From contig NZ_CP025113.1 in the NCBI RefSeq assembly GCF_002831585.1, forward strand, positions 4,789,001 through 4,853,000: a DNA stretch of 64,000 bases. The letters are read 5' to 3'. The translations under genes were made by a program, and so were the position numbers. Below, piece by piece: positions 1-64,000 of the stretch; the first letter of the stretch is position 1, and the number at the start of each line of letters is the position of its first letter. This DNA is from Bradyrhizobium sp. SK17 (lineage in GTDB: Bacteria > Pseudomonadota > Alphaproteobacteria > Rhizobiales > Xanthobacteraceae). The notes below the pieces were generated by a model. That model was not told where the DNA came from, searched no databases, and worked only from the letters and a program-made list of their open reading frames with translations.

Positions 1-1
1 C

Positions 2-310
2 AGCGTTACCCAGGACGCGGCCCGCAAGCTCTACAGCATTACCGAGCAGGGCAAGGCGCATCTCGCGGAGAACCGCGCCACCGCGGACACCATTCTCGAG
101 GCGCTGTCACGGATCGGCCGTCGCATGGAGGAGGTGCGCGAAGCCTTCGCCGGCGTCAGTGATCTCGACAGCGAGGCGTCCGACGATGTGCATCGCGCCC
201 GTCACGCGCTGAAGAGCGCGTTGCGCCAGAAGCGTGGCTGCGATGCCGCCGAGGCGCGGCGGATCGCGAAAATCCTGGACCGCGCCGCGGCCGAAATCCT
301 CCAGCAATGA
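2..310 (+). CDS. PadR-family transcriptional regulator, C-terminal part (cut by window edge)
   Basis: The reading frame is open from base 2 and ends at TGA 308-310, giving about 102 visible residues. The visible part begins with a segment typical of the end of a PadR winged helix (KLYSITEQGKAHL, the beta-wing followed by 'T.eG'). It continues into a long charged alpha-helical tail of the kind used for dimerisation. The DNA-recognition helix lies before the window. The stop overlaps an ATG at 307, and the next gene's better start is 334, so the two are probably co-transcribed. Family call is fairly safe; ligand and target are unknown. Confidence 0.7.
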   Translation, partial: SVTQDAARKLYSITEQGKAHLAENRATADTILEALSRIGRRMEEVREAFAGVSDLDSEASDDVHRARHALKSALRQKRGCDAAEARRIAKILDRAAAEILQQ

Positions 311-333
311 CGCGGCCGCAAGGGAGACCCTTC

Positions 334-978
334 ATGTACAACGCCGAACCGCACAGCGCGATCGCCGATGGTCGCGTCACCGCCGTCATCGAGCGCCTTC
401 AGGCCACGCGCCGGGCGCCGGTGAGGGGCAACCCGATGCAGAGCGGCAGCCGCGATCCGCACGACTATGCGGAGCAGGGATTTTCAATTCACCCGGAGCA
501 GGGCGAATTGATCTATCTCCTGTGCCGCGGCCTGCGCGCCAGGCGCGTCGCCGAGTTCGCGACCTCGGTCGGCATGTCGACGCTGTATTTCGCGGCCGCG
601 ATGCGCGACAATGGCGGCGGCACCGTGATCGGCTCGGAGATCGTGCCGGCGAAGGTCGTGACCGCGAAGCGCCATCTCGCGGAGGCTGGCCTTGCCGACT
701 ACGCCGAGATCCGCGAGGGCGATGCGCGCAAGACGCTGCGCGATCTCGGCGGCCCCGTCGACTTCATCCTGATCGATGGCTGGCCGGGCGACAAGGGACC
801 GACGCTGGCGCGCCAGGTGATCGAGATCGTCGCGCCGCAATTGCGGGTCGGCGGCTATGTCATGAACGACAATGCCGAGGCGGATTTTCTGGAGTTCGTG
901 CGTGATCCCAAGAATGGCTTCGTGTCGATCACGCTGCCGCTCAAGGGTGGCACCGAACTCTGCCTGAAGGTTGCATAG
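334..978 (+). CDS. Class I SAM-dependent O-methyltransferase family protein
   Basis: A 214-residue soluble protein resembling small class I (catechol-type) O-methyltransferases. The SAM-binding core shows as VAEFATSVGMSTLYFA (motif I region), an acidic E after the next strand (IGSEIVP), then GDARKTL and FILIDGWPGD, the DxxK-like metal/SAM motif of this group. The start at 334 is preferred over the ATG at 307 because AGGGAG lies 8 bases upstream and 307 overlaps the PadR stop. It probably forms an operon with the PadR gene, which suggests that the regulator controls it. Substrate cannot be inferred. Confidence 0.8.
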   Translation: MYNAEPHSAIADGRVTAVIERLQATRRAPVRGNPMQSGSRDPHDYAEQGFSIHPEQGELIYLLCRGLRARRVAEFATSVGMSTLYFAAAMRDNGGGTVIGSEIVPAKVVTAKRHLAEAGLADYAEIREGDARKTLRDLGGPVDFILIDGWPGDKGPTLARQVIEIVAPQLRVGGYVMNDNAEADFLEFVRDPKNGFVSITLPLKGGTELCLKVA

Positions 979-1102
979 GGGGCGGTTCTTCTCGAAGACA
1001 AGTCCTGCTGGCGTGATTGTGAGCCGTCGTGGCATCACGCCATGCTGGATTTTGTCGACGCTTCTTGCTCTGCTCTCTGAAAAATCAGGAGCGAAGCGCC
1101 GC

Positions 1103-1798
1103 ATGTCCGATATCTCGCCACATCATCCGCTCGACCGTCCGATCTGGAGCGCGCTGACCACACGACAGCGTGACCTCGCGGAGGGCGGTGCCGATGCCCG
1201 ACGCTTCCCGCTCGCGATCGCACCTTTTGCCGATATCGCCGACATGTCGCCGCGGAGCTTTGCCGCGCTGGGCACGCTGCTGTCGGGACCTGATATCGCG
1301 GTGCTGTTCACGCCGGACCCTGTCGCTGTGCCGCCGGAGTTCAAGGTGCTGCTGGCCGAGACCGGCGAGCAGATGATCGGAACGCCTGCCAATTATACCG
1401 CGTCCGACGCCGAGATCGTCAGGCTCGGCGTCGCCGACGTTCCGGCGATGATGGCGTTGACCGAACTGACCAAGCCCGGACCGTTCAGCGCAAGGACGCA
1501 TGAGCTCGGCAACTTCTTCGGCATCCGCGTCGGCGGCGAACTGGTCGCAATGACGGGCGAACGGATGAAGCCGGGGAACTATACCGAGATGACCGCGGTC
1601 TGCGTGCATCCGGACCATCGCGGCCGCGGTTATGCGCAGGCGCTGCTATCGGCGGTCGGCCGCCAGATCGTGGCGCGCGGCGAAATTCCGTTCCTGCATG
1701 TCTTCACCAGCAACGTCTCGGCGATCGCGCTGTACCGCCGCCAGGGCATGGAGATCCGCCGCCGTCTGCACATCACGGTGTTGCAGAATCAAGGGTAG
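1103..1798 (+). CDS. GNAT-family N-acetyltransferase
   Basis: A 231-residue protein. The C-terminal half carries a GNAT fold of the FR47-like type: MTAVCVHPDHRGRGYAQAL is the acetyl-CoA pyrophosphate-binding motif A (V-x-P-x-x-R-G-x-G-x-A), followed by FTSNVSAIALYRRQGM, the motif B 'N..A..LY...GF' segment. The N-terminal 100 residues are less conserved and probably form the substrate side. An ORF extends upstream to 971, but ATG 1103 has AGGAG about 11 bases before it and begins where family similarity begins. The acceptor substrate is unknown. Confidence 0.82.
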   Translation: MSDISPHHPLDRPIWSALTTRQRDLAEGGADARRFPLAIAPFADIADMSPRSFAALGTLLSGPDIAVLFTPDPVAVPPEFKVLLAETGEQMIGTPANYTASDAEIVRLGVADVPAMMALTELTKPGPFSARTHELGNFFGIRVGGELVAMTGERMKPGNYTEMTAVCVHPDHRGRGYAQALLSAVGRQIVARGEIPFLHVFTSNVSAIALYRRQGMEIRRRLHITVLQNQG

Positions 1799-1932
1799 GG
1801 CTGGGCTGGAGGGGAACTGTCTACTTAAGTAAATGGGGACGAAACAGTTCAGTTCAAGAATTGTCAGGTGCGCCTCCCACCGCGTATGTCCCGCCTCCCT
1901 CAAACGCTGGGGATGGAGCGGGGAGCACAGCG

Positions 1933-3087
1933 ATGGCGGTTGCGACTTCAGGCGGATTTGCCCACGAGCGGTTTTCGGCGGCGCGCGAGGCGTTCGAGGC
2001 CAATTTCACCGAGGGGGAGGAACTCGGCGCATCGTTCTGCGCCACGATCGACGGCGAGACCGTGGTCGACCTGTGGGGCGGCTTCGCCGACGAGGCGTGC
2101 CGGCGGCCCTGGACACGCGAGACCATCGTCAACGTCTATTCGATCACCAAGACCATGACCGCGCTGACTGCGTTGTGGCTCGCCGACCGCGGCGAGCTCG
2201 ATTTCGCCGCACCCGTTGCGCGCTACTGGCCGGAATTTGCGGCGAACGGCAAGGCCGCCATCACGGTGGCGCAGCTGATGAGCCATTCGGCCGGCCTCTC
2301 GGGCTGGCATCCCGCGATCAGCGGCGAGGATTTCTACGACTGGGAGAAGGCGACCTCGACACTGGCCGCGCAGGCGCCGCTGTGGGCGCCGGGCACCGCG
2401 TCCGGCTATCATGTCTACACCTTCGGCTTCCTGATCGGCGAGGTTGTGAGACGGATCACCGGCAAGACGCTCGGCATGGTGTTTCGTGAGGCGATCGCAT
2501 CGCCCTTGCGCGCGGATTTCTGGATCGGGCTGCCGGCATCGGAAGACCATCGCGTTGCCGACCTCGTGCCGTTCCTGCCGTCATCGGCCGGGACCGGCAT
2601 CGAGATGACGACCATCCAGAAGATCACCTTCAGCGACACCCGGACCGACGTGCCGTCGACCAAAACCCGTGCCTGGCGCGGTGCGGAAATTCCGGCGGTG
2701 AATGGTCACGGCAACGCCCGATCGATCGCTGCGATCCAGACCATCCTGGCAACCGGCGGTGTCGCGAACGGTCAGCGATTCATGTCCGAGGCTGGCTGTC
2801 GCAAGGCGTTGGAGGTGCAGGTCGATGGACCGGACCTCGTGATGCGCGGCATCTCCGTTCGCTTCGGTCTCGGCTATGGGCTGCCGAGCCCGATCCTCAG
2901 CCTGGTGCCGCCTAATCCGAACACGCTGTTCTGGTCGGGCGGCGGCGGGTCGTTCGTGCTGGTCGATACCGATGCGCGCATGACGTTTGCCTATGCGATG
3001 AACCGGATGCAGCGCGGACTGGTCGGCGATGCCCGCTCGTTCCGGATCATCCGTGCGATGTGGCGGGCGCTCGGGATGACGCCCTGA
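1933..3087 (+). CDS. Serine hydrolase, class C beta-lactamase / EstB-type esterase family
   Basis: A 384-residue protein with the SxxK nucleophile motif at residues 70-73 (YSITKTM), a conserved GYH tyrosine near residue 159 in W.PGT..GYH, and a C-terminal FWSGGGGS segment in the position of the KTG box. This is the pattern of esterase-like members of the beta-lactamase/transpeptidase family (EstB, LACTB) rather than of true AmpC enzymes. No signal peptide is seen, so it is probably a cytoplasmic esterase or amidase and not a resistance enzyme. The start at ATG 1933 has a GGAG about 10 bases upstream; a TTG at 1861 would add an unconvincing N-terminus. Confidence 0.82.
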   Translation: MAVATSGGFAHERFSAAREAFEANFTEGEELGASFCATIDGETVVDLWGGFADEACRRPWTRETIVNVYSITKTMTALTALWLADRGELDFAAPVARYWPEFAANGKAAITVAQLMSHSAGLSGWHPAISGEDFYDWEKATSTLAAQAPLWAPGTASGYHVYTFGFLIGEVVRRITGKTLGMVFREAIASPLRADFWIGLPASEDHRVADLVPFLPSSAGTGIEMTTIQKITFSDTRTDVPSTKTRAWRGAEIPAVNGHGNARSIAAIQTILATGGVANGQRFMSEAGCRKALEVQVDGPDLVMRGISVRFGLGYGLPSPILSLVPPNPNTLFWSGGGGSFVLVDTDARMTFAYAMNRMQRGLVGDARSFRIIRAMWRALGMTP

Positions 3088-3104
3088 CCGGTGATGTCGT
3101 GCGC

Positions 3105-5018
3105 TCAGGCCAGCCTGTTGCCGGCGAGATGCACCGTGCGCTTGTCGCAACTCGGATCGATCGCGACCGCGTTGGCCGCGATGTGCCCGCGTGCGGCGAC
3201 GTTATTGCTGATCTCGACATTCCTGGCGCGGCCGACATAGATCGCGCTGTTCGGCTTGATCCGATAGTAATCGCCGGCACCGAACGTATTGCCGCGAATG
3301 AAGGTCTGGCCGATCACATTGCCGGCGATTTTGACGCCGTCGGCATTGCTGACGAAGATCGCGTAGATGTAGGAATCGTCGATGTGGTTGCCTTCGATGA
3401 TCACGCGCCGGTTTTCGAAATTGCCCTGGAATCCGTTGGCGCCCTGCGGCGGCACCATGCCGACATAAATCGTGCCGAGCGTCTCGCTGCCGCTGGTCAG
3501 TTCGTTGGCGCCGTTGACGCAATGACTGAAGCGGTTGTTGCGGAACACGAGGTTGTCGGCAAATCCGGATTCCGACCAGAAGCCGATGTCGCTGCCCGCC
3601 TGCAACGCCACCCCGGTCGAGAAGGTGAACTGGCAATTCTCGACGATGGCGTTCGGCGCCTTCATCAGCACGCGGCCGCAGGCGTGGAAATTGCAGCGCA
3701 GCACGGTGGCGCCGGATCCGATATGCGTCAGCGAGGTGACGGCATCGCCGACCTTGAGCGGCAGGTCCTGCTGCAACACGACGTCGTAGATCAGATCCGG
3801 CTGCGTGGTCGGGCTCTTGTTCTTCCAGAGCTGGGCGATCTTCGCCTTCAGCTCCGGCGCGTGACGCTTGGCGAACTGGGCGACCTTGCCGCGCCCGAGC
3901 GAGCGGAACGTTGCGTGATCGCAGCTCTCGATGTCGTCGCCGGCCGCAAGGCCGACGTCCCATTTGGGGCTGAGCAGAAACCGCCGCGGCGCGGGTTTTG
4001 CCACGACATAATAGTAGAAGCCGTGCACGTTGATGGCGTCGTCGGAGGTGTTGGCGAAACTGCAATCCTCGATGGTCGGACCGTGCGCGACTGCGGTGAA
4101 GTGCGAGCCGTCGGAATTGGTCGAGATCAGGCGGTCGGTCGTCGCGCCCTTCGGCCGCGGTCCCGGAACCACCGAGACCTTTTGCAGCATCATCGTGCCT
4201 TCGCCGCCGTTCTCGATGATGCCCATGCCTGGCGAAGCGAGTAACTTCAGGTCGATCAGGCTGGTGGCGACACTGGTGTCCACCGCGATGGCGTGTGCGC
4301 CGCCATTGGCGACGGTAACGACGTCGCCGACCGCGACCGGCAGCTGGCTCGGGAAGCGGTCGTTCGCGCTCCAATGTAACTGCACCTTGATCAGGCCTTC
4401 GCTGAGGCGCGTGGCGTGGGCCGGCGAGAGAAAGTCGCGTGCGCCGGTCTTCAGCGCCCGGTTGTGGCGGTCCATCACCTTGAAGAAACCATCGGTGAAG
4501 GCGGCCAGCAGCGCAGCATCATCGGGATAGCCGGGATCGACCCTCACCGTGATCTCGACCGCCTTCTTGTCGAAGGCGGTGATCGTTCCCTGGGTGAAGG
4601 GCAGCGGGTCGTAGTCGATGGTGAGATCACGGACGGTGAGGCGGTTGCAGCCGGAGACCACCAGCGTTCCGGTGCGGGTGGTGTTGATCAGCTGCGCGCC
4701 GTTGCCGTTGAGCTCGAAGCCGTACAACTGCCGGAACGCCAGCGGCCGCTTGATCCGGTAGCTGGTGTTCTTCTCGAGGTTGAGGACGATGTGAGCTGGT
4801 CCGGCCTTGGCGGCCTCGGCCGCCGCCTTGGCGATTGCGGCCAGCGCCTTGGCGAACGCCGCGTCGGCATCGCCGCCGGACGTCGCCGTGAAAGTTGCCA
4901 TGTCGAAACTGGCCGCGCTGGGAACCGATACCTGCTCGGCGCGGCCTTCGGTGGGGAGCAGCGGGCTCGCCACGAAAAGCGAGGCAAGCGTCAGCGCTCG
5001 CCGGCGGCTGATCGGCAT
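3105..5018 (-). CDS. Tat-exported right-handed parallel beta-helix repeat protein
   Basis: A 637-residue protein that starts with a twin-arginine signal (SRRRALTLASLFVASPLLP followed by GRAEQ), so it should be exported folded. The body contains many short repeats of the parallel beta-helix type (for example VIEGNHIDDSYIYAIFVSN, VEISNNVAARGHIAANAVA, FRNNRFSHCVNG), as in pectate-lyase-like carbohydrate-active or polysaccharide-binding proteins. The start at 5018 has AGGAG upstream. No specific catalytic residues could be assigned. It is a single-gene unit, convergent with the preceding serine hydrolase. Substrate is unknown. Confidence 0.78.
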   Translation of the reverse strand: MPISRRRALTLASLFVASPLLPTEGRAEQVSVPSAASFDMATFTATSGGDADAAFAKALAAIAKAAAEAAKAGPAHIVLNLEKNTSYRIKRPLAFRQLYGFELNGNGAQLINTTRTGTLVVSGCNRLTVRDLTIDYDPLPFTQGTITAFDKKAVEITVRVDPGYPDDAALLAAFTDGFFKVMDRHNRALKTGARDFLSPAHATRLSEGLIKVQLHWSANDRFPSQLPVAVGDVVTVANGGAHAIAVDTSVATSLIDLKLLASPGMGIIENGGEGTMMLQKVSVVPGPRPKGATTDRLISTNSDGSHFTAVAHGPTIEDCSFANTSDDAINVHGFYYYVVAKPAPRRFLLSPKWDVGLAAGDDIESCDHATFRSLGRGKVAQFAKRHAPELKAKIAQLWKNKSPTTQPDLIYDVVLQQDLPLKVGDAVTSLTHIGSGATVLRCNFHACGRVLMKAPNAIVENCQFTFSTGVALQAGSDIGFWSESGFADNLVFRNNRFSHCVNGANELTSGSETLGTIYVGMVPPQGANGFQGNFENRRVIIEGNHIDDSYIYAIFVSNADGVKIAGNVIGQTFIRGNTFGAGDYYRIKPNSAIYVGRARNVEISNNVAARGHIAANAVAIDPSCDKRTVHLAGNRLA

Positions 5019-5171
5019 GGGCACGGCTCCTTGCGCGACCGGGATTGGTCGCGCGCATGATCGGTCGGTGGAGATGAATTGGAGCCAAACGGCGAAGACA
5101 TGGCGACGGGGCTCTCGACGTTGTGAACGACGTCGCCGCCGAAGCTGTCGGATTTGGATATCTTGCCGCGG

Positions 5172-5189
5172 TTGAGGGATTTTCCTCAT
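5172..5189. promoter_or_regulatory. Candidate LuxR-type operator upstream of hchA
   Basis: An 18-bp imperfect palindrome, TTGAGG-GATTTT-CCTCAT, ends 63 bp before the hchA start. The same palindrome, in a perfect-arm version, lies 50 bp before the luxR-type gene at 6283. The sequence match is directly seen; operator function is an inference from the paired placement. Confidence 0.5.
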
Positions 5190-5252
5190 TCGTGATGTGT
5201 CGATCCGTGGCTATCTTCGTTGGACCGCAACACGATGAGAGAGGATATCTCG

Positions 5253-6128
5253 ATGTCCGAGCAATCCCAGGACAAGCATCCCGTAGCTGATCCGGCCGAG
5301 AACAACGCCTTCTTTCCGTCGCCTTATTCGCTTGGACAATTCACCTCGGCCAAGTCGGATCTCTCCGGCGCGGACTATCCCAATGCCTACAAGGGCGGCC
5401 GCTGGAAGATTCTGATGATCGCCGCGGATGAGCGCTATCTGCTGTTGCAGAACGGCACGATGTTCTCGACCGGGAACCATCCTGTCGAGACCTTGCTGCC
5501 GATGTACCACCTCGACAAGGCCGGCTTCGAGTTCGACATCGCGACGGTATCCGGCAATCCGGTCAAGTTCGAGCTCTGGGCGTTCCCGAACCAGGATGAC
5601 GCGGTCAAAAGCATCTACCAGAAGTATCTCGGCAGGCTGAAGCAGCCGCTCAAGCTCTCCGACGTGATCGAAGACAAGCTCGGCAAGGACTCCGATTATA
5701 TCGCGCTGTTCATTCCCGGCGGCCATGGCGCGCTGATCGGTCTCCCCGGAAGCCTGGACGTGAAAGTTGCCCTGAAATGGGCGCTCGATAACGACAAGCA
5801 CATCGTCTCGCTGTGCCACGGTCCGGCGGCGCTGCTGGCCTCCGCGGTCGGCGAAGCCAAGGGCGACTATCCGTTCAAGGGCTACAAGATCTGCGCATTT
5901 CCCGACGCCATCGATCGGACCACGCCCGACATCGGCTACATGCCGGGCGCGCTGACCTGGGCCTTCGGCGAACGGCTGCAGGCGCTCGGCGTCGAGATTC
6001 TCAACAAAGACATCACCGGCAAGACGTATCAGGATCGCAAGCTGATCACGGGTGACAGCCCGTTCGCCGCCAACAACGTCGGCAAAGCGGCCGCGAAGGC
6101 CTTGCTGGATTCACTCGGCGAGCGCTGA
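5253..6128 (+). CDS. hchA: Hsp31-type chaperone / glyoxalase III, DJ-1/PfpI superfamily
   Basis: A 291-residue protein that aligns by eye along its whole length with E. coli Hsp31 (HchA). Shared segments include [12 protein letters not shown] near the N-terminus, [25 protein letters not shown], the nucleophile elbow SLCHGPAAL (Cys188-His189) and [21 protein letters not shown] with the third catalytic Asp. Family members are holding chaperones and also glyoxalase III/deglycase enzymes acting on methylglyoxal. The start at 5253 follows AGAGGA. A TTGAGG-N6-CCTCA palindrome 63 bp upstream links it to the downstream LuxR regulator. Confidence 0.93.
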
Positions 6129-6215
6129 GGGCAAGGCCGAAGTTGCAGACGGCGCGGCGAACTGCCACGCCGCCTGCCATCGGACAGCGCCGCGCGGCTT
6201 GCAGGTCCGCGTCGC

Positions 6216-6233
6216 TTGAGGGAAAGTCCTCAA
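6216..6233. promoter_or_regulatory. Candidate LuxR-type operator upstream of the luxR-like gene
   Basis: TTGAGG-GAAAGT-CCTCAA has perfect 6-bp arms with a 6-bp spacer, 50 bp before the regulator start at 6283. It matches the site upstream of hchA (5172-5189) in 11 of the 12 arm bases and in spacing, as expected if the regulator controls itself and hchA. Confidence 0.5.
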
Positions 6234-6282
6234 TGCGTCCGGGCGTGCTCAATAGCGGTTCCCGGGACATGATGGCATCAAC

Positions 6283-6987
6283 ATGGACCGCTACATCGAA
6301 GCCGTGGTTGCGATCGAGGACAGCGAAAGCTTGCCCGCGATTCAGGCGGCCGTGCGGTCGGCAGGCGCGCCGCTCGGCTACGACCGGTTCGTGATGTTCT
6401 CGGCATCCCCGGCGCGCGATGACCTGGTCGACCAGATCTACTGGGTCGAAGGCGACTGGTTCGGAAAAGGGGTGACGGTCGATGCCGAAACCTACGTCCG
6501 GCATTGTCCGGTGACGCGTAATTTCCTCAACGTGGATCAGTCCTTCTTCTGGACCAAAGTGATGTCGGCGCGCGGTGAAAAGTACCGCGTGGTCCGCACG
6601 CCGCGCGGACCTGGCTTTCACGGATTGCAGGTCCCGGTGTTCGGGCGAACTGGCCTTGAAGGCGCGATGAGCCTTGCCGGGACTCGGATCGAGGCGTCGG
6701 CGCGGACCCGCGTGGTGCTGACGATGGTCGGCGTCGCGGCGTTTCGCGCTGCCCGCCGGCTGATGCAGGCGCATGCGCCGAACGGTGCGTCGAGCCTGTC
6801 GCCGCGCGAGCGCGAAGTGCTGCGTTGGACCGCGGCGGGACGACGACAGGCCGACATCGCAGCGTCGCTGGGGCTATCGATGCGAACGGTGGAAAACCAC
6901 CTCCGCCGCGCACGATTTCGTCTCGGCGTCGCGACCACGGCGCAGGCGATCCGGCTCGCGATTCGCAGCGGCGAGATCGAGGACTGA
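6283..6987 (+). CDS. LuxR-family regulator with autoinducer-binding-like domain (solo)
   Basis: A 234-residue protein. Residues about 15-160 look like an N-acyl-homoserine-lactone-binding domain (W59, Y71, P76 and W90 fall in the usual places), and residues 171-230 form a LuxR/FixJ HTH (LSPREREVLRWTAAGRRQADIAASLGLS, then TVENHL). The aspartate that normally precedes the conserved proline (D70 in TraR numbering) is Cys75 here, so the ligand may not be a standard acyl-homoserine lactone. There is no luxI-type synthase nearby, making this a LuxR solo. Placement directly after hchA and the shared palindromes suggest that it regulates hchA. Confidence 0.85.
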   Translation: MDRYIEAVVAIEDSESLPAIQAAVRSAGAPLGYDRFVMFSASPARDDLVDQIYWVEGDWFGKGVTVDAETYVRHCPVTRNFLNVDQSFFWTKVMSARGEKYRVVRTPRGPGFHGLQVPVFGRTGLEGAMSLAGTRIEASARTRVVLTMVGVAAFRAARRLMQAHAPNGASSLSPREREVLRWTAAGRRQADIAASLGLSMRTVENHLRRARFRLGVATTAQAIRLAIRSGEIED

Positions 6988-7036
6988 ACGGGAACCCGGC
7001 GACCGCCAGGGGGAGACGGCGGTGCAGCGGCCTTCC

Positions 7037-7978
7037 TCAGCGTGTCCTTGCCGCCTTCGCCTTGGTTTCCAGCTTGCCGCCTTGCGCGGCGATCCGCGTC
7101 AGGGCATCGGCAAACGCGCGTGCGGCCGGGCCGAGCGGGTCGTCGAGCCGGCGGGCCAGATAGGCTTCCATCGCAACCGCGGCGTTTCGGCCGAGCGCGC
7201 CGGTCTCGACCCGCACCAGGCGGCGTTCCCTCAGGTCGCGCGCCACCTGCCAGAGCGGCAGGCGGCCCCAGCCGAGCCCGGCCAGGATCATGGCGTGCTT
7301 GGTGTCCTGATTGCTGACCCTGCAAATCTGCGGCGAGAGCACGCCGAAGCTGCGGCCCTCCGACAGCGACGTCGGATCCGACAGCACGATCTGCAAATGA
7401 TCGGCAAGGTCGGCGACGGTCTTGCGGCCACGGCGCGCCAGCGGATGCCGCGCGGAGGTGACGGCGACCATCTGCACGGCGCAGATCGCATCGAGCGCGA
7501 GGCGGGGATCGCGGAAATCCTCGCCGACCGTCACGGCGAGCGCACTGCGCCGCTCGGTGAGGGCGGCGATCGGGCCGCCCATCGGTTCGACCGCGAGCCG
7601 CACGCTGACCGACGGATAAGCCACCCGCATCTCGGTCAGCGCTGCGCCGACCGCGGCGATCGGAAACAGCGTGTCGACGACGAGCGAGAGCTCCGACTCC
7701 ACCCCGTCGCCGAGGCCATGGGCCCGTGCCCGCATCGCGTCGACCCGGAGCAGGAGGTCGCGCGCGTTGCCGAGCAGCGCCTTGCCTTCGGCCGTCAGCA
7801 CCGGACGATGGCTGCTGCGGTCGAACAGCATGATGCCGAGCTCGGCCTCGAGGTTGGCGATGGCATGGCTGACCGCGGATTGCACCCGCGCCAGCCTGGT
7901 CGCGGCGGCGCGAAAGCTGCCGCTCTCGGCGATGGTGACGAAGACGCGGATCTGATCGAGCGTGAGGTTATCGAGCAT
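7037..7978 (-). CDS. LysR-family transcriptional regulator
   Basis: A 313-residue protein with the standard layout: an N-terminal winged HTH at residues about 5-64 (FVTIAESGSFRAAATRLARVQSAVSHAIANLE) and a periplasmic-binding-protein-like effector domain from about residue 90. It is divergent from an MFS transporter gene starting at 8073, with about 94 bp between the two starts. In the usual LysR arrangement it would control that transporter. An imperfect inverted repeat lies in the shared intergenic region. Effector unknown. Confidence 0.92.
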   Translation of the reverse strand: MLDNLTLDQIRVFVTIAESGSFRAAATRLARVQSAVSHAIANLEAELGIMLFDRSSHRPVLTAEGKALLGNARDLLLRVDAMRARAHGLGDGVESELSLVVDTLFPIAAVGAALTEMRVAYPSVSVRLAVEPMGGPIAALTERRSALAVTVGEDFRDPRLALDAICAVQMVAVTSARHPLARRGRKTVADLADHLQIVLSDPTSLSEGRSFGVLSPQICRVSNQDTKHAMILAGLGWGRLPLWQVARDLRERRLVRVETGALGRNAAVAMEAYLARRLDDPLGPAARAFADALTRIAAQGGKLETKAKAARTR

Positions 7979-7988
7979 GATCTATGAA

Positions 7989-8027
7989 ATCGATCAAGGA
8001 GATGCAAAACATATCACTCCTGTCGAT
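7989..8027. promoter_or_regulatory. Candidate LysR operator in divergent promoter region
   Basis: Inverted repeat between the lysR-type gene and the MFS gene: ATCGATCAAGGAG at 7989-8001 and CTCCTGTCGAT at 8017-8027 (reverse complement ATCGACAGGAG, two bases shorter in the middle). The AT-richer centre would suit the overlapping divergent promoters. Function is inferred only from position and symmetry. Confidence 0.35.
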
Positions 8028-8072
8028 GGCCGCGAAACGCTATTTCTGCTGGCCTCGAGGCGAGGTGGACGC

Positions 8073-9293
8073 ATGACGATCGAGACGGCCGTGGCGCGGC
8101 AGAGCGAGGCGAAGCGATGGGCGACGGTCGCGGTCGTGATGGGCTGCGGGATCGGCGCCGCCCTCCAGGTCGGCAAGGTGCCGATCGCCGCAGCGATGCT
8201 GCAACAGAGCCTCGGCATCGACCTCGCGGCGGTCGGAACGGTTGCCGGGATTTTCGCGGTGCTGGGGCTGTTCGGCAGTGTCCCCGCCGGCGTGGTGATC
8301 GCCGCGGTGGGCGCGCGCAGGGTGCTGCTGTGCGGCCTCGCGGCGATCGCGCTGGGCGCGGCGTCCGGCGCACTCGCGCCGCAGCTCGCGGTGCTGCTGG
8401 CGTCGCGCATGCTGGAGGGGCTCGGCTTCCTGCTGGTGATGGTCGCATGCCCGGCGCTGCTCGACCGCGTCGTCGGTAACGGTGCGCGCGACGTCACCAT
8501 GGCGGTGTGGAGCTGTGTGATGCCGTTCGGGATCGCGCTGGCCCTGGTCGCAGGGCCGATCTTCGATGGCTGGCGCACGATCTGGTGGGCCAGCGCGCTG
8601 CTTGTCGCCGTGCTGTTCGTCCTCGCCATTATCATCGTGCCGGATGTTCCGTCGCGCACCGGCCCGAGGCGCGCCGGCTTGATGCAGCAGGCCGCCGCGC
8701 TGGCGCGGCGCCGTACGCCGGCGCTCTTGATGCTGCTGTTTGCGCTCTACAGCCTGATGTTCTTCGCCCTGTTCAGCTTCCTGCCGATCCTGCTGACCGC
8801 GCGCCTCGGCGTGTCCAGCCAGGGCGCCGGCGGGCTCAGCGCGCTGGCGGCCGCCGGCAACGTCCTCGGCAATCTCGCGGCCGGCAATTTGCTGGCGCGC
8901 GGCGTGAGCCGGCCTCTGCTGATCGCAGTGGCAGCCCTGGTGATGGGCGCATCCGCGCTCGGAATCTTCCTGCCCGTGCTCGGCGGCTGGGGTGCGTTCG
9001 TTCTGTGCCTGCTGTTCTCCGCGACCGGCGGGCTGATCCCGGCGACCTTGCTCGCGACCGCGCCGGCGGCAGCAGGCTCGGCGACGATGGTTCCGGTCAT
9101 GATGGGACTGTTGATGACGGGCAGCAATTTCGGCCAGGTGACCGGGCCGATCGCGGTCGGTGCGGTGGTCTCGGCGTGGGGCTGGGGCGCGGCCAGCGTC
9201 ATGGTGGTGGCCGCGGCGATGCTGGCCTGCCTGGCGGCGTGGCTGCTTGCGCGCAATCACGTCAGCGTCAGCCAGGCGAGGGGCGAGGCTTGA
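8073..9293 (+). CDS. MFS transporter
   Basis: A 406-residue integral membrane protein with about 12 hydrophobic segments (for example VLGLFGSVPAGVVIAAVGARRVLL, which carries a variant of the MFS loop 2-3 motif G-x-x-x-D/A-x-x-G-x-R). The reading frame continues upstream to 7962 and would overlap the LysR start; ATG 8073, preceded by GAGGTGG, gives a normal MFS N-terminus. It is divergent from and probably regulated by the LysR gene. The sequence resembles the drug/anion-exporter type of MFS in general outline, but substrate cannot be told. Confidence 0.85.
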   Translation: MTIETAVARQSEAKRWATVAVVMGCGIGAALQVGKVPIAAAMLQQSLGIDLAAVGTVAGIFAVLGLFGSVPAGVVIAAVGARRVLLCGLAAIALGAASGALAPQLAVLLASRMLEGLGFLLVMVACPALLDRVVGNGARDVTMAVWSCVMPFGIALALVAGPIFDGWRTIWWASALLVAVLFVLAIIIVPDVPSRTGPRRAGLMQQAAALARRRTPALLMLLFALYSLMFFALFSFLPILLTARLGVSSQGAGGLSALAAAGNVLGNLAAGNLLARGVSRPLLIAVAALVMGASALGIFLPVLGGWGAFVLCLLFSATGGLIPATLLATAPAAAGSATMVPVMMGLLMTGSNFGQVTGPIAVGAVVSAWGWGAASVMVVAAAMLACLAAWLLARNHVSVSQARGEA

Positions 9294-9356
9294 CGCGGCG
9301 CGCGCCGGGGTCGAAGGAGTGAGGGTCTCTCACGCCAACGACAACAGGAAAGCTTC

Positions 9357-9707
9357 ATGACACGCGTGCGCTGTATCACCGAAATGGGCATGGGCGTCGA
9401 CGTCCATGGCCGTGACGCCACCAAGGCCGCCAAGCGCGCGGTCTCCGATGCGATCCGCCATTCCAGCCTCGGCTTCTTCCGCATGCTCGGCAAGACCGCC
9501 AACGACATGTTCGTCGACGTCACGATCGCCGTGCCCAATCCCGAAGACGTCGATATAGCGGCCGTTGCCAAGGAACTGCCCTATGGCACCAAGACGGTGA
9601 AGGCGATCGCAGGCGGGCTCGAAATTCCGTCCGATCTCGGCAACGACCCGATCCTGATCGCGAATGCCGCCGTCATCGTCAGCTTCGACGACGGCAAGAA
9701 CGGCTGA
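9357..9707 (+). CDS. Lin0512-family conserved protein
   Basis: A 116-residue soluble protein recognised as a member of the Lin0512 family of small conserved proteins of unknown function: ITEMGMGVDVHGRDATKAAKRAVSDAIRHSSL near the N-terminus and VTIAVPNPEDVDIAAVAKELPYG in the middle are typical. The gene ends 67 bp before the start of an IlvD/Edd dehydratase and reads in the same direction. The pairing suggests a metabolic accessory role, but no function is established. Confidence 0.75.
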   Translation: MTRVRCITEMGMGVDVHGRDATKAAKRAVSDAIRHSSLGFFRMLGKTANDMFVDVTIAVPNPEDVDIAAVAKELPYGTKTVKAIAGGLEIPSDLGNDPILIANAAVIVSFDDGKNG

Positions 9708-9774
9708 TCGGCTGGACGCGCGTATCGGGCTCGCCGGCAAGCCCGCAACAATCAATGAGAAGGTGGAAATCATC

Positions 9775-11517
9775 GTGACCCAGGACAGCACGATCAAAGA
9801 CAGCGCGATCAAGGACAGCAGCGACTATTGGAAGCGAGCCCGCGTCGAGTTGCGTGCGGCCGGCTTCGAGCCCGACCGCGCCATCGCGACCAACGCCGTG
9901 GTCACGATTGCGAGCGCCTACACCAACGCGCATCGCTGCAACAACCGGGTGCGGACCATCACCGATCTCCTCGTCGAGCTGCTCGCCGAGCGCGGCGGGC
10001 AGGGGCTGATCGTCGGCGCGCCGGCGGTGTCGGATGCGCTGACCCAGGGATCGCCGACGGCTGGCTACAGTCTGGTGTCGCGGGACGTCGTCGCCGATTG
10101 CTTCGAGATCGGCCACTATGCGCATCACGGCGATGCGATGATCGTGATCTCCGGTTGCGACAAGACCGGTGCCGCGGCGCTGATGCCGCTGGCGCGCACC
10201 AATGCGTTCGGCCTCGTGCTCTATCCCGGCACCAGCTCGCCGGGGCGGGTGTCGTTCGGCGCCTGGGCTGCCAAGGGCGAGAACCTCACCATCATGGATT
10301 ATGCCGAGGGCCGGGCCGCGCACGAGGCCGGCCGGATCTCGGCGGACGAGATGCTCGAGCTCGAGCGCAATGTGATGCCGGGCAGCGGCACCTGCGGCGC
10401 GATGTTCACCGCCAACACCATGAGCACGATCGCGGAGGCGATCGGCATGATGCTGCCGCGCGGCGCCTCGCATCCTGCCGATTACGGTGCCGGCAAGGAC
10501 ATTCATGCCGACGTGCGTGCCCAGGCCCGCGCCTCGGTCGATGCGCTGTACCGGCTGATCGAAGCAGGCATCCGTCCGCGCGACATCATGACCGAGCGCG
10601 CCTTCGAGAACGCGATCGCGACAGTCTATGCGATGGGCGGCTCGACCAACATGTACCTGCATCTGCTCGCGGTGGCGCGCGAGGCCCAGGTGCCGATCAC
10701 GATCGAGCGCGTGCAGGCAGTCGGCGAGCGGATTCCGCTGCTCGCCAATTTGCAGCCGCATGGTCCGTTCGCGATGGGCAGCCTGCATGCGATCGGCGGC
10801 GTGCCTGTGGTGATGAAGGAGTTGCTGCGCAACGGTCTGCTGCATGGCGACGTCATGACGGTGACCGGCAAGACGCTGGCGGAAAATCTCGCCGCAGTGC
10901 CGGCGCTCGACGAGATGGCAGGTCAAGACATCGTCTCACCGGTGTCGAACCCGATCGCGCCGCCGAACCGGCATATCAGCGTGCTCAAGGGCAATATCGC
11001 CCCCGAGAGCTGCCTCTTGAAGCTATCGGGCAAGACGCTGGACAAGGGCACCTTCAGCGGCACCGCGCGGGTGTTCGACTCCGAGCCCGATACCATGGCG
11101 GCGATCCGTGCTGGCTCGATCAAGCCCGGCACCGTCATCGTGGTGCGCAATGTCGGCCCGGTCGGCGGGCCAGGCATGCCGGAAATGGTGATGCTGACGA
11201 TCCAGTTGCAGGGCCGCGGCCTCGGTGAGGACGTTGCGCTGATCACCGACGGTCGCTTCTCCGGCGTCTCGCATGGCATCCTGATCGGGCACATCTCGCC
11301 GGAGGCGGCGCGTGGCGGCCCGATTGCGGCGGTGCGCGATGGTGACACCATCGTGATCGACCCGGTGGCACGGACCCTGAATGTGGAGCTGTCCGCCGAT
11401 GAGATCGCGAACCGCATGGCCGCCTGGCGCGCGCCGCAGCAGGCCATACGGCCGGGGTCAGTGCACGACAAATACACAAGGCTGGTGTCGTCGGCCCATT
11501 ACGGCTGCGTGCTCTGA
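9775..11517 (+). CDS. IlvD/Edd-family dehydratase (dihydroxy-acid or sugar-acid dehydratase)
   Basis: A 580-residue protein of the Fe-S dehydratase family that includes dihydroxy-acid dehydratase, phosphogluconate dehydratase and aldonate dehydratases. The three cluster-ligand cysteines are present in the family motifs: NAHRCNN (Cys55), SGCDKTGAAA (Cys128) and GSGTCGAMFTANTMS (Cys207). The C-terminal substrate segment GRFSGVSHG is also present. The GTG at 9775 follows GAGAAGGTGGA and is preferred over longer ORF starts. No ilvC, ilvE or other valine/isoleucine gene is adjacent, and its partner is a Lin0512 protein, so a catabolic sugar-acid or hydroxy-acid substrate is as likely as a role in branched-chain synthesis. 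Confidence 0.88.
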   Translation: MTQDSTIKDSAIKDSSDYWKRARVELRAAGFEPDRAIATNAVVTIASAYTNAHRCNNRVRTITDLLVELLAERGGQGLIVGAPAVSDALTQGSPTAGYSLVSRDVVADCFEIGHYAHHGDAMIVISGCDKTGAAALMPLARTNAFGLVLYPGTSSPGRVSFGAWAAKGENLTIMDYAEGRAAHEAGRISADEMLELERNVMPGSGTCGAMFTANTMSTIAEAIGMMLPRGASHPADYGAGKDIHADVRAQARASVDALYRLIEAGIRPRDIMTERAFENAIATVYAMGGSTNMYLHLLAVAREAQVPITIERVQAVGERIPLLANLQPHGPFAMGSLHAIGGVPVVMKELLRNGLLHGDVMTVTGKTLAENLAAVPALDEMAGQDIVSPVSNPIAPPNRHISVLKGNIAPESCLLKLSGKTLDKGTFSGTARVFDSEPDTMAAIRAGSIKPGTVIVVRNVGPVGGPGMPEMVMLTIQLQGRGLGEDVALITDGRFSGVSHGILIGHISPEAARGGPIAAVRDGDTIVIDPVARTLNVELSADEIANRMAAWRAPQQAIRPGSVHDKYTRLVSSAHYGCVL

Positions 11518-11554
11518 TAGACCGATGCGGGGATCGGCGAGGGCGGCAGGTACG

Positions 11555-12418
11555 TTATTCGCCGCCCTTGAAATAGTCCGGCTTGCCGGTCGTCCAGGTC
11601 TCGCCCCAATGCTGGCCGCCGCCGTCGACGGTCAGCGTCTCGCCGGTGACGAATTTGCCGGAAGGTGCCGCGAGGTAGCCGGCCGCTTCCGCGATGTCCC
11701 ATGGCGTGCCCGGGCGCATCATCGGGTTGGAGCGCGGATAGGCGGCGCGCGCCGTCTCGCTGTAGACGTTCCAGCCCTCGGTCTCGATCGCGCCGGGCGC
11801 GATGCAGTTGATCCGGATGTTCAGCGGCGCCCATTCGACCGCGAGCGCGCGCGACAGCCCGATCACGCCGGCGCGCGCCGCGATGCTGTGGGCGATGCCG
11901 TAGAGCCCGTGCGTCGTGACCACGACGATATTGATGATGCTGCCGGGATGCTCGCGGTCGCGCCAGCGCTGCGCGGCGGCCTGCATCATGTACCAGGTGC
12001 CGTTCAGGTTGGTGTTGATGACCGCGTTCCAGCCCTTGATCGAGACATCGATCGCGGCCTGCGGGAACTGGCCGCCGGCGCTGTTGACGAGATGATCGAT
12101 CCGGCCATGCGCGGCCCATAGCGTGTCGAACATCGCGTTGACCGCATCCGGGTCCTTGATATCAGCGACATACGCCGACGCCTTCAGGCCGCGATGTCCG
12201 AGACGCTCGACCAGCGCAGCGAGCTTGTCGGCATTGCGTCCCGCGACGACGACGTGGGCGCCGAGCCGGGCGAGCAGCCAGGCGATGGCGCGGCCGATAC
12301 CGCCAGCGCCGCCCGACACGACGACCACCTGACCGGCAAGCGCATCCGTCGCGAACACGGTCGGATGTGTCGCGAGTTCGTCGTCGGAGAGGCCGAGCTT
12401 TGTCTGTTGATCATCCAT
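11555..12418 (-). CDS. SDR-family oxidoreductase, enoyl/dienoyl-CoA reductase-like (PECR type)
   Basis: A 287-residue classical short-chain dehydrogenase with the NAD(P) motif SGGAGGIG at residues 35-42, NSAGG at 112-116 and a C-terminal TVDGGG. The usual YxxxK catalytic pair is absent: the segment reads AHSIAARAGVIGLS (residues 176-189). An HS..ARAGV stretch of this kind is what I recall for peroxisomal trans-2-enoyl-CoA reductase (PECR), and 2,4-dienoyl-CoA reductases also lack the Tyr. This argues for a CoA-ester reductase and not a dead SDR. It is divergent from a GST gene (70 bp between). Confidence 0.82.
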   Translation of the reverse strand: MDDQQTKLGLSDDELATHPTVFATDALAGQVVVVSGGAGGIGRAIAWLLARLGAHVVVAGRNADKLAALVERLGHRGLKASAYVADIKDPDAVNAMFDTLWAAHGRIDHLVNSAGGQFPQAAIDVSIKGWNAVINTNLNGTWYMMQAAAQRWRDREHPGSIINIVVVTTHGLYGIAHSIAARAGVIGLSRALAVEWAPLNIRINCIAPGAIETEGWNVYSETARAAYPRSNPMMRPGTPWDIAEAAGYLAAPSGKFVTGETLTVDGGGQHWGETWTTGKPDYFKGGE

Positions 12419-12489
12419 GGCCGGTTCGAGACCTTGCGGCTTTCACTGAGCTCCGTACATTAGCCGTCGAACCGTAACCCTGCAAAAGA

Positions 12490-13203
12490 ATGTCTGATAT
12501 GACCGACCTGTCAGCCTTTCCGATCACAAAACGTTGGCCCGCCCAGCATCCGGACCGCTTGCAGCTCTATTCGCTGCCGACGCCGAACGGTGTGAAGGTC
12601 TCGATCATGCTCGAGGAGATCGGGCTGCCCTACGAGGTCCATCTGGTCGACTTCAACAAGGACGACCAGAAGACGGCGGAGTTCCTGTCGCTCAATCCGA
12701 ACGGCAAGATCCCGGCAATCCTCGACCCCAACGGCCCTAGCGGCAAGCCGCTGCCGTTGTTCGAATCCGGCGCCATCCTGCAATATCTCGCCGAGAAGAC
12801 CGGCAAGCTGTTGCCAGCGGACGCGGCGCGCCGCTACCAGGCCATCCAATGGGTGTATTTCCAGATGGGCGGCATCGGACCGATGTTCGGCCAGGTCGGG
12901 TTCTTCCACAAATTCGCCGGCAAGGACTATGAGGACAAGCGGCCGCTGCAGCGCTACGTCGCCGAGTCCAAACGCCTGCTCGGCGTGATGGAGACACACC
13001 TTGCCGGACGGCAATGGTTCATGGACGACGATTACAGCATTGCCGACATCTCAATGCTCGGCTGGGTGCGCAACCTGGTCGGCTTCTACGGCGCGCGCGA
13101 GCTTGTCGAGTTCGACCAGTTCACCCACGTCGCGGCCTGGCTGGAGCGCGGTCTCAAGCGGCCGGCCGTGGAGCGCGGGTTGAATATCCCCAAGCGGCCC
13201 TAG
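12490..13203 (+). CDS. Glutathione S-transferase family protein, YfcG/Ure2p-like
   Basis: A 237-residue protein with a thioredoxin-like N-terminal domain (LQLYSLPTPNGVKVSIMLEEIGLPYEVHLVDF, then LNPNGKIPAI and ESGAILQYLAEK for glutathione binding) and an all-helical C-terminal domain (DDDYSIADISMLGWV carries the family 'S-I-A-D' N-capping box). The T-P-N-G active-site region without Cys is typical of the nu-class YfcG group, which has disulfide-bond reductase activity. Its TAG stop shares a CTAG tetranucleotide with the stop of the convergent dsbB-like gene. Confidence 0.88.
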   Translation: MSDMTDLSAFPITKRWPAQHPDRLQLYSLPTPNGVKVSIMLEEIGLPYEVHLVDFNKDDQKTAEFLSLNPNGKIPAILDPNGPSGKPLPLFESGAILQYLAEKTGKLLPADAARRYQAIQWVYFQMGGIGPMFGQVGFFHKFAGKDYEDKRPLQRYVAESKRLLGVMETHLAGRQWFMDDDYSIADISMLGWVRNLVGFYGARELVEFDQFTHVAAWLERGLKRPAVERGLNIPKRP

Positions 13204-13754
13204 CTGGCTGACTTGAGCAACTCGTAGACGACGGGATTGTCGGCGCAGGCGCCAAGGCCGCATTCGAGCAGGGTGGAGAGCACATTCAGCGCCGTCAGCC
13301 CGATCACCAGCCAGACGGCGCCTTGCGCAAATTTGCCGGGCGAGGCGCCCGGCATGGCGCGGTGATCGAACTGGCGGTCGAACAGCAGCATGGCGGCAAG
13401 CAGAACGATCGCCGCGATGAATCCGATCAGCGCCCAGGTATAGTAGTGATAGCCGAGCAGCGCCGAACCGTAGCCGGCATCGCCGGGGAGAATGTGCAGC
13501 AGGACTTGCCGCGTGGACACGGTGGCACCCAGCACGGCCGTCAGCAGCGACAAGGCATAATGGCTCGGACGCGGCCCGAAACGGATGTTCAGGATCGGTC
13601 CGATCGCCAGCAGGGCAAACAGAGTGCGCTGCAACAGGCATAGCGGGCAGGGCAGTTCATGCAACAGCAGTTGCGCGGCAAAGGCGGCGGCCAGCAGCAG
13701 CGCGAGGCCATAAAGCGCGAGCGCATTGAGGGTGACGGCCTGCGTATCGTTCAT
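13200..13754 (-). CDS. Disulfide bond formation protein B family, variant with C-terminal Cys pair
   Basis: A 184-residue inner-membrane protein. The quinone-coupled CxxC is present as CPLC (C36-C39) after the first membrane segment, followed by QRTLF as in DsbB. The second periplasmic loop, where E. coli DsbB keeps its other Cys pair, has no cysteine. Instead there is an apparent fifth membrane helix (about 144-164) followed by C165 and C170, which would place the pair in the periplasm. It is transcribed with a DUF5993 mini-protein 7 bp upstream. Partner thiol oxidase (DsbA) is not in the window. Confidence 0.85.
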   Translation of the reverse strand: MNDTQAVTLNALALYGLALLLAAAFAAQLLLHELPCPLCLLQRTLFALLAIGPILNIRFGPRPSHYALSLLTAVLGATVSTRQVLLHILPGDAGYGSALLGYHYYTWALIGFIAAIVLLAAMLLFDRQFDHRAMPGASPGKFAQGAVWLVIGLTALNVLSTLLECGLGACADNPVVYELLKSAS

Positions 13755-13761
13755 CGCCGCC

Positions 13762-13920
13762 TCAGAATGACAGCGTCAGGCGGTCGGTGGCGTGGTGCAG
13801 CAAGGTCGCGGCGCAAGCGACCAGGATCACCGCGAACAGTCCAATCGCCAGGGGACGCGGGCCACGCCAGGCCACCAGCATGGCGATGGTGATGGCGAGA
13901 AACAGTGCGGTGAATTCCAT
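13762..13920 (-). CDS. DUF5993-like small membrane protein
   Basis: A 52-residue protein consisting almost entirely of two hydrophobic segments separated by WRGPRP (EFTALFLAITIAMLVAW, then LAIGLFAVILVACAATLL). It sits 7 bp before the DsbB-type gene in the same direction. I recognise this pairing as DUF5993, a family of small proteins next to DsbB homologues. It is likely an accessory subunit or leader partner of the DsbB variant; function is unknown. Confidence 0.7.
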   Translation of the reverse strand: MEFTALFLAITIAMLVAWRGPRPLAIGLFAVILVACAATLLHHATDRLTLSF

Positions 13921-14116
13921 CCTCAGCCTCCGGATGCGAGCCCGTCGCAATCTATGACAGATTCGTGAGCCGCCGCCCGCGAACGCGAGCCCGGCTGTTG
14001 GTCCGCTTGCCAAGCTTGCGATTGGGCCAGGATTGCGATTGGGCATTGTCGCGTGCGCGCTGGTCCGCCAAGATAGCACCCCCAGTTGAGTCAAATCCTA
14101 GCCTCCGGGACATCTC

Positions 14117-15445
14117 ATGACCACAGACGCGATCAAGCCCGCCGTCCATCGCCAACATCAGCCCTGGTACAAGATCCTTTACGTCCAGGTGCTGATCGCA
14201 ATCGTGCTGGGCGTCCTGATCGGGCATTTCTATCCCAATCTCGGCAAGGCGCTGAAGCCGCTCGGCGATGGCTTCATCGCGCTGATCAAGATGATGATCG
14301 CGCCGGTGATCTTCTGCACCGTGGTGCACGGCATCTCCTCGATGGGCGACCTCAAGCGTGTCGGCCGGGTCGGGTTGAAGACGCTGATCTATTTTGAGTT
14401 GGTGTCGACGGTCGCGCTCGCATTCGGCCTGATCGTGGGCGAACTGTTGCAGCCGGGCCGCGGCTTCAACATCGATCCGTCCACGATCGACCCGAAGTCG
14501 GTCTCGACCTACGTCACCCAGGCGAAAGCAGAGGGCATCGTTGCCCATCTGATGGCAATCATTCCGGACAGCTATCTCGGCGCGGTAGCGCGCGGCGATC
14601 TGTTGCAGGTGCTGCTGATCTCGATCCTCTCGGGCTTTGCCATCGCGCTGATGGGCAAGGTCGGCGAGCCGATTGCCGCGGCGATCGATCTGGCCGCCAA
14701 GATGTTCTTCGGGATCATCCGCATCATCGTTCGCGTCGCGCCGCTCGGGGCGTTCGGCGCGATGGCCTTCACGGTCGGCGCCTACGGCCTCGGTTCGCTC
14801 GCCAATTTGGCGGCATTGATCGCCACCTTCTATCTGACCAGCATCCTGTTCGTGCTGATCGTGCTCGGCGCGATCGCGCGACTGGCCGGCTTCTCGATCA
14901 TCCGCTTCATCGCCTATATCAAGGACGAGCTCCTGATCGTGCTCGGAACCTCGTCGTCGGAAACGGTGCTGCCGCAGATGATCCAGAAGATGGAGCATCT
15001 CGGCGCCTCGCGCTCGGTGGTCGGCCTCGTCATCCCGACCGGCTACAGCTTCAATCTCGACGGCACCAACATCTACATGACGCTGGCGACGCTGTTCCTG
15101 GCGCAGGCCACCAACACGCATCTGACGATCTGGCAGGAGCTCGGCATTCTCGGCATCGCCATGATCACCTCAAAGGGCGCCTCAGGTGTCACCGGGGCCG
15201 GCTTCATCACGCTGGCGGCGACGCTGTCGATCGTGCCTGACATTCCGATCCAGTCGATCGCCATCCTGGTCGGTATCGACAAGTTCATGAGCGAGTGTCG
15301 CGCGCTGACCAATCTGGTCGGCAACGGCGTCGCCTGCGTGGTGATCAGCCTGTCCGAGGGCGAGCTCGACAAGGATGCGCTGCACGAAACCATGGCGCAT
15401 CCGATCCAGCTCGGCGAAGCGCTGGAGCCGGGTGCGACGGGCTAG
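14117..15445 (+). CDS. dctA: C4-dicarboxylate transporter DctA (DAACS family)
   Basis: A 442-residue sodium/proton:dicarboxylate symporter, very close by eye to rhizobial DctA. Signature segments: [20 protein letters not shown] at the start, [39 protein letters not shown] (re-entrant loop HP1), [16 protein letters not shown] (TM7 NxDGT motif) and [13 protein letters not shown] (HP2). It would import succinate, fumarate and malate, the main carbon source of bacteroids in rhizobia. The usual dctBD sensor-regulator pair is not adjacent, and I found no convincing -24/-12 sigma-54 promoter in the 196 bp upstream. Confidence 0.95.
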
Positions 15446-15610
15446 CAATATGACGTAATGGGGCCGTCGCCGAAATATCGAAAACAACCCCATGCAAAGC
15501 AGCCCGGCGGCGGCCAGTGTGCGATCGGGCAACTTGACACGTCGGGCAACTCAGCGGTATTTTCTAATATTCCGAAATCGCGCGAATGTCGTTCGTCCCC
15601 CGGGGCGGCA
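15446..15610. repeat. Intergenic dispersed repeat, Bradyrhizobium type
   Basis: The convergent gap between dctA and the winged-helix TPR gene contains a stretch (about 15447-15585) with GAAAACAACCCCATGCAAAG and GGCAACTTGACACGTCGGGC, wording I recall as recurring in intergenic regions of Bradyrhizobium genomes. Short spurious ORFs arise in it on both strands. There is no second copy in this window, so the repeat call rests on memory, not on an internal match. Confidence 0.4.
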
Positions 15611-17164
15611 TCAGTCCGGGACGCCGGCCGCCTTGAGGGTTTCACGATAGGTTGCGGACATCGATTGCACCGGGAACGGAATCCGCGATAGGAACCCGGA
15701 GATCGTAAACTCCGGATCGACCTTGAGCAGCTCGCGCGCGATCTGGGTCGCGCGCGCGGTCTCGCCGGTCTTCACCAGCGCCACGATCAGGACGCGCAGC
15801 GCCACCGCGAAGCGGCGGTTCTGCGCCAGCGCCTTGTCGGCCCAGGTCGCCGCTTCGGCAAAATGTCCGTCGAGCACCGCGCAGATCGCCAGCGCCGCGG
15901 AGGCGAACCAGCCGCGCGGGTCGCGCGGATTGAGCCGTTGCGCGCGCTCGATCATGGCGCGGCCGGCGTGCTGATCGCCGCGCATCGCCTCGATCCAGCC
16001 GCTGAGCACCAGCGCCATCGCCGAGTTCGGGTTGATCGCAAGCGAACGGCCGAACAATTCGCGCGCGGGCTCGATCTCGTCGGCCATGTTCCAGATCGCG
16101 AACGCCGCCATCCACAACACCTGCGGGTCGCTTGGTGTCAATTCGACCGCGCGCCAGGCCTGCGCCACTGCGCGTTCCCGATAGGCGTCGTCAGGCTTCA
16201 GCCAGCCCTGGACATGGCGCATCGCGTGGCAATAGGCCGATGCCGCCAGCGCCGGCGCGTAGGCGGGATCGAGCGCCAGTGCCCGGTCGAGGCAATCGAG
16301 CGCGGCCGCCATGCTCTCGGGCGTGAACTCGTAGCGTAGGCTGTACGCACGCAGCAGCCAGTCATAGGCGTCGAGCTTGTCCGGTGGCGCGGCCCGTACC
16401 CGCTCGGCTTCCGCGATGAGCAAGGTCGGCTCGATGGCGCCGACCACGTTCTCGGTGATGCGGTCCTGCAAATCGAACACATCGTCGGCCGCGCCGTCGA
16501 ACCGGTCCGCCCAGAGATGCGCACCAGAGCTGGCGTCGATCAACTGTCCGGTGATGCGTAAGCGGTCGCCGCCGCGGCGGACGCTGCCCTCGAGCACATA
16601 GCCGACGCCGAGGTCACGCCCGACCTGGCGGATATCGACGGCCTTGCCCTTGTAGGTGAAGGCGGAGTTGCGCGCGATCACGGTGAGGCGGCTGCAACGC
16701 GCCAGCGCGGTGGTGATGTCTTCGGCGATGCCGTCGGCGAAATAATCCTGCTCGGGGTCGCCGCTCATATTGGTGAAGGGCAGCACCGCGATCGACGGAC
16801 CCTCGCTCGGCCGCGATGGACTGGTGTCGTCCACAAGCGGACGCTCGGGCACCGTGGCTTCCCTGACATCGCCGACGAAGCGAAGGCCCTTGCGGGGCAG
16901 GGTGCGGATCAGCCTCTGCTGCTCGCCATTGTCGCCAATTGCGGTCCGCGCGGCGTTGACCCGGCTGCTCAGCGTCGCCTCCGAGACGATCCTGCCGTGC
17001 CAGACGGCAGCGAGCACCTCGTCGCGGCTGACCACGCGGTCGCGGGCACGGATCAGGAATTCGAGAAGGTCGAAGACCTGCGGCTCGACGGCGACCAGCA
17101 CATCGCCACGCCGCAGCTCCCGGCGCTCAGAGTCGAGGGTCAAGTCGTTGAAATGGTAAGTCAA
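15611..17164 (-). CDS. Winged-helix (OmpR/CadC-type) regulator with TolB-like and TPR domains
   Basis: A 517-residue protein. Residues 1-100 form a Trans_reg_C winged helix (EPQVFDLLEFLIRARDRVVSRDEVLAAVW, then LIRTLPRKGLRFVG). Residues about 120-250 resemble the TolB-like N-terminal domain of the class III adenylate cyclase/regulator group (IAVLPFTNMSGDPEQDYFADGIAEDITTAL and VLEGSVRR). The rest is a string of TPR helices. No membrane helix is evident, so it is a cytoplasmic regulator. The frame starts at a TTG (17164) with a weak ribosome site. Targets and signal are unknown. Confidence 0.85.
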   Translation of the reverse strand: MTYHFNDLTLDSERRELRRGDVLVAVEPQVFDLLEFLIRARDRVVSRDEVLAAVWHGRIVSEATLSSRVNAARTAIGDNGEQQRLIRTLPRKGLRFVGDVREATVPERPLVDDTSPSRPSEGPSIAVLPFTNMSGDPEQDYFADGIAEDITTALARCSRLTVIARNSAFTYKGKAVDIRQVGRDLGVGYVLEGSVRRGGDRLRITGQLIDASSGAHLWADRFDGAADDVFDLQDRITENVVGAIEPTLLIAEAERVRAAPPDKLDAYDWLLRAYSLRYEFTPESMAAALDCLDRALALDPAYAPALAASAYCHAMRHVQGWLKPDDAYRERAVAQAWRAVELTPSDPQVLWMAAFAIWNMADEIEPARELFGRSLAINPNSAMALVLSGWIEAMRGDQHAGRAMIERAQRLNPRDPRGWFASAALAICAVLDGHFAEAATWADKALAQNRRFAVALRVLIVALVKTGETARATQIARELLKVDPEFTISGFLSRIPFPVQSMSATYRETLKAAGVPD

Positions 17165-17328
17165 ACCGAAGAGTCCGGCGGCCGGTGGCTGAATCCGCGG
17201 CGGAACCTAGCACAGGCGGCGCGGAGCCAAAATCACGACGGTCTGAAGGACAAATCCACGTCCCCTGAAAGCGGACGGGGGCGGGCTCTGCAATATTGGA
17301 CCCCGACACCAGACTTCAGGAGATCGCC

Positions 17329-18381
17329 ATGTCGCAGTCCTTCAGCCAGCACCGCCGCCGCTTCCTTGGCATCGCCGGGGGCATCTTCGCTGCCTCCGGG
17401 TTCGGCTTGATCGGATCGGCCAGCGCGCAGTCCAAGGAGCAGTCCAAGGCGGCAGCGCCCGCGGTCAAGGTCGGCGCTCACACAACGATCGGACCGGTGA
17501 AGCAGATCAACGCCGGCGTGCTCGACACCGGCTATGTCGAGATGGGGCCGGCCACCGGTCCCGCCGTCATCCTGCTGCACGGCTGGCCTTACGATATCCA
17601 CAGCTATGCCGACGTTGCGCCGGCGCTGGCGGAGGCCGGTTATCGCGTGATCGTGCCGCATCTGCGCGGCTACGGCAGCACGCGCTTCCTTTCCAACGAT
17701 ACGATGCGCAGCGGCCAGCCGGTCGCGGTCTCGGCCGACATCATTGCGCTGATGGATGCGCTGAAGATCGAGAAGGCCGTGCTCGGCGGCTATGATTGGG
17801 GTGCGCGTACTGCCAACATCATGGCGGCACTTTGGCCCGAGCGCTGCAAGGCGATGGTGTCGGTCAGCGGCTATCTGATCGGCAGCCAGGCGGCCGGCAA
17901 GGTGCCGCTGCCGCCGAAGGCTGAGCTGCAATGGTGGTACCAGTTCTATTTCGCGACCGAGCGCGGCCGCGAGGGCTACGCCAAGAACCGGCACGACTTC
18001 AACAAGCTGATCTGGCAAATTGCTTCGCCGCAGTGGAAGTTCGACGATGCCACCTACGACCGCAGCGCTGCTGCCTTCGAGAACCCCGACCATGTCGATA
18101 TCGTGATCCACAATTACCGCTGGCGGCTCGGCATCGCCGAGGGCGAGGCGAAGTACGACGCTTTCGAGAAGACGCTGGCCCAGGCGCCTGTGATCGCGAT
18201 CCCGACCATCACGATGGAAGGCGATGCCAACGGCGCGCCGCATCCGGACCCCGCGGCCTATGCCAGAAAGTTCTCCGGGCACTACGAGCATCGCCAGTTG
18301 ACCGGCGGCATCGGCCACAATCTGCCGCAGGAAGCGCCGCAGGCCTTCGTCCAGGCCATCAACGACGTCAGCAAGGCCTGA
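17329..18381 (+). CDS. Tat-exported alpha/beta hydrolase, epoxide-hydrolase-like
   Basis: A 350-residue protein with a twin-arginine signal (QHRRRFLGIAGGIFAASGF, ending SASAQ). The alpha/beta-hydrolase core has the oxyanion motif HGWP (84-87), an aspartate nucleophile in GGYDWGAR (Asp156) and the catalytic histidine in GGIGHNLPQ. An Asp nucleophile with HGWP is the pattern of epoxide hydrolases and haloalkane dehalogenases. The start at 17329 has CAGGAGA just upstream. Export of such an enzyme suggests action on external or periplasmic compounds. Substrate unknown. Confidence 0.85.
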   Translation: MSQSFSQHRRRFLGIAGGIFAASGFGLIGSASAQSKEQSKAAAPAVKVGAHTTIGPVKQINAGVLDTGYVEMGPATGPAVILLHGWPYDIHSYADVAPALAEAGYRVIVPHLRGYGSTRFLSNDTMRSGQPVAVSADIIALMDALKIEKAVLGGYDWGARTANIMAALWPERCKAMVSVSGYLIGSQAAGKVPLPPKAELQWWYQFYFATERGREGYAKNRHDFNKLIWQIASPQWKFDDATYDRSAAAFENPDHVDIVIHNYRWRLGIAEGEAKYDAFEKTLAQAPVIAIPTITMEGDANGAPHPDPAAYARKFSGHYEHRQLTGGIGHNLPQEAPQAFVQAINDVSKA

Positions 18382-18439
18382 GGCGGACGCCGGCAACGCC
18401 GATGTGGAGATCGGCGTATCCTGATCTGGTGCTGCGCGT

Positions 18440-18465
18440 GCTGCGGGGCTAGTTTCCCCCGCAGC
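18440..18465 (+). other. GC-rich hairpin before the ArsC-like gene
   Basis: GCTGCGGGG (18440-18448) pairs perfectly with CCCCGCAGC (18457-18465) around an 8-nt loop. No T-tract follows. It sits between the epoxide-hydrolase-like gene and the ArsC-like gene; it could protect the upstream message or be a weak terminator. Confidence 0.4.
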
Positions 18466-18471
18466 AATCGC

Positions 18472-18855
18472 ATGTGGGGAACGGCTTTGACCATCACCAT
18501 CTACGGCATCAAGAACTGCGACACCATGAAGAAGGCGCGCGCCTGGCTCGACGATCACGGCGTCGCCTACGACTTCCACGACTACAAGACGGCCGGCATC
18601 GCCAAGGACAAGCTCAAGCAGTGGAGCGAGGAGGTGGGCTGGGAGACGTTGCTCAACCGCGCCGGCACCACCTTCAAGAAGCTGCCCGATGCCGACAAGG
18701 AAGGCCTGAACGAGCGCAAGGCGCTGGCGCTGATGGCCGAGCAGCCCTCGATGATCAAGCGTCCGGTGCTCGACCTCGGGCCGAAGCGCGTCGTCGGCTT
18801 CAAGCCGGATAGCTACACCAAGGAAGTGCCGGCGAAAGCGCGCAAGAAGGGCTAG
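18472..18855 (+). CDS. ArsC/Spx-family (YffB-like) thioredoxin-fold protein
   Basis: A 127-residue protein if started at ATG 18472, or 122 residues from an in-frame TTG at 18487 that has GGGGAA about 6 bases before it. The sequence ITIYGIKNCDTMKKARAWLDDHGVAYDFHDYK is the signature of the YffB/Spx branch of the ArsC family, with one active-site cysteine (NCDT). RPVLDLGPKRVVGFKPDSY is the conserved C-terminal portion. Family members are probable glutathione-dependent thiol reductases; arsenate reduction is not implied. Its TAG stop shares CTAG with the convergent MocR gene. Confidence 0.87.
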   Translation: MWGTALTITIYGIKNCDTMKKARAWLDDHGVAYDFHDYKTAGIAKDKLKQWSEEVGWETLLNRAGTTFKKLPDADKEGLNERKALALMAEQPSMIKRPVLDLGPKRVVGFKPDSYTKEVPAKARKKG

Positions 18856-20351
18856 GACGTGCGCGGCGTTTTCCCGCGGCCGAAAGCCCGGGCCAGCCGC
18901 GCCACGGCCGAGGGGATCACGTGGCAGGGATATCCGCTGAAGCCGAGCATCAGCGCGGATCGTGGCGTCGCGGCGACATAGGCAGTGCTCAATGCACGGA
19001 CGATCACGTCGTGATTACGTGCGGCGCGTGCGATGCCCACGTCCGAATGGCCGGCGCGCAGATGTGCGACGAGATGCATTCCCTGATCCGGGGGATCGAC
19101 AGTGATCTCCTCGCCCAGACGGCGTCGCAGTGAATCGACAAGCACGTCGCGCTGGTCCTTGTACTGCCGGCGCATCCTGCGGATATGCGACGCGAAATGT
19201 CCTTGCTCGATGAAGTCCGTGACCACCGCCTGAGCCAGGCTCGAAGGCTGCCGGTCGACGAGATACCGTGCGGTCGTGAACGCCTTCAGCAACGCAGGTG
19301 GCACGACGGCGTAACCGAGCCGCAGGCCGGGGAACAACGCCTTGTTCAGCGTGCCGATGTAGATCACGCGCTCGCTCTCATCGAGGCCCTGGAGCGACGC
19401 CAGCGCCCGCCCGGCATAGCGGAACTCGCTTGCATAGTCGTCCTCGACGATCCAGGCGCCGGTGTCGCGGGCCCAATTGAGAAGCTCGAGACGTCGCGCC
19501 ATCGCCAGCACGACGCCAGTCGGGAATTGATGGGAAGGGGTCACGAAGACGGCGCGGGCCTTGGGCGCGGTTCTGATGCCCGCGGCGACGTCGATGCCCT
19601 GGGCATCGACCGGAACAGGGTGGGCCGTCGCCCCGGCGGCGATCAGCGCCTGTCGCGTCAATGAATAGCCGGGGTCTTCGATCCACGCCTGCATATCCGG
19701 TTGGCGCAGGACCCGGATCACAAGATCGATCGCATGCTGCGTTCCGGAGGTCACCACGATCTGCTCCGGATCGCAGCGAACGGCGCGCGCGGCGCGCAAG
19801 TAATCGCAGACTGCCTTGCGCAGCTCGGGCAGGCCCCGCGGATCGGAATAGCCGAAGTGATCGGGGCCGAGCGAACGAAATACCTGTGCGCTTGTCCTTC
19901 GCCACAGCTCCGTGGTCCTGCCATCGACGAGTGTGCGGCCGAGGTTGAAGGGGCGGTCGTCGCTCTGCACGGTGACGTCGACGAAGTCGCTGAACACAGG
20001 CGTCTGGGCTGTAGCCGATCGAGCCCGCGCTGCGGACCGCCTGGCGTGCGCAGGGCTCCGCCCTTCGACCGGCTCCGGAAGGTCGATCGACACATAACTG
20101 CCGGACCCGATCTTGCCGGTGGCGTATCCTTCCGCCAGCAGCTGCTCATAGGCTGCGACCACGGCGGATCGCGAGACCGAGAGTTGCGATGCAAGCTCAC
20201 GCGTCGACGGCAGCTTGGCGCCGGGCCTCAAGCTCTGCGAAAGAATCGCCGATCGGATCTGCAGATAGAGCTGTCGGAACAACGGCGCCTCACCGCGACG
20301 GTTCAGCTGCCACGCATATAGACTTCCCCAGCTCCGACGCCGCTCCTTCAC
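18852..20351 (-). CDS. MocR-type (GntR/aminotransferase fusion) transcriptional regulator
   Basis: A 499-residue fusion: a GntR winged helix at the N-terminus (LYLQIRSAILSQSLRPGAKLPSTRELASQLSVSRSAV) and a fold-type I aminotransferase domain. The PLP site is visible in VEDDYASEFRY and in IGTLNKALFPGLRLGY, which contains the Schiff-base lysine. The best start is GTG 20351, with GAGGAG 8 bases upstream; the ORF runs further to 20492 but that would overlap the divergent operator. It is divergent from a PPOX-type flavoprotein gene, a common MocR partner, and probably senses PLP or a PLP-bound amine. Confidence 0.9.
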   Translation of the reverse strand: MKERRRSWGSLYAWQLNRRGEAPLFRQLYLQIRSAILSQSLRPGAKLPSTRELASQLSVSRSAVVAAYEQLLAEGYATGKIGSGSYVSIDLPEPVEGRSPAHARRSAARARSATAQTPVFSDFVDVTVQSDDRPFNLGRTLVDGRTTELWRRTSAQVFRSLGPDHFGYSDPRGLPELRKAVCDYLRAARAVRCDPEQIVVTSGTQHAIDLVIRVLRQPDMQAWIEDPGYSLTRQALIAAGATAHPVPVDAQGIDVAAGIRTAPKARAVFVTPSHQFPTGVVLAMARRLELLNWARDTGAWIVEDDYASEFRYAGRALASLQGLDESERVIYIGTLNKALFPGLRLGYAVVPPALLKAFTTARYLVDRQPSSLAQAVVTDFIEQGHFASHIRRMRRQYKDQRDVLVDSLRRRLGEEITVDPPDQGMHLVAHLRAGHSDVGIARAARNHDVIVRALSTAYVAATPRSALMLGFSGYPCHVIPSAVARLARAFGRGKTPRTS

Positions 20352-20427
20352 GCCGTTGCTCCTCGTTCGCAAGTGTTGCTCACCGGCAGATCGCGTTTTG
20401 AAAATGGTATGTCGTATTCGTATGAAG

Positions 20428-20447
20428 TGGACCTTTTGACCGGACCA
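20428..20447. promoter_or_regulatory. Candidate MocR operator (GGACC direct repeat)
   Basis: In the 141-bp region between the divergent MocR and PPOX genes, TGGACC (20428-20433) recurs as CGGACCA (20441-20447), 13 bp apart, with an extra GACC between. Tandem TGGACC-like half-sites are what I recall for PdxR/MocR operators. Placement is 46-65 bp before the PPOX start. Confidence 0.4.
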
Positions 20448-20492
20448 TTCGAGGTTATGCTCAATCCGTGGGACGAGTTCAAGGGACAGCAA

Positions 20493-21044
20493 ATGAGCGC
20501 ACCGATCTCGCTGCGACGCGCCGACAGGGCGGCCACGACAGAACAGGTGTTACGGGTGCTTGAGCGCGGATTTGCCGGCCGGCTCGCGACTGTGGGAGAG
20601 GATGGCTACCCGTACTGTTTGCCCATGTTGTATATCTGGTCGGACAATCGGGTGCTGCTCCACGGGACCAGCGCGCGCGGTCACCTTCGAACCAATATCG
20701 AACGCGAACCGCGGGTGTGCTTTGAGGTCGACGAGCCGGGTGACGTGTTTGACTATGGCCGCTTCGAGTGCGACTCGGGTCTGGCCTATCGGAGCGTCAT
20801 TGTGTTCGGCACGGTTCGCATCATGCAGGACCGTGTGTTCAAGCAGCACTTCTGCGAGTTGCTGATGATCAAGTACGGCAAACCAGGCTCGGTGCGGCCC
20901 AAGAACTTCTTCCCGCGGCTCGATCTGATTACCGTCTATGCCCTGACGGTCGAACGGATGACAGGCAAGGGCCAGGTTCTTCCCGATCTCTCCGAACAGT
21001 GGCCGGCGCAGGACCGGACCAAGACGCCCCACGCGCAACCATAG
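20493..21044 (+). CDS. Pyridoxamine 5'-phosphate oxidase-family flavin-binding protein
   Basis: A 183-residue protein of the PPOX split-barrel family, closest in outline to the NimA/flavin-nucleotide-binding group: LERGFAGRLATVGEDGYPYCLPMLYIW, then LLHGTSARGHLRTNIEREPRVCFEVDE, and a CDSGLAYRSVIVFGTVRIM segment. The ATG at 20493 has AAGGGA upstream and is preferred over upstream in-frame starts. It is divergent from the MocR gene and is its probable target. The exact reaction (FMN or F420-like cofactor, substrate) is unknown. Confidence 0.85.
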   Translation: MSAPISLRRADRAATTEQVLRVLERGFAGRLATVGEDGYPYCLPMLYIWSDNRVLLHGTSARGHLRTNIEREPRVCFEVDEPGDVFDYGRFECDSGLAYRSVIVFGTVRIMQDRVFKQHFCELLMIKYGKPGSVRPKNFFPRLDLITVYALTVERMTGKGQVLPDLSEQWPAQDRTKTPHAQP

Positions 21045-21080
21045 CGCCGGAGCTGGTTTCGGCGGATTTGCGACGGGGAG

Positions 21081-21698
21081 CTAGATCAGTTCGACCGAAT
21101 CCTGGCTTGCCGCATGATCCGCCGGCACGAACCTGCGGTCGATCACGGCGCGGACCGTGACGACCGGGACCGCCTTCGCCTTCACGCCCATCAGATTGTG
21201 CAGCCGGAAGCCGCCCTCGATGCTGATCGCCTTGTAGGAGCCGATGATGTGCTCGACGGTATCGCCGCGTCCGAACGGCAACAGCAGCCGTTCATAGGAG
21301 ACGTCCTTGCCGTCGGCGTCCGCGACCGTCGCGACCGTATAGGTCGGACGCTTGCGCGCCAGGCAGGTGCGATAAGACAGGATGAGACCTGCATAGCGCT
21401 CCGCCCCGATCGCATCGTCCAGATAGCGGTTGGTGCGCTGCCGCGGATCGACATGCTCGTTGCCGTAAGCCGTCGTCAGCCGCGCGCCTTCCTGCGTGAT
21501 GATGAAGCGGGCGGCGTCGCCGCTACCCTCGACGTCGAAGCCCATCATGTCGGCGCGCTCGTCGGCGCTGCCGTCGCTGTGGAAGTCGCCCGGCATGGGA
21601 AGCGTGTCCGGCTTGCGCACGGCGCGCAGCCAGGCGTTCAGCAGCACCCGCTGCGTGATCGATTTGACCACCGATGGATCGGCACTTCTGAAATGCAT
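21081..21698 (-). CDS. PAS_5-family protein (copy B of tandem pair)
   Basis: A 205-residue soluble protein I assign to the PAS_5 family (rhizobial PAS-like proteins of unknown function). Key segments are LNAWLRAVRKPDTLP near the N-terminus, a central barrel region YLDDAIG...SYRTCLARKRPTYTVA and SYERLLLPFGRGDTVEHIIGSYK. It lies 3 bp after the end of a clear paralogue (21702-22316) on the same strand, so the two arose by tandem duplication and are co-transcribed. No output domain is fused. A sensory or heme/ligand-binding role is possible but unproved. Confidence 0.75.
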   Translation of the reverse strand: MHFRSADPSVVKSITQRVLLNAWLRAVRKPDTLPMPGDFHSDGSADERADMMGFDVEGSGDAARFIITQEGARLTTAYGNEHVDPRQRTNRYLDDAIGAERYAGLILSYRTCLARKRPTYTVATVADADGKDVSYERLLLPFGRGDTVEHIIGSYKAISIEGGFRLHNLMGVKAKAVPVVTVRAVIDRRFVPADHAASQDSVELI

Positions 21699-21701
21699 CG
21701 G

Positions 21702-22316
21702 TCAGCCGAATTCAAGCACATCCCCGAGCGGGATGCGGCCGGGGGCTCGGTGGAACAGGTCGCGATCGATGATGGCGCACAGCTTGAAGTTCGGCGGCAC
21801 GTCGTTGCCGCGCATCAGATTGCGGATTTCGAAACTGCCGTTCTCGCTGATCGTCTTCAGCGAGGCGATCAGGTGCGTGACGGGGCCGCCGTCGGAGAAC
21901 GGCAGCAGCAGCCGTTCATAGGCCACGACATGACCGTAGATGTCGTCGATATCAGCGATGGTGTAGGCGGGGAGGCGCCGGGCGACGCATTCGTGATAGA
22001 CCGGCATCACGACCGGCGCGAGCCGCGCGCCGAGATAGTCGTCGAGCAGGCGGCCCTTGCCGCTGTGCCCGTAGGCGGTGGCCATCCGCGTGCCGTCGCT
22101 CTCGATCGTCAGCCGCGGCGGCTGCGCGGTTGCGTCGACCGTGAAGAACACCGTGTCCGGCAAATCTTCCTCGATCCGCGCGGGACGAAACTCATCGATC
22201 CGCGGGATGGTCTGGGTCCGGGCATAAAGCCGCAGCCACGTGTTCAGGAAATCACGTTGCCGGATCGACTTGACGACCGTGGAATTGGTGCTCTCGAAAT
22301 GCAAGGCACTCGCCAT
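21702..22316 (-). CDS. PAS_5-family protein (copy A of tandem pair)
   Basis: A 204-residue paralogue of the downstream gene: compare STVVKSIRQRDFLNTWLRLY with the partner's SVVKSITQRVLLNAWLRAV, and VAYERLLLPFSDGGPVTHLI with VSYERLLLPFGRGDTVEHII. The two differ widely elsewhere, so the duplication is old. This is the promoter-proximal copy, divergent from the liv operon with 306 bp between the starts. Function unknown. Confidence 0.75.
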   Translation of the reverse strand: MASALHFESTNSTVVKSIRQRDFLNTWLRLYARTQTIPRIDEFRPARIEEDLPDTVFFTVDATAQPPRLTIESDGTRMATAYGHSGKGRLLDDYLGARLAPVVMPVYHECVARRLPAYTIADIDDIYGHVVAYERLLLPFSDGGPVTHLIASLKTISENGSFEIRNLMRGNDVPPNFKLCAIIDRDLFHRAPGRIPLGDVLEFG

Positions 22317-22622
22317 TGGTACTGCAATGGCCAGAGTTTCGGTGACAGGCGGAAATATTTGATGAAAGCGGATGTCCGGAGGAAAACACCGTTAACGGCC
22401 GCTTTCCCCGGCGCAAAGCCCGTCCAAATACCATTCGACTAAGGATCAACCGGAACCGGTGGTGACGATATCGCACTGCACAGCTTTCCACCTTGCGTAA
22501 CCGCCACAGATGACGGCATATTCCGGCCCGGAGGCGACGGGCCCGGGACGGTTTCCAAGACGGATCGGACGACCTGTCGGACATGAAAAAATCTGGCCAC
22601 GCGGGCGACGGGCTTCGCGGCG
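22317..22622. other. Divergent intergenic region (PAS pair / liv operon)
   Basis: No gene-like frame is supported here. It must hold the promoters of both the PAS_5 pair and the livG operon. I see no convincing sigma-70 or sigma-54 boxes. Short inverted words such as CCGGAACCGG (22448-22457) occur but do not form a recognisable operator. Confidence 0.5.
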
Positions 22623-23399
22623 ATGGCGTATGGGGGAATCTATTTGGCCGATGAGTTCATTCTCGAAACCAGCGGATTGACCAAGGAATTCGCCGGTTTC
22701 TTTGCCGTTCGCGACGTCGCGCTGAAGGTGCGTCGCGGCAGTATCCATGCGTTGATCGGGCCAAATGGCGCCGGCAAGACGACCTGTTTCAATCTGCTGA
22801 CCAAATTCCTGAAGCCGACGGGCGGCCAGATTCGCTACAAAGGCCAGGACATCACCGCGATGCCGCCGGCCGACGTGGCGCGGCTCGGCCTGGTCCGTTC
22901 GTTTCAGATCTCGGCGGTGTTTCCGCATCTGACCGCGCTGGAAAACGTCCGCGTCGCGCTGCAGCGGCAGCACGGTTCGTCATTCGATTTCTGGCGTTCC
23001 AAGACCGTGCTCGACCGCTTCAATCCGCGCGCCCACGAACTCCTGAACGACGTCGGTTTGAGCGAGTTCGCCAATACGCCGGCGGTCGAGATGCCGTACG
23101 GCCGCAAACGCGCACTTGAAATTGCAACGACGCTGGCGCTCGACCCCGAGATGATGCTGCTCGATGAGCCGATGGCCGGCATGGGCCACGAGGACATCGA
23201 CAAGATCGCGGCGCTGATCAAGCGGATTTCGGCCAAATACACCATCCTGATGGTCGAACATAACCTCTCGGTGGTGGCCAATCTCTCCGACATCATCACG
23301 GTGCTGACGCGCGGGCAGGTGCTGGCGGAGGGCAATTACGCCGACCTCTCCAAGGACGAGCGCGTCAAGGAAGCCTATCTGGGAGCGGGTCATGGCTGA
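22623..23399 (+). CDS. livG: Branched-chain amino acid-type ABC transporter ATP-binding protein LivG
   Basis: A 258-residue ABC ATPase (HAAT family). Walker A is GPNGAGKTT, Walker B MMLLDEPMAGMG and the switch histidine is in MVEHNLSVV. The signature motif reads MPYGRKRALEIA instead of the common LSYGQQRRLEIA, a noticeable but tolerated change. A TTG at 22644, 6-7 bases after GGGGGAA, is a better start by ribosome site and would shorten the protein by 7 residues. It opens a five-gene cluster and overlaps livF by 8 bp, indicating translational coupling. Confidence 0.92.
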   Translation: MAYGGIYLADEFILETSGLTKEFAGFFAVRDVALKVRRGSIHALIGPNGAGKTTCFNLLTKFLKPTGGQIRYKGQDITAMPPADVARLGLVRSFQISAVFPHLTALENVRVALQRQHGSSFDFWRSKTVLDRFNPRAHELLNDVGLSEFANTPAVEMPYGRKRALEIATTLALDPEMMLLDEPMAGMGHEDIDKIAALIKRISAKYTILMVEHNLSVVANLSDIITVLTRGQVLAEGNYADLSKDERVKEAYLGAGHG

Positions 23400-24135
23400 G
23401 GCAAAACTGGCGGAGAAGCCCGTGGCCGCGGCCGGAGCCGAGGTGCTCACGGTCAAGGATCTACAGGCCTGGTACGGCGAATCCCACATCCTGCACGGCA
23501 TCAATTTCAACGTCAGGGCAGGCGAGGTGGTGACGCTGCTCGGCCGCAACGGCGCCGGCAAGACCACCACGCTGAAGTCGATCATGGGCGTGATCGGCAA
23601 GCGCTCCGGATCGATCCGCTTCGACGACAAGGAGATCATCCGCGCCACCTCCGACAAGATCGCGCGGATGGGGATCGCGTTCTGTCCCGAAGAGCGCGGC
23701 ATCTTCTCGAGTCTCGATGTGCGCGAGAATCTGATGCTGCCGCCGGTGGTGCGCCCGGGCGGCTTGCCGCTCGACCAGATCTTCACGCTGTTTCCGAACC
23801 TCAAGGAGCGTCTCAACAGCCAGGGCACCAAGCTCTCGGGCGGCGAACAGCAGATGCTGGCGATTGCGCGCATCCTGCGCACGGGGGCGCGCTTCCTGAT
23901 GCTGGACGAGCCGACCGAAGGGTTGGCGCCGGTCATCATTCAGCAGATCGGGCACACCATTGCGCGCCTGAAGTCGCAGGGCTTTACCATCCTGTTGGTC
24001 GAACAGAATTTTCGTTTCGCATCGACGGTTGCCGACCGTTACTACATCGTCGAGCACGGCAAGGTGATCGACGGCTTCTCCAATACCGAACTGTCGGCCA
24101 ATATGGACAAGCTTCATACCTATCTCGGCGTCTGA
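23392..24135 (+). CDS. livF: Branched-chain amino acid-type ABC transporter ATP-binding protein LivF
   Basis: A 247-residue second ABC ATPase of the same system. Walker A GRNGAGKTT, signature LSGGEQQMLAIAR, Walker B FLMLDEPTEGLAP and LLVEQN are all intact. An alanine-rich N-terminal extension of about 15 residues precedes the domain. Together with LivG it powers uptake through LivH and LivM. Confidence 0.93.
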   Translation: MAEAKLAEKPVAAAGAEVLTVKDLQAWYGESHILHGINFNVRAGEVVTLLGRNGAGKTTTLKSIMGVIGKRSGSIRFDDKEIIRATSDKIARMGIAFCPEERGIFSSLDVRENLMLPPVVRPGGLPLDQIFTLFPNLKERLNSQGTKLSGGEQQMLAIARILRTGARFLMLDEPTEGLAPVIIQQIGHTIARLKSQGFTILLVEQNFRFASTVADRYYIVEHGKVIDGFSNTELSANMDKLHTYLGV

Positions 24136-24175
24136 GATCGCCAGAGTCAGAAAATTTAGGACGAGGAAATACCAG

Positions 24176-25396
24176 ATGAAGAACAGGATCTCCGCGCTTC
24201 TGCTTGGCACCGCGATGGCGCTCAGCATCGCCAGCATTGCCTCCGCCGACGACAAGGTCGTCAAGATCGGCGTCTTGTCGGATCAGTCCGGCCTCTACGC
24301 GGACCTCGGTGGTCCCGGCTCGACGCTGGCGGCGCAGATGGCGATCGAGGATAGTCGCCTCAAGGCCAAGGGCTGGACCATCGACCTGATCTCCGGCGAT
24401 CACCAGAACAAGCCCGATATCGGCACCACGATTGCCCGCCAGTGGTTCGACGTCGACAAGGTCGATACCATCGTCGACGTGCCGAATTCCGGCGTCGCGC
24501 TTGCGGTCAACAACGTCGTGAAGGAGAAGAACGGCGTCTACATCAATTCGGGCGCCGCGACCTCGGACCTCACCAATGCACAGTGCACGCCGAACACGGT
24601 GCACTGGACCTACGACACCTACATGCTGGCGCACTCGACCGGGCAGGCGCTGGTGAAGGCCGGCGGCGACACCTGGTTCTTCCTGACCGCGGACTACGCG
24701 TTCGGCGCCGCGCTGGAGCGCGACACCACGGCTGTCATCACCGCCAATGGCGGCAAGGTGCTGGGCAGCGTCAAGCATCCGCTCAACACCGCAGACTTCT
24801 CGTCTTTCCTGCTCCAGGCGCAGGCCTCCAAGGCCAAGATCATCGGTCTTGCCAATGCCGGCGGCGACACCACCAACTCGATCAAGCAGGCGGCCGAGTT
24901 CGGCATCGTCAAGGGCGGCCAGAAGCTCGCGGCGCTGCTGCTGTTCTTGACCGACGTCAAGGCGATCGGCCTCGAGACCGCGCAGGGCCTCAACTTCACC
25001 GAGACGTTCTACTGGGACCTCAACGACAAGACCCGCGCCTTCTCCAAGCGCTTCTCGGAGCGGATGAAGAACGGTGCGATGCCGACCATGGTGCAAGCCG
25101 GCGTCTATGCGGGCCTGCTGCATTACTTCAAGGCGCTGGAAGCGCTCGGCGGCAACCCGCACGACGGCGCCAAGGTGGTCGCCAAGATGAAGACCATCCC
25201 GACCGACGATCCGCTGTTCGGCAAGGGCGAGGTCGAGGCCAATGGCCGCGTCACCCACGACGCCTATCTGTTCGAAGTGAAGAAGCCCTCGGAGTCCAAG
25301 GGTCCCTGGGACTTCTACAAGCTGGTCGGCACCGTGCCGGGCAACCAGGCCTTCACGCCGCTCGACAAGAGCACCTGCGCGCTCCTGAAGAAGTGA
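24176..25396 (+). CDS. ABC transporter substrate-binding protein (LivK-type, Peripla_BP_6)
   Basis: A 406-residue periplasmic protein with a Sec signal peptide (MKNRISALLLGTAMALSIASIASA) and the type I binding-protein fold of the Leu/Ile/Val family (VVKIGVLSDQSGLYADLGGPGS, then DTPNSGVAL-like loops and WFFLTADYAFGAALERDT). It is the binding protein of the surrounding liv cluster. A paralogue without transporter genes lies at 43919-45145. A strong hairpin directly after the stop probably raises its expression over livHM. The real ligand may be an amino acid, amide or aromatic acid. Confidence 0.9.
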   Translation: MKNRISALLLGTAMALSIASIASADDKVVKIGVLSDQSGLYADLGGPGSTLAAQMAIEDSRLKAKGWTIDLISGDHQNKPDIGTTIARQWFDVDKVDTIVDVPNSGVALAVNNVVKEKNGVYINSGAATSDLTNAQCTPNTVHWTYDTYMLAHSTGQALVKAGGDTWFFLTADYAFGAALERDTTAVITANGGKVLGSVKHPLNTADFSSFLLQAQASKAKIIGLANAGGDTTNSIKQAAEFGIVKGGQKLAALLLFLTDVKAIGLETAQGLNFTETFYWDLNDKTRAFSKRFSERMKNGAMPTMVQAGVYAGLLHYFKALEALGGNPHDGAKVVAKMKTIPTDDPLFGKGEVEANGRVTHDAYLFEVKKPSESKGPWDFYKLVGTVPGNQAFTPLDKSTCALLKK

Positions 25397-25403
25397 CGAT
25401 CAT

Positions 25404-25433
25404 GCCCGCCGGCCATGCGCGTGGCCGGCGGGC
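25404..25433 (+). terminator. Strong intra-operon hairpin after the binding-protein gene
   Basis: GCCCGCCGGCC (25404-25414) pairs over 11 bp with GGCCGGCGGGC (25423-25433) around an 8-nt loop, followed by TTCATCTATCT. It begins 7 bp after the binding-protein stop and precedes livH by 27 bp. It looks like a partial terminator or 3' mRNA stabiliser, common where binding protein must exceed permease. Confidence 0.6.
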
Positions 25434-25460
25434 TTCATCTATCTAGCGAAAGCTCATTCG

Positions 25461-26324
25461 ATGCAGGCTCTCTACGCACAGCTTCTGGTGGGACTGATCA
25501 ACGGCTCGTTCTACGCGCTGCTCAGTCTGGGGCTCGCCGTCATCTTCGGCATGCTCAACATCATCAATTTCGCGCACGGCGCGCTCTACATGATGGGCGC
25601 CTTCGTGGCGTATTTCCTGCTCAATCTGGGTGGCATCAACTACTGGTGGGCGCTGCTCATCGCGCCCGTCCTGGTCGGCATCTTCGGCATGATCCTGGAG
25701 CGGACCATGCTGCAATGGCTCGCCGGCCTCGACCATCTCTACGGACTGCTCTTGACCTTCGGCATCGCGCTGATCGTGCAGGGCGTGTTCCAGAACTACT
25801 TCGGCTCCTCCGGCCTGCCGTACTCGATCCCGGATCAGCTCAAGGGCGGCGTCAATCTCGGCTTCATGTTCCTGCCGATCTATCGCGGCTGGGTGGTCAT
25901 CTTCTCGCTGGTGGTGTGTCTTGCCACCTGGTTCCTGATCGAGAAGACGCAGCTCGGCGCGTATTTGCGCGCCGCCACCGAGAATCCGACGCTGGTGCGG
26001 GCCTTCGGCATCAACGTGCCGCGCATGATCACGCTGACCTACGGGCTCGGCGTCGGCCTTGCCGCGCTCGCCGGCGTGCTGTCGGCGCCGATCAACCAGG
26101 TTCGCCCGCTGATGGGCGCCGATCTCATCATCGTGGTGTTCGCCGTGGTCGTGATCGGCGGCATGGGTTCGATCATGGGCTCGATCATCACCGGCTTCGC
26201 GCTCGGCGTGATCGAGGGACTGACCAAGTATTTTTATCCCGAAGCCTCCAACACCGTGGTGTTTGTCCTGATGGTGGTGGTGTTGCTGGTGAAGCCAACG
26301 GGACTGACGGGACGGGCGGCCTGA
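25461..26324 (+). CDS. livH: Branched-chain amino acid-type ABC transporter permease LivH
   Basis: A 287-residue inner-membrane permease. It has the LivH hallmark N-terminus (LVGLINGSFYALLSLGLAVIFGMLNIINFAHGALYMMGAF) and LGAYLRAATENPTLVRAFGIN, the cytoplasmic coupling loop that contacts the ATPases. GGMGSIMGSIITG lies near the C-terminus. It is separated by 1 bp from livM. Confidence 0.93.
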   Translation: MQALYAQLLVGLINGSFYALLSLGLAVIFGMLNIINFAHGALYMMGAFVAYFLLNLGGINYWWALLIAPVLVGIFGMILERTMLQWLAGLDHLYGLLLTFGIALIVQGVFQNYFGSSGLPYSIPDQLKGGVNLGFMFLPIYRGWVVIFSLVVCLATWFLIEKTQLGAYLRAATENPTLVRAFGINVPRMITLTYGLGVGLAALAGVLSAPINQVRPLMGADLIIVVFAVVVIGGMGSIMGSIITGFALGVIEGLTKYFYPEASNTVVFVLMVVVLLVKPTGLTGRAA

Positions 26325-26325
26325 T

Positions 26326-27294
26326 ATGTCAGCATTGACCGACGATACACTTCCGATGACGCCGCGCGCGATGCGCGACGAGATGATCGTATTCGCCGTG
26401 ATGGCGGTGCTGCTGGCGATGGTGCCGTTCACCGGGATCTATCCGTTCTTCGTGATGCAGGCATTGTGCTTTGCGCTGCTCGCCTGCGCCTTCAACCTGC
26501 TGATCGGCTATGGCGGCCTGCTGTCGTTCGGCCACGCCATGTTCCTCGGCACCGCGGGCTACGTCTCGGCGCACGCGCTGAAGGTGTGGGGGCTGCCGCC
26601 CGAGCTCGGCATCCTGGCCGGCGTCGCCGCGGCCGCGCTGCTCGGCCTCGTCACCGGCTACATCTCGATCAAGCGGCAGGGCATCTACTTCTCGATGATC
26701 ACGCTGGCGCTGTCGCAACTGCTGTACTTCATCTATCTGCAAGCGCCGTTCACCCATGGCGAAGACGGCATCCAGGGCATTCCGCAGGGACGCCTGTTCG
26801 GCATCTTCGACCTCTCGAAGCCGATGGTGCTGTATTACGTCGTGCTGGTCGGCTTCCTGGCCGGCTTCCTGTTGATCTACCGCACCATCAACTCGCCGTT
26901 CGGCGAGGTGCTGAAGTCGATCCGCGAGAACGAGCCGCGCGCGATCTCACTCGGCTACAAGACCGACCAGTACAAGCTGCTCGCCTTCATCCTGTCGGGC
27001 ACGCTGGCCGGCTTCGCCGGCTCGCTGAAGGTGTTCGTGGCACAGAACGCCTCGCTGACCGACGTGCACTGGTCGATGTCCGGTGAAATCGTGCTGATGA
27101 CGCTGGTCGGCGGTCTCGGCACCATCTTCGGCCCGGTGGTCGGCGCCTTCGTCATCATTGCCATGCAGCAATATCTCGCCGGCTTCGGCCAGTGGGTGAC
27201 GGTGATCCAGGGCGTGATCTTCGTGGCCTGCGTGCTGCTGTTCCGGCGCGGCCTGGTCGGCGAACTGGCCCACATCCTCAGGCGCTCGCTGTAG
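26326..27294 (+). CDS. livM: Branched-chain amino acid-type ABC transporter permease LivM
   Basis: A 322-residue permease, with the LivM pattern ACAFNLLIGYGGLLSFGHAMFLGTAGYVSAH and the coupling loop SPFGEVLKSIRENEPRAISLGY. GGLGTIFGPVVGAFV is the conserved late segment. It closes the liv cluster; a GC-rich hairpin follows 40 bp downstream. Confidence 0.93.
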   Translation: MSALTDDTLPMTPRAMRDEMIVFAVMAVLLAMVPFTGIYPFFVMQALCFALLACAFNLLIGYGGLLSFGHAMFLGTAGYVSAHALKVWGLPPELGILAGVAAAALLGLVTGYISIKRQGIYFSMITLALSQLLYFIYLQAPFTHGEDGIQGIPQGRLFGIFDLSKPMVLYYVVLVGFLAGFLLIYRTINSPFGEVLKSIRENEPRAISLGYKTDQYKLLAFILSGTLAGFAGSLKVFVAQNASLTDVHWSMSGEIVLMTLVGGLGTIFGPVVGAFVIIAMQQYLAGFGQWVTVIQGVIFVACVLLFRRGLVGELAHILRRSL

Positions 27295-27334
27295 GGGCAA
27301 GGCGGCCGGCGATTCCTCGCCGATAGCAGTGGAC

Positions 27335-27354
27335 GACCGCCCGTTCGGGCGGTC
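27335..27354 (+). terminator. Probable terminator of the liv operon
   Basis: GACCGCCCG-TT-CGGGCGGTC is a perfect 9-bp inverted repeat 40 bp after livM. It lacks a good T-run (GGGCCCGGTGCATTTA follows), so it may need Rho or only trim the message. Confidence 0.5.
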
Positions 27355-27383
27355 GGGCCCGGTGCATTTAGCGTCAGATGTTC

Positions 27384-27402
27384 TATGACAGTTTTGTGAC
27401 AG
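27384..27402. promoter_or_regulatory. PHO box (PhoB-binding site) upstream of the DUF47-pit operon
   Basis: The minus strand reads CTGTCACAAAACTGTCA, two CTGTCA direct repeats with 5 bp between. This matches the alphaproteobacterial PHO box almost base for base. It ends 37 bp before the DUF47 start. In Sinorhizobium the orfA-pit operon, same gene order, is repressed by PhoB under phosphate limitation. The close promoter-proximal placement fits repression here too. Confidence 0.75.
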
Positions 27403-27439
27403 TCGCTAACAGGCTGTCCCGGAACGATGGAACTGAGAC

Positions 27440-28084
27440 ATGCTGCGCTGGTTTCGCGCCTTCTTGCCCAAGGAAGAGCGATTTTTCGACCTGTTCGCCC
27501 GCCACGCCCAAACCTCCGTGCAGTGTGCCAAGGCGCTACAGGACATGCTGAAGGGCGGCGAGGAGACCCCGGTCTTCTGCCAGCGCGTCAATCAGTTCGA
27601 GAACGACGCCGACAGCGTCACCCGCGAGGTCCTGACCGCGGTTCGCCGCACCTTCATCACCCCGTTCGACCGCAGCGACATCAAGAACCTGATCACCGCG
27701 ATGGACGACGCGGTCGACCAGATGCAATCGACCGCCAAGGCGGTGATGCTGTTCGAGGTTCGCGAGTTCGAGCCGCCGATGCGGGAGATGGGCGCGCTGA
27801 TCGTCGAATGCGCCGGCCTGGTCGGCCGCGCGCTGCCTCTGTTGCAGTCGATCGGACAGAACGTCTCGCTGCTGACCCAGATCACCGAGGAATTGACCAA
27901 GCTCGAGGGCCGGGTCGACGATCTCCAGGACATCGGGCTCAAGGAGCTGTACCTGAAGCACCGCGACGCCAACACGATGGACTTCATCGTCGGCGCGGAG
28001 ATCTACGATCACCTCGAGAAGGTGGCCGATCGCTTCGACGACGTCGCCAACGAGATCAACTCCATCGTGATCGAGCAGGTCTGA
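27440..28084 (+). CDS. DUF47 (PhoU-like) accessory protein of Pit phosphate transport
   Basis: A 214-residue all-helical soluble protein of the DUF47/PhoU-like family (FFDLFARHAQTSVQCAKALQ, RTFITPFDRSDIKNLITAMDDAVDQM, HLEKVADRFDDVANEINSIVI). Such proteins are encoded directly before pit genes and are thought to regulate the transporter. A PHO box lies just upstream. The gene is probably equivalent to rhizobial orfA. Spacing to pit is 76 bp and holds a palindromic repeat. Confidence 0.9.
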   Translation: MLRWFRAFLPKEERFFDLFARHAQTSVQCAKALQDMLKGGEETPVFCQRVNQFENDADSVTREVLTAVRRTFITPFDRSDIKNLITAMDDAVDQMQSTAKAVMLFEVREFEPPMREMGALIVECAGLVGRALPLLQSIGQNVSLLTQITEELTKLEGRVDDLQDIGLKELYLKHRDANTMDFIVGAEIYDHLEKVADRFDDVANEINSIVIEQV

Positions 28085-28131
28085 GCATGATCCGGAAAAG
28101 TGTGGAGCGGTTTTTCGATCTGATCATGCTC
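28083..28131. repeat. Palindromic intergenic element (GAGCATGATC...GATCATGCTC)
   Basis: Perfect 10-bp terminal inverted repeats (28083-28092 and 28122-28131) flank a 29-nt centre containing CCGGAAAAGTGTGGAGCGG. This matches a very abundant palindromic repeat that I recall from Bradyrhizobium, Mesorhizobium and Rhizobium genomes. It overlaps the DUF47 stop codon, is followed by AAAAAAG, and would form a stem-loop inside the DUF47-pit message. Confidence 0.65.
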
Positions 28132-28160
28132 AAAAAAGAACAATAAAGCGGGGCCATCAC

Positions 28161-29165
28161 GTGGACGCCACGCTGGGTCTTCCGGTTCTCACCATCCTGA
28201 TCGCGGTCGCGCTGCTGTTCGACTTCCTGAACGGGCTGCACGACGCCGCCAACTCGATCGCGACCATCGTCTCGACCCGCGTGCTGCGGCCGCAATATGC
28301 GGTGTTCTGGGCGGCTTTCTTCAATTTCATCGCCTTCGCGGTGTTCGGCCTGCATGTCGCCAACACCATCGGCACCGGGATCATCGAGCCGGCGGTGGTG
28401 GACGCCACCGTGATCTTCGCCGCGCTGGTCGGCGCGATCGTCTGGAACGTGATCACCTGGGCGCTGGGGATTCCGTCATCGAGCTCGCACGCGCTGATCG
28501 GCGGCCTGGTCGGCGCCGGGATGGCCAAGGCGGGCATTTCGGCGGCGGTCTGGAGCGGGCTGACCAAGACTCTGCTCGCGATCGTGCTGTCGCCGCTGGT
28601 CGGCTTCCTGCTGGCGCTGGTGCTGGTCGCGATCGTGTCCTGGCTGTCGGTGCGCTCGACACCGTTCGCGGTCGATCGCGCCTTCCGCATCCTGCAATTC
28701 GCCTCGGCCTCGCTCTATTCGCTCGGCCATGGCGGCAACGACGCGCAGAAGACCATGGGCATCATCGCGGTGCTGCTCTACTCGCAGGGGCATCTCGGCG
28801 ACACCTTCGAGATTCCGTTCTGGGTCGTGCTGGCCTGCCAGAGCGCGATGGCGCTCGGCACCCTGATGGGGGGCTGGCGGATCGTCCGCACCATGGGGCT
28901 GCGCATCACCAAGCTGACGCCGATGCAGGGGTTTTGCGCCGAGACCGGCGGCGCCGCGACGCTGTTCATCGCGACCTATCTCGGGGTTCCGGTGTCGACC
29001 ACCCACACCATCACCGGCGCCATCGTCGGCGTCGGCGCGGCACGGCGGCTCTCCGCCGTGCGCTGGAACGTGGCAAGCTCGATCGTCTACGCCTGGGTGA
29101 TCACGATCCCGGCGTCGGCGGCGGTCGCCGCCGCGACCTATTGGATCGTGCAGATTCTGAAATAA
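28161..29165 (+). CDS. pit: Low-affinity inorganic phosphate transporter (PiT family)
   Basis: A 334-residue membrane protein with the duplicated PiT signature: DFLNGLHDAANSIATIVSTRVL in the N-terminal half and YSLGHGGNDAQKTMGIIAVLL in the C-terminal half. The G-x-P-x-S-x-x-x-H motifs are also present (GIPSSSSHALIGGLVG; GVPVSTTHTITGAIVGVG). It starts at GTG 28161. It is co-transcribed with DUF47 under a PHO box. It imports metal-phosphate using the proton gradient. Its stop abuts the stop of the convergent gdx gene with no gap. Confidence 0.94.
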   Translation: MDATLGLPVLTILIAVALLFDFLNGLHDAANSIATIVSTRVLRPQYAVFWAAFFNFIAFAVFGLHVANTIGTGIIEPAVVDATVIFAALVGAIVWNVITWALGIPSSSSHALIGGLVGAGMAKAGISAAVWSGLTKTLLAIVLSPLVGFLLALVLVAIVSWLSVRSTPFAVDRAFRILQFASASLYSLGHGGNDAQKTMGIIAVLLYSQGHLGDTFEIPFWVVLACQSAMALGTLMGGWRIVRTMGLRITKLTPMQGFCAETGGAATLFIATYLGVPVSTTHTITGAIVGVGAARRLSAVRWNVASSIVYAWVITIPASAAVAAATYWIVQILK

Positions 29166-29480
29166 TCAGCCGACCAGCTTCAGCCCGACGATGCCGGACA
29201 CGATCAGCCCGATGCTGGCAAGCCGCATCGCGGAGGCGGGTTCGCCGAGCAGGATGATGCCGAGCGCCGCGGTGCCGACCGCGCCGATCCCGGTCCAGAC
29301 CGCATAAGCGGTTCCGATCGGCAGCGTCTTCAACGCCAACCCAAGCAGCAGGATGCTGCCGGCCATCGCCGCAAGCGTCAGCACCGACGGCACCAGCCGC
29401 GAGAAACCTTCAGTGTATTTCAGCCCGATCGCCCAGCCGATCTCGAGCAGGCCGGCGGCGAACAGAATGGCCCAAGCCAT
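29166..29480 (-). CDS. gdx: Guanidinium exporter Gdx (SMR family, SugE type)
   Basis: A 104-residue four-helix small multidrug resistance protein, nearly identical in pattern to E. coli SugE/Gdx. It has the conserved Glu13 in [18 protein letters not shown] and the SugE-specific [17 protein letters not shown]. The longer ORF (to 29789) is not real; ATG 29480 has GGAGGG upstream. The guanidine-II riboswitch in the leader (29500-29547) settles the function as guanidinium export rather than broad drug efflux. It works as a dual-topology dimer exchanging guanidinium for protons. Confidence 0.94.
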
Positions 29481-29499
29481 AGCGGACCCTCCAGATATG

Positions 29500-29547
29500 G
29501 CAGGGTCGTCCCCGCGGATGGGATTGGTGAGGTGAAGGTCGTCCTTC
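29500..29547 (-). promoter_or_regulatory. Guanidine-II (mini-ykkC) riboswitch
   Basis: On the minus strand two short hairpins with ACGA tetraloops stand 18 nt apart: GAAGG-ACGA-CCTTC (29547-29534) and GCGGGG-ACGA-CCCTGC (29515-29500, one G-U pair). Paired ACGR-loop hairpins are the defining structure of the guanidine-II riboswitch. The ribosome site GGAGGG and the gdx ATG follow within 19 nt, so control is probably translational, with ligand dimerising the loops and freeing the ribosome site. Confidence 0.92.
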
Positions 29548-29637
29548 CAGTGGCTATATGGGGGTGGTGCGGCCATTCCGCATTGCGACAAAACGCCCTT
29601 GATTGCGCCCGTTTTCCCTGCCAAACGCTGCCCCGCC

Positions 29638-31257
29638 ATGTCCGATACCGCAGTCACCACCGAATCGCCGTCCCGCTCGCCGCTTTCCGAGGAAGTGGCG
29701 CGACGGCGCACCTTTGCGATCATCTCGCACCCGGACGCCGGCAAGACCACGCTGACGGAAAAGCTGCTGCTGTTCGGCGGCGCCATCAACCTCGCGGGTC
29801 AGGTCAAGGCCAAGGGTGAACGGCGCAACACCCGCTCGGACTGGATGAAGATCGAGCGCGAGCGCGGCATCTCGGTGGTCACCTCGGTGATGACCTTCGA
29901 GTTCAACGAACTGGTGTTCAACCTGCTGGACACGCCGGGCCACGAGGACTTCTCGGAAGATACCTATCGCACGCTGACCGCGGTCGATTCCGCGGTGATG
30001 GTGATCGACGCCGCCAAGGGCATCGAGGCGCGCACGCGAAAGCTGTTCGAGGTGTGCCGGCTGCGCGACATCCCGATCATCACCTTCATCAACAAGATGG
30101 ACCGCGAGAGCCGCGACACGTTCGAACTCCTGGACGAGATCGAGAAGACGCTGGCGCTCGACACCACGCCGATGACCTGGCCGGTCGGCCGCGGCCGGGA
30201 TTTCCTCGGCACCTACGACGTCGTCAATGGCGGCGTCCGGCTGCTCGAGGGCGGCGGCGCCAAGACCGGCGCCACCGAGCAGATCGACATTGCCGATCTC
30301 GGCAAGCGCAATCCCAATCTCGACGTCGCCGAAGTCAAGGACGAGCTGGCGCTGGCCTCCGAAGCCTGCAAGCCGTTCGAGCTCGCGGCGTTCCGCGAAG
30401 GTCATCTGACGCCGGTCTATTTCGGCAGCGCGCTGCGCAATTTCGGCGTCGGCGACCTGCTGGAAGGTCTCGGCAAGTTTGCGCCGGCGCCGCGCGCGCA
30501 GGATTCCGATCTGCGCAAGGTCGAGGCCGCCGAACCGCGCATGAGTGCCTTCGTGTTCAAGATCCAGGCCAACATGGATCCGAACCATCGCGACCGCATC
30601 GCGTTTGCCCGGCTGTGCTCGGGCAAGCTGAGCCGCGGCATGAAGGCCAAGCTGGTGCGCACCGGCAAGAACATGAGCCTGTCGAGCCCGCAATTCTTCT
30701 TCGCCCAGGATCGCTCGGTGGCCGACGAGGCATTCGCCGGCGACGTCGTCGGCATTCCGAACCACGGCACGCTGCGGATCGGCGACACGCTCACCGAGGG
30801 CGAGGATCTGACCTTCGTCGGCGTGCCGAGCTTCGCACCGGAAATCGTCCGTCGCGTCCGCCTGACCGATGCGATGAAGGCGAAGAAACTGAAGGAAGCC
30901 TTGCAGCAGATGTCGGAGGAGGGCGTCGTGCAGGTGTTCCGCCCGCGTGACGGTGCGCCGGCGCTGGTCGGCGTGGTCGGTCCGTTGCAGCTCGACGTGC
31001 TGAAGGCGCGGCTCGATGCGGAATATTCCTTGCCGGTCGAGTTCGAAATCTCGGAGTTCTCGCTGGCGCGCTGGATCTCGTCCGACGACCGCAAGAAGCT
31101 CGATGCTTTCGTGGCCGCCAACAATTCCGGCATCGCCGACGACGTCGACGGCGATCCGGTGTTCATGGCCAAGAACGAGTTCTATCTCGGCTACACCCGC
31201 GAGCGCGCCGAGGGCATCATCTTCTCCAACGTCAAGGACGTGAAGAAGAAGGCGTAG
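29638..31257 (+). CDS. prfC: Peptide chain release factor 3
   Basis: A 539-residue translational GTPase. It carries SHPDAGKTT (P-loop), the RF3-typical [20 protein letters not shown] switch I region, [16 protein letters not shown] (G3) and NKMDRESRD (G4, with the RF3-specific continuation). The C-terminal domain segment [26 protein letters not shown] also fits. RF3 recycles RF1/RF2 after termination. ATG 29638 is chosen over an upstream TTG because the extension has no family counterpart. It is divergent from gdx, so the two share a 157-bp promoter region that includes the riboswitch leader. Confidence 0.95.
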
Positions 31258-31273
31258 TTGCCGCTGCTCCGCT

Positions 31274-31850
31274 GTCGTCCCCCGGCTCGACCGGGGGACC
31301 CGGTACGCCGCGGCTTCTCCGTCTTCGACCGTCTCTGGAATACTGGATCGCCCGGTCGAGCCGGGCGAAGACAGTGGGGGCGTGGCGAGAAGGCTCGCGA
31401 ACGAGCGTCGTGCCGCATACTCAGTGTCGTCCCCCGACCTGACCGGGGGACCCGGTACGCCGCGGCTTCTCCGTCTTCACGACCGTCTCTGGAATACTGG
31501 ATCGCCCGGTCGAGCCGGGCGAAGACAGTGGGGGCGTGGCGAGAAGGCTCGCGAACGAGCGTCGTGCCACATACTCAGCGTCGTCCCCGGTTCGACCGGG
31601 GGACCCGGTACGCCGCGGCTTCTCCGTCTTCACGACCCTCTCTGGAATACTGGATCGCCCGGTCGAGCCGGGCGATGACAGTGGGGGCGTGGCGAGAAGG
31701 CTCGCGAACGAGCGTCGTGCCGCATACTCAGTGTCGTCCCCCGACCTGACTGGGGGACCCGGTACGCCGCGGCTTCTCCGTTCGATCACCGCCGTCTCTG
31801 GAATGCTGGATCGCCGGGCTAAAACATCGAGCCGGGCGATGACGGCGAGG
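31274..31850. repeat. Tandem array of a 152-154-bp unit (three full copies plus a partial fourth)
   Basis: Units begin with TGTCGTCCCC near 31275, 31427, 31581 and 31733. Each has a 100-bp REP-like element (GACCGGGGGACCCGGTACG, then CTGGAATACTGGATCGCC and GCCCGGTCGAGCCGGGCG, ending GA[AT]GACA) and a 53-bp spacer containing GAGAAGGCTCGCGAACGAGC. The copies differ at only a few positions. The same 100-bp element occurs singly at 47746-47850 and 55061-55165. Spurious ORFs run through the array in several frames. It fills the 690-bp gap between prfC and the next gene. Confidence 0.9.
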
Positions 31851-31948
31851 TTATGGCGAGAAAAGCGCGAGGACGTGAACCGGCCCCGCTTGATGCGGTC
31901 GGGCAGCGGTCCCATTTCTCCCCGGAAGCGCATTCCGGGTCCGCATGC

Positions 31949-32581
31949 ATGCTCCGACGCGTCGCCATCCGCCTCGCTCTTGCCGCGCTAACCGTTGCCG
32001 TCGTGGGCACGGCTGCCGCGCGGCAGCGGCACCAGACCAACCCGGTGCCGTTCGCGCACACGCCCTGTAGCGTGCTCGATAACGGGCCGTGCATCCCGTC
32101 CTATTGCAGCGTGCTCAATCACGGGCCGTGCCTTCCCGAGATCGATTATCCGTACGGCGAAAATCTCCAGCTCACGATCCTGACCGTGCCGCCGCAAGAT
32201 CAGGCGGAGAAGTACCGCAAGCCGGACCATGATCTCGATACCATCGGCGATCTGTTCGCCGCGCTGCGCGCCTGCTGGTCGCCGCCGCCACCTGACGATG
32301 CGCGCGAGGGCATGCAGATGTCGGTGCGCTTCAGCTTCAAGCGGTCGGGCGAGATGATCGGCGCGCCGCGGCTGACATTTTCAACGCGAGGCATCCCGGC
32401 CGATACCCGCACGACCTACCTCAACGCCATCAATGCTTCGCTCGACGCCTGCCTGCCGCTCAAATTCACCGGTGGGCTCGGCGGCGCGCTGGCCGGCCGC
32501 CCGATCATGATCCGCTATGTCGACAATCGCGAATTGGCCAAGCCGGCCGGCGATCCGTCCAAGCCTGCCGGCAATCCGTGA
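31949..32581 (+). CDS. Secreted protein of unknown function, TonB/TolA C-terminal-like
   Basis: A 210-residue protein with a signal peptide (MLRRVAIRLALAALTVAVVGTAAA). After it comes a Cys-containing internal duplication (PCSVLDNGPCIPSYCSVLNHGPCLP), then a domain resembling TonB/TolA C-terminal folds (LFAALRACWSPPP...MSVRFSFKRSGEMIGAPRLTFST, then INASLDACLPLKFT). Such domains in rhizobial periplasmic proteins have no assigned role. An ORF runs upstream to 31853, into the repeat array; ATG 31949 is the sensible start for the signal peptide. Confidence 0.65.
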   Translation: MLRRVAIRLALAALTVAVVGTAAARQRHQTNPVPFAHTPCSVLDNGPCIPSYCSVLNHGPCLPEIDYPYGENLQLTILTVPPQDQAEKYRKPDHDLDTIGDLFAALRACWSPPPPDDAREGMQMSVRFSFKRSGEMIGAPRLTFSTRGIPADTRTTYLNAINASLDACLPLKFTGGLGGALAGRPIMIRYVDNRELAKPAGDPSKPAGNP

Positions 32582-32661
32582 TCCGACACCCGGCGTGACG
32601 CATTGCGCACCGACCGGCGAAGATGTTACGCGAGGATATCAATCTATCAGGGAGGAACATC

Positions 32662-33246
32662 GTGGGACTGCTCGTCATGATCCTGGGTCTCGTGCTGTTC
32701 CTCGGCGTCCATGTGCTGACCAGCCTGCGCGAGTTGCGCGCAAGCCTGGTGAACGCGATGGGCGAGGGCGCCTACAAGGGCGTCTATTCGCTGGTCTCCG
32801 CTGCGGGGCTCGCGCTGATCGTCTGGGGCTTTGCGCATTATCGCGCGACCGGGTGGATCGACGTCTGGACGCCGCCGACCGCCTTCAGGCACATCACGGT
32901 GGCGCTGATGCTGCCTGCCGTCATCCTCGTCGTTGCCTCCTACATCCGCGGCCGCATCTACACCACGCTGAAGCATCCGATGCTGGCCGGCGTGAAGCTG
33001 TGGGCGTTCGCGCATCTGCTCGCCAACGGCGACCTCGGCTCGATCATCCTGTTCGGCTCGTTTCTCGGCTGGGCGGTCTATGACCGCATCTCGCTGAAGC
33101 GCCGTGCGGATGCCGGCGCGCCGCCGATCCCGGTCGGCGGAGTCACCAACGACCTGATCGCGGTCGCGGTCGGTATCATCGCTTATCTGGCGCTGGCGTT
33201 TGCGTTCCACCCGGTCGTGATCGGCGTGCCTGTCATGGGAGCCTGA
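32662..33246 (+). CDS. NnrU-family membrane protein
   Basis: A 194-residue inner-membrane protein with about six hydrophobic segments, of the NnrU family ([48 protein letters not shown], then [29 protein letters not shown]). GTG 32662 follows GGAGGA by 5 bases and is preferred to ATG 32623. NnrU proteins were named for denitrification loci and may be isoprenoid- or heme-related, but here the neighbour is panB, 2 bp downstream. Confidence 0.82.
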
Positions 33247-33248
33247 CT

Positions 33249-34070
33249 ATGTCTGTTCAATCCGCCATCAAGCGCAAGACCGCGCCCGATCTCCGCGCCC
33301 GCAAGAACGGCGATCCGATCGTGATGCTGACGTCGTATCACGCGCACACCGCGGCGCTGCTCGACAAGCACTGCGACGCCATTCTGGTCGGCGACTCCCT
33401 CGGTAACGTCATGCATGGTTTCGAGACCACGGTGCCGGTCACGCTCGACATGATGATCCTGCAAGGACGCGCGGTGATGCGCGGCTCGCAGCAGGCGCTG
33501 GTCGTGGTCGACATGCCGTTCGGCTCCTATGAGGGCTCGAAGGAGCAGGCGTTCCAGTCCGCGGTGCGGATCATGAAGGAAACGCTGTGTGGCGCGGTCA
33601 AGCTCGAGGGCGGCGTGCGGATGGCCGAGACGGTGGCGTTCCTGTCCGAGCGCGGCATTCCCGTGATGGGGCATATCGGATTGACGCCGCAGTCGATCAA
33701 CACGCTCGGCTCGTTCCGCGCGCAGGGGCGCGAGGAAGCCGATTGGGCGCCGATCGAGAACGACGCCAAGGCGATCGCCGAGGCCGGCGCTTTCTCGATC
33801 GTGGTCGAGGCGATCGCCGAGCCGCTGGCGCGCAAGATCACGCAGGCGATCGCGGTGCCGACCATCGGCATCGGCGCCAGCGTCGCCTGCGACGGCCAGG
33901 TGCTGGTGCTGGAGGACATGCTCGGCCTGTCGGCGCGTGCGCCGAAATTCGTCCGCCGCTACGGCAATCTCGGCCCCGCGATCGAGGAAGCGGTCTCGGG
34001 CTATGCGCGCGACGTGAAGAGCCGCGCCTTCCCGGGGCCGGAGCACGTCTACGGGATGAAGAAGAGCTGA
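33249..34070 (+). CDS. panB: 3-methyl-2-oxobutanoate hydroxymethyltransferase (ketopantoate synthesis)
   Basis: A 273-residue TIM-barrel enzyme that makes ketopantoate from 2-ketoisovalerate and 5,10-methylene-THF in pantothenate/CoA synthesis. Conserved segments: [32 protein letters not shown] (metal-binding Asp), [16 protein letters not shown] (catalytic Glu region), [11 protein letters not shown], and [22 protein letters not shown]. panC is not adjacent. The gene follows the NnrU gene by 2 bp and is 11 bp before an acyl-CoA synthetase-like gene, so the three probably form an operon. Confidence 0.95.
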
Positions 34071-34081
34071 ACGAGGCGCGC

Positions 34082-35680
34082 ATGGACTGGTCGCAACACG
34101 CACTTCCGCCGATGCGGCTCGAGCCGCGCTTCGGTGACCGGGTCGTGCCGGCGTTCGTGGAGCGGCCAGCCAGCCTGTGGGCGATGATCGCCGATGCGGC
34201 TGTGCGAAACGGCGACGGCGAAGCGCTGGTCTGCGGCGAGACACGCCTGACCTGGCACGAGGTCGTCGAGACCTCGGCGCGGGTCGCGGCGGGCTTTGCG
34301 AAGCTCGGCCTTTCGCCGGGCGACCGCGTTGCGATCCTGCTCGGCAACCGCATCGAGTTCGTGCTGACGATGTTCGCGGCCGCGCATGCCGGGCTGGTGA
34401 CGGTGCTGCTGTCGACGCGGCAGCAGAAGCCCGAGATCGCCTATGTGTTGAACGATTGCGGCGCGAAATGTCTGGTCCACGAGGCTACGCTGGCCGATCG
34501 CATCCCCGACGCCGCTGATATTCCCGGCCTCGCGCATCGGATCCCGGTCGGCGACGACAGCGCGTCGCAATTCGCCGTGCTGCGCGACAATGCTGCGGCC
34601 GGGACGCCGGCGGAGGTGAGGGAGGAGGACACCGCGATGATCCTCTACACCTCCGGCACCACGGGCCGGCCGAAGGGCGCGATGCTTGCCCATTGCAACA
34701 TCATTCACTCCTCCGACGTGTTCGTGTCCTGCCTGAAGCTGACCAGCGCCGATCGCTCGATCGCCGCGGTGCCGCTCGCGCATGTCACCGGCGCGGTCGC
34801 CAATGTCACGACCATGGCGCGCTGCGCCGGCGCGTTGATCATCATGCCGGAGTTCAAGGCGGCGGCGTATCTGAAGGTCGCCGCGCGCGAGCGCGTCACC
34901 TACACGGTGATGGTGCCGGCGATGTACAATCTCTGCCTGATGCAGCCCGATTTCGACAGCTACGATCTGTCGAGCTGGCGGATCGGCGGCTTCGGCGGCG
35001 CACCGATGCCGGTCGCGACCATCGAAAAGCTCGACGCCAAGATTCCCGGACTGAAGCTCGCCAATTGCTATGGTGCGACCGAGACCACCTCGCCCTCGAC
35101 CCTGATGCCGGGCGAGCTCACCGCCGCCCATATCGACAGCGTCGGCCTGCCGTGTCCCGGCGCCGAGATCATCGTGATGGGAGCTGACGGCCGCGAGGTG
35201 CCGCGTGGCGAGATCGGCGAGCTCTGGATCCGCAGCGCCTCCGTCATCAAAGGCTACTGGAACAACCCGAAGGCGAGCCAGGAGAGCTTCACCGCCGGGT
35301 TCTGGCACTCCGGCGATCTCGGCTCGGTCGATGCCGCCAATTTCGTCCGCGTGTTCGATCGCCAGAAGGACATGATCAACCGCGGCGGTCTCAAGATCTA
35401 TTCCGCCGAGGTCGAGTCGGTATTGGCGGGCCATCCCGCGGTGGTCGAGAGCGCGATCATCGCCAAGCCATGCCCGGTGCTCGGCGAGCGCGTGCATGCT
35501 GTGATCGTGACCCGCGCCGAGGTCGATGAGGACAGCCTGCGCGCGTGGTGCGCCGAGCGCCTCTCGGACTACAAGGTGCCGGAGACCATGGCGCTCACGG
35601 CGCAGCCGCTGCCGCGCAACGCCAATGGCAAGGTGATCAAGCGCCAGCTCAGGGAAAGCCTGACCGCAGCCAAGGCGTGA
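34082..35680 (+). CDS. Class I adenylate-forming acyl-CoA synthetase
   Basis: A 532-residue ANL-superfamily enzyme. Its motifs are ILYTSGTTGRPKGAMLAH (A3 P-loop), NCYGATETT (A5), HSGDLGSVD (A7 Asp), RQKDMINRGGLKIYSAEVE (A8 hinge) and NANGKVIKRQL (A10 catalytic lysine). These motifs show ATP-dependent activation of a carboxylic acid and loading onto CoA. ATG 34082 is chosen because a longer ORF only shadows panB. Co-location with panB may link CoA supply to acyl activation. Chain-length or aromatic specificity cannot be read. Confidence 0.88.
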   Translation: MDWSQHALPPMRLEPRFGDRVVPAFVERPASLWAMIADAAVRNGDGEALVCGETRLTWHEVVETSARVAAGFAKLGLSPGDRVAILLGNRIEFVLTMFAAAHAGLVTVLLSTRQQKPEIAYVLNDCGAKCLVHEATLADRIPDAADIPGLAHRIPVGDDSASQFAVLRDNAAAGTPAEVREEDTAMILYTSGTTGRPKGAMLAHCNIIHSSDVFVSCLKLTSADRSIAAVPLAHVTGAVANVTTMARCAGALIIMPEFKAAAYLKVAARERVTYTVMVPAMYNLCLMQPDFDSYDLSSWRIGGFGGAPMPVATIEKLDAKIPGLKLANCYGATETTSPSTLMPGELTAAHIDSVGLPCPGAEIIVMGADGREVPRGEIGELWIRSASVIKGYWNNPKASQESFTAGFWHSGDLGSVDAANFVRVFDRQKDMINRGGLKIYSAEVESVLAGHPAVVESAIIAKPCPVLGERVHAVIVTRAEVDEDSLRAWCAERLSDYKVPETMALTAQPLPRNANGKVIKRQLRESLTAAKA

Positions 35681-35837
35681 GCCCGGGGCAGGCAAACTCC
35701 CACCGTTAACGCTTTGATCCGCCTCGCTTTGCCTTGCCTCCGCCACACCGTTAGGGTAACGCCGCCGCGATGTGGGGATCGGGTGTGGGCTGGGCTCCAC
35801 CGAGATTCGCGGTCCCGAGGGGATGGGATAGACTTAA

Positions 35838-36494
35838 GTGTCTGAATTATTTGACGAAGTAGACGAGGAAGTCCGTCGCGATCAGCTCAAGAAGCTGTGG
35901 GACAAGTACTCGATCTTGATCATTGCGCTGGCGATCCTGGTGGTCGCGGGCGTCGGCGGCTGGCGCGGCTATCAGTATCTCGAGGCCAACAAGGCCGCCG
36001 AGGCCGGTGCGGCGTTCGACCGCGCCGTCGAGCTGTCGGACCAGAACAAGCATGCCGAGGCCGAAGCGGCCTTTGCCGATCTGATCACCAAGGCGCCGTC
36101 CGGCTATCGCACCCTGGCGCGGCTGCGCATGGCTGCCGAGGTCGCGACCCGCGATCAGCCGGCCGCCGCGAAGCTCTACGACGAGATCGCGGCCGACCGC
36201 AGCGTCGGCGCACCCGAGCAGGATCTGGCGCGCATTCGCGCCGCGCAGATCGTGATGGAGACCACCACCTATCCGAACATGCTCCAGCGGCTCGAGGCGA
36301 CGGCGACATCGAAGGATTCGACGTTCCGCCACTCGGCGCGTGAGTTGCTGGCGCTGTCGGCCTGGCACGCCAACGATGCCACCGCCGCGCGGCAGTGGCT
36401 CGACCAGATTGCCAATGACGGCGAAACGCCGCCGAGCCTGCGTTCGCGTGCCGAGGCGCTTCAGGCCTTGCTGCCTCCGGTCGCCAAGAGCTGA
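35838..36494 (+). CDS. YfgM-like tetratricopeptide membrane protein
   Basis: A 218-residue protein: a short cytoplasmic N-terminus (SELFDEVDEEVRRDQLKKLWDKY), one membrane anchor (SILIIALAILVVAGVGGW) and a periplasmic TPR-like helical domain. This is the TPR_21/YfgM architecture; E. coli YfgM is an ancillary factor at the SecYEG/PpiD periplasmic exit. The start is GTG 35838. The E. coli order yfgM-bamB-der is echoed here as this gene, a lipoprotein, then der, which supports the assignment. Confidence 0.82.
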   Translation: MSELFDEVDEEVRRDQLKKLWDKYSILIIALAILVVAGVGGWRGYQYLEANKAAEAGAAFDRAVELSDQNKHAEAEAAFADLITKAPSGYRTLARLRMAAEVATRDQPAAAKLYDEIAADRSVGAPEQDLARIRAAQIVMETTTYPNMLQRLEATATSKDSTFRHSARELLALSAWHANDATAARQWLDQIANDGETPPSLRSRAEALQALLPPVAKS

Positions 36495-36540
36495 CGAAGA
36501 GCTGATCCTGCGTAACTCGAGTTCAAGTGAGAGATCGACC

Positions 36541-37095
36541 ATGCGCCGCTCGCAACGCCTGATCGCAGCCGCAGTCCTGACAGCGCTTTGCGGTGCGCTG
36601 GCCGGTTGCGGCAGCGGCGGCATGGCCAATTTCGATCCGAGCGACATGCTCGATTTCCTCGATACCAAGAAGAAGCTGGCAGGCGATCGCAAGCCGGTGT
36701 TCCCCGAAGGCGTGCCCGGCCTCGAGCAGGGCGTGCCGAAGGAATTGTACAAGGGCTCGCAGCAGGAACAGCTCGACCAGCAGAACGCCGCGGCCGCCGC
36801 TGCGGCTCAGCCCGCTCCGCCGCCCGAGCCGCCGAAGGGCGCCAAGAGGCACGGCAAGCGGGCCGCGCCGGCTGCCGATCAGGCGGCTGCGCCCGACGCG
36901 GCAACCGAGGAGGGCGCGCCCGCTGCGCTGCCGCCGGAGCCGAAGCCGAAGAAGATCGTGCGCCGCCGCACCACCGCGCCGCCACCCGACGACCAGCAGG
37001 CGCAGCCTGCGGCGCCGGCCCAGCAGACCCAGACCACGCAACAATCCGGCGGCGGGTTCCCCGCGCCGCTACCGAGCGGTACGTTTAGCCGCTAG
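36541..37095 (+). CDS. Proline/alanine-rich lipoprotein between yfgM-like gene and der
   Basis: A 184-residue lipoprotein: signal peptide with lipobox LAGC (lipidated Cys23), then a short conserved-looking segment (FDPSDMLDFLDTKKKLAGDRKPVFPEGVPGLEQGVP). The rest is a long low-complexity Ala/Pro/Gln-rich region with charged Lys/Arg patches. It occupies the position of bamB in E. coli but has no PQQ beta-propeller, so it is not BamB. A periplasm-spanning or peptidoglycan-facing role is possible; function unknown. Confidence 0.75.
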   Translation: MRRSQRLIAAAVLTALCGALAGCGSGGMANFDPSDMLDFLDTKKKLAGDRKPVFPEGVPGLEQGVPKELYKGSQQEQLDQQNAAAAAAAQPAPPPEPPKGAKRHGKRAAPAADQAAAPDAATEEGAPAALPPEPKPKKIVRRRTTAPPPDDQQAQPAAPAQQTQTTQQSGGGFPAPLPSGTFSR

Positions 37096-37277
37096 GGCTG
37101 GACTGCGAGGCCGTCTCGCCGCCTCATGGTTCGAGACAGGCGGCGCTGCCGCGCTCCGCACCTCGTCCCGAGAAGGCGCGAAGCGCCGTCTCGCAGGATG
37201 CGGCCACCGAACGAGAAGAGGCACGGGCTACCCGAAGCTCATTGACTCCAGCTTCATAAATTGCGCTTGGATAGTTC

Positions 37278-38663
37278 ATGTCTTTCACGATTGCCATTAT
37301 CGGCCGGCCCAATGTCGGAAAGTCGACGCTGTTCAATCGGCTGGTCGGCCAGAAGCTCGCGCTGGTCGACGACGAGCCGGGCGTGACGCGGGACCGCCGC
37401 GAAGGCCAGGCCAAGCTCTACGATCTCGATTTCACCATCATCGACACTGCGGGGCTCGACGAGGGCGCCAAGGGATCGCTGACGGCGCGGATGCAGGAGC
37501 AGACCGAGACCGCGATCGAGCTCGCCGACGCCCTGATGTTCGTGATCGACGCCCGCGTCGGCCTGACGCCAACCGATCGCGCCTTTGCCGACTTCGCCCG
37601 CAAGGCCAACAAGCCGGTGGTGCTGGTCGCCAACAAGGCCGAGGGCAAGCATGGCGAAATCGGCGCGATGGAATCCTACGCGCTCGGGCTTGGCGATCCC
37701 GTCCAGATATCGGCCGAGCATGGCGAGGGTATGGGCGATCTCCACGAGGCGCTGAGCGCGCTGATGCCGGAGACATCAGAGGCGGACGACGATGATATTG
37801 CTGACGACGAGGACATTTCGGAAGAGGAGGCTGCGCAGCGTCCGATCCGGGTTGCGATCGTCGGCCGGCCCAATGCCGGCAAGTCGACCCTGATCAACCA
37901 CCTGCTCGGCGAGGAACGGCTGCTGACCAGCCCCGAGGCCGGCACCACGCGCGATTCCATCGCCGTCGAGATCACCTGGCAAGGCCGCCAGTTCCGGGTG
38001 TTCGACACCGCCGGCCTGCGCCGCCGCTCGCGGATCGAGGAGAAGCTGGAGAAGCTTTCGGTCGCCGACGCGCTGCGCGCGGTGCGTTTCGCCGAAGTGG
38101 TCGTGATGATGATGGACGCGCAGAACAAGTTCGAGGAGCAGGACCTGCGCATCGCCGACCTGATCGAGCGCGAAGGCCGCGCCATCGTGCTCGCGGTCAA
38201 CAAATGGGATCTGGTCGAGCGTAAGCCCAACCAGATCTCGCAACTTCGCATCGACGCCGATCACTGGCTGCCGCAGGTCAAGGGCGCGCCGATCGTGGCC
38301 GTCTCCGGCCTGATGGGCGAGGGCATCGATCGCCTGATGACGGCGATCCAGCAGGCCTATGCGGTCTGGAACCGGCGCCTGCCGACCGCGGCGCTCAATC
38401 GCTGGTTCGAGCAGGCGATCCAGGCCAGCCCGCCGCCCGCGGTCTCGGGCCGCCGGCTGAAGCTCAACTACATCACGCAGGTCAAGGCGCGGCCGCCGAG
38501 CTTCGTGCTGTTCTGCTCGCGCGCCGATGCGATCCCGCGATCCTATCTGCGCTACCTCACCAATTCGCTGCGCGAGACCTTCGACCTGCCGGGCACGCCC
38601 ATTCGTATTACACTAAGAGAAAAGGCCAATCCGTTCGCCCACAAGCGCAAGCGACCGTCGTGA
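37278..38663 (+). CDS. der: Ribosome biogenesis GTPase Der (EngA)
   Basis: A 461-residue protein with two tandem GTPase domains, the hallmark of Der: [22 protein letters not shown] with DTAGL and NKAEG in the first, [15 protein letters not shown] with [11 protein letters not shown] and NKWDLVE in the second. An acidic linker ([18 protein letters not shown]) and a C-terminal KH-like domain ending [11 protein letters not shown] complete it. Der is essential for 50S assembly. The 182-bp gap upstream contains a degenerate copy of a CCTCATGGTTCGAGAC repeat. Its stop overlaps the next gene's GTG. Confidence 0.96.
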
Positions 38664-39910
38664 GCGAAGAGGTGAGCGCCGACACCGCTTCCGTTCGGCA
38701 GCCGCGCAGCGGCGCGGTGATCTTCATCTTCATCACGCTGTTGCTCGACATGCTCGCGCTCGGGATCATCATCCCGATCCTGCCGAAGCTGATCGAAGGC
38801 TTCGTCAGCAACGACACCGCCAATGCGGCGCGCATCTTCGGCCTGTTCGGCTCGATCTGGGCGTTGATGCAGTTCGTCTGTTCGCCGGTGCTCGGCGCGC
38901 TGTCCGACCGCTTCGGCCGCCGGCCGGTGGTGCTGCTGTCGAATTTCGGCCTTGCCGCCGATTACGTGCTGATGGCGCTGGCGCCGAACCTGATCTGGCT
39001 GTTCATCGGGCGGGCGATCTCGGGCATCACCTCGTCGAGCATATCGACCGTGTTCGCCTATATCGCCGACGTCACCGCGCCGGAGCAGCGCGCCGCGATG
39101 TTCGGCAAGATCGGCGTTGCCTTCGGCGCTGGCTTCATCCTGGGACCGGCGCTGGGCGGCGTGCTCGGCGAGATCGATCCGCGGCTGCCGTTCTGGGCGG
39201 CGGCGGGCCTGAGCTTCGTCAACGGGCTCTACGGCCTGTTCATCCTGCCGGAATCGCTGCCGGTGGAGCGGCGCGCACCGTTCAAATGGAAGAGCGCCAA
39301 TCCGATCGGTGCGCTGCGCTTCCTGCTCTCGAACAGGACGCTGGCCGGCCTGTCGCTGGCGACATTCTTCGGCCAGCTCGCCCATGTCGTGCTGCCGTCG
39401 GTGTTCGTGCTCTACGCCACCTATCGTTATGGCTGGGACACCGGCACGGTCGGCGCGACGCTCGCGCTGGTCGGCCTCTGCGGCATGATCGTGCAGGGCG
39501 CGGCGATCGGTCCGATCGTGAAGCGCCTCGGCGAGCGCAACGCGCTGTTCCTCGGCCTCGTCTGCGGCGCCCTGGGCTTCGTGATCTTCGGCGCGGCGCC
39601 GTCAGGGCAATTGTTCTGGATCGGCATTCCCGTGATGGCGCTGTGGGGCCTTTCCGGCGCCGCAACCCAGGCGCTGACGACGCAACTCGTCGCCGCCGAC
39701 CAGCAGGGCCAGTTGCAGGGTGCGACCTCGAGCGTGCAGAGCATGTCCGAACTGATCGGCCCGTTCCTGTTCACGCTGACCTTTGCGTATTTCATCGGTG
39801 ACAACGCACCGCTCGCGTTGCCCGGCGCGCCGTTCTATCTGGCCGGCGCGCTGCTGGTGCTGGCGCTCGCCATCGCCGCGCGGGCCACGGCGACGAGGAC
39901 GACCGCGTAG
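38660..39910 (+). CDS. MFS transporter, tetracycline-exporter-like (TCR/Tet type)
   Basis: A 416-residue 12-helix transporter. [17 protein letters not shown] is the MFS motif A, and [20 protein letters not shown] and [20 protein letters not shown] are the motif C/TM4-5 elements seen in TetA and related drug exporters. The GTG start overlaps the der stop by 4 bp. The resemblance is to chromosomal TetA-like antiporters in Bradyrhizobium; substrate is unknown and resistance should not be assumed. Confidence 0.87.
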
Positions 39911-39928
39911 CTTCGCGGTGCGCCCCCG

Positions 39929-40570
39929 CTACAAACCCGGTGATCGCGCCGCCCAAGCCTTGGTGGCCTGGCAGCTTTCCATCGCTCGGACATAGGCAGG
40001 GCGTGCCGTCGTGCGGACGAGATAGTCCCGCTCGATAGAACCAGGGACGTAATGGCCAGTTCGCAGGCCGAGCAGCAGGGCGTAGCTCACCGAGATATCG
40101 GCAGCGGTGAAGCGGTCGCCAGCGAGATAGGGGGAATCGGCGAGGCGACGGATCACCAATCCCAGCCGGCTCTCGAAGGTCTCGAGCGCCCAGCGGGTGA
40201 CCCGAGCGTTTCGCTCGGCTTCGGGCGCCAAATTGCGACCGACAATGACGGCGTTCATCGGCCCGGCGAGCCCGGCCTCGCCCAGATGGAGAAATTGCAG
40301 ATAGGAAGCAAAGGCGGGATCGTCCGGAGCGACGGCCAGTGAAGCTGAGCCGTGGCGGGCCAGCAAATACTGAACAATCGCGACTGACTCGACCATGATC
40401 GTCTCGCCGTCCTGTAGTACGGGAATGAATCCGGCGGGGTTGATCGCGAGGAAATCGCGGTCATTCTCGACCGCAAACAGATCGACCGGGCGCAGCCGAT
40501 AAGCCAGTCCCAATTCCTCGAGCAGCCAGACAACGCGGAAGCCGCGACCTTCGCCATAGACTGTGAGCAT
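39929..40570 (-). CDS. Glutathione S-transferase family protein
   Basis: A 213-residue GST with thioredoxin-like domain (VVWLLEELGLAYRLRPVDLF, INPAGFIPVLQDGETIMVESVAIVQYLL) and helical C-terminal domain (DRFTAADISVSYALLLG). The N-terminus GEGRGFRVVWLLEE lacks a catalytic Cys and may use Ser/Tyr or bind only. It is 38 bp downstream of the NTF2-like gene on the same strand. Confidence 0.87.
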   Translation of the reverse strand: MLTVYGEGRGFRVVWLLEELGLAYRLRPVDLFAVENDRDFLAINPAGFIPVLQDGETIMVESVAIVQYLLARHGSASLAVAPDDPAFASYLQFLHLGEAGLAGPMNAVIVGRNLAPEAERNARVTRWALETFESRLGLVIRRLADSPYLAGDRFTAADISVSYALLLGLRTGHYVPGSIERDYLVRTTARPAYVRAMESCQATKAWAARSPGL

Positions 40571-40608
40571 GGATGAGCATTCCTGGATTGGGTTAATGGG
40601 TTCGCGAT

Positions 40609-41001
40609 CTAATCCGTTGCCGGCACCGAATGGTGCTCATGCGTGATGCGCCATGCGCCGCCGACATTGCGCAATCCGATCGTCAGCCTGAACTGGAAGG
40701 TGGCGTCGGGCGGGCCGCAGCGCATCACCATCACAGCGAAGGCCACGTCGTCGCCGGCCGTGATCGCGATCTCATCGATATCGAAGGCGTGGGAGGGGCG
40801 GTAGCAGCTGAAGAACAGATCCCACGTCTTCCGGTACTCGTCCAATCCGCGCGACTGCAACGGCGGTGGAACATCGAACATCACGATGTCCTGATCGTGA
40901 TGCGCGAGGATGCCTGGATAGTCCTGTCGGCGGACTGAGGCCGTCCAGGCGTCGATGAGCGCCCTGATCTCGGTCTCCGCCGTCTTGCTCCGCTGTGTCA
41001 T
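40609..41001 (-). CDS. SnoaL/NTF2-like family protein
   Basis: A 130-residue cone-shaped NTF2-like fold of the SnoaL/DUF4440 group: ETEIRALIDAWTASVRRQDYPGILAHHDQDIVMFDVPPPLQSRGLDEYRKTW, with later WRITHEHHSVP (the usual final strand). The ATG at 41001 has GGAG about 9 bases upstream; the longer ORF to 41223 runs into the divergent promoter. Such proteins are small-molecule-binding or isomerase-like; no ligand can be assigned. Probably co-transcribed with the GST. Confidence 0.8.
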   Translation of the reverse strand: MTQRSKTAETEIRALIDAWTASVRRQDYPGILAHHDQDIVMFDVPPPLQSRGLDEYRKTWDLFFSCYRPSHAFDIDEIAITAGDDVAFAVMVMRCGPPDATFQFRLTIGLRNVGGAWRITHEHHSVPATD

Positions 41002-41135
41002 CGCTGTGCTGCTCCGGGTGCCGGCCGATCGATGCTTCGAGGACGAAGGCGCGAGCGCCGATCCGACATCTGAAATCGCGTTTCGGTCCGAGGCGGATTG
41101 GGGCCGAAACGGGCTGATCAGGATTTTTGCTATCG

Positions 41136-41157
41136 ACAAACCATCCGGTTGGTTTGT
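41136..41157. promoter_or_regulatory. Candidate TetR operator 1
   Basis: ACAAACCATCCGGTTGGTTTGT is a near-perfect palindrome (inner 18 bp at 41138-41155, 8 of 9 pairs match). It is in the divergent gap between the NTF2-like gene and the hypothetical gene at 41222, about 65 bp before the latter. A closely similar palindrome lies beyond the tetR-type gene at 42346. Confidence 0.55.
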
Positions 41158-41221
41158 ATATTGACCGACGTATCGGATGACGACGCGCGCCTTGGCCGGC
41201 GCCGCGCCCGACAGGAGGAGC

Positions 41222-41494
41222 ATGGTGGACGACGAGGCCGCTGATATCTGCGATGAACTGACCCGCTTCAGCGATGCACAGGCGGCGCTGCTGACCTCGC
41301 GCGGTCTTGTCTATCTGACCGACCTGAAACTCGACGGCGACAGGCACGGCACGATCGTCGCCGCCAGTCATGCCGACGCGGAGGCCGTCGCCCGCGCGCG
41401 CGGCCGGGGCGAGCGGGTGATCGGCCGAATGGCCTTTGGTTTCCTTCACGACCTGCGCCGCAGCCTGCTGCAAAAGATCCGCTTGTGCGCGTGA
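41222..41494 (+). CDS. Conserved-looking small hypothetical protein
   Basis: A 90-residue acidic to neutral soluble protein (starting MVDDEAADICDELTRF, ending LHDLRRSLLQKIRLCA). I recognise no family. A perfect AGGAGG lies 3 bases before ATG 41222 (6 before an in-frame GTG at 41225), which supports translation. The gene follows a TetR-type palindrome and precedes the TetR gene by 116 bp, so it is probably under that regulator. Confidence 0.55.
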   Translation: MVDDEAADICDELTRFSDAQAALLTSRGLVYLTDLKLDGDRHGTIVAASHADAEAVARARGRGERVIGRMAFGFLHDLRRSLLQKIRLCA

Positions 41495-41610
41495 ATGATC
41501 GGATCGCCCGCTGCCTGGCGGCAACCGATGCCGCGCTTGAGATTGACTGGTGCGGCTGAGATACTGCGCGCACACGACTCCTTCCGAATGCCCTACGTCT
41601 TGAGTGTCAT

Positions 41611-42276
41611 ATGGATAATCCTTCCCGCTCGGAACGCTCCCGCAATGCCGCCCTCGATGCCGCGATCACCATCGTGACGCGCGACGGTCCGGGGCGCCTG
41701 ACGCTCGACGCGATCGCGCGCGAGAGCGGCCTCAGCAAGGGCGGCGTGATGCATCAGTTCCGCACCAAGGAAGCGGTGCTGCGCGCCTTGCTCGAGCAGC
41801 AGATGGCATATTTCGAGGACTTCTCGAACCGCTACATCGAGAAGGCGCGCGAGACCACGGACCAGCCCGAACTGGCAGCGCAGATCGCAACGCTCAGGGA
41901 GGCGATCTCGACGCCGCGGGCAGGGGCGTTCGCGCTGCTGGCGGCGATGAACGAGAATCCCGAATTGATGGCGATGCCGCGCGATGTCGACATCGAGAAG
42001 GTCGCGCGCATGAAGGCCGAGGCGCGCGATCCCGATCTCGCGCTGCTGCGCTGGGCAGCGGCGCGCGGGCTGCTGCTGAGTTCGCTGTTCGGCCTGTCGT
42101 CGCTGAGCGATGCGGAGCGTGATCGTCTGTTCGAGCGGCTGCTCGACGACAGCAAGTGGACTGCGATCGAGCAGGGCGCGGCAAAGCCATCGAGGACGAC
42201 GGCCGTGCGCGCGGCATCGCCGAAGCCGTCGGGCGCGCGCGCCGCAAAACCCGACTCCGCACGCAAGCGCGGCTGA
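41611..42276 (+). CDS. TetR/AcrR-family transcriptional regulator
   Basis: A 221-residue regulator. The HTH is at residues about 8-55 (AALDAAITIVTRDGPGRLTLDAIARESGLSKGGVMHQFRTKEAVL), followed by a helical ligand domain and an unusual basic Ala/Pro/Lys-rich tail of some 30 residues (SRTTAVRAASPKPSGARAA). The gene is bracketed by two near-identical 18-bp palindromes at 41138 and 42346, in front of the upstream hypothetical gene and the downstream lipoprotein gene, which are its likely targets. Inducer unknown. Confidence 0.9.
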   Translation: MDNPSRSERSRNAALDAAITIVTRDGPGRLTLDAIARESGLSKGGVMHQFRTKEAVLRALLEQQMAYFEDFSNRYIEKARETTDQPELAAQIATLREAISTPRAGAFALLAAMNENPELMAMPRDVDIEKVARMKAEARDPDLALLRWAAARGLLLSSLFGLSSLSDAERDRLFERLLDDSKWTAIEQGAAKPSRTTAVRAASPKPSGARAAKPDSARKRG

Positions 42277-42345
42277 GTCTCCAGAAATCCCCCGACGCCT
42301 CGATCGTCGCATTTTTGGTCCCGGTTCCTGGAATTGCAACTTTAC

Positions 42346-42363
42346 AAACCAACTGGTCGGTTT
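42346..42363. promoter_or_regulatory. Candidate TetR operator 2
   Basis: AAACCAACTGGTCGGTTT, 7 of 9 palindrome pairs match, and 15 of 18 bases are identical to the core of operator 1 (AAACCATCCGGTTGGTTT). It is 140 bp before the DUF3313-like lipoprotein gene and 70 bp after tetR. Confidence 0.55.
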
Positions 42364-42502
42364 TATAGTTCGTCGCACTGAGGCTAGGCCTGGCGGCGCC
42401 CGGACGGCGAGCCAGGTCGGCAGTGACGGCCGCAGCCGCACTTCAGCCCCGGACGTGGCTGCGGCCGTGCTGCTTTCCGACGGTTCGGATGAGGAGATTG
42501 GA

Positions 42503-43165
42503 ATGGACAGCTCGATCGCCGCGCGCGGTCTGGGAGCGATGACGCTTTGCGTCCTCGCGGCAGGATGCGCCGCCGTCACGCCGGTGGCCTATTCGGAGGT
42601 GGGCTCATCGGCCTACATGACGCCGGACACATCGGATCCTTCGGGCCGCGTGCCGTATCGCTACGCTCCGCCGGTCGACTGGCGGACCTACAACAAGGTC
42701 ATGATCGATCCGGTCGTGATCTATCGCGGCGCGGATCATCAGTTCGGCGAGATGTCCGAGAAGGACAAGGAGACGCTCGCGGCCACCATGCAGACCCGCT
42801 TTACCGACAAGCTGCGCGGCCGCTTCGCGGTGGTGAATACGCGCGGGCCGAACACCTTTCGGCTGCGGCTGACCTTGACCGGCGCGGTCGCCAACACGCC
42901 GGTGCTCGGCACGCTGTCGCGCTTCGACCTCGCCGGCGCGGTCTACAACGGCGTGCAGGCGGCGCGCGATCGCGAGGGCACCATGACCGGCTCGGTGATC
43001 TTTGCCGTCGAGATGTTCGACAGCGCGACCTCACGCCTGCTCGGCGCCTATGTCAGCAGGCAATATCCCGGCGCTTACGACATCAAGGCCAGTGTCGGCG
43101 ATCTCGCGGCCGCCACCGCGGGCATCGACAAGGGTGCCGATGCCTTCATCGCGCAATTGAAGTGA
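42503..43165 (+). CDS. DUF3313-like lipoprotein
   Basis: A 220-residue lipoprotein with lipobox LAAGC (Cys22). The body fits DUF3313: VDWRTYNKVMIDPVVIY, then LAATMQTRFTDKLRGRFAVVNTRGPNTFRLRLTLTGAVANTPVLGTLSRFD and a DREGTMTGSVIFAVEMFDSATSRLLG segment. ATG 42503 follows GAGGAGATTGGA. Located after a TetR palindrome, it may respond to the TetR inducer. Outer-membrane or periplasmic location is expected; role unknown. Confidence 0.78.
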   Translation: MDSSIAARGLGAMTLCVLAAGCAAVTPVAYSEVGSSAYMTPDTSDPSGRVPYRYAPPVDWRTYNKVMIDPVVIYRGADHQFGEMSEKDKETLAATMQTRFTDKLRGRFAVVNTRGPNTFRLRLTLTGAVANTPVLGTLSRFDLAGAVYNGVQAARDREGTMTGSVIFAVEMFDSATSRLLGAYVSRQYPGAYDIKASVGDLAAATAGIDKGADAFIAQLK

Positions 43166-43216
43166 GGCGCGCCGCGCGCGTCCCGAAACCATCCCGACAA
43201 TGAAAGGTCTCGGACA

Positions 43217-43783
43217 ATGAACTTTCTGGTTCGCATGTTTCTGCGCAGCCTGGTCGCCGCGCTGCTGATGAGCTCGACCGGCCGCGCCGAGACGATCCCA
43301 GCCGATCCGAGCGGCACCTGGCTGACCGAGAACGGACAGGCCCGCATCCGCCTCGAGCGCTGTGGCACCGCGCGTGACCGCATCTGCGGATTCATCGTGT
43401 GGATGAAGGAGCCGGTCGATCCGCGCGGCCAGCCGCTTCGCGACAGCCTCAATCCCGATCCCGACAAGCGAGCCCGTGCGCTGCTCGGCCATCAGTTGAT
43501 CCTGGGATTGAAGCTGACGCCGGAGGGGAGGTTCGACGGCGACATCTACAATGCGGAGGATGGCAAGTCCTATGCGGTCTCGCTGTGGCGCGATAGGTCC
43601 GACCAGCTCAAGCTCAAGGGGTGTTTGATCAGGTTTCTATGCCAGACCCAGACCTGGACGCAGACGCTCGACGTGCAGTCCGGACAGCTTGTCGGTCTGA
43701 CCGGTGATGCCGGCGGCCCGCGCGCCGACAAGGAATGGGCGTCGCTGCCTGCTCAGGCGAAGGCGAAGTCGGCGGCGAAGTGA
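43217..43783 (+). CDS. DUF2147-family exported protein
   Basis: A 188-residue protein with a signal peptide (MNFLVRMFLRSLVAALLMSSTGRAE) and the DUF2147 core: DPSGTWLTENGQARIRLERC, then DRICGFIVWMKEPVD, LIL(G)LKLTPEGRFDGDIYNAEDGKSY and LKLKGCLIRFLCQTQTW. Members are periplasmic lipocalin-like proteins of unknown function. It follows the DUF3313-like gene by 51 bp on the same strand and is likely co-transcribed. Confidence 0.85.
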   Translation: MNFLVRMFLRSLVAALLMSSTGRAETIPADPSGTWLTENGQARIRLERCGTARDRICGFIVWMKEPVDPRGQPLRDSLNPDPDKRARALLGHQLILGLKLTPEGRFDGDIYNAEDGKSYAVSLWRDRSDQLKLKGCLIRFLCQTQTWTQTLDVQSGQLVGLTGDAGGPRADKEWASLPAQAKAKSAAK

Positions 43784-43787
43784 AAGG

Positions 43788-43909
43788 CGTAGGGTGGGTT
43801 AGCGAAGCGTAACCCACCGACTTCGTGCCGTAGAAAGAGATGGTGGGTTACACCTTCCACCTTCGCTCGGTTGAGCTTGGGCGGACGTAGCCGGCTAACC
43901 CACCCTACG
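43788..43909. repeat. Dispersed palindromic element with 16-bp terminal inverted repeats
   Basis: CGTAGGGTGGGTTAGC at 43788-43803 is the exact reverse complement of 43894-43909, and GGTGGGTTACACC plus GCGTAACCCACC form internal hairpins. About 122 bp long. It fills the convergent gap between the DUF2147 gene and the orphan binding-protein gene. I recall 'GTAGGGTGGG...' elements as widespread in Bradyrhizobium; here it may also act as a bidirectional terminator. Confidence 0.75.
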
Positions 43910-43918
43910 AAGCCGCGC

Positions 43919-45145
43919 CTATTTCTTCACCAGCGGACAGTCGCTGGCCTCGAGCGGCTTGGCAGCGTCCTCCGGCGAGATGGTGGCGATCAGCTTGTAA
44001 TAGTCCCAGGGATACTTCGACTCTTCCGGCTTCTTCACCTCGAACAAATAGGCCGGGATGATACGACGGCCATCGATCCGCAACGGGCCCTTGCCGAACA
44101 GCGGATCGTCGGTCGGGATCTCCTTCATCTTGGCGACCACCTTGGCGCCGTCATGCGGATTGCCGCCCATCGCGTCCAGCGCCTTCAGGTAATGCAGCAC
44201 GCCGGCATAGACGCCGGCCACCGTCATCGAAGGCATCGAGCCCTTCGGCGAGACCTTCTGGAAGCGCTTCGACCAGGCGCGGGTCTGGTCGTTCATGTCC
44301 CAGTAGAACGACTCGGTGAAGGTGAGGCCCTGGGCGATCTTCAGGCCCAGCGCGTGCACGTCGTTGACGAACAGCAACAGCGCCGCGAGCTTCTGCCCGC
44401 CGGCGGTGATGCCGAATTCGGACGCCTGCTTGATCGCGTTGGTGGTGTCGCCGCCGGCATTGGCAAGCCCGATGACCTTGGCCTTGGAGGCCTGCGCCTG
44501 CAGCAGGAACGAGGAGAAGTCCGCGGTGTTGAGCGGGTGCTTGACGCCGCCGAGCACCTTGCCGCCGTTGGCGGTGACGACCGCCGAGGTGTCGCGCTCC
44601 AGCGCATGGCCGAAGGCGTAGTCGGCGGTGAGGAAGAACCAGGTGTCGCCGCCCGCTTTGGTCAGCGCCTTGCCGGTGCCGTTGGCGAGCATATAGGTGT
44701 CGAACGTGTAGGAGATCGTGTTGGCGTTGCAGGCCTTGCCGGTGAGGTCGGCGGTCGCAGCCCCCGAATTGAGCACGATCGAGTTCTTCTCCTTGGCGAG
44801 GTTGCTGACCGCCAGCGCGACGCCGGAGTTCGGCGTGTCGGTGATGATGTCGACCTTCTCATTGTCGATCCAGTTGCGCGCGATGTTGACGCCGACGTCG
44901 GGCTTGTTCTGGTGGTCGCCGCTGACCACCTCGATCTTCCAGCCCTTGGCGCGCAGGCCGGAATCTTCCACCGCCATGTTGGCGGCCGCCACCGAGTTCG
45001 GGCCGCCGATGTCGGCATAGAGGCCCGACATGTCGTTCAGCACGCCGATCTTGACGTTCTTGTCTTGAGCGAAGGCAGGAGCTGCAAGGCTGAGTGCAGC
45101 GCAAACGAAAAGCACGGCGTGGCGCCGCGCGAGCGTCGTCGTCAT
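43919..45145 (-). CDS. Orphan ABC substrate-binding protein (LivK-type)
   Basis: A 408-residue periplasmic binding protein with signal peptide (MTTTLARRHAVLFVCAALSLAAPAFA). It is a clear paralogue of the protein at 24176-25396: VKIGVLNDMSGLYADIGGPNS, ISGDHQNKPD-like segment, WFFLTADYAFGHALERDTSAVVTANGGKVLG, HPLNTADFSSFLLQAQASK and MKEIPTDDPLFGKG all match it closely. No permease or ATPase genes are nearby, so it may share the liv transporter or another one. It is followed upstream on the same strand by two beta-propeller genes. Confidence 0.9.
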   Translation of the reverse strand: MTTTLARRHAVLFVCAALSLAAPAFAQDKNVKIGVLNDMSGLYADIGGPNSVAAANMAVEDSGLRAKGWKIEVVSGDHQNKPDVGVNIARNWIDNEKVDIITDTPNSGVALAVSNLAKEKNSIVLNSGAATADLTGKACNANTISYTFDTYMLANGTGKALTKAGGDTWFFLTADYAFGHALERDTSAVVTANGGKVLGGVKHPLNTADFSSFLLQAQASKAKVIGLANAGGDTTNAIKQASEFGITAGGQKLAALLLFVNDVHALGLKIAQGLTFTESFYWDMNDQTRAWSKRFQKVSPKGSMPSMTVAGVYAGVLHYLKALDAMGGNPHDGAKVVAKMKEIPTDDPLFGKGPLRIDGRRIIPAYLFEVKKPEESKYPWDYYKLIATISPEDAAKPLEASDCPLVKK

Positions 45146-45297
45146 GTGACATTCCCTCCACTGTCATTTTTTCCCGGCGGCCCTCTTGCGGGGCCTCATG
45201 CCGGTCGTTCGAGTTCCCGCTTACCCTTTCCGGGCGCAAGCGGCAATCCGCATAAAGCCGGATGAAGTGCGTCCAAGCGTCATCCCGCGGTCATCCG

Positions 45298-46428
45298 TCA
45301 CTTCAGCGCATCCGAGGTCAGCCGGAATTTCTGGATGCGCTTTCCGGTATCGACCTCGGCCGTATAGACGTTGCCCTTGGCGTCGACGGCGAGGGCGTGC
45401 ACCCAGTGGAATTGCCCGGCATTGCGGCCGTTGCGGCCGAAGCTGCCGACCACGGTGCCGTCGTCGCGCTTGATGATGCGGATCTCGTTGTTCTCGCCGT
45501 CGGCGCTCAGCAGAAAGGTCTGGTTCGGATCGGGCCACAGCGCGAGATCCCATACCGCGCCGTTGCCGAGCGTGTTCTTCTCGAAGAAGAACTCCTTCAC
45601 GAAAATACCGTCCTTCTTGAAAACCTGGATGCGGTTGTTGATGCGGTCGCAGACATAGACCAGTCCGTCGTTGGCGATCTTCACGCAGTGCACGGGATTG
45701 GCGAATTGCTGCGACGGGGGCGCCTTCGGATCGTAGGGCGGTTGCTTGGCGTCGTGGGGCTTGTTGCCGTAGGCGCCCCAGTGCCGTTTGTAGGCACCGG
45801 TCGTGGCATCGAACACGATCACGCGCCGGTTGCCGTAGCCGTCGGCGACATAGATCTCGTTGGCCGCCGTGTCGATCGCGGTCTCTGCCGGCTTGCCGAG
45901 CTGGGTGGTGTCGTTCGACCCTTTGCTGGGCGCGATCGAGCCGATCTGCGACACGAACTTGCCGTCGAGGGTGAATTTCAGGATCGCATTGTCGTTGTCG
46001 GCATTGCCGCCGATCCAGACGAAGCCGCGCTCGTCGACCTCGATGCCGTGCTCGCGGCCGACCCATTGATAGCCGTCGCCGGGGCCGCCCCAGGCGCGCA
46101 GCAGATTGCCGTCGGCGTCGAATTCGAGCACCGGCGGCGCGGAGATGCAGCACTTCGAGCGCGGCGGATTGAGGCTCGCACCTTTCTCGTCGTCGGTCAG
46201 CGAGCGCGGCCGGTGGATCATCCAGATGTGACCCTGCCAGTCCACCGTGATGCCGCCGACCTGGCCGAGGATCCAGTTGTTCGGCAGCGGTTTCGGCCAT
46301 GTCGCATCGACGGCGAAGGTCGGGATGTCGCCGGCTCGTGCGGGCATCCCGGGCAGGGCCGAGACAGCGAGGCAGGCGGCGAAGGCCAGGCCGGACAGCG
46401 TTGCGCGCAGGGGTGGAAGCAGCGGCAT
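45298..46428 (-). CDS. Secreted six-bladed beta-propeller (NHL-type) protein, copy 1
   Basis: A 376-residue exported protein: signal peptide ending SALPGMPARAGD, then NHL/PAL-like beta-propeller blades (GGITVDWQGHIWMIHRPRSL; EHGIEVDERGFVWIGGN; IYVADGYGNRRVIVFD; GLVYVCDRINNRIQVFKKDG; NVYTAEVDTGKRIQKF). An unusual Cys pair (SKCCISAPPVLEFD) is shared with the paralogue. The fold resembles peptidyl-alpha-hydroxyglycine alpha-amidating lyase, but no catalytic assignment is safe. It is next to a tandem copy and an orphan binding protein. Confidence 0.82.
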   Translation of the reverse strand: MPLLPPLRATLSGLAFAACLAVSALPGMPARAGDIPTFAVDATWPKPLPNNWILGQVGGITVDWQGHIWMIHRPRSLTDDEKGASLNPPRSKCCISAPPVLEFDADGNLLRAWGGPGDGYQWVGREHGIEVDERGFVWIGGNADNDNAILKFTLDGKFVSQIGSIAPSKGSNDTTQLGKPAETAIDTAANEIYVADGYGNRRVIVFDATTGAYKRHWGAYGNKPHDAKQPPYDPKAPPSQQFANPVHCVKIANDGLVYVCDRINNRIQVFKKDGIFVKEFFFEKNTLGNGAVWDLALWPDPNQTFLLSADGENNEIRIIKRDDGTVVGSFGRNGRNAGQFHWVHALAVDAKGNVYTAEVDTGKRIQKFRLTSDALK

Positions 46429-46500
46429 CTCGGTTGCTCTCGTTGGAGTGCGGCGGTGTGCGAGACGCCGGATGACGCGAGGCGTCGTCCGGCGTGGCCG

Positions 46501-47637
46501 TTACTTCAGCGCATCGGAGGTCAGCTTGAACTTCTGGATCCGCTTGCCTTCGACCTCACCGGTATAGACATTGCCCTTCTGGTCGACCGCCATCACGTGC
46601 AGCAGCGCGAACTGGCCGGCATTGCGGCCGCTGTGGCCGAAGGTGCCGACGACCTTGCCGTCGTCGCGGTTGATCACCCGGATCTCGTTGTTGGCGCCGT
46701 CGGCGTTCAGCAGGTAGGTCTGCTTCGGATCGGGCCACAGCGCGAGGTCGAACACCGCGCCGTCGCCGAGCGTCTTCTTCTCGTAGAAGAACTCCTTCAC
46801 GAAGCTGCCGTCCTTCTTGAACACCTGGATGCGGTCCTGGCTGCGGTCGCAGACATAGACCAGCCCGTCGTCGGCGATCTTGATGCAGTGCACGGGATTG
46901 CCGAACTGATGCTGCGGCGCCGCGGCCGGATCGTAGGGCGGCTGCTTGTCGTCGTCCGGCCGTTTGCCGTAACCGCCCCAATGCCGCTTGTAGGCCAGCG
47001 TGGTGGCGTCGAACACGATGACGCGGCGGTTGCCGTAGCCATCGGCGACGTAGATCTCGTTCGCGTCCTTGTCGATCGCGATCGCGGCGGGCTTGCCGAG
47101 CTGGGTGGTGTCGTTGCTGTTGGTGCGGGGAGCGATCTTGCCGATCTGCCCGAGATACTTGCCGTCGAGCGTGAACTTCAGGATCGCGCTGTCATCGTCG
47201 GCATTGCCGCCGATCCAGACGAAGCCGCGTTCGTCGACCGCGATGCCGTGCTCGCGGCCGACCCATTGATAGCCGTCGCCGGGACCGCCCCAGGATCGCA
47301 GCAGCTTGCCGTCGACGTCGAATTCCAGCACCGGCGGCGCCGCCACGCAGCATTTCGCGCGCGGCGGGGTCAGGCTCGCCGCCTTCTCGCCCTCGGTCAG
47401 CGAGCGCGGGCGGTGGATTACCCAGATATGCCCCTGCCAGTCGACGGTGATGCCGCCGATCTGGCCGATGATCCAGCTGTTGGGCAGCTGTTTCGGCCAG
47501 GACGGATCGACCGCGAAGGTCGGAACGTCGCCGGCCGTGGCGGGCGCCGGCGAAACGAGGACAGCCGATGATGCGACGCAGGCGGAGAGCAACAATCCGG
47601 TGAGAATAGAGCGCGCACGATTGAACGTCGGCGTCAT
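46501..47637 (-). CDS. Secreted six-bladed beta-propeller (NHL-type) protein, copy 2
   Basis: A 378-residue paralogue of the 45298-46428 protein, very similar in almost every blade (GGITVDWQGHIWVIHRPRSL, AKCCVAAPPVLEFD, IYVADGYGNRRVIVFD, RIQKFKLTSDALK at the end). The signal peptide is MTPTFNRARSILTGLLLSACVASSAVLVSP. ATG 47637 has GGAGG upstream; the longer ORF is not needed. Tandem duplication with both copies intact suggests that both are used, perhaps on different ligands. Confidence 0.82.
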   Translation of the reverse strand: MTPTFNRARSILTGLLLSACVASSAVLVSPAPATAGDVPTFAVDPSWPKQLPNSWIIGQIGGITVDWQGHIWVIHRPRSLTEGEKAASLTPPRAKCCVAAPPVLEFDVDGKLLRSWGGPGDGYQWVGREHGIAVDERGFVWIGGNADDDSAILKFTLDGKYLGQIGKIAPRTNSNDTTQLGKPAAIAIDKDANEIYVADGYGNRRVIVFDATTLAYKRHWGGYGKRPDDDKQPPYDPAAAPQHQFGNPVHCIKIADDGLVYVCDRSQDRIQVFKKDGSFVKEFFYEKKTLGDGAVFDLALWPDPKQTYLLNADGANNEIRVINRDDGKVVGTFGHSGRNAGQFALLHVMAVDQKGNVYTGEVEGKRIQKFKLTSDALK

Positions 47638-47745
47638 GATGCCTCCCGAGCTTCTTCTTGGCGGTCGTCCCGCTGGGAGCGCAGTCAATCGTGGGGCGGG
47701 GAGCGAGTCAATCGCAGGGAAGTGCAAACCGAGCGTCGTAAAAGG

Positions 47746-47850
47746 TGTCTTCGCCCGGCCAGACCGGGCGATCCAGTACGCCGCGGCCGATCGGCTCAAG
47801 CACGGACGTCTCTGGAATACTGGATCACCCGCATGCGCGTGTGATGACAG
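47746..47850. repeat. REP-like dispersed element (single copy)
   Basis: Same family as the tandem array at 31274 and the element at 55061: starts TGTCTTCGCCCGG, contains CAGTACGCCGCGGCC and CTCTGGAATACTGGATCACC, and ends GTGATGACAG. Two hairpins are visible (CCCGGccagaCCGGG; CACCCGCatgcGCGTGTG with mismatch). It lies in the gap between the beta-propeller gene and an SDR gene. Confidence 0.8.
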
Positions 47851-47875
47851 TCGAGGGCGCGGCTCGCCGTGCCCC

Positions 47876-48616
47876 TTACGCCGGCGGCTGGAAACTCCGC
47901 AGCGTCTTCGCCTTGTAATCGTACAGCCTGCCGGTCTCGGTCCAGGCGGGCGCGCACATCGGCACGATGAATTCGGCCGCCATCTCGGGCGTATCCAGTG
48001 TCATCGGGTCTTCGCCGGGAAACACCTGCGCGCGCATTCTTGTGCGGATCGGGCCGGGGCTGAACAGATTGACGCGCAACGCCGTGTTGGCGGTCTCGTT
48101 GGCCCAGGAGCGCACCAGTGCCTCCAGCGCGGCCTTCGAGGCCGCATAGGGGCCGAGATAGGCGTTGGCCTTGTGTGCCGCGCCCGACGTCACGAACACG
48201 GCGCGGCCGGCGTCGGACTGCCGCAGCAGCGGGTCCATGCAGCGGATCAATTGGAAATTGGCGGTGACGTTGATCGCGAACACGTCGTTCCACGGCTTCA
48301 GCTCGATGTGGCCGAGCGGCGACGACGGTCCCGCGGTGCCGGCATTGCCGACGAGGATGTCGAGCTTGCCGTGACGTTCATGCAGCGCGAGCCCGAGCCG
48401 GGCGATGCCGTCGTAGTCGGTGAGCGAGAGCGGCACCAGCGTGGCGCTGCCGCCGTCCTTGCGGATCGCGTCGTCGAGCTCTTCCAGCCCGCCCTGGGTG
48501 CGCGCCACCGCCACGACATGCGCGCCGGCTTTTGCAAGTGCCACTGCGGTCGCATAGCCGATGCCGCGCGAGGCGCCGGTCACGAGGGCGATACGGGAGG
48601 CGAGGGGTTTTGTCAT
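47876..48616 (-). CDS. SDR-family NAD(P)-dependent oxidoreductase
   Basis: A 246-residue classical short-chain dehydrogenase: VTGASRGIGYA cofactor motif, GNAGTAGPSSPLG, catalytic Ser in FVTSGAAHKANAYLGPYAASKAAL with the intact YxxxK, and RVNLFSPGPIRTRM. It lies downstream of purF on the same strand with a 125-bp palindromic element between them. The pair purF-SDR recurs in rhizobia as I recall, but no purine link is evident. Substrate unknown. Confidence 0.87.
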   Translation of the reverse strand: MTKPLASRIALVTGASRGIGYATAVALAKAGAHVVAVARTQGGLEELDDAIRKDGGSATLVPLSLTDYDGIARLGLALHERHGKLDILVGNAGTAGPSSPLGHIELKPWNDVFAINVTANFQLIRCMDPLLRQSDAGRAVFVTSGAAHKANAYLGPYAASKAALEALVRSWANETANTALRVNLFSPGPIRTRMRAQVFPGEDPMTLDTPEMAAEFIVPMCAPAWTETGRLYDYKAKTLRSFQPPA

Positions 48617-48636
48617 GGAAGGGACTCTAACAAATC

Positions 48637-48761
48637 GTCGTCCCTGCGAAAGCAGGGACCCATACGCCGTGACGGCGATATTGGAAGAAAGTGCTCGTGT
48701 CTAACACTGTCGCCAGCCACACAGGCCGGTGGTTATGGGTCCCTGCTTTCGCAGGGACGAC
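48637..48761. repeat. Dispersed palindromic element with 28-bp perfect inverted arms
   Basis: Bases 48637-48664 are the exact reverse complement of 48734-48761. Each arm also folds on itself (GTCCCTGC-gaaa-GCAGGGAC type). The centre is about 70 bp. The arms match a very common Bradyrhizobium/Rhodopseudomonas intergenic repeat that I recall as 'GTCGTCCCTGCGAAAGCAGG'. It separates the SDR gene from purF, so it may act as terminator or RNA-processing site downstream of purF. Confidence 0.85.
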
Positions 48762-48774
48762 AGTGACGATGTGG

Positions 48775-50325
48775 CTAGCTCGCCTCCGCCAGCAGCGAGA
48801 GCTGGCGCGGCGAGGGCTCGGCCTCGCTCTGGTCGGTGAGGTGGGTCGGATAGGCGCCGGTGAAGCAGTGGTCGGCAAACCTCGGATTTGCCGGGTCGCG
48901 GCCCTCATAGCCCATCGCGCGGTACATGCCGTCGATCGACAGGAAGGCGAGCGAGTCGGCGCCGATGATGTCGCGCATCTCCTCGAGCGAATGGGTGGCG
49001 GCGAGCAGGCCGCCGCGGTCGGGCAGGTCGATGCCGTAATAATCGGGGTAGAGGATCGGCGGCGAGGCGAGGCGGAAATGCACCTCGCGGGCGCCGGCGT
49101 CGCGCATCATCCGCACGATCTTCTTCGAGGTGGTGCCGCGCACCAGAGAGTCGTCGATCAGGATGATCCGCTTGCCCTCGATCGCGGCGCGATTGGCCGA
49201 GTGCTTCATGCGCACGCCGAGCTCACGCACGGTCTGGGTCGGCTGAATGAAGGTACGGCCGACATAGTGGTTGCGGATGATGCCAAGCTCGAACGGCACG
49301 CCGGAATACTGGCTGTAGCCGACCGCGGCGGGCACGCCGGAATCCGGCACCGGTACCACGACGTCGACCTCGGGATGGCTCTCGCGGGCGAGCTGGGCGC
49401 CGAACGCCTTGCGCACGTCGTAGACCGAGCGGCCGCCGACGATGGAGTCGGGCCGGGCGAAATAGATGTATTCGAAGATGCAAGGCCGGGCCGGCTTCGG
49501 CGGGAACGGCTTGTGGCTGTGCGCGCCGTGCTCATCGAACACGATGATCTCGCCGGGCTCGATGTCGCGGACATATTTGGCGCCGATCATGTCGAGCGCG
49601 CAGGTCTCGGAGGCCAGGATCGGATGGCCATCCAGATCGCCGAGCACCAGGGGACGGATGCCGAGCGGGTCGCGCGCGCCGACCAGCTTCTTGTTGGTCA
49701 GCGCCACCAGCGCATAGGCGCCCTCGATGGCGCGCAGCGCCTCGATGAAACGGTCGACGAAGCGGGTGCGCTTCGACTGCGCGACCAGATGCAGGATCAC
49801 TTCGGTATCGGTGGTCGACTGCATCAACGCGCCGCCCTTGACCAGCTCGCTGCGCAAGGTCAGGCCGTTGGTGAGGTTGCCGTTGTGTCCGACCGCGAAC
49901 CCGCCAGCATTGAGTTCGGCGAACAACGGCTGCACGTTGCGCAGGCCCGTGCCGCCGGTCGTGGGATAGCGGACGTGGCCGACCGCGGCATTGCCGGGCA
50001 GGCGCTCGATCACCTCGCGACGCGAGAACGTATCGCCGACCAGGCCAAGGCGGCGTTCACTGTGGAAGCGGCTGCCGTCGAAGGAGACGATGCCGGCGGC
50101 TTCCTGGCCGCGGTGTTGCAAAGCGTGCAGGCCGAGCGCGGTGATCGCGGCGGCCTCGGGATGGCCGAAGATGCCGAACACGCCGCATTCCTCGCGGAGC
50201 GTGTCGCCGTCAAGATCGGGATGGTAGCGGGGATCGTCTTCCCGGAGATGGTGCTGCGTTTCGATCGGGCCGAGGTCGAGAGCCATCTGGTCGGCATGAT
50301 CGGAAGGGCTTTGCATCTCGTTCAT
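48775..50325 (-). CDS. purF: Amidophosphoribosyltransferase
   Basis: A 516-residue enzyme for the first committed step of purine synthesis (PRPP plus glutamine to phosphoribosylamine). The glutaminase N-terminal nucleophile is Cys47 in REECGVFGIFGH, implying cleavage of a long 46-residue propeptide. The PRPP loop is IILIDDSLVRGTTSKK. The SVLADG-like and EYIYFARPDSI segments are in place. It is followed by cvpA 25 bp upstream on the same strand, the classic cvpA-purF pair. Confidence 0.96.
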   Translation of the reverse strand: MNEMQSPSDHADQMALDLGPIETQHHLREDDPRYHPDLDGDTLREECGVFGIFGHPEAAAITALGLHALQHRGQEAAGIVSFDGSRFHSERRLGLVGDTFSRREVIERLPGNAAVGHVRYPTTGGTGLRNVQPLFAELNAGGFAVGHNGNLTNGLTLRSELVKGGALMQSTTDTEVILHLVAQSKRTRFVDRFIEALRAIEGAYALVALTNKKLVGARDPLGIRPLVLGDLDGHPILASETCALDMIGAKYVRDIEPGEIIVFDEHGAHSHKPFPPKPARPCIFEYIYFARPDSIVGGRSVYDVRKAFGAQLARESHPEVDVVVPVPDSGVPAAVGYSQYSGVPFELGIIRNHYVGRTFIQPTQTVRELGVRMKHSANRAAIEGKRIILIDDSLVRGTTSKKIVRMMRDAGAREVHFRLASPPILYPDYYGIDLPDRGGLLAATHSLEEMRDIIGADSLAFLSIDGMYRAMGYEGRDPANPRFADHCFTGAYPTHLTDQSEAEPSPRQLSLLAEAS

Positions 50326-50350
50326 CGCCTCTCGTAAGGGCCCAAATAGA

Positions 50351-50986
50351 TTATCGGCCCGCGGGTTTCTCGATCAGCTTCTTCAAGCTGTCACGCGCAG
50401 GTTTGCTATAGCCGTCACCCGACGCCGGCGTCGCCTGATCGTTGGTATCGGCCGCAGAATCGTCGTCTGGCTTATTCTTCTTGAACTTCTTTAAGATGGT
50501 GTTCTCGGGGTCGTCAGGCAAGAGCGACATTAGCCAATCCCCGGTTCCTTGCAGCACCACCCGGGACTTCGCCCCGGTCACCCAGTCGGGCCGCTGCTTG
50601 TCCGGAACCAGCCAGGTGAAGAACATGAACGCCACGACCACGATCAGCAGGCCGCGGGCGAGCCCGAACAGGAAGCCCAGGGTGCGATCCAGAGCGCCGA
50701 TCCGGGAATCCAGGATCATGTCCGAGATCCGCACCGTGACGATCGAGACCACGATCAGCGTGCCGATGAAGGTGCCGGCCACCACGACGACCGCGGCGAC
50801 CGTGTCGTTATTGAAGTAAGTTTTGGCGGTCGGCAGCAGCTTCGAGAAAGCATACAGCGTGACCAGGGCGGCGGCGCCCCAGGCCGCGATCGACAGGATC
50901 TCGCGCATGAAGCCGCGCACCATGGCGAGCAGGCCCGAGATCAGCATCACGCCGAGCAGGACGAGATCAAGTATCGTTATGGGCAT
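50351..50986 (-). CDS. cvpA: CvpA-family membrane protein
   Basis: A 211-residue protein with four predicted helices of the CvpA (colicin V production) family (ITILDLVLLGVMLISGLLAMVRGFMREILSIAAWGAAALVTLYAF, then DRTLGFLFGLARGLLIVVVAFMFFTWLV) and a charged Asp/Lys-rich C-terminal tail. CvpA is needed for envelope integrity in several bacteria. It is upstream of purF as in E. coli. A 13-bp direct repeat lies in its leader. Confidence 0.9.
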   Translation of the reverse strand: MPITILDLVLLGVMLISGLLAMVRGFMREILSIAAWGAAALVTLYAFSKLLPTAKTYFNNDTVAAVVVVAGTFIGTLIVVSIVTVRISDMILDSRIGALDRTLGFLFGLARGLLIVVVAFMFFTWLVPDKQRPDWVTGAKSRVVLQGTGDWLMSLLPDDPENTILKKFKKNKPDDDSAADTNDQATPASGDGYSKPARDSLKKLIEKPAGR

Positions 50987-51016
50987 CGGCTGGTCAGGTC
51001 CGCTGGTACGTTTCGG

Positions 51017-51045
51017 TACGCTGTTAAGGGCTTACGCTGTTAAGG
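51017..51045. repeat. 13-bp direct repeat upstream of cvpA
   Basis: TACGCTGTTAAGG occurs at 51017-51029 and again at 51033-51045, a 16-bp period. On the cvpA strand this gives two CCTTAACAGCGTA words about 30-60 bp before the cvpA start. Might be a regulator binding pair or promoter duplication. Confidence 0.5.
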
Positions 51046-51172
51046 CTCTCGCGAATCGGCGTCTCGGTGCCGTCCTAACTGAGGCGCATCGGGGGCATCC
51101 GGCAAGGCCGGGGCGCCACCTGTCCCGCGCGGCGGATGTATAGCGGTGAGGGGCTGGGACGTCACGCCCGCT

Positions 51173-52654
51173 TTAGCTGTTGCCGCGACGGAATCGGGCC
51201 GGTGTGGCATTTTTCTCAGCCACATCAGGGCCTCCGGGGGCACTCTCGTCATCCCTGGGGCCGGCCCGGCCGCCGCGAGGCGTCCCGCGCGCGGCGATTT
51301 CGGCCACCAGTGTCGTCAGATTGCCGACGGTGTTGAGCGTAAGCCCGGCGTCGCCGCCGCCATCGCCGCGGGCCGATTCGGGCAGGATGGCGCGGCCGAA
51401 GCCGAGCTTCAGCGCCTCCTTGAGCCGGGCCGGGGTCTGCGCCACCGGCCGGATCGCGCCCGACAGCGAAATCTCGCCGAAATACACCGCATCGGTCGGC
51501 AGGGGCGCGTTGACCAGCGAGGACACCAGCGCCGCGGCAGCCGCGAGATCGGCGGCCGGCTCCTGGATGCGCAGGCCGCCGGCGACGTTGAGATAGACGT
51601 CATGTCCGGACAATTTGACGCCGCAATGCGCCTCCAGCACCGCCAGCACCATCGACAGCCGGCTCGGGTCCCAGCCGACCACGGCGCGCCGCGGCGTGCC
51701 GAGCGAGGTCGGCGCCACCAGCGCCTGCAACTCGACCAGCACCGGGCGGGTGCCCTCGATGCCGGCGAACACTGCCGTGCCGGGACTGCCGAGCTCGCGT
51801 TCGCTGAGGAACAGTTCCGACGGGTTGGTGACCTCGCGCAGGCCGAGTCCGGTCATCTCGAACACACCGATCTCGTCGGTCGCGCCGAAGCGGTTCTTCG
51901 CTGAACGGAGGATGCGGAACTGCTGCGAGCCTTCGCCCTCGAACGACAGCACCGCATCGACCATGTGCTCGACGACGCGGGGGCCGGCGATCTGGCCGTC
52001 CTTGGTGACATGGCCGACCAGGATGATCGTTGCCCCGGTCTTCTTGGCAAACCTGATCAGCGCCTGCGCCGAGGCGCGCACCTGGGTCACGGTGCCCGGC
52101 GCGGACTCCACGGTGTCGGTCCACATGGTCTGGATCGAGTCGATCACGATCAGCCGCGGCACCGCGCCTTCCGACAGCGTCGAGACGATGTCCTCGACCG
52201 AGGTCTCCGACGCCAACTGCACCGGCGCGTCGGCCAGCCCGAGCCGTTCGGCACGCAGCCGCACCTGCGCCACCGCCTCTTCGCCCGAGATGTAGACCGC
52301 GCGGTGGCCGGCGCGCGCCATCATCGAGGTCGCCTGGGTCAAGAGCGTCGATTTGCCGATGCCGGGGTCGCCGCCGACCAGCAGCACCGAGCCGCGGACG
52401 AAGCCGCCGCCAGTGACACGGTCGAGCTCGGCCATGCCGGAGGACAGGCGGGGGGCATCCTGGGTCTTGCCCGACAGCGATTCCAGCGCAAACGTCCGTC
52501 CCTTGCGCTTGCTGCGGATCGAGACCGGCACCGAGCCCGTGGTGTCCTCCTCGGCCAGCGTGTTCCACTCGCCGCAGGAGTCGCATTTGCCCTGCCAGCG
52601 ATTATACGCCGCGCCGCAATTCTGGCAGACGAAGGAGAGAGTGGATTTGGCCAT
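51173..52654 (-). CDS. radA: DNA repair protein RadA (Sms)
   Basis: A 493-residue RecA-like ATPase. It has an N-terminal C4 zinc finger (Cys10, 13, 24, 27: CQNCGAAYNRWQGKCDSCGEW), Walker A GGDPGIGKST (residues 95-103), the RadA-specific KNRFGATDEIGVFEM and a C-terminal Lon-like domain (GHDVYLNVAGGLRIQEPAADLA). RadA promotes branch migration of recombination intermediates. ATG 52654 begins the zinc finger directly; the ORF extends to 52690 without support. It is in the alr/radA/cvpA/purF order common in Rhizobiales, but alr is separated here by about 3.3 kb. Confidence 0.95.
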   Translation of the reverse strand: MAKSTLSFVCQNCGAAYNRWQGKCDSCGEWNTLAEEDTTGSVPVSIRSKRKGRTFALESLSGKTQDAPRLSSGMAELDRVTGGGFVRGSVLLVGGDPGIGKSTLLTQATSMMARAGHRAVYISGEEAVAQVRLRAERLGLADAPVQLASETSVEDIVSTLSEGAVPRLIVIDSIQTMWTDTVESAPGTVTQVRASAQALIRFAKKTGATIILVGHVTKDGQIAGPRVVEHMVDAVLSFEGEGSQQFRILRSAKNRFGATDEIGVFEMTGLGLREVTNPSELFLSERELGSPGTAVFAGIEGTRPVLVELQALVAPTSLGTPRRAVVGWDPSRLSMVLAVLEAHCGVKLSGHDVYLNVAGGLRIQEPAADLAAAAALVSSLVNAPLPTDAVYFGEISLSGAIRPVAQTPARLKEALKLGFGRAILPESARGDGGGDAGLTLNTVGNLTTLVAEIAARGTPRGGRAGPRDDESAPGGPDVAEKNATPARFRRGNS

Positions 52655-52693
52655 CGGGGAGAGCTCGATTCCGTTCTCTCTCCATAGCATGGA

Positions 52694-53176
52694 TCAAGAG
52701 CCGGCAACGTCCGATGTCGGCCGCTGCTTCACAACGCGTACCGCGATCGGCGGGGCGGGCCACAGTTGCAGCCTGTAGCGATCGTCTCCTTCCAGGCCGT
52801 CCTCCGACAGCGTATCGAGCCCGCCATACGAGACCCGCACCCGGTAGGTCCCCGGAGCGACGTCGATGCGCGCGGCGTCGGGAAAATAATCGGTACAGCC
52901 TGCGATCGCGATGCGTCCCGACGGGACGTCCAGGCTGGCCTCGACAATGTGATCCCAGCCGGCAGAGTCATCGTTCGGCTCGCGTTCGAGAATCTGCACC
53001 GAGACCGGAACATGCATGTTGCGCACGGTGCCGATTCTGACGACACCCGACCCTGCTGCAAGCATCCGGTCGGTGGTTTCCGGTGTCCACTCGGCGGAAA
53101 GCTCATCCGCCGTGGATTCATCCTGGATATAGAATTGCGAGTAGTCTGCGAACAGCGAAAGTTCGAGAGATGTCAT
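52694..53176 (-). CDS. Conserved hypothetical protein
   Basis: A 160-residue soluble beta-rich protein (MTSLELSLFADYSQFYIQDE at the N-terminus, IAIAGCTDYFPDAARIDVAPGTYRVRVSYGGL in the middle). I recall homologues across proteobacteria but no named function. The regular YRVRVSYGGLDTL and YRLQLWPA strands suggest a beta-sandwich. It lies 39 bp before radA on the same strand. Start is ATG 53176. Confidence 0.65.
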   Translation of the reverse strand: MTSLELSLFADYSQFYIQDESTADELSAEWTPETTDRMLAAGSGVVRIGTVRNMHVPVSVQILEREPNDDSAGWDHIVEASLDVPSGRIAIAGCTDYFPDAARIDVAPGTYRVRVSYGGLDTLSEDGLEGDDRYRLQLWPAPPIAVRVVKQRPTSDVAGS

Positions 53177-53289
53177 GTTGAGCTTCGCCCTCGGTGGAAC
53201 TGCCGATCAGTAGCGCTGAAAGGCGACAATTGTTCGCGCATCGCGGCGCCGTTGGTTGAGCTGAACGTGGCGTTCGTGGGATCGGTCCT

Positions 53290-54015
53290 CTAATGCGCGG
53301 CAGCCGACCACAATAGCGACACGCCGGCCGCCAGCATGATGCCGTCCATGATCAGGCGGAACGCCTCCGGCTTCATGTGCAGCACGAAGCGTTTGGCGAT
53401 GAAGGCGCCGGCCATCAACGAGGCGCCGGCAACCAGGCCCTTCAGCAGGATGTCCGGCGTCAGCGCGCCGAACCGCTCGAACGTCACCGACTTGCTGAGA
53501 TAGAGCCCGAGCGAACTCGCCGCCTCGGTGGCGAGGAAGGCGCCCTTGTTGAGGCCGTAGAACAGAAACAGCGGCACGCTGAGCGGACCGGTCGACACCA
53601 CGATGCCGGTGAGATAGCCGATGACGGCGCCACCGATTGCGAGATGCCAGAGATTGGCCTTCAGCTCGTGCCGCGCCAGCCAGTGCCGCACCGGCACCAT
53701 CGCGATCAGGAACAGGCCGATCGCGATATCGACCGCGTGCGAGGGCAGCGCCAGCAGGGTGCGCGCGCCGAGCGCCGCGGCCGGGATGCCCGTGATCGAG
53801 TAGGCGAGGCAGGCGCGCCAGTCGACCTCGCGCCACCACGCCAGGATGCGCGACAGGTTGGCCATCACGGCCGCGACCGCCATGATCGGCACCGCCTGCT
53901 TCGGCCCGTACTGATAGACCAGCACAGGCATCAGCATGATCGACGAGCCGGTGCCGACGATGCCGGAAATGGTGCCGGCGACCAGGCCGACGGTAAGGAC
54001 GAAGAGAAAGCCCAC
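53290..54015 (-). CDS. TauE/SafE-family anion permease
   Basis: A 241-residue membrane protein with about eight hydrophobic segments and the TauE/SafE motifs GTISGIVGTGSSIMLMPVLVYQYGPKQAVPIMAVAAVMANLSRI and GGAVIGYLTGIVVSTGPLSVPLFLFYGL. Members export sulfite, sulfoacetate or other organosulfur anions. No sulfur-metabolism gene is near, so the substrate is open. Confidence 0.87.
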   Translation of the reverse strand: MGFLFVLTVGLVAGTISGIVGTGSSIMLMPVLVYQYGPKQAVPIMAVAAVMANLSRILAWWREVDWRACLAYSITGIPAAALGARTLLALPSHAVDIAIGLFLIAMVPVRHWLARHELKANLWHLAIGGAVIGYLTGIVVSTGPLSVPLFLFYGLNKGAFLATEAASSLGLYLSKSVTFERFGALTPDILLKGLVAGASLMAGAFIAKRFVLHMKPEAFRLIMDGIMLAAGVSLLWSAAAH

Positions 54016-54145
54016 GTGCGCTCCACGACGTAATCCCGAACCACGCCAGAGACGATTCTCGGGAGCGGAAGCCGCACTGTGAGCTCAGGGTTCGAGGCGG
54101 TGCAAGGGCCGCCGTCGCGCCGTTCGATATGCAATCGGAAGCGGC

Positions 54146-54946
54146 TCAATATCTCGCGACGACCGTGCCGCCGAACCGGTAGTTGACGCGCACCGTCACC
54201 ATGTCGACATCGGCGTGAATACGTTCGTCATGGTTGAGCGCGGCGATGAAGGCCGGATCGTAGGTCATGCGAACGGTATCGGTTCCCATGAACAGATGAT
54301 CGTATTCGACCGCAAGCGACCAGTTGCGCGCGATGGCATATTCGGCGCCGGCACCGACCGCGCCGCCCCAGCGCGTATCGCTGCCGCGATCGGCGATGAA
54401 TCCGATCGGGACGCCCGGTCCGAAGGTGGGCGTGATGAAGCTCTCGTAGCGATCGTGCATCACCGCCGCTCCGCCCTTGGCGTAGAGCAGGAAGGCGCCC
54501 CAGGAATAGCCGACCTGTCCGGTGAACAGGCCGATCGCATCGATCTTCGAACGGTTGGCGAAGCCCGTAAACAGCGGCGCTGTGGACGGGTTCGAGCCGG
54601 AGAGATCGGCCCAATTGCCCTGCGCTTCGACGCCGAACACCCAGGCTGCCTGTTGCCAGCGATAACCGATCTGGCCACCCGCGGTCGCGCCGCTGGCGGT
54701 GTGGCAGCCCTCAGGGCCGGTGAAATTCACGACACCGAGCGCTGGATTGGTGATGGTGAAGGGCACGATGTCCCAGCAGGCCCGGCTCCAGCCGCCACCG
54801 CCATTGGCCCCGACATAGAAGCCGCTCCAGTCAGTGGTGGTAACGATTGGCGGCGCCTTGGTGTAGGGGCGGGCGGCGAGGTCGGCGGCCGACGCGCTTG
54901 CAGTGCCGAGCGCGAGCATGGATGCGGCGACGAAATAGGTCTTCAT
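54146..54946 (-). CDS. Outer-membrane beta-barrel protein, Omp31/Omp25-like
   Basis: A 266-residue exported protein: signal peptide MKTYFVAASMLALGTASASAADLAARPYTKAPP is the typical rhizobial small-porin opening. It is followed by TDWSGFYVGANGGGGWSRACW and alternating beta-strands (GQIGYRWQQAAWVFGVEAQGNW; WSLAVEYDHLFMG; VNYRFGGTVVARY with a terminal aromatic). Such proteins are Omp31/Omp25-like surface proteins. ATG 54946 is preferred to the ORF start at 54970. Confidence 0.87.
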   Translation of the reverse strand: MKTYFVAASMLALGTASASAADLAARPYTKAPPIVTTTDWSGFYVGANGGGGWSRACWDIVPFTITNPALGVVNFTGPEGCHTASGATAGGQIGYRWQQAAWVFGVEAQGNWADLSGSNPSTAPLFTGFANRSKIDAIGLFTGQVGYSWGAFLLYAKGGAAVMHDRYESFITPTFGPGVPIGFIADRGSDTRWGGAVGAGAEYAIARNWSLAVEYDHLFMGTDTVRMTYDPAFIAALNHDERIHADVDMVTVRVNYRFGGTVVARY

Positions 54947-55060
54947 GGGCAGCCCCAATGCATCAATCAAATGGGTGCCAGATTAGTCGATTTGCCCGAC
55001 CGCAGGCTGTGCCCGGTCCGCCACATCCAGCCGCATTCGCCGGCATCGTCCACCCACATC

Positions 55061-55165
55061 TGTCATCGCCCGGCTCGGGCCGGGCGATCCGGTACGCCGC
55101 GGCCTCTCGGTTCAATAACAACTGCCTCTGGAGTACTGGATCACCCGCTTTCGCGGGTGATGACA
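55061..55165. repeat. REP-like dispersed element (single copy)
   Basis: TGTCATC at 55061-55067 and GATGACA at 55159-55165 are exact terminal inverted repeats. Between them are CGCCCGG-ctcggg-CCGGGCG, GGTACGCCGCGGCC, CTGGAGTACTGGATCACCCG and CGGGTGATGACA-type arms. Same family as the array at 31274 and the copy at 47746. It lies between the nuclease gene and the beta-barrel gene. Confidence 0.85.
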
Positions 55166-55203
55166 CTGAACGTGTTGAAGCAGAACCCGCATCATTGCGA
55201 CGA

Positions 55204-55974
55204 TCACCTCAACACCACCCACGCCGGAGCATGATCACTCGCGCCTTCCTCGCCGCGGATGTCGCGGTCGACGCCGGCTTTCGCAAGCCGCGGCGCCACT
55301 TGCGGGCTGAGCAGCAGATGATCGAGCCGCAGGCCGGCATCGCGCGGCCAGCGCTGGCGCTTGTAGTCCCAGAACGTGAACATCTGATCATCCGGATGCA
55401 GCGTGCGGATCGCATCGCACCAGCCCTGGTCGACCAGCGCCTTGAAAGCGGCGCGGCTCTTCGGCTGGATCAGCGCGTCCTTGTCCCAGGAACGCGTCGG
55501 ATAGATGTCGAACGGCGTCGGCGCGACATTGTAGTCGCCGGCGAGCACCACCGGCACGTCCTGTTTGAGCAGCTTGGCGGCGTGCGCGCGCAGCCGCTTG
55601 AACCAGGCAAGCTTGTAATCGAACTTCGGACCGGGTTGCGGATTGCCGTTCGGCAGATACAGGCTGGTGACGACGATGCCGCGCACCGCGGCCTCGATGT
55701 AGCGTGCCTCGTGATCGGCGGCGTCGCCGGGCAGGGCGGTGCGGATCAACACGGGCTCGGTCTTGCGGGCCAGGATCGCGACGCCGTTCCAGGTCTTCTG
55801 GCCCTGCCACACCGCGCCGTAACCGGCCTGTTCGATCGCTGCTTGGGGAAACCCGGCGTCGCTGGCCTTGAGCTCCTGCAAGCTCACGACGTCGGGCTCG
55901 GCCGATTTCAGCCAGCGCAACAGGTTCGGCAGCCGGCGGTTGACGTTGTTGATGTTGAAGGTCGCGATCTTCAT
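55204..55974 (-). CDS. xth: Exodeoxyribonuclease III (AP endonuclease family)
   Basis: A 256-residue enzyme of the exonuclease III/AP endonuclease family. The signature residues are MKIATFNINNVNRRLPNLLRWL (Asn), LQELKASD (catalytic Glu), LYLPNGNP, VVLAGDYNVAPTPFDIY (Asp-Asn), and LRLDHLLLSP with the GASDHAPAWVVL (Asp-His). It repairs abasic sites and 3' blocks. ATG 55974 begins at the conserved MKIATFN; the longer ORF is a shadow. It is directly downstream of alr (28 bp). Confidence 0.95.
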   Translation of the reverse strand: MKIATFNINNVNRRLPNLLRWLKSAEPDVVSLQELKASDAGFPQAAIEQAGYGAVWQGQKTWNGVAILARKTEPVLIRTALPGDAADHEARYIEAAVRGIVVTSLYLPNGNPQPGPKFDYKLAWFKRLRAHAAKLLKQDVPVVLAGDYNVAPTPFDIYPTRSWDKDALIQPKSRAAFKALVDQGWCDAIRTLHPDDQMFTFWDYKRQRWPRDAGLRLDHLLLSPQVAPRLAKAGVDRDIRGEEGASDHAPAWVVLR

Positions 55975-56002
55975 GGGTGTTCGATCGCGACGCTGCGCTT
56001 CG

Positions 56003-57283
56003 TCAGGCGGACGGCAGTGGCGGCGGCGCCGCGGGCGTTGCTGTCGGCAAGGTCGGCGGCGCGGCTTGCGCCGCGGCAGGCTCACTCTTCTCGGCGGCGG
56101 CGTCGCCCGCGGCGACCGCGTCGCCGCCCTTGTAGATGCGCACGAAGCGGCGGCCGAGGCTGGTCAGCACCTCGTAGCCGATGGTGCCGAAATGATGCGC
56201 CACCTCGTCGACGGTGATGCCTTCGCCGATCAGCGTCACCATGTGGCCGCGCCGCGCGGCGTTCTTGTCGAGATCGGTGATATCGACTGCGATCAAGTCC
56301 ATCGAGACGCGGCCGGCGATCGGGCAGCGCTTGCCGGCGACCACGACCTCGGCGCCGCGGGTGCCGTCATTGGCGCTGGCGGCGCGGAAATAGCCGTCGG
56401 CGTAGCCCGCCGCGACGATCGCAAGCCGGGTCGGCCGCCGCGCGGTCCAGGTGCCGCCATAGCCGACGGTCTCGCCGCGTTCGATATTGCGGATCTGCAC
56501 GATGCGCGCCTTGAGGTCGACCACAGGCAGCATCGGGTTGTCGGCCTCCGGCGTCGGATTGACGCCGTAGAGCGCACAGCCCGGACGCACCATCTCGAAC
56601 TGGAATTGGGCGCCGAGGAACACGCCGGAGGAGTTCGCCAGCGAGGCCGGCACGCCGGTGAACAGGCTTGCGATCTCGCGGAAGCTCGCAAGCTGTTTTG
56701 CATTCACGGGGCTGTTGAGCGACTCCGCGGAAACCAGATGGCTCATGACCAGCGTGATGCCGTGGTCGCCGGCATTGATGCGGGGGATGATGCCCTGCGC
56801 CTCGCTGATCGTGAGCCCGAGCCGGTTCATGCCGGTGTCGATATGAACAGCCGCGCCACCGGACCAGCCGGAGCGGCGGCAGAACACGTCCCACTCGGCA
56901 AGCTCATTGAGATCGCCGATGACCGGCTTGCAGTCGATCTTGGCGTAGGCGTCGCCGGTCTGCTGGAAGAAGCCGCCGAGCGCGTAGACCGTCGCCTGCG
57001 GCGCCGCCGCGCGGACCACGGCGGCCTCCTCGACGGTGGCGACGAAGAAGGTCTTGCAGCCGGCCTTGGCCAGCGCGCGCGACACCTGCTCGGCGCCGCA
57101 GCCATAGGCGTTGGCCTTGACCACGGCGGCGCATTCGGCCGGCACCGCGGTCTTTTCGAGCTTGCGCCAATTGGCGATGATGGCGTCGAGGTCGACGGTC
57201 AGGATGCCGGTGGCGGTCGGATGGGCCGCCAGCAGATTGGCTTCGGGCGTCAGCTGCGATTTCGCGTCGGTCATGATGTTCAT
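56003..57283 (-). CDS. alr: Alanine racemase
   Basis: A 426-residue PLP enzyme producing D-alanine for peptidoglycan. The PLP lysine is Lys56 in AAVVKANAYGCG. Other sites are HIDTGMNRLGL, the catalytic region VGYGGTW, and the substrate-side FLGAQFQFEMVRPGCALYGVNP. The C-terminus has a low-complexity Ala/Pro-rich tail of about 45 residues (KSEPAAAQAAPPTLPTATPA), not part of the enzyme core. It follows dnaB by 48 bp, the usual rhizobial dnaB-alr order. Confidence 0.94.
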   Translation of the reverse strand: MNIMTDAKSQLTPEANLLAAHPTATGILTVDLDAIIANWRKLEKTAVPAECAAVVKANAYGCGAEQVSRALAKAGCKTFFVATVEEAAVVRAAAPQATVYALGGFFQQTGDAYAKIDCKPVIGDLNELAEWDVFCRRSGWSGGAAVHIDTGMNRLGLTISEAQGIIPRINAGDHGITLVMSHLVSAESLNSPVNAKQLASFREIASLFTGVPASLANSSGVFLGAQFQFEMVRPGCALYGVNPTPEADNPMLPVVDLKARIVQIRNIERGETVGYGGTWTARRPTRLAIVAAGYADGYFRAASANDGTRGAEVVVAGKRCPIAGRVSMDLIAVDITDLDKNAARRGHMVTLIGEGITVDEVAHHFGTIGYEVLTSLGRRFVRIYKGGDAVAAGDAAAEKSEPAAAQAAPPTLPTATPAAPPPLPSA

Positions 57284-57331
57284 GGCGAAGTTGTACGCGC
57301 GCGGCTTGCGGCGTTCAACCGCGTCCCGGAA

Positions 57332-58834
57332 TCAATGGGAGTGATCCGGAATTTGACCGTCGGGTGCGAGATCGCCGAACCGGGTGACGCTGGCCTCGAA
57401 GTGCAGTTCGACGGTGCCGGTCGGACCGTGGCGCTGCTTGCCGATGATGACTTCGGCCTTACCATGGGCCAGTTCCAGCTCCATCTGCCATTTCTCGTGC
57501 TCGGGGGTGCCGGGGCGCGGCTCCTTGTTGGCGAGGTAGTATTCCTCGCGATACACGAACATCACGACGTCGGCGTCCTGCTCGATCGAACCGGATTCAC
57601 GAAGGTCGGAAAGCTGGGGGCGCTTGTCGTCGCGGTTTTCGACCTGACGCGAGAGCTGCGACAGCGCGATGACCGGGACGTTCAGCTCTTTCGCCAGCGC
57701 CTTCAGATTTGTGGTGATCTCGGTGATTTCCTGAACGCGGTTGTCATTGCCCTTCTTGCCCGAGCCCTGCAAGAGCTGGATGTAGTCGATTACGATCAGG
57801 TCGAGGCCCCTCTGCCGCTTGAGGCGGCGGGCGCGGGCGGTGAGCTGCGAGATCGAGAGGCCGCCGGTTTCGTCGACATAGAACGGCAGCGACTGCAACT
57901 CGATCGAACAGTCGCGGATCTTCTCGAAATCGAGTTCGGAAATGCCGCCGCGGCGGATATGGCTCGATGGGATGCCGGTGCGTTCGGCGAGAATACGGGT
58001 GGCGAGCTGCTCGCCGCTCATTTCGCAGGAGAAGAAGCCGACACAGCCGCCGTTGACTGCCTTGGTGGTGCCGTCCGCCTGCACCTCGGGCACATAGGCC
58101 TTGGCGATGTTGTAGGCGATGTTGGTGGCGAGCGACGTTTTGCCCATGCCCGGGCGGCCGGCGAGTACGATGAGGTCGGAGGGTTGCAAGCCACCCATGC
58201 GGGCGTCGAGATCGCGCAGGCCGGTCGAGATGCCCGACAGCTTGCCGTCGCGCTGGAATGCCTTCGCCGCCATATCAACGGCGACCGTGAGCGCATCCGC
58301 GAAGCGCTGGAAGCCGCCATCGTAGCGGCCGGTTTCGGCAAGGCTGTAGAGTTGCCGCTCGGCATCCTCGATCTGCGCGCGCGGGGCAAAATCGACCGGT
58401 GCGTCGTAGGCGACGTTGACGATTTCCTCGCCGATCTGGATCAGGTTGCGGCGCAGGCTGAGATCATAGACGGTACGTCCGTAGTCCTGCGCGTTGATGA
58501 TGGTGGTCGCTTCGGCGGCGAGCCGAGCGAGGTACTGGCTGACCGTCATGCCGCCCAGGTCGAGTTCGGCTGGCAGGAACGTCTTCAAGGTCACGGGATT
58601 CGCGACCTTGCCCATCCGGATCAGACTGCCGGCCGTTTCATAGATCTGCTGGTGGATGGCTTCGAAGAAGTGCTTCGGCTCCAGGAAATCGGAGACCCGG
58701 TAGAAGGCGTCGTTATTGACCAGGATCGCGCCCAGCAGTCCCTGTTCCGCTTCGATGTTGTGCGGCGCACTCCGATAGGCCGGGTTTGCGGCATCGGGCG
58801 CGAGCTTGTGGACGTTCGAATCGATCAAGGCCAT
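57332..58834 (-). CDS. dnaB: Replicative DNA helicase DnaB
   Basis: A 500-residue hexameric helicase. N-terminal domain includes PHNIEAEQGLLGAILVNNDAF. The RecA-like domain has Walker A AGRPGMGKTSLA (226-236), Walker B in LDLIVIDYIQLLQGS and the arginine-finger region SQLSRQVENRDDKRPQLSDLRESGSIEQDADVV. It unwinds DNA ahead of the fork. The linker segment QEITEITTNLKALAKELNVPVIALS is intact. In most Rhizobiales rplI is directly upstream; here rplI is 3.4 kb away. Confidence 0.96.
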   Translation of the reverse strand: MALIDSNVHKLAPDAANPAYRSAPHNIEAEQGLLGAILVNNDAFYRVSDFLEPKHFFEAIHQQIYETAGSLIRMGKVANPVTLKTFLPAELDLGGMTVSQYLARLAAEATTIINAQDYGRTVYDLSLRRNLIQIGEEIVNVAYDAPVDFAPRAQIEDAERQLYSLAETGRYDGGFQRFADALTVAVDMAAKAFQRDGKLSGISTGLRDLDARMGGLQPSDLIVLAGRPGMGKTSLATNIAYNIAKAYVPEVQADGTTKAVNGGCVGFFSCEMSGEQLATRILAERTGIPSSHIRRGGISELDFEKIRDCSIELQSLPFYVDETGGLSISQLTARARRLKRQRGLDLIVIDYIQLLQGSGKKGNDNRVQEITEITTNLKALAKELNVPVIALSQLSRQVENRDDKRPQLSDLRESGSIEQDADVVMFVYREEYYLANKEPRPGTPEHEKWQMELELAHGKAEVIIGKQRHGPTGTVELHFEASVTRFGDLAPDGQIPDHSH

Positions 58835-59125
58835 GGACGAGTTTATTCTTCTGATTTCGTCGTTATTGGGATTTCCGGATATGGGGCGGCGATCAAGCGC
58901 CAGCCGGCCACAAAGCGAAAGCTCGGATGTGCCTTATGCACGATTCACACAACGCAATGTGTGAATCCGGTACAGCCGGGTGCATTCCGCTTGACGCGGT
59001 TTGGTCGGGATTCGCGGGGAGGGCCGCCGATCGGCGGCGCATGTGGCGGGGGTTCCTGGCGGCCTGAACCTTTTTCCGGGCCGCCGCACCAACTGAGACG
59101 TTGTTTGGCCGTTAGGGCCAGTTCC

Positions 59126-59248
59126 TCAGACCAAAATGAGGAAGGCCAATGCAATCAAGGCAGCCGCCACGCCGGTCGCGATCAGGGCGTAGTCGGTCAC
59201 GAGGTCGCGCTGCGGGTCCAACATCGTCTGGTGCGTTTCTCGGGTCAT
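59126..59248 (-). CDS. Possible 40-residue single-helix membrane protein
   Basis: The minus-strand frame 59248-59126 encodes a 40-residue peptide: a polar N-terminus (MTRETHQTMLDPQRDLVTDY) followed by one hydrophobic helix ALIATGVAAALIALAFLILV. It looks like a small membrane protein. The segment TDYALIATG resembles the E-Y helix start of Flp pilins, but the processing glycine is absent. The ribosome site is weak. It stands between dnaB and the cfa-like gene on their strand. Confidence 0.4.
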   Translation of the reverse strand: MTRETHQTMLDPQRDLVTDYALIATGVAAALIALAFLILV

Positions 59249-59627
59249 TCCGGACCACTACGACAAACCGGAACGGACCTCTGTGAAGCAGGTCACACGT
59301 GCCGCATTTTCTTTGCGGCAAGTAGGCGGGAACGACCCGGCGAATTCCGGGTTGTCTTCGCTCACGAAAGAAAAGATACGGCGGCGATGGCTCAAGAGTT
59401 TCAGACGGCGCGATTTGCAGTTGGCCGCCCGAGTGGCCGAGACCGGCGTTGGCTCGTGGCGCTGGTCGGCGCCATGGAGCAGGCGGCGCGCCCGGAGGTC
59501 CGGAGCGTTTCCTGCGATCGCGGTCTGATCTCGGCCGCCAAGGCCCATCTGGCGCGCCCAACCCCGACCTTCGCGCATCACGGCTCGGCCTACAGCCTGC
59601 GCAACTGACCGTTTCCGCAGTTTCGGA
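59249..59627. other. Gap between cfa-like gene and dnaB region
   Basis: No convincing gene. Open frames on both strands are present but none has a recognisable domain or good ribosome site; they are typical of GC-rich sequence. Together with 58835-59125 it forms the upstream region of dnaB. No operator or repeat family was recognised. Confidence 0.4.
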
Positions 59628-60881
59628 TTATTCGCCGGCGAGTTGCAGCCGGGGCTTGGCGGCGTCGGCTTCCTTCACCCGCAGGCGGGCCTCCTCGCGA
59701 CCGATATAGTCACGTGTCATCGGCACCACGCCCTGGCGCTTGGTGAGCTGGAGCTGGAAGTTCATCATGTTCTGCACCCGGAACGACATCTCCGAAGCCG
59801 CCAGATAGAATTCCCACATCCGGGCAAAGCGTTCGTCGTACAGCCGCACGGCCTCTTCGCGCCGCGCCATGAAGCGCTCGCGCCAAGCCTTCAGCGTCTC
59901 GGCATAATGCAGACGTAGAATCTCCATGTCGCAGATCAAGAGGCCGGCCTTCTCGATCGCCGGCATCACCTCGGACAGCGCCGGAATGTAGCCGCCGGGG
60001 AAGATGTATTTCCGGATCCAGGGGCTGGTGACATCGGGACCGGTCGAGCGGCCGATCGAATGCAGCATCATGACACCGTCGTCGCTGAGGAGCTCGGCGC
60101 AGCGCTTGAAGAAGGTTTCGTAATAGGCGACCCCGACATGCTCGAACATGCCGACCGAAACGATACGGTCGAACGGGCCCGGGATGTCGCGGTAGTCCTG
60201 CAACAGGAAGCGCGCCGAATGCGCCAGGCTCCGCTCGGCGGCACGGGCGTTGGAAATCTGCAACTGCTCGGTCGACAGCGTGACCCCGGTAACGTCGGCG
60301 CCGCTCATCTCGGCGAGATAGAGGCCGAGGCCGCCCCAGCCGGAGCCGATGTCGAGAATGCGCTGGCCGGGCTTGATCAGAAGCTTCGCGGCGAGGTGGC
60401 GCTTCTTGGCGAGCTGGGCATCGTCCAGCGTCGCATCCGGTGTCTCGAAATAGGCGCAGCTGTACTGCTTGTCGGCATCGAGGAAGAGGGAATAGAGCCG
60501 GCCATCCAGATCGTAATGGCGCGCGACGTTGCTTTTGGACCGGCCGCGTACGTTGATTTGCTGGGCGCGCCGTCCGAGGAAGCGCAGCCAGGCCTGTAGC
60601 CGGGCAAAATTCGGCAACATCGCGGCCTGGCCCATCAAGACGGCCAATACGTCGGCGATGGTGCCTTGCTCGACCACGAACGTGCCGTCCATGAAGGCTT
60701 CGCCGAGGTAAAGTTCGGGATCGACCAGGACGCGGACTTCGGCCGCCCTGGTCAGGAAGCGCACCGCGACCGGAACGCCAGTCCCGTCACCGCAGTTGAA
60801 TTGAGCGCCGCTCGCGGTCGTGAACTTGATCGAACCGCGGCGGATGAAACGCCCCAAGAAGTATCGCAACAATCGGTCCAT
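59628..60881 (-). CDS. cfa: Cyclopropane-fatty-acyl-phospholipid synthase family methyltransferase
   Basis: A 417-residue protein with the CFA architecture: N-terminal domain (LVDPELYLGEAFMDGTFVVEQGTIADVL) and SAM-binding domain with RILDIGSGWGGLGLYLAE (motif I), VTGVTLSTEQLQISNARA and VSVGMFEHVG, the CFA family 'GMFEHVG'. HYDLDGRLYSLFLDADKQYSCAYF with catalytic Cys142 is the substrate/active-site segment. It converts unsaturated membrane lipid acyl chains to cyclopropane. The start at 60881 is preferred to 60959. It interrupts the rplI-dnaB neighbourhood. Confidence 0.9.
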   Translation of the reverse strand: MDRLLRYFLGRFIRRGSIKFTTASGAQFNCGDGTGVPVAVRFLTRAAEVRVLVDPELYLGEAFMDGTFVVEQGTIADVLAVLMGQAAMLPNFARLQAWLRFLGRRAQQINVRGRSKSNVARHYDLDGRLYSLFLDADKQYSCAYFETPDATLDDAQLAKKRHLAAKLLIKPGQRILDIGSGWGGLGLYLAEMSGADVTGVTLSTEQLQISNARAAERSLAHSARFLLQDYRDIPGPFDRIVSVGMFEHVGVAYYETFFKRCAELLSDDGVMMLHSIGRSTGPDVTSPWIRKYIFPGGYIPALSEVMPAIEKAGLLICDMEILRLHYAETLKAWRERFMARREEAVRLYDERFARMWEFYLAASEMSFRVQNMMNFQLQLTKRQGVVPMTRDYIGREEARLRVKEADAAKPRLQLAGE

Positions 60882-61139
60882 CGAGACACCAACGGAACGG
60901 CACGCTGCACACCGACACCACCGGAGCTGATCACCCCAATGTGTCCCCACACGAAACATAGGTTAGGAATTGGATCGCGCTATTGCGTTGTGCTCAAAGC
61001 CGATATTCCAAAATGTGACAATTGCGTGGATGCGTCACGCGTGCGCTTCCATTCGCAGGATAATCGGCTAAAAGGTGACCGCCGCGGCCGATCCATCAGG
61101 CGCGGGCGGCGATTTTTCCGGAATCTGGAGACTTAAGGA

Positions 61140-62003
61140 ATGTTGAGCCGAGCCCTCAGTCTGGCGACGGTGACGCTTCTGATTGGCCTGTCGGCTGGAT
61201 CGGTGCGTGCGCAAAACCTCGAAGCCGGCAAAAGCCCGTCCCAGATTTTCGCGAACACCTGCACGGCGTGCCACAAGAGCCCGCGCGGGCTCCTGAAGAC
61301 CGTGCCGGCCGGTTCGTTGCCGGGCTTCCTGCGCCAGCACTACACGACGTCCAGCGACATGGCCGGTGTGCTTGCGACCTATCTGATGTCGAACGGCGCC
61401 AATGATCCGCGCTATCAGGCCAAGGATCAGCCGAAGGGAGCCAAGGGCAGGGAAGGCCGCCAGGAGGCAACCCAATCGCCCGAACAGCCGTCCGAGCGCC
61501 CGGCGCGCCGCCAGCGGCAGGGCGCGGCAACGCCGGAAGGCGCCAAGCCCGATGCGGACGGGTTGAACCCGCCGGCCGAGGGACATCACCGCGGGAAGCG
61601 CATGGCGCATCCGAGCGAGACGCCGGAGGGCGCCAAGGCGGAGGACGGCCAGACGCCGCAGGCCGCCAGCGAGGGCAAGCCGTCGCGTCAGAAGCACGGT
61701 CGCCGCGGCAAGCCCACCGAGGAGCCGAAGTCGGACGAGACGCCGAAGGGCGAGTCGGCCGGAGGGGCCGACAAGCCAGACACGGCGAAAGTCGATGCGC
61801 CCAAGGCCGAGCCCAAGAGCAGCAGCGAGACCGCGCCTGTGCGGTCGGATCCGGTTCCCCAAGTGACGCCCGCGCCTGAGCCGGCCGCGGCCGCATCTCC
61901 CACGCCGGCGCCCGCCGCGCCGCCGGTGACTGCGACTGCCCCGCCGCCGCCACCGGCGCCGACCGCAGGTTCCGGTCCGCCGGAGGCTCCGACCTCGAAG
62001 TAA
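61140..62003 (+). CDS. Exported cytochrome-c-like protein with Pro/Ala-rich tail
   Basis: A 287-residue protein with signal peptide (MLSRALSLATVTLLIGLSAGSVRA) and one c-type heme motif CTACH at residues 41-45 (IFANTCTACHKSPRG). A short helical segment follows (SLPGFLRQHYTTSSDMAGVLATYLM, with a possible Met axial ligand). From residue 95 it is low-complexity Lys/Glu/Ala/Pro-rich, ending in PPPPPAPTAG. So a small heme domain is anchored to or extended by an intrinsically disordered tail. A good intrinsic terminator follows. Function unknown. Confidence 0.7.
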   Translation: MLSRALSLATVTLLIGLSAGSVRAQNLEAGKSPSQIFANTCTACHKSPRGLLKTVPAGSLPGFLRQHYTTSSDMAGVLATYLMSNGANDPRYQAKDQPKGAKGREGRQEATQSPEQPSERPARRQRQGAATPEGAKPDADGLNPPAEGHHRGKRMAHPSETPEGAKAEDGQTPQAASEGKPSRQKHGRRGKPTEEPKSDETPKGESAGGADKPDTAKVDAPKAEPKSSSETAPVRSDPVPQVTPAPEPAAAASPTPAPAAPPVTATAPPPPPAPTAGSGPPEAPTSK

Positions 62004-62008
62004 TCGCC

Positions 62009-62042
62009 AACGCCGGGCCGCAAGGTCCGGCGTTTTCATTTG
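62009..62042 (+). terminator. Intrinsic terminator of the cytochrome-c-like gene
   Basis: AACGCCGGGCC-GCAA-GGTCCGGCGTT (62009-62034), an 11-bp stem with one G-T pair and a 4-nt loop, followed by TTCATTTG. It begins 5 bp after the TAA stop. Confidence 0.85.
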
Positions 62043-62094
62043 ACCGATTCCTGGTCGACTAACGCCACCACGATCGCGGCAGCGACGTCGCGCG

Positions 62095-62199
62095 GTGTTC
62101 CGCGTCGTCGACCGCAAGGAGACGCGTGCCGCGACGGCGCGGGCGTCGATCGCGATGCTCGATGACAAGACGGCGGCACGAATCAAAAGCCCGGCCTGA
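62095..62199 (+). pseudogene. Possible 3' fragment of an acyl-CoA thioesterase gene
   Basis: A plus-strand frame reads VFRVVDRKETRAATARASIAML followed by DDKTAARIKSPA and a stop at 62197-62199. This resembles the tail of 4HBT-type acyl-CoA thioesterases (R-V-V-D...A-M-L-D...I). No start or hotdog core precedes it, and its stop lies in the loop of the rplI terminator, so it is at most a decayed remnant. It could be chance. Confidence 0.2.
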
Positions 62200-62211
62200 T
62201 CGGCCGGGCTT
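62181..62211 (-). terminator. Intrinsic terminator of rplI
   Basis: On the minus strand AAGCCCGGCC-GATCA-GGCCGGGCTT (62211-62187), a perfect 10-bp stem, is followed by TTGATT. It lies 28 bp beyond the rplI stop. Confidence 0.85.
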
Positions 62212-62238
62212 CGATTGGTAGGGCGATGGAGCGAAAGC

Positions 62239-62841
62239 TTACTTCTCTTCGGCAGCCGGAGCCGGCGCCTCTTCGTCGTCGTGCTGGGCTTCCGGATCGA
62301 AGAATTCGCCGGCGGCGGCGAGCGCCTCGGCAGCCGCGTCCTGGTCTTCCTGGCGGGTCGAGATGTCCTCGCCGCGCTTGATCCGCTCGGCCTCTTCGGC
62401 AGAGCGGGCGACCGTCACGTTGACGCTGGTCTCGACCTCGGGGTGGACCGCGATCGTGACCTTCTGCTGGCCGATCACCTTGATCGGCGAGTCGAGCCAG
62501 ACCTGCGGACGCGCCACGGTGATGCCGTCGGCGGCGAGCGCCAGCACGATGTCGCGCACCGAGACCGAGCCGAACAGCTGGCCGGATTCGGAGGCCTGGC
62601 GGATGATGACGATGTCGCGGCCGTCGATCTTCTCGGCGACCTTGGAGGCTTCGCCCTTGGCCTTGATGTTGTTGGCCTCGAGCTCGGCCTTCATGCCGTC
62701 ATACTTGGCGCGGTTCGCCTCGGTGGCGCGCAGCGCCTTACCGCGCTTGAGCAGGAAGTTGCGGGCGAACCCGTCCTTGACGCGCACGACTTCGCCCATC
62801 TGCCCAAGCTTGGCGACGCGTTCCAGCAGAATGACTTCCAT
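62239..62841 (-). CDS. rplI: Ribosomal protein bL9
   Basis: A 200-residue protein with the bL9 N-terminal domain ([40 protein letters not shown]), a long helix and the C-terminal RNA-binding domain ([32 protein letters not shown]). An Asp/Glu/Ala-rich tail of about 35 residues ends in a Pro/Ala stretch and is common in alphaproteobacterial bL9. AAAGGAG lies just upstream. It follows the DUF2232 gene by 55 bp. Confidence 0.96.
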
Positions 62842-62896
62842 GTTGATTCTCCTTTAGATGTTTAAGTATCGGGTTGAAGTGGTTGGATCGAAAATC

Positions 62897-63868
62897 TCAT
62901 GCCGCGGGCAGCGGCGGCGGTCTTGTCTGAAGGTAGCGCTGGCGCAGTCCGAACACGGCGTCCGCGATGCCAAGCGCGAAGATCGCCACCAGCGGCCAGC
63001 CGAACATGGCGACGACGGCGTAGATGCCGCCGAGCCAGAAGCCGCGATTGCTGAGCGACAGCGTCAGGGTGTGCAGCACCGCGAAGCCGACGAGCGCATA
63101 GGCGATCACCAGCGCCGTGGTGACGAGCTGGGCGAGCAAGGCGAGCATGCCGCCGACGAAGCTGAGCCCGGCCGCAACCAGCAGCGCGACCAGCGTCATG
63201 GCGGGAAGCGCCGTGCTGCGCAGCTCCGGCCACGGTCGGTTCAGCCGTCCGGAGGTCTGCGTGATCTTGCCGGCCAGCCACAGGTTGAGCGTCAGCGTGA
63301 CCATCGCGATGACCGTCGCCGCGAGCGGCGCGAAGATCACCAGCATGTCGACCAGCCGCTCGACCTCGCCGCTGGCTTGCGCTTCGCCGGCGCCGAGCAC
63401 TCTGAGCAAGCCGCGCCGCAACGTGCTGGTGATCGTGTCGGTATCCGTGCCGAGGGTGAGCAGCGCGCCGCTCGTCGTGATCACAGCGAAAGCCGCGATC
63501 CACAGCAGGACGCGGCCGACCGGGAACCATTCGAATGCAGGCTGCTGCTGGCCGACACCATTGCCCGCCGCCGGGCTCTCGATCGGCCGGCCGAGCAGCG
63601 CGAGGTGGCCGAGCCACCAGCCAGGCAGGGCAACCATCATGGCGAACGCGATGCTGTAGGGAAGCCCGAAGATCGCGCCGAGCACCGAGGCCGCAGCGAC
63701 GCCGCCGATCGCGGCGGCCAGCGGGCCCCAGCCGAGCGCCGACACCATCAGCGGCAGCGGCGCGAGATAGAACAGCAATATCGAGATCGCCGCACCCGAA
63801 ATGATCGAGGCGAACATCAGCGCCGACGCGGCGCCGGCTGCAAGTCCAATGGTGAGTATCGCGATCAT
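62897..63868 (-). CDS. DUF2232-family membrane protein
   Basis: A 323-residue multi-pass membrane protein (about eight hydrophobic segments, for example IGLAAGAASALMFASIISGAAISILLFYLAPLPLMVSALGWGP and GWWLGHLALLGRPIE). It sits between rpsR and rplI, the normal place of this family in Rhizobiales. DUF2232/YybS-like proteins resemble S-component transporters, but no substrate is known. Confidence 0.85.
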   Translation of the reverse strand: MIAILTIGLAAGAASALMFASIISGAAISILLFYLAPLPLMVSALGWGPLAAAIGGVAAASVLGAIFGLPYSIAFAMMVALPGWWLGHLALLGRPIESPAAGNGVGQQQPAFEWFPVGRVLLWIAAFAVITTSGALLTLGTDTDTITSTLRRGLLRVLGAGEAQASGEVERLVDMLVIFAPLAATVIAMVTLTLNLWLAGKITQTSGRLNRPWPELRSTALPAMTLVALLVAAGLSFVGGMLALLAQLVTTALVIAYALVGFAVLHTLTLSLSNRGFWLGGIYAVVAMFGWPLVAIFALGIADAVFGLRQRYLQTRPPPLPAA

Positions 63869-63961
63869 CAGCTGTCCCGCCCCCTTCGAGCGGTTAGGGG
63901 TCCTGCATCGAGAACCCCAACCATCGGCGACCGGACGACCCGGAAGCCTTATGAGAATGAG

Positions 63962-63985
63962 CGGCCGGCGGTGTACCGCCGGCCG
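63962..63985 (-). terminator. Hairpin between rpsR and the DUF2232 gene
   Basis: CGGCCGGCGG-TGTA-CCGCCGGCCG, a perfect 10-bp stem with 4-nt loop, just after the inferred rpsR stop on the minus strand. No T-tract follows, so it may be an attenuator or mRNA end protecting the ribosomal-protein message. A second, weaker hairpin is at 63894-63920. Confidence 0.5.
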
Positions 63986-63992
63986 AAGACGA

Positions 63993-64000
63993 TTAGCGGA
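63993..64000 (-). CDS. rpsR: Inferred 3' end of rpsR (only last codons in window)
   Basis: The minus strand at the right edge reads TC-CGC-TAA, fitting the last residues (..I-R, stop) of ribosomal protein bS18. Known order rpsF-rpsR-DUF2232-rplI in Rhizobiales supports it, but the visible sequence is too short to prove it. Confidence 0.3.

Follow-up and report, generated by a model that had tools for sequence, protein, structure and literature searches.

The leader of gdx in Bradyrhizobium sp. SK17 is supported by sequence as a guanidine-II (mini-ykkC) riboswitch, a further case of an established class, and it probably acts as a translational ON switch in which the loop and 3' strand of its second hairpin (P2) serve as the OFF partner of the ribosome-binding site. 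The match between the ribosome site and the aptamer motif is the only part of this description that goes past routine annotation. Through it, comparison of leaders bears on the choice of strand that covers the ribosome-binding site, a point on which the published platform models of guanidine-II, in the passages available, disagree (linker, P0, or P2; PMC9094411, PMC9300104, PMC9561414, PMC5486947). The element also extends predicted riboswitch control of guanidine export to a genus of bacteria from soil and root nodules, in which it keeps a constant position on the chromosome next to prfC (peptide chain release factor 3). The features below are numbered within the window, by which we mean the whole 64-kb stretch of SK17 DNA that was analyzed.

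29501-29550, minus: match to Rfam Guanidine-II (RF01068), 31.3 bits (cut-off 32), full model length aligned
29534-29547, minus: hairpin P1, GAAGG-ACGA-CCUUC, five pairs, falling where the RF01068 alignment has P1; the ACGA loop is putatively guanidine-binding, and loop plus 3' strand are in principle able to pair with the ribosome site as well
29516-29533, minus: linker between P1 and P2, 18 nt, without unusual Shine–Dalgarno complementarity
29500-29515, minus: hairpin P2, GCGGGG-ACGA-CCCUGC, six pairs, the fourth from the loop a conserved G.U; loop plus 3' strand are the proposed anti-Shine–Dalgarno
29485-29507, minus: proposed OFF hairpin, GACCCU-g-CCA-UAUC-UGG-AGGGUC, which recruits two P2 loop bases, G and A, and covers the Shine–Dalgarno
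29487-29492, minus: Shine–Dalgarno GGAGGG, 6 nt ahead of the AUG
29480-29478, minus: gdx start codon AUG
29166-29480, minus: gdx (sugE), 104-aa SMR protein, predicted guanidinium exporter (NCBIfam, Pfam, structure alignment)
29638..31257, plus: prfC, divergent neighbor (NF001964; start codon chosen in the analysis)

The gdx product is supported, by profile and structure alignment, as an SMR Gdx (SugE) guanidinium exporter, with transport predicted. As originally predicted, the hairpins stand before a minus-strand gene of SugE type: the protein scores 145.9 bits against the NCBIfam SugE/Gdx profile NF008512 (cut-off 126), with the next-best NCBIfam profile at 76.3 bits (cut-off 200), and matches Pfam PF00893. 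Its best solved relative is 6wk5 (107.8 bits; best EmrE chain 39.9), titled SMR family multidrug resistance protein in the PDB, which we take to be the guanidinium exporter Gdx-Clo. The two proteins are from different species but are alike over residues 1-102, and E13, W16, S42, and W62 are all in place in this alignment, so that the earlier reading of Glu13 and Gdx-specific residues was correct. Among named Gdx proteins, that of B. tropiciagri is nearest, at 97% identity. W16 is described as retained in Gdx and as Gly or Ala in Qac, in the part of the source available (PMC7695847).

The product of prfC scores 720.7 bits against NF001964 (NCBIfam cut-off 473). The original prediction placed the riboswitch in a leader shared with this gene; the 157-nt intergenic region is indeed common to gdx and prfC, but gdx alone has the element in its RNA leader, and prfC is not in the riboswitch transcript. 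Directly 5' of P1 lies CATAT (29556-29560, minus), kept in 15/15 aligned sequences picked from 130 divergent gdx/prfC loci. This may be a -10 element, in which case the gdx mRNA may start at P1; a scan for the sigma-70 consensus gave no promoter match. Directly after prfC (31273-31815), a 153-bp unit is present in 3.5 tandem copies with 93% matches.

Guanidine-II elements are widespread in Bradyrhizobium, chiefly before gdx. The SK17 genome (8.29 Mb, two contigs) contains two RF01068 matches, that in the window and another of 42.9 bits. Across the genus, 121 matches were found in 104/146 genomes (E <= 0.001, strict filters), and 97/146 genomes have a match over the cut-off. When all 121 matched places (31 + 90 loci) were assessed, 105 matches were linked to gdx (for 100 of them prfC was likewise linked within the stretch retrieved), and the remaining 16 adjoined UAAP1 of a carboxylase cluster. 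Among the 105 gdx-linked matches, 96 exceed the cut-off and nine fall below it, the window copy being one of the nine. A Gdx relative is present in 140/146 genomes (E <= 1e-15). The 36 genomes with a Gdx relative and no match were searched again under laxer conditions, with six Gdx-less genomes left out: nine matched at E <= 0.001 (eight over the cut-off), each directly before the Gdx match; 19 matched at E <= 0.1, a level at which 4/14 control genomes also match; and 17 had no RF01068 match even at E 0.1. In the order as a whole, 111/397 genomes and 39/141 genera have a match.

The comparisons below use 106 distinct gdx leaders of the genus, obtained from 135 loci (105 RF01068 matches and 30 best Gdx matches, partly overlapping), with the loci of the laxer search kept out. 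In a collection of 118 loci with a Gdx match, 78 leaders have two recognizable hairpins and 40 do not. Two leaders (L205 and L209) were considered as single-hairpin variants and rejected, as reading 100 nt reveals a further ACGA hairpin upstream across a long linker. These appear to be guanidine-II elements ~100 nt before gdx, with a ~50-nt linker that contains a hairpin of its own by eye; the 48-position Rfam model may miss long-linker elements such as these. On plasmid p187_1 of Bradyrhizobium sp. 187 (L305), gdx has a guanidine-II-like leader with a changed stem base next to the P2 loop.

The ribosome site AGGGUCGU is a complement of the GGACGRCC motif; in the usual form, ACGACCCU of P2 pairs with AGGGUCGU, a stretch whose last base is one base short of the AUG. 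Between the P2 loop plus 3' strand and the ribosome site, the best contiguous run has a median of 8 pairs in the 106 leaders, with at least 6 pairs in 93 and at least 7 in 70; the run reaches shuffle p <= 0.05 in 74/106 for P2 vs. 0/106 for the linker, these leaders being related and the counts, like those of haplotypes, not independent. By duplex energy against shuffled query segments in 68 ribosome-site haplotypes, P2 is significant in 39, the 5' flank in four, and the linker in none. Against controls in which random bases replace only the 6 nt adjoining the start codon on its 5' side, 40/68 P2-plus-site haplotypes reach p <= 0.05, with 3.4 expected. A fixed-P2 measure gave at least 6 pairs in 95/106 genus leaders vs. 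0/20 motif-less gdx leaders of other taxa, a loose control because these taxa differ from the genus; the 20 are leaders without GACG(A/C/G)CC, and 60/80 named loci were left out for having two hairpins or at least one such motif. The ribosome site is thus matched to the aptamer motif and to neither linker nor flank, a result that does not in itself choose between the two hairpins.

P1, or P1 and P2 alternately, might instead be the OFF partner, as the ribosome site complements a motif common to both; we regard this as unlikely, if the most credible of the alternatives. The loop plus 3' strand of P1 reach p <= 0.05 in 47/68 haplotypes (39/68 for P2), the P1 duplex is the stronger in 49/68 (P2 in 18, equal in one), and mean energies are -13.4 kcal/mol for P1 and -12.5 for P2. 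P1 fits the site as well as or better than P2 because both hairpins share GGACGRCC, and an initial view of P2 as the specific anti-Shine–Dalgarno by complementarity alone was dropped on this control. The P2 assignment therefore rests on nearness and predicted folds, by which P2 is the likelier partner: P2 lies nearer to the site, and in minimum free energy (MFE) predictions it is the main partner of the Shine–Dalgarno in 46/68 haplotypes, that of the window included, against 14 for P1, five for the linker, and one each for the 5' flank, another segment, and an unpaired site. The P1 loop is, moreover, ACGG in 55/106 leaders, a poorer match to UCGU than ACGA.

For the window itself, pairing of the ribosome site gives p 0.03 with P1 and is borderline with P2 in all tests (p 0.05, 0.06, 0.06, 0.11, and 0.055); a spacer-only shuffle gives p 0.32. 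The isolated OFF hairpin (29478-29507) has a predicted energy of -12.8 kcal/mol (z -3.17), with 2/200 shuffles as stable, whereas the stability of the whole 91-nt leader is not unusual (z -0.49). The predicted MFE structure of the leader contains the OFF hairpin and lies 2.8 kcal/mol below the fold in which P2 is forced. In one of five leaders folded both ways (L009), P2 is formed in the MFE structure. The complementarity of the ribosome site to the aptamer hairpins, together with folds that favor P2, suggests that the OFF state is a helix between an aptamer strand and the Shine–Dalgarno, with P2 the most likely strand.

A platform of the type proposed for Escherichia coli sugE, where the P1–P2 linker is the anti-Shine–Dalgarno and is withdrawn by kissing of the hairpins (PMC9094411, PMC9300104, in the passages available), shares its aptamer and gene with the window. 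In the window, CCUC and AUCC of the linker allow 4-nt pairings with GAGG and GGAG/GGGU, and the linker is the main partner in the five predicted folds noted above. Its complementarity exceeds that of shuffled linkers in 0/106 leaders and 0/68 haplotypes, in a test that ran without a positive control, the enterobacterial sugE leader (L304) being outside the 30 representatives described below; we hold such a platform to be very unlikely here.

For Pseudomonas aeruginosa, a P0 helix formed by the 5' and 3' flanks of the same aptamer has been proposed to hide the Shine–Dalgarno; guanidine-dependent translation initiation was shown in vitro, and switching ON in vitro failed when the putative P0 was mutated (PMC9561414, in the text available). 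An equivalent in Bradyrhizobium, with sequence 5' of P1 pairing with the ribosome-binding site or start codon, finds some favor in the MFE structure of the window, where AGCCA before P1 pairs with UGGCU at the start codon. The 4/68 haplotypes in which the 5' flank pairs with the ribosome site above shuffles are, however, close to chance, and the window has p 0.56; we hold a P0 helix to be very unlikely, slightly more so than a linker platform.

The suggestion made for Gloeobacter violaceus, of a stem-loop that overlaps P2 and the ribosome-binding site and excludes the folded riboswitch (PMC5486947), follows the same principle as the proposed OFF hairpin of Bradyrhizobium. It concerns one sequence, with comparative support absent from the passages available, whereas the Bradyrhizobium proposal draws on 106 distinct leaders, in which P1 is also able to pair.

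With P2 as the OFF partner, the switch would operate as follows. Without guanidine, the P2 loop plus 3' strand (GACCCU in the window; ACGACCCU in most relatives) would be base-paired to AGGGUC(GU) within the ribosome-binding site, forming a helix that buries the Shine–Dalgarno and prevents P2 from forming. As guanidinium accumulates, P1 and P2 would form and engage each other through a kissing contact of their ACGA loops that encloses two guanidinium ions, a mechanism taken from papers on the family; kissing would withdraw the P2 strand from the ribosome site, allowing Gdx to be translated and guanidinium to be exported. Ligand binding, switching, and export by the window system are all inferred.

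The fourth P2 pair is G.U in 101/106 leaders. In the predicted OFF hairpin, the A of AGGG has the U of this pair as its partner. Because this U would pair with the Shine–Dalgarno A as well, the wobble may be a requirement of the switch, as its conservation suggests. An A-U pair takes its place in three leaders (L093, L094, and L099), which have CGUCCC before the AUG. In these three and in L243, P2 belongs to another sequence class, and by eye its GGGACG can pair with CGUCCC/CGUCCU of the ribosome site in a different register.

More tentatively, and with rather less confidence than we place in the switch of the window, guanidine-II in Bradyrhizobium may have no separate expression platform. The ribosome site would complement GGACGRCC, so that the ligand hairpin itself is the anti-Shine–Dalgarno (P2 by position, with P1 a possible second partner) and the OFF state buries the very loop bases that contact guanidine; the P2 G.U would be kept because its U must pair with the Shine–Dalgarno A; and, with the carboxylase cluster, one metabolite would be sensed by three elements of two classes, at the levels of transcription and translation.

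Outside the genus, complementarity between aptamer and ribosome site appears weak and scattered. Thirty representatives of all leaders, three of them from Bradyrhizobium, gave 3/30 at 0.05 for P2 (L041, L157, and L223; Fisher p 0.015), 5/30 for P1 (p 0.002), 2/27 for the 5' flank (p 0.07), and 0/30 for the linker (p 0.51), and swap tests over the same set gave p 0.08 (P2), 0.09 (P1), and 0.86 (linker). Because this signal is weak, a P2 platform is not claimed for the whole class.

The class assignment that underlies the proposed P2 switch is supported in several ways. The original prediction described two ACGA hairpins, 18 nt apart, with five and six pairs and one G-U, and these counts are right. 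Like members of RF01068, the window element consists of two hairpins whose ACGR loops are each closed by GG/CC, has a linker of at least 13 nt and an adjoining ribosome-binding site of gdx/sugE, and lies upstream of a guanidine exporter gene; it differs in scoring 0.7 bit under the gathering score and in a P1 of only five pairs. The original prediction proposed the Rfam model as a check: a scan of the whole window at the gathering level was empty, because the gathering score of RF01068 is 32 and the window copy has 31.3 bits (E 9.9e-5 in 301 bases, in a local E-value scan). A score under the threshold, which that prediction had listed as refuting it, was in the strict sense obtained for this copy. 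As 32 bits is a curated reporting threshold and no biological feature, the element is still filed under RF01068, and the orthologs, most of which pass the threshold and in which P1 covaries, outweigh the shortfall. In the 106 leaders, P1 pairs 3-6 show 6, 17, 3, and 4 both-side changes, with 92–100% still paired; P2 is nearly invariant within the genus and so tells little about covariation there. Both P1 and P2 vary with pairing kept in 57 further leaders taken beyond Bradyrhizobium or on its fringe, nearly all of other genera. P1 loops are ACGG in 55, ACGA in 49, and ACGC in two of the 106 leaders, and P2 loops are ACGA in 100, ACGG in five, and ACGC in one; most of these leaders were found through the RF01068 model, so the loops are in part guaranteed by the way the leaders were collected, which applies less to the stem covariation and to the ribosome site, the latter wholly outside the model. 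The leaders with ACGC for ACGR in one loop (L081 and L150 in P1, L104 in P2) are otherwise normal. Near-threshold score, genus-wide position before gdx, P1 covariation, and Gdx residues together uphold the predicted guanidine-II identity.

The sub-threshold score might instead reflect a riboswitch in decay: outer P1 pairs would be gone from the window copy, with gdx by now either constitutive or silent. The outer pairs are broken in the RF01068 alignment, P1 is down to five pairs, a relative (L126) has a damaged P1, and several genomes of the genus have only weak matches at gdx. Yet GG-ACGA-CC is intact in both window hairpins, and near relatives with an equally short P1 (L098 and L109) score over the cut-off (33.2 and 32.6 bits); decay is about as improbable as a linker platform.

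The 64-kb window has a single match to the two-motif pattern GGACGRCC-N10-40-GGACGRCC; the narrower GGACGACC-N15-22-GGGACGACCC has no match in the window because the spacing allowed is too short. That two GC-rich hairpins came to stand before gdx by mere chance, in a window itself rich in GC, is hardly conceivable: the wider pattern does recur in 4/100 dinucleotide shuffles of the window, and this bare pattern is not overwhelming, but conservation of the element before gdx across the genus and P1 covariation refute chance and settle the guanidine-II identity.

The second guanidine-II element of the SK17 genome lies outside the window (G000:C1:202742-202790(-), 42.9 bits; L032), between an ABC ATPase gene and UAAP1–UAAP2–urea carboxylase (TIGR03425, TIGR03424, and TIGR02712). 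Ahead of the first gene of this cluster, which encodes an NMT1-like binding protein, stands a guanidine-I riboswitch (94.2 bits, C1:205561-205671(-); L303). Judging from these riboswitches and from literature on such genes, the carboxylase presumably acts on guanidine. The original description of a full guanidine-sensing and export module in the window is fair, with function predicted, and the genome adds to it this cluster with guanidine riboswitches of its own. SK17 may meet free guanidine in soil, as originally suggested. By title or abstract start, a literature search found no description of a guanidine-II or other guanidine riboswitch in Bradyrhizobium nor, among the matches listed, of both guanidine classes in one operon. 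A review of tandem riboswitches states, in the part available, that no tandem arrangement has been reported for any guanidine class (PMC9481103); the Bradyrhizobium pair lies in one gene cluster and not in one leader, and so does not conflict with this. By comparison of coordinates, guanidine-I and guanidine-II are paired ~2.8 kb apart on one strand in 16/146 genomes of the genus, and these 16 guanidine-II elements are the 16 genus matches that lie away from gdx.
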